A stretch of 7,021 nt of DNA from Myxococcales bacterium (GTDB taxonomy: Bacteria > Myxococcota > Myxococcia > Myxococcales > Anaeromyxobacteraceae), in assembly GCA_021784995.1 (NCBI GenBank), contig JAJYHA010000116.1, positions 1 to 7,021 of the forward strand, given 5' to 3'. This document shows positions 1 to 7,021 of the stretch, piece after piece. A program made the position numbers and the translations under genes. A model generated the notes under the pieces. It was not told the DNA's origin. It worked only from the letters and a program-made list of their open reading frames with translations, and made no database searches. Position 1 is the stretch's first letter; each line of letters begins with the position of its first letter.

Positions 1-250
1 GCCTGCCAGCGCTCACGTCCTCGCCCTTTGATCTCGACCCGGGCAAGGCGGCTCGCCTCCCGCCCAGGTCCAGCCGGAGCTGACGTCCGTTCCCGCTACC
101 CGGCGCTCACGGGGGGACGCGCGGCACTCTAGGCCGCGAGAGCCATCGGCTCGTTCGCGTTTCTGCTTGGTCCCGTTTTTACGTGGCCTCGTGACCAACC
201 ACGGCGCGCACCAGACGCAGTCCATCCTCCGTCGAAACCAGTTCGCCCCC
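1..250 (-). ncRNA. ssrA: tmRNA (ssrA), 3' end beyond the left edge
   Basis: Transfer-messenger RNA rescues ribosomes stalled on broken mRNAs and adds a degradation tag to the nascent protein. Read on the minus strand, the RNA opens with GGGGGCGAACTGG followed by TTTCGACGG, the conserved tmRNA 5' acceptor and T-arm sequence. Counting the first G as nt 1, an H-type pseudoknot (PK1) is visible: stem 1 pairs CGTGG (nt 48-52) with CCACG (nt 65-69), and stem 2 pairs TTGGTC (nt 53-58) with GACCAA (nt 79-84). The resume codon GCG falls at nt 93, close to the E. coli position (about 90). A further long hairpin (plus-strand 37-69) belongs to the PK2-PK4 region. About 250 nt are present of an expected 350-400. 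The 3' acceptor strand and CCA are not in the window. Open frames across this region on either strand are not genes. Confidence 0.93.
129..158 (-). other. tmRNA tag-peptide reading frame (ANEPMALAA, UAG stop)
   Basis: This is the internal mRNA-like segment of the tmRNA. It reads GCG AAC GAG CCG ATG GCT CTC GCG GCC TAG, which gives A-N-E-P-M-A-L-A-A-stop. With the alanine carried by the charged tmRNA the full tag would be AANEPMALAA. The terminal ALAA matches the degron recognised by ClpXP/ClpAP in other bacteria. The start is set by analogy with E. coli (A-N at the resume point). The frame is partly embedded in a hairpin (CGCGAGAGCC pairing with GGCTC-gt-TCGCG on the plus strand), equivalent to helix 5. 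Nine encoded residues is one fewer than in E. coli. Confidence 0.87.
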
Positions 251-275
251 AAGGAACGGCTGGGAACTCAATCAA

Positions 276-303
276 GTTCTAAGGCTTCTGACGCCCGAGT
301 CAA
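276..303 (-). promoter_or_regulatory. candidate ssrA promoter
   Basis: On the minus strand a -35-like TTGACT (298-303; five of six consensus bases) is followed after 16 bp by TAGAAC (276-281; four of six). Transcription would begin near 269 and leave a leader of about 19 nt before the mature tmRNA 5' end at 250, normally made by RNase P. The -10 overlaps a small inverted repeat (GAACT, 6-nt gap, AGTTC; 264-279). The site lies between the terminator at 376-414 and ssrA, where an ssrA promoter is expected. The prediction is from consensus matching only. Confidence 0.5.
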
Positions 304-375
304 GGAGGAGCCCGGCTGGGGAGGAGCGACCCCGCCGCGGGGTGGGGCGAGCGGCGTGAGCGCCAGGAGGGAGAC

Positions 376-414
376 GAGGACGCCGCCGGAGAGCCGGGCT
401 CCGGCGGCGTCCTC
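376..414 (-). terminator. strong hairpin terminator after the lipoprotein gene
   Basis: This is a perfect inverted repeat with 16-bp arms (376-391 and 399-414) and a 7-nt loop. It begins 11 nt past the stop codon of the minus-strand lipoprotein gene. On the minus strand the hairpin is followed by a C/T-rich stretch (GTCTCCCTCCTGG) rather than a pure U-tract, which is common in very GC-rich genomes. It probably insulates the downstream ssrA gene from lipoprotein transcription. Confidence 0.75.
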
Positions 415-425
415 ACGCGCCCCGT

Positions 426-1886
426 CTACATCCCGAAGTTGATCACGTACACCGTGGTGGCCACGACGGTGCCGCCGGACACCGTGCCGTCCACGCGGAC
501 GAGCTTCCCGTTCGCGAGGGTCGTGCCGCCGCCCATGACGGGGACGATCTGCGCGTGCGACGCGTCGACCGTCTGGCCGTCCACCGTGAAGGTGGTCCCG
601 GAGAGCCCGCTGACGGTGCCCATCAGGTGGACCACGGTGGCCGCCGGCGCCGGAGGCGTCGCCCCCGTGTCGAACATGATCTGGTCGGCCACCACGCCGC
701 TGCTGCCGACGTGACCGTGCACGAACACGAGCGCGCCGGGGACGAGCTGCGCGGCCGTCCCGTTCACGAAGGTCGCCTGGGCGTAGCCGACGGTCGTGCC
801 GCGGACGACGAAGGTCGTCGCGGTGGTGTCCACGCTCGAGATGGCCCCGATGAGCAGCACCGCCGGCCGCGACATCGACGGCAGGATCGCGATCCGCGTC
901 GCCTGGATCTGGTCGTTCGCGAACGTCCCCTCCACGCGCACGAACGCGTTCACGACCAGGTCGGCGGCCGTGGCCGGCGCGACCAGGCTCGCCTGCGAGG
1001 CGTCCACCGTGTAGCCGTTCACGGTGAAGTTCGGGAGGGCCTGTCCGGTGACGGGCGTGACCGACGTCACCGCGCCGCCCACGAGCACCGGCCGGCTGGC
1101 GAGCGCCGCGCGCGGGACGAAGATGCTCCTGGCGGTCAGCGTCGGCGGGTTGCCGCCGGGGAGCTGGTCGCTGAAGACGAAGACCTTCTCCCCGTCCTGG
1201 ATGGTCGCGCCGGAGGGCACCAGGGTCGCCGAGCCGTAGGAGACGGTCAGCGTGCCGAGGGTGAAGGTCGCCGCCGTGGCGTTCGTGTTCTGGACGATGC
1301 CGGCGACGCGCACGACGGTCGCCCCGCCGGGCGGCATCACCACGATGCGCGTCGCCACGACGTGGCCGGAGGCGTCGAGCGTCCCGAACACCTCCACCAG
1401 CTGCCCGTCCGCGAGCTGGGCGGCGCCGTCGACGCCGTCGAAGGCGGTCGCGTCGGCGCCCGTGGTCGTGAAGACCACCGTCTGGCCGTCGACCGTGAAG
1501 CTGTCCGCGAGGGGGTTGGTGGTCCCGGCGTCGTTCGGGTTGATGGAGCCGGCGTCGATCTTGCCGATCACGCTGGCGAGGATCGAGACGTGGGTGATCG
1601 CGCCGTTGGCGAACGTCACCATCACCTGCTGGCCGATGTGCAGGTCGTCCAGGGTGGCGTCGATCGGGTGGGCTGGGTCCGTGTCCCTCGAGACCGTCGC
1701 GCCCGAGTCGTCGTACTCGACGCCGTCGATCACGACGCTGCCGAAGCCGGTGATGGTGCCGGTGGCCGCCTGCAGCGCCGTGCCGCCGGTCGTGCCCGAC
1801 GAGCCGCCGGCGGTGGATGAGCTGCCTCCGCAGGCCGCCAGGGCCAGGGCGAGCGGTATGACCAGCCACGGGGTGCGTCCCTGCAT
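426..1886 (-). CDS. DUF5666-repeat lipoprotein
   Basis: This is a 486-residue secreted lipoprotein of unknown function. The start is the ATG at 1886, chosen because AGGAGGG (1893-1899) sits 6 nt upstream and the product then begins with a textbook signal: Arg4, hydrophobic stretch about 7-18, lipobox L-A-A-C with Cys19 followed by Gly-Gly. An upstream ATG at 1991 would add 35 residues ahead of the signal and is unlikely. After a Gly/Ser/Thr linker (20-37) the mature part is a tandem series of about six 65-80-residue units, starting near 42, 107, 192, 267, 343 and 419. Each has a core like G-x-(V/I)-x-S ... F-T-V-D-G-x-T-V ... G-x-x-V-x-V-x-G-T ... V-V-A-T-x-I. This pattern resembles DUF5666, a beta-rich OB-like domain found in bacterial lipoproteins. 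No catalytic motif is apparent. It probably faces the periplasm or outer surface. The gene is monocistronic, ending in the hairpin at 376-414. Lipoprotein call firm, function unknown. Confidence 0.88.
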   Translation of the reverse strand: MQGRTPWLVIPLALALAACGGSSSTAGGSSGTTGGTALQAATGTITGFGSVVIDGVEYDDSGATVSRDTDPAHPIDATLDDLHIGQQVMVTFANGAITHVSILASVIGKIDAGSINPNDAGTTNPLADSFTVDGQTVVFTTTGADATAFDGVDGAAQLADGQLVEVFGTLDASGHVVATRIVVMPPGGATVVRVAGIVQNTNATAATFTLGTLTVSYGSATLVPSGATIQDGEKVFVFSDQLPGGNPPTLTARSIFVPRAALASRPVLVGGAVTSVTPVTGQALPNFTVNGYTVDASQASLVAPATAADLVVNAFVRVEGTFANDQIQATRIAILPSMSRPAVLLIGAISSVDTTATTFVVRGTTVGYAQATFVNGTAAQLVPGALVFVHGHVGSSGVVADQIMFDTGATPPAPAATVVHLMGTVSGLSGTTFTVDGQTVDASHAQIVPVMGGGTTLANGKLVRVDGTVSGGTVVATTVYVINFGM

Positions 1887-2074
1887 GTGCGTCCCTCCTG
1901 GTGCGTGTCGTCGGTCGGTCGCGACCCGGCCACTGCGTCCGAACACCGCACCCGAGCGCCGGTTGCGGCCCTGCGGGTGCAGCCCCCGCATGGCCCCTGC
2001 GGCGCCCCGGGCGGCAGGATGGCGTGGCCGTGCGCCCGCCGGGGGTGCTAGAGATTCCTCGCCCTCTCTCCGCC
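1887..2074. promoter_or_regulatory. divergent intergenic region, lipoprotein / ybaK
   Basis: This 188-bp gap separates two divergent starts and must hold both promoters unless they lie inside the genes. The only clear signals are the AGGAGGG Shine-Dalgarno of the lipoprotein gene (1893-1899, minus) and a small hairpin (TGCGGG 1972-1977 with CCCGCA 1985-1990, 7-nt loop). I find no convincing -35/-10 pair on either strand and no good Shine-Dalgarno ahead of the ybaK ATG at 2075. Confidence 0.4.
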
Positions 2075-2557
2075 ATGAGCAAGACGCCCTCCACCCCGGC
2101 GACCCGCCTCCTCCGCTCGCGCGGGGTGAGCTATTCGGAGCATCCCTACCGGTATGAGGAGCACGGGGGGACGCGGGTCTCCGCGCGCGAGCTGGGTGTG
2201 GACGAGCACGCGGTGGTGAAGACGCTCGTCATGGAGGATGACACGGGCGCGCCCCTCGTCGTGCTCATGCACGGCGACCGGGAGGTCTCCACCCGGGAGC
2301 TGGCGCGCCAGGCGGGTCACCGCACGGTCCGGCCCTGCCGCCCCGAGGTGGCCAACCGCCACAGCGGCTATCTGGTCGGCGGCACGAGCCCGTTCGGTAC
2401 GCGCAAGGCGATGCCGACCTTCATGGAGCGGAGCATCCTCGACCTCGGCACCGTCTACGTGAACGGCGGGTCGCGCGGCTTCCTGGTCGGGATCGCCCCC
2501 GCCGACCTGGCGCGGGTCCTCTCGCCGACCCTCGTCGACGTCGCCATCGACCGCTGA
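2075..2557 (+). CDS. ybaK: YbaK-type Cys-tRNA(Pro)/Cys-tRNA(Cys) deacylase
   Basis: The 160-residue product matches the YbaK/EbsC family in length (E. coli YbaK is 159). The family hydrolyses cysteine mischarged onto tRNA(Pro) by prolyl-tRNA synthetase, a trans-editing step in the cytoplasm. Visible signatures are A-V-V-K-T-L-V with the family's essential lysine at Lys49, the G-G-T-S-P-F-G loop at 102-108, and the Y-V-N-G-G-S-R-G-F strand and loop at 128-136, the usual YbaK-domain core. The N-terminus (T-x-A-x-x-L-L-R-S-R-G-V, then H-P-Y) is also typical. The ATG at 2075 is chosen because it gives the family length, although its Shine-Dalgarno is weak. The stop overlaps the next gene's start (TGATG), so the two are probably co-transcribed. 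Related subfamilies (ProXp-ala, ProXp-x) have other amino-acid preferences. The length and the G-G-x-S-P-F-G loop favour YbaK, but substrate choice is inferred. Confidence 0.9.
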   Translation: MSKTPSTPATRLLRSRGVSYSEHPYRYEEHGGTRVSARELGVDEHAVVKTLVMEDDTGAPLVVLMHGDREVSTRELARQAGHRTVRPCRPEVANRHSGYLVGGTSPFGTRKAMPTFMERSILDLGTVYVNGGSRGFLVGIAPADLARVLSPTLVDVAIDR

Positions 2558-3510
2558 TGGAGGCCCCCGGCTCCGCACGCCCGGCGCATGGCGAGGCTCC
2601 GCTCCTGGGATTCGAGAGCCGGGTCGTGGAGCTGGACGGCCCGGTGCACTACGCGGACTTCGGCGGCACGGGCCGTCCCGTGGTGCTGGTGCACGGCCTG
2701 GGCGGATCGCACCTCAACTGGGCGGCGGTGGGAACGCGGCTCGCGGCCCACGGCCACGTGATGGCGCTCGACCTGGCGGGCCACGGGCGCACGGGCGGCC
2801 CGCGGGGCTCCTCGCGCGTCGGGAGCAACCGGCGGCTCCTCCATCGGTTCCTGGAGCGGCTCGCGCCCGAGCCGGCCGTGCTGATCGGCAACTCGATGGG
2901 CGGCTACCTGTCGCTCGCCGAGGCGGCTGCCGCGCCGGAGCGGGTCGCCGCGCTCGTCCTGGTCGATCCGGCCCTGCCGCTCGTGCGCGGCGCGCGCGTG
3001 GACCGCCAGGTGCTCGCGCTCTTCGCCGCCAGCGCCGTGCCGCTCCTCGGCGGCGTCCTGGTGCGCTCGCGCTTCGGGCGCGAACCCGAACGGATGGTCC
3101 GTGACATGCTGGCGCTCTGCTGCGTCGACCCGTCGCGCGTGCCGCCCGACGTGTACGCGGCGCACGTGGAGCTGGCGCGCTGGCGGTTGACGCTCGGCGG
3201 CGCCACCGGGCGCGAGTTCCTCGCGGCGCAGCGCTCCCTCATGAACCGCCTCCTTCGACCGCGCCACTTCTGGCGGATGGTGGAGGCGGTGCGCGCGCCG
3301 GCGCTGGTGGTGCAGGGCGACCGCGATCGGCTGGTCCACGTAGAGGCCGCGCGGGCACTCGCCGCCGCGCGGCCCGACTGGCGCCTGGCGGTGCTGGAGG
3401 GCGTGGGGCACGTGCCGCAGCTCGAGGCGCCGGAGCGCTTCCTGGCGGTGGCCGCGCCGTGGCTCGACGCCCACGGCGCGCCGCGACGGGGGGCGGGGGA
3501 GGGCGCCTAG
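2557..3510 (+). CDS. alpha/beta-fold hydrolase
   Basis: The 317-residue product has the canonical alpha/beta-hydrolase layout. The oxyanion-hole segment V-L-V-H-G-L-G-G-S lies at 43-51. The nucleophile elbow G-N-S-M-G-G at 111-116 places the nucleophile at Ser113. The acid region V-Q-G-D-R-D has Asp257 as the likely catalytic acid, and the histidine is His285 in G-V-G-H-V-P. The strand before the elbow (P-A-V-L-I-G) and the D-L-A-G-H-G-R-T segment (72-79) are typical of the esterase/epoxide hydrolase/C-C hydrolase group. Residues 140-240 form a variable, mostly helical lid that would set substrate choice. There is no signal peptide, so it is probably cytoplasmic. The ATG overlaps the ybaK stop as TGATG with no separate Shine-Dalgarno, suggesting translational coupling. 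A substrate cannot be read from sequence. The stop codon interlocks with that of carG on the other strand. Confidence 0.9.
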   Translation: MEAPGSARPAHGEAPLLGFESRVVELDGPVHYADFGGTGRPVVLVHGLGGSHLNWAAVGTRLAAHGHVMALDLAGHGRTGGPRGSSRVGSNRRLLHRFLERLAPEPAVLIGNSMGGYLSLAEAAAAPERVAALVLVDPALPLVRGARVDRQVLALFAASAVPLLGGVLVRSRFGREPERMVRDMLALCCVDPSRVPPDVYAAHVELARWRLTLGGATGREFLAAQRSLMNRLLRPRHFWRMVEAVRAPALVVQGDRDRLVHVEAARALAAARPDWRLAVLEGVGHVPQLEAPERFLAVAAPWLDAHGAPRRGAGEGA

Positions 3511-4052
3511 GTCTTCGCCAGCCGGACCCTGCGCTCGCTCTTCTCGCGATCGAACACGCAGAGGTCGGACTCGGGGCTGGCCGGCAGCGACGGCGACCAC
3601 GAGGGGTGCATGGCGCAGCGCGCGTCGTAGCAGTGGTGCAGGTCCCACAGGTGGCCCACGGCGTGGATCGCCTCGCGCGCGAGGCGCTTGCGCCAGGTCT
3701 CGATGGAGGCCTCCGTCACTCCGCGGGCCGGGAAGCGCGCCGTGGAGACGACAGCCTTCTCGCCGCCGTACTCGGCGTAGCTCCAGCATTGCGGCTCGCC
3801 GAGGGGGCCGGGCTCGAGCGCCAGTCGGGCGCTCGTGAGGTACAGGATCTTGTCGTCGGCGAAGGTCTTGACCGGCCTCACCTCGGCCACGAGCTTCACC
3901 GCGTCGTACCGGCCGTCGGCCAGCTTCGCCTCCGGCGGCAGCGGCCGCTCGCCGGAGTGCTCGGTTCCCAGGCCGAACGCCTGGTAGAGCGTGCGCGCGA
4001 GCAGGGCCATGTCCTCGGCCTCGAACGGCTCCAGCGTGACGATGCGGATCAC
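3507..4052 (-). CDS. carG: CarG: zinc-bound archaemetzincin-like partner of CarD
   Basis: The 181-residue product is the length of an archaemetzincin but lacks the catalytic residue. The zinc motif is H130-A-V-G-H134-L-W-D-L-H-H140-C141-x4-C146-A-M148, then C165-V-F-D168. The archaemetzincin pattern is HExxHxxGxxHC-x4-CxM-x17-CxxC. All three zinc-binding histidines, the first three cysteines and the Met-turn methionine are kept. The catalytic Glu is Ala131, the conserved Gly is Asp137, and the last Cys is Asp168. In M. xanthus, CarG has Gln in place of that Glu, binds two zincs, shows no protease activity and acts only with CarD in light-induced carotenogenesis and development. By homology this is a transcription co-factor at the nucleoid. 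The GTG at 4052 overlaps the carD stop (GTGA, 4 bp) and has AAGGGG (4061-4066) 8 nt upstream. The family is clear from motif and position. Loss of protease activity is inferred. Confidence 0.9.
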   Translation of the reverse strand: MIRIVTLEPFEAEDMALLARTLYQAFGLGTEHSGERPLPPEAKLADGRYDAVKLVAEVRPVKTFADDKILYLTSARLALEPGPLGEPQCWSYAEYGGEKAVVSTARFPARGVTEASIETWRKRLAREAIHAVGHLWDLHHCYDARCAMHPSWSPSLPASPESDLCVFDREKSERRVRLAKT

Positions 4053-5230
4053 TTCCTCTTCCCCTTCACGGCCCGCTTCGGGGCTGGCTTCGCGGGCGTC
4101 TTCTTTCCCCCGCGGGCGGGGCGTGCCGCCGCGCGTCGCGGCGCCGGGAGCGACTTCTTCGGGGCCGGCTTCGCCGCGGCCTTCTTCGGAGGCTGCTTCG
4201 CGGGCTGCTTCGCGGGCTGCTTCGAGGACTGCTTCGAGGACTGCTTCCGCGGCTCGCGCCGGGCAGCCGTCTTCTCGAGCCGGGAGGTGCGCCCGGGACG
4301 TGCCGCCCCGGCGGCGGGCCTCCGGGCCGCCGGCCTGCCTGGCGCCGGCGCCTCCTCCTCGCCCTCCGCCTCCACCGCCTCGGGCTCCTCGCCCTCCTCC
4401 TCGGCGTCGATCCCCGGCAGCGCCTCCTCGACGGCGCCCTCGACGTCGGGCGCGGGGATCTCGTCCGCGGTGGGGATCGCCGGGCCCGAGCCCTCCTCGC
4501 CCGTCTCGGCGCCCGCGCCCGGCTCGGCGGCGCCCGCGGGGAGCTCGCCGAGGTCGAGGCCGAGGTCGTCGAGCGCCAGGTCCTCGTCGTCGGTGCGCAT
4601 CACCTTCCGGCGCGGTCGCGACGGCAGCTCGACGGGCTTGGGTGGTGGCTTGAGCTTGAAGGTGACGCCCGCGGGCGGCATCAGCGCGTGGTCGATGTAG
4701 TCCTCGGCGAGCGCCGGCGGGACCGCCAGCGAGACCGCCACCTCGTGCACCAGCAGGTGGCGCGCGTTGTCGTACTGCTCGCGCTCCTTGGTCGGGAGCG
4801 GTCGGATGCGCGAGAGCGAGTGCAGCCCCTTCACCACCTCGGCCACGCCGAGCACGCCGCCCGCGATGAGGCGATCGGCGTTGTCGCGGTGGCGGACCTT
4901 CCAGTCCAGCTCGGGGTCGTCGTACTGCGCCGCCAGGTAGTGGAAGACGCCCTCGATCTGTCCGGCGCTGGCGACCTTGCGCAGGCCGATGGCCGGCACC
5001 TTGTTCCGGGGGACCAGGACCGCCGCGCCGTCCTCCTCGCGCACCATCCGCACCAGCTCGAGCTTCTGGCCGGCGATCTCCTTGCGCTCGACGCCCGTGA
5101 TCCGGCACACGCCCTGGTTCGGGTAGACGACCCGATCTCCCGTCGCGAGGTCGGCCGCGTCGAGGATGACCCCCTCGACGGCCGGATACTGTTCCCTGGG
5201 CTCGTCCTGCCGGGCGGGTGGGCCTCTCAC
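4049..5230 (-). CDS. carD: CarD: RNA polymerase-binding regulator with histone H1-like tail
   Basis: This 393-residue transcription factor has three parts. Residues about 28-190 are the CarD/CdnL module: a Tudor-like RNA polymerase-interacting part (G-D-R-V-V-Y-P-N-Q-G-V at 31-41) and a helical part in which W110-K-V-R-H-R-D-N aligns with the W-S-R-R-Y-K-A-N of mycobacterial CarD. Residues 214-293 are acidic (Asp/Glu with Ala/Pro/Gly). Residues 296-393 are strongly basic and rich in Lys, Arg, Ala and Pro, resembling a histone H1 C-terminal tail. M. xanthus CarD instead has an HMGA-like tail with RGRP AT-hooks, and none are visible here. An H1-like tail is the reported form in Anaeromyxobacter dehalogenans. 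By homology it acts at ECF-sigma-dependent promoters together with CarG. GTG start with AAGGGG (5236-5241) 5 nt upstream. It overlaps carG by 4 bp and lies 69 bp after the methyltransferase stop, probably in one transcript. Confidence 0.93.
   Translation of the reverse strand: MRGPPARQDEPREQYPAVEGVILDAADLATGDRVVYPNQGVCRITGVERKEIAGQKLELVRMVREEDGAAVLVPRNKVPAIGLRKVASAGQIEGVFHYLAAQYDDPELDWKVRHRDNADRLIAGGVLGVAEVVKGLHSLSRIRPLPTKEREQYDNARHLLVHEVAVSLAVPPALAEDYIDHALMPPAGVTFKLKPPPKPVELPSRPRRKVMRTDDEDLALDDLGLDLGELPAGAAEPGAGAETGEEGSGPAIPTADEIPAPDVEGAVEEALPGIDAEEEGEEPEAVEAEGEEEAPAPGRPAARRPAAGAARPGRTSRLEKTAARREPRKQSSKQSSKQPAKQPAKQPPKKAAAKPAPKKSLPAPRRAAARPARGGKKTPAKPAPKRAVKGKRK
4191..4250 (-). repeat. five tandem 12-bp units in the carD tail (K-Q-x-x repeat)
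   Basis: Five consecutive 12-bp units occur in plus-strand phase at 4191, 4203, 4215, 4227 and 4239. The core GCTGCTTCG or ACTGCTTCG repeats nearly exactly: units 2 and 3 differ at one base, units 3 and 4 at one base. Because 12 is a multiple of 3, copy changes keep the reading frame. They encode K-Q-S-S, K-Q-S-S, K-Q-P-A, K-Q-P-A, K-Q-P-P in the basic tail (about residues 329-348). In histone H1-like tails such units are usually disordered, with regularly spaced lysines contacting the DNA backbone. Confidence 0.9.
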
Positions 5231-5235
5231 GAGAT

Positions 5236-5241
5236 CCCCTT
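5236..5241 (-). promoter_or_regulatory. ribosome binding site that fixes the carD GTG start
   Basis: On the minus strand AAGGGG lies 5 nt before the GTG at 5230. No ATG is available in frame before the conserved CarD domain, so this site decides the start. The same hexamer precedes the carG GTG (4061-4066, 8 nt spacing). Confidence 0.7.
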
Positions 5242-5299
5242 ACCACGCGACCTGGGGACCGGCAATGCTCCCCGGGCGTGCGCTCGGGGGACGCTCCGC

Positions 5300-6214
5300 T
5301 CACGCGCGTGGTCCCGGGGCTGCCTCCGCGCCGGGCGTCTCGCGACCCGCGAGCGACGGGTGAGCGCCCGCGCCGAGCGCGTGGAGCCTGGCTGCGGCGA
5401 GCCGCACGTACTCCGCGCTGCGCTCGACGCCGACGAAGCGGCAGCCGGCGCGGAGCGCCGCGACCCCGGTGGTCCCGGAGCCGCAGAACGGGTCGAGCAC
5501 GAGGTCGCCGGGCCCGGCGCTGGCCGCCACCACGCGCTCCATCAGCGCGAGCGGCTTCTGCGTCGGGTGGCGCCCGTGCACCTTCTCGCGCGGGCCAGGG
5601 GTCGGGAGCGCCCACACGACCTGCTCGCCCCCGGGCGCCGGCCGCTCGGTGATGCTCCACAGGTCGCGCATCTGCTTGCCGCCGTTGGCCGCCTTCATCT
5701 CGCGGTAGTTGAAGCGGTGGGGGAGCGGGCGCAGGCGCGTGGGGCTGGCCCAGAGCAGGATCTCGGTCGAGTGGGTGAAGAAGCGGCAGGCCAGGTTGGG
5801 CGCGGCGTTGGGCTTGTACCAGGTCACGGTGTTGAGCAGGTGGAACCCCAGCTCCTGCATCGCGTAGCCGACCGAGAAGATGACGTGCTGCGTCCCGGAG
5901 ACCCACAGCGTGCCCGACGGCTTCAGCACGCGGCGGCAGGCGGTCAGCCAGCGGGTCTGGAAGGCGTGGTCCTCCGCCACGCCGCCCGAGCGGTCCCACG
6001 CTCCCTTGTCCACCCGGACCCGGCGGCCGCTCTGACAGGTGGTCCCGCCGTTCGAGAGGTGGTACGGAGGGTCGGCGAAGACGAGATCGACGGAACGGGG
6101 AGGCAGCCGCTCGAGCGATTCGACGCAGTCGGCCTCCACCAGCGCCCACCCCGGCCCGCGCTCGGCCGTGCCGGGCAGCGCGTCCCATCCGTGAAGATCG
6201 AGTCGTCGTGCCAT
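5300..6214 (-). CDS. beta-class DNA methyltransferase (probable N6-adenine), no restriction partner in the window
   Basis: The 304-residue product transfers a methyl group from S-adenosylmethionine to DNA. The catalytic motif IV, A-D-P-P-Y, is at 47-51. The AdoMet-binding motif I, D-P-F-C-G-S-G-T-T-G, is at 241-250, after H-P-T-Q-K-P (216-221). Motif IV before motif I is the beta-class order. DPPY favours N6-adenine, whereas SPPY would favour N4-cytosine. The block from G-T-L-W-V-S-G-T (101-108) through W-Y-K-P-N-A-A-P-N-L (132-141) and F-T-H-S-T-E (146-151) is typical of type II-like N6-adenine enzymes. The target sequence cannot be read. I chose the ATG at 6214. An in-frame ATG at 6268 would add 18 residues with atypical codons and leave only 3 bp before the divergent gene. 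Neither start has a strong Shine-Dalgarno. No endonuclease lies beside it in the window. It lies 69 bp upstream of carD on the same strand, so co-transcription is likely. Confidence 0.9.
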   Translation of the reverse strand: MARRLDLHGWDALPGTAERGPGWALVEADCVESLERLPPRSVDLVFADPPYHLSNGGTTCQSGRRVRVDKGAWDRSGGVAEDHAFQTRWLTACRRVLKPSGTLWVSGTQHVIFSVGYAMQELGFHLLNTVTWYKPNAAPNLACRFFTHSTEILLWASPTRLRPLPHRFNYREMKAANGGKQMRDLWSITERPAPGGEQVVWALPTPGPREKVHGRHPTQKPLALMERVVAASAGPGDLVLDPFCGSGTTGVAALRAGCRFVGVERSAEYVRLAAARLHALGAGAHPSLAGRETPGAEAAPGPRA

Positions 6215-6221
6215 TTCGATC

Positions 6222-6250
6222 TTTGTGCGGCGAACCAGGATCCAGGTCAA
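6222..6250 (-). promoter_or_regulatory. possible promoter for the methyltransferase-carD-carG operon
   Basis: On the minus strand TTGACC (6245-6250; five of six -35 consensus bases) is followed after 17 bp by CACAAA (6222-6227; a weak three-of-six -10). The predicted start of transcription falls within a base or two of the ATG at 6214, which would make the message leaderless or nearly so. This fits the lack of a Shine-Dalgarno there. The -10 match is poor. Confidence 0.3.
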
Positions 6251-6271
6251 CTTTTCGGGCTCGGTCATCCC

Positions 6272-7021
6272 ATGATGGAATTGCTCGCAACCCTCGTCGT
6301 CATCGCGGTGGCGCTCGGCGTCGCCGTCTACCTCGTCCGGCCCTCCTTCGAGGAGGGGCGCGAGGCCGGCACGCGCGCCCTGGCCGCGGCCGCCGCCGTG
6401 GTCACCGTCGTCGCGACGGCGCTGCCGGCGCTGCGCACCGTGCACCCTGGCGATCCGGCCTTCTCCGGCGAGGTCCAGGCGCCGGGAGACACCGTCCCGA
6501 TCCCCGACGGCTTCGCCGGCCCGGTCCGGCTGCTCGTCTCCGGCAAGCTCGCCGGGCGCGGCGAGCCCCGGGTCGCCTTCACGATCTCGGGCACCCGCCA
6601 GCCGGTCGAGGGCAAGCTGGAGCGGACCTTCGGTTACGCCCGGGTGGGGAGGAGCGGGCGCGCCCGCGTCGCGCAGGACCACGACACCGACTTCTTCCCG
6701 GCCGCCATCGCGCCGGGTGGGGGCGCGCTGCGGCTCGAGCAGATCCAGGGCGGGCTGGTGAGCCCGCTCCGGATCGCGGTCTACCGCGAGCCGATCCCCG
6801 TCGCGGGCGGCCCCTGGGTCCTCGCCGCCCTCGCGCTCCTCCTCGCCGCCGTGGCCGACGCGCGGCTCGGCGGGCGCAACAACCTCTCGGTGGCGTGCGG
6901 GATGGCGGTCGCCTTCGGACTGCTCGTCACCTACAACGCCACGCCCGCGTCGGCGATCGGCCCGGCGGCGGGCGGCGTCGTCCTGGGCGCGATCGTGGGG
7001 GCGCTGGCGGGCTGGGCGGTG
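6272..7021 (+). CDS. multi-pass membrane protein of unknown function, 3' end beyond the right edge
   Basis: An open frame starts at ATG 6272 (a second ATG follows directly) and stays open for 250 codons to the window end, with the same GC-rich third positions as its neighbours. I do not recognise a family. The hydrophobic layout is: segment 1 about 3-22, a short charged loop (R-P-S-F-E-E-G-R-E), segment 2 about 35-54, a soluble region about 56-178, then segments at about 181-198, 205-220 and 229-250, the last running into the edge. The soluble region alternates short hydrophobic strands with Gly/Pro turns (for example V-R-L-L-V-S-G-K-L-A-G and L-R-I-A-V-Y-R-E-P), suggesting a beta-sandwich between membrane segments. 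By the positive-inside rule the charged loop after segment 1 would be cytoplasmic and the beta domain extracytoplasmic. No Shine-Dalgarno is evident. It is divergent from the methyltransferase gene and too short here to name. Confidence 0.8.
   Translation, partial: MMELLATLVVIAVALGVAVYLVRPSFEEGREAGTRALAAAAAVVTVVATALPALRTVHPGDPAFSGEVQAPGDTVPIPDGFAGPVRLLVSGKLAGRGEPRVAFTISGTRQPVEGKLERTFGYARVGRSGRARVAQDHDTDFFPAAIAPGGGALRLEQIQGGLVSPLRIAVYREPIPVAGGPWVLAALALLLAAVADARLGGRNNLSVACGMAVAFGLLVTYNATPASAIGPAAGGVVLGAIVGALAGWAV

Follow-up and report, generated by a model that had tools for sequence, protein, structure and literature searches.

The CarD–CarG pair of Anaeromyxobacter dehalogenans is said to replace Myxococcus xanthus CarD only if both genes are supplied, a result attributed to Garcia-Heras in 2009 (PNAS). 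In M. xanthus CarD, F41 and M54 are RNA polymerase contact residues and are required for that contact, mutants in the contact retain activity, the part corresponding to the CarD_C domain binds CarG, and the triple change K93A/R95A/R97A abolishes activity and leaves CarG binding unaffected (PMC4374960). The AT-hook region of the protein can be replaced by histone H1 or by the H1 tail, its partner CarG is described by the motif HxxxHxx[E/D]xxHCx4CxM without the catalytic Glu, and carG is called translationally coupled to carD (PMC8156234); CarG with a Ser at any of its four Cys gave no complementation in the experiments reported (PMC3427221). In A. dehalogenans, CarD is described as being without AT-hooks and resembles the C-terminal region of H1, with Vulgatibacter incomptus CarD alike, and both species are described as lacking CarA, CarH and other light-pathway factors; an H1-like ancestor was proposed there for CarD, from a set that held two H1-like CarDs (PMC9304148).

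The carD and carG genes of the window

We analyzed a 7,021-nt stretch of DNA from a Myxococcales bacterium, called the window throughout, in which carD and carG lie on the minus strand with these features:

4049-5230, minus strand: carD, 393 aa, GTG start, TGA stop
4973-5149, minus strand: CarD residues 28-86, CarD_TRCF_RID, the RNA polymerase beta-binding module (Pfam PF02559, 39.3 bits against a cut-off of 23)
4691-4948, minus strand: CarD residues 95-180, CarD_C domain (Pfam PF21095, 61.5 bits against a cut-off of 23.1)
4352-4594, minus strand: CarD residues 213-293, acidic linker of 81 aa, net charge -30 (boundaries by eye)
4052-4351, minus strand: CarD residues 294-393, Lys/Ala/Pro/Arg tail of 100 aa without RGRP, net charge +31 (boundaries by eye)
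3507-4052, minus strand: carG, 181 aa, GTG start, archaemetzincin-like zinc protein that lacks the catalytic Glu
3549-3665, minus strand: CarG residues 130-168, metal motif H130 A131 H134 D137 H140 C141 C146 M148 C165 D168 (from alignment)
4049-4052, minus strand: GTGA, four bases shared by the carG start and the carD stop (from sequence)
5236-5241, minus strand: AAGGGG before carD, a possible moderate ribosome-binding site (duplex energy of the upstream stretch -7.3)
4061-4066, minus strand: AAGGGG before carG, within the last carD codons (duplex energy of the upstream stretch -8.3)

The preliminary description of this DNA had divided CarD into an RNA polymerase module, an acidic linker and a Lys/Ala/Pro tail, and this anatomy stands, with exact coordinates and with lengths correct to within a few residues (80 against 81 for the acidic part, about 98 against 100 for the tail). 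At the level of sequence the protein has the features of a myxobacterial CarD, namely both domains above cut-off, an acidic stretch with a basic region after it at the C terminus, and an adjacent carG in the same direction. Its closest relatives that bear a name are from Anaeromyxobacter. The best PDB sequence match of the RNA polymerase module was 2lt1, which is M. xanthus CarD 1-72 (PMC4374960). One row of the survey presented below, L127, matches 2LT1 over 72 of 72 residues and encodes a CarD of 316 aa, the length published for M. xanthus CarD (PMC8156234); it serves below as the row matching M. xanthus. Within the first 200 residues, the window CarD and L127 agree at 102 of 182 aligned positions. 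With the CarD of A. dehalogenans (P0117) the identity is 79%, in an alignment that covers 53% of the window protein. The M. xanthus residues P56, W92, K93, R95, R97, T129, K130 and R132 are all kept, the basic patch K93/R95/R97 appearing in the window as K111/R113/R115 inside CarD_C; the substitutions are F41 to Leu, M54 to Leu and L100 to Ala.

The 100 residues of the basic tail include 24 Ala, 18 Pro, 18 Lys and 15 Arg, and the separation of acidic from basic residues in the 196-residue CarD tail (56) exceeded all of 10,000 shuffles, whose maximum was 36. As the preliminary description had stated, there is no AT-hook: the tail contains zero RGRP, which sets it apart from HMGA-type CarD, and the one PGRP core that the basic part has at its start (residues 297-300) does not qualify as a canonical RGRP hook. 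No histone family in Pfam matched the window tail at E up to 1, its sole match being a disordered-repeat model (E 0.11), and without a recognisable histone match we rejected histone homology and did not class the tail as linker histone H1. Of the earlier wording, a "eukaryote-like" linker-histone tail, the composition thus survives and the histone match does not; as read from the residues, "H1-like" here means composition only. A Lys/Ala/Pro-rich tail without AT-hooks is what characterizes the H1-like CarD of the A. dehalogenans type, and the window CarD has such a tail; the statement that such tails are known from Anaeromyxobacter agrees with the published description of A. dehalogenans CarD (PMC9304148).

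CarG resembles archaemetzincins by sequence, including in a sequence profile search of PDB chains, and its AlphaFold model is confident (mean pLDDT 90.9), while its scores fall below the curated cut-offs (23.9 of 24.4 for PF07998; 59.6 of 145 for NF033823). NCBIfam NF033824 was considered as the CarG family and rejected, the CarG of L127 itself scoring 24.2 of 250 bits. All positions of the M. xanthus CarG motif are present in the window (H130, A131, H134, D137, H140, C141, C146 and M148), with three His retained and the Glu of HExxH replaced by Ala. A Cys4 zinc site ending in Cx2C is absent from the window CarG, which ends instead in Cys-x2-Asp, the fourth Cys being D168.

The two genes follow one another directly with a 4-bp overlap and both start with GTG, as had been noted. 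The same AAGGGG was indeed found before both starts, but as Shine-Dalgarno signals the two are only moderate: anti-SD pairing equally strong was seen on the same strand at 11% (carD) and 8% (carG) of sampled window positions. The carD-carG order and the 4-nt overlap recurred in 16 of 16 loci found via CarG (10 labelled Anaeromyxobacter, 1 Anaeromyxobacteraceae, and 5 Myxococcales, Deltaproteobacteria or Proteobacteria), so that this is a real gene pair rather than chance; the sequence supports the proposal of a coupled, Anaeromyxobacter-type CarD–CarG arrangement. We infer that translational coupling of carG to carD via the overlap is plausible; the overlap would not be the sole route to coupling, since M. 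xanthus carG has been called coupled, yet the carD-carG gap in L127 is 58 nt.

Tail type and gene spacing across the class

At E up to 1e-20, with only some first-look candidates scored in most genomes, CarG turned up in 140 of the 147 class genomes and in 140 of the 195 phylum genomes, the matched genomes of the phylum being identical to the class set. Provided that the 147 lie within the 195, the other 48 all lack a CarG at E 1e-20; weaker archaemetzincin-like matches occur outside the class. CarD was readable in 137 of the 140 genomes, the contig ending too early in three, and contained no RGRP in 52, one in 3, and two or more in 82. An H1-like tail had been called rare, which is overstated, RGRP being absent from the CarD of 52 genomes among these 137. 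Adding the window gives 138 rows (53 RGRP-less and 85 with RGRP), the count being strict in that a bare GRP occurs in two RGRP-less rows (the window and L076) and [RK]GR in three. The acid-then-base order lay beyond 500 shuffles each in 53 of 53 RGRP-less rows and also in 73 of the 85 RGRP rows, and is thus not peculiar to H1-like tails. Eight relatives were searched for a second CarD: a single CarD-like frame in the CarD length class appeared per genome, and frame length assigns the remaining PF02559 matches to TRCF and CdnL.

On a joint tree of 136 rows, without L162 and L072 (partial N-terminal parts), tail type, scored as RGRP or none, requires five changes. The starred sets that hold the window consist of RGRP-less rows only (3 rows at 96, 23 rows at 99 and 41 rows at 98), the smallest formed with the two rows nearest to the window, L048, matched to A. 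diazotrophicus, and L179, from the same genome as L012 (Anaeromyxobacter sp. RBG_16_69_14). Two rootings disagreed. Rooting the CarD N-terminal part with six CdnL sequences (seven sought, L026 not recovered; the long rows L093 and L096, as well as L162 and L072, left out) placed the root on the AT-hook side, whereas rooting CarG with four archaemetzincin-like paralogues (L093 and L096 again left out as long rows, together with L179, L171 and L058) placed it among the RGRP-less rows, the AT-hook tails then being nested within them. Because the outgroup branches are very long in both, as a warning from the tool indicated, we draw no conclusion on the older tail.

The 4-nt overlap was present in 46 of the 53 RGRP-less rows versus 2 of the 85 others. 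Of the seven exceptions one is artefactual: the carG of L179 contains undetermined letters, and the same locus read as L012 overlaps by 4. Counted on starred branches there are only 3 independent pairs, leaving a functional tie between overlap and tail type unsupported beyond kinship, and kinship may explain the association. In 18 of the 53 RGRP-less rows the last carD codons read Gly-Lys-Lys-Lys and double as the purine-rich stretch before carG; median anti-SD energies are slightly stronger in rows with the overlap (-8.4) than in those without (-7.2).

Aspartate in the zinc site of CarG

Among the 138 CarGs beside a read CarD, which excludes the three genomes whose CarD was unreadable, 136 were readable at both the third and fourth Cys positions, L058 and L171 being cut. 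These residues are Cys-Cys in 118, Cys-Asp in 10 and Asp-Cys in 8; Asp stands at both positions in none of the 136, and no third residue type occurs at either. By a minimum count on one quick tree, from which L072 is absent and hence uncounted, at least six changes are needed, three per position. All 18 Asp-bearing CarGs belong to RGRP-less rows, a link that is weak because most RGRP-less rows are kin, although L154 and L164 are placed with the AT-hook rows on the joint tree.

Asp is also present in the CarG of A. soli (L011) and in rows matched to Fw109-5 (L043) and A. diazotrophicus (L048), which makes an assembly fault unlikely as its source. In one archaemetzincin-like paralogue of A. oryzae (L184), whose HExxHxxGxxHC motif is complete, the last position is likewise Asp when read by eye. 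A Cys3Asp zinc site in CarG is likely, and since 18 of 136 CarGs beside CarD have Asp in place of either the third or the fourth Cys, the replacement is treated as variation within the CarG family. A literature search found no paper describing a Cys3Asp site in CarG, which is weak evidence of absence. The His ligands vary too in the same alignment: among the 82 rows with two or more RGRP, H134 is Thr in 16 and H130 is Gln in 25, so that zinc at the catalytic site may also be no fixed trait of the family.

We put forward tentatively, as a possibility short of an even chance, that in the CarGs of AT-hook-less CarDs a Cys4 site has more than once become Cys3Asp, with the Asp at the third or the fourth position and never at both, the metal site being retuned in step with the tail switch between AT-hooks and an H1-like composition. 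If true, this retuning of CarG would mean looser zinc, a different metal or different redox behaviour.

Interpretation and comparison with known systems

Overall, the window very probably holds an orthologous CarD–CarG regulatory unit of an Anaeromyxobacter-type bacterium, with a mechanism that would be that of its M. xanthus and A. dehalogenans orthologues. The domains, the tail, the conserved functional residues and the adjacency with a 4-nt overlap are established here. By analogy, the N-terminal Tudor-like module would attach CarD to the beta subunit of RNA polymerase, CarD_C would bind CarG and bear the essential basic patch, the disordered basic tail would bind DNA through charge rather than AT-hooks, and the acidic linker may act as a spacer or damper; CarG would be a dead archaemetzincin held by zinc and required for function, chiefly at ECF-sigma promoters. 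This mechanism is drawn only from orthologues, since the data on the patch, the polymerase contact and the H1 swap come from M. xanthus (PMC4374960, PMC8156234), and the zinc site of the window may differ, as one of the four Cys, each needed in M. xanthus CarG (PMC3427221), is Asp. Set against the reading as an orthologous unit are Leu at both F41 and M54, Ala at L100, the Asp at the fourth zinc Cys and the moderate ribosome-binding signals, together with the light-pathway factors described as absent in A. dehalogenans and V. incomptus (PMC9304148).

It appears improbable that the pair, its zinc site and polymerase contacts being altered, has taken on a different role and lost the action at ECF-sigma promoters seen in M. 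xanthus. The A. dehalogenans pair reportedly functions in three M. xanthus processes, which counts against such drift, as do the essential basic patch and the pairing, both retained here. D168 of CarG, the Leu residues that occupy two polymerase-contact positions and the light-pathway factors missing in A. dehalogenans and V. incomptus (PMC9304148) would favor it, but M. xanthus CarD activity survives polymerase-contact mutations (PMC4374960). Still less credible is the idea that the tail is low-complexity padding of little function and that CarD acts mainly via its N-terminal part and CarG. Tail sequence and length are poorly conserved (95 to 480 aa in the 53 RGRP-less rows) and tail-less M. 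xanthus CarD retains some activity, yet the tail is required for full activity there (PMC4374960, PMC8156234), every RGRP-less row separates acid from base beyond its shuffles, and Lys makes up a median of 30% of the basic part in these rows, though that part was picked by charge.

With the orthologous CarD–CarG unit as the preferred reading, the arrangement is already published and the window is a new member of it, the value lying in the survey and the zinc-site variation. The window adds a member to a bacterial example of histone-like and HMGA-like tails doing the same job, and the survey of tail type, gene spacing and zinc motif in 137 genomes opens two questions to testing, the order in which the tails arose and the ability of Asp to stand in for a zinc Cys reported as essential in M. 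xanthus CarG.

Among the known systems, archaemetzincins (M54; PMC3427221) are like CarG in sequence and metal motif, whereas the catalytic Glu is lost in CarG and the window protein scores below the archaemetzincin cut-offs given above. CdnL has the same RNA polymerase module as CarD, in PF02559 frames of 171-197 aa in 7 of 8 relatives, but these frames are too short for an acidic linker and a basic tail, and M. xanthus CdnL is described as not binding CarG (PMC4374960). M. xanthus shares with the window the RNA polymerase module, the CarG-binding part, an acidic stretch, a basic DNA-binding tail and an adjacent CarG; it differs in the four RGRP AT-hooks of its CarD (PMC8156234) and, as seen in L127, in genes 58 nt apart and a CarG that has all four zinc Cys and Gln in place of the catalytic Glu. 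Arg is more frequent in the window tail, at 16% of the basic part versus a median of 6% in RGRP-less rows, and A. dehalogenans CarG (L050, the matched row) has all four zinc Cys where the fourth in the window is Asp; the A. dehalogenans locus otherwise resembles the window in its acidic linker, its Lys/Ala/Pro tail without AT-hooks, its adjacent CarG and its 4-nt overlap.

Genes flanking the carD-carG pair

Three further genes were annotated around the pair in the window:

426-1886, minus strand: putative lipoprotein gene with four DUF5666 stretches (lipoprotein call made by eye)
2557-3510, plus strand: alpha/beta hydrolase gene, convergent with carG
5300-6214, minus strand: CcrM-like DNA methylase gene (match to the CcrM model, with a score under the model cut-off)

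The methylase gene precedes carD in the same orientation, with 69 bases separating the two. In 7 of the 16 loci recovered with CarG, a relative also lies upstream of a co-oriented carD, the gap ranging between roughly 15 bases and around 1.2 kb. On the other side of the pair, the alpha/beta hydrolase gene and carG overlap tail to tail at 3507-3510, where the palindrome CTAG supplies the stop codons of both genes.

CarD tail length

Among the 138 surveyed rows, the longest CarD tail (480 residues) was that of a relative, L076; it contains one GRP and no RGRP, the AT-hook core motif.

Zinc and metzincin-like motifs of CarG

The window CarG carries Asp in place of the fourth zinc cysteine (motif residues 130-168, window 3549-3665). 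Either the third or the fourth zinc cysteine is Asp in 18 of 136 CarGs, while both are replaced at once in none of the 136. Anaeromyxobacter oryzae has three additional archaemetzincin-like genes (L180, L184 and L185), and in L184 the catalytic motif is complete, yet the last zinc cysteine is Asp. Among CarGs of relatives, the alignment shows the HExxH Glu retained in L062, L092 and L096, with the Gly that follows HExxH also retained in the latter two. Judged by this alignment, such CarGs look like intact metzincin motifs.
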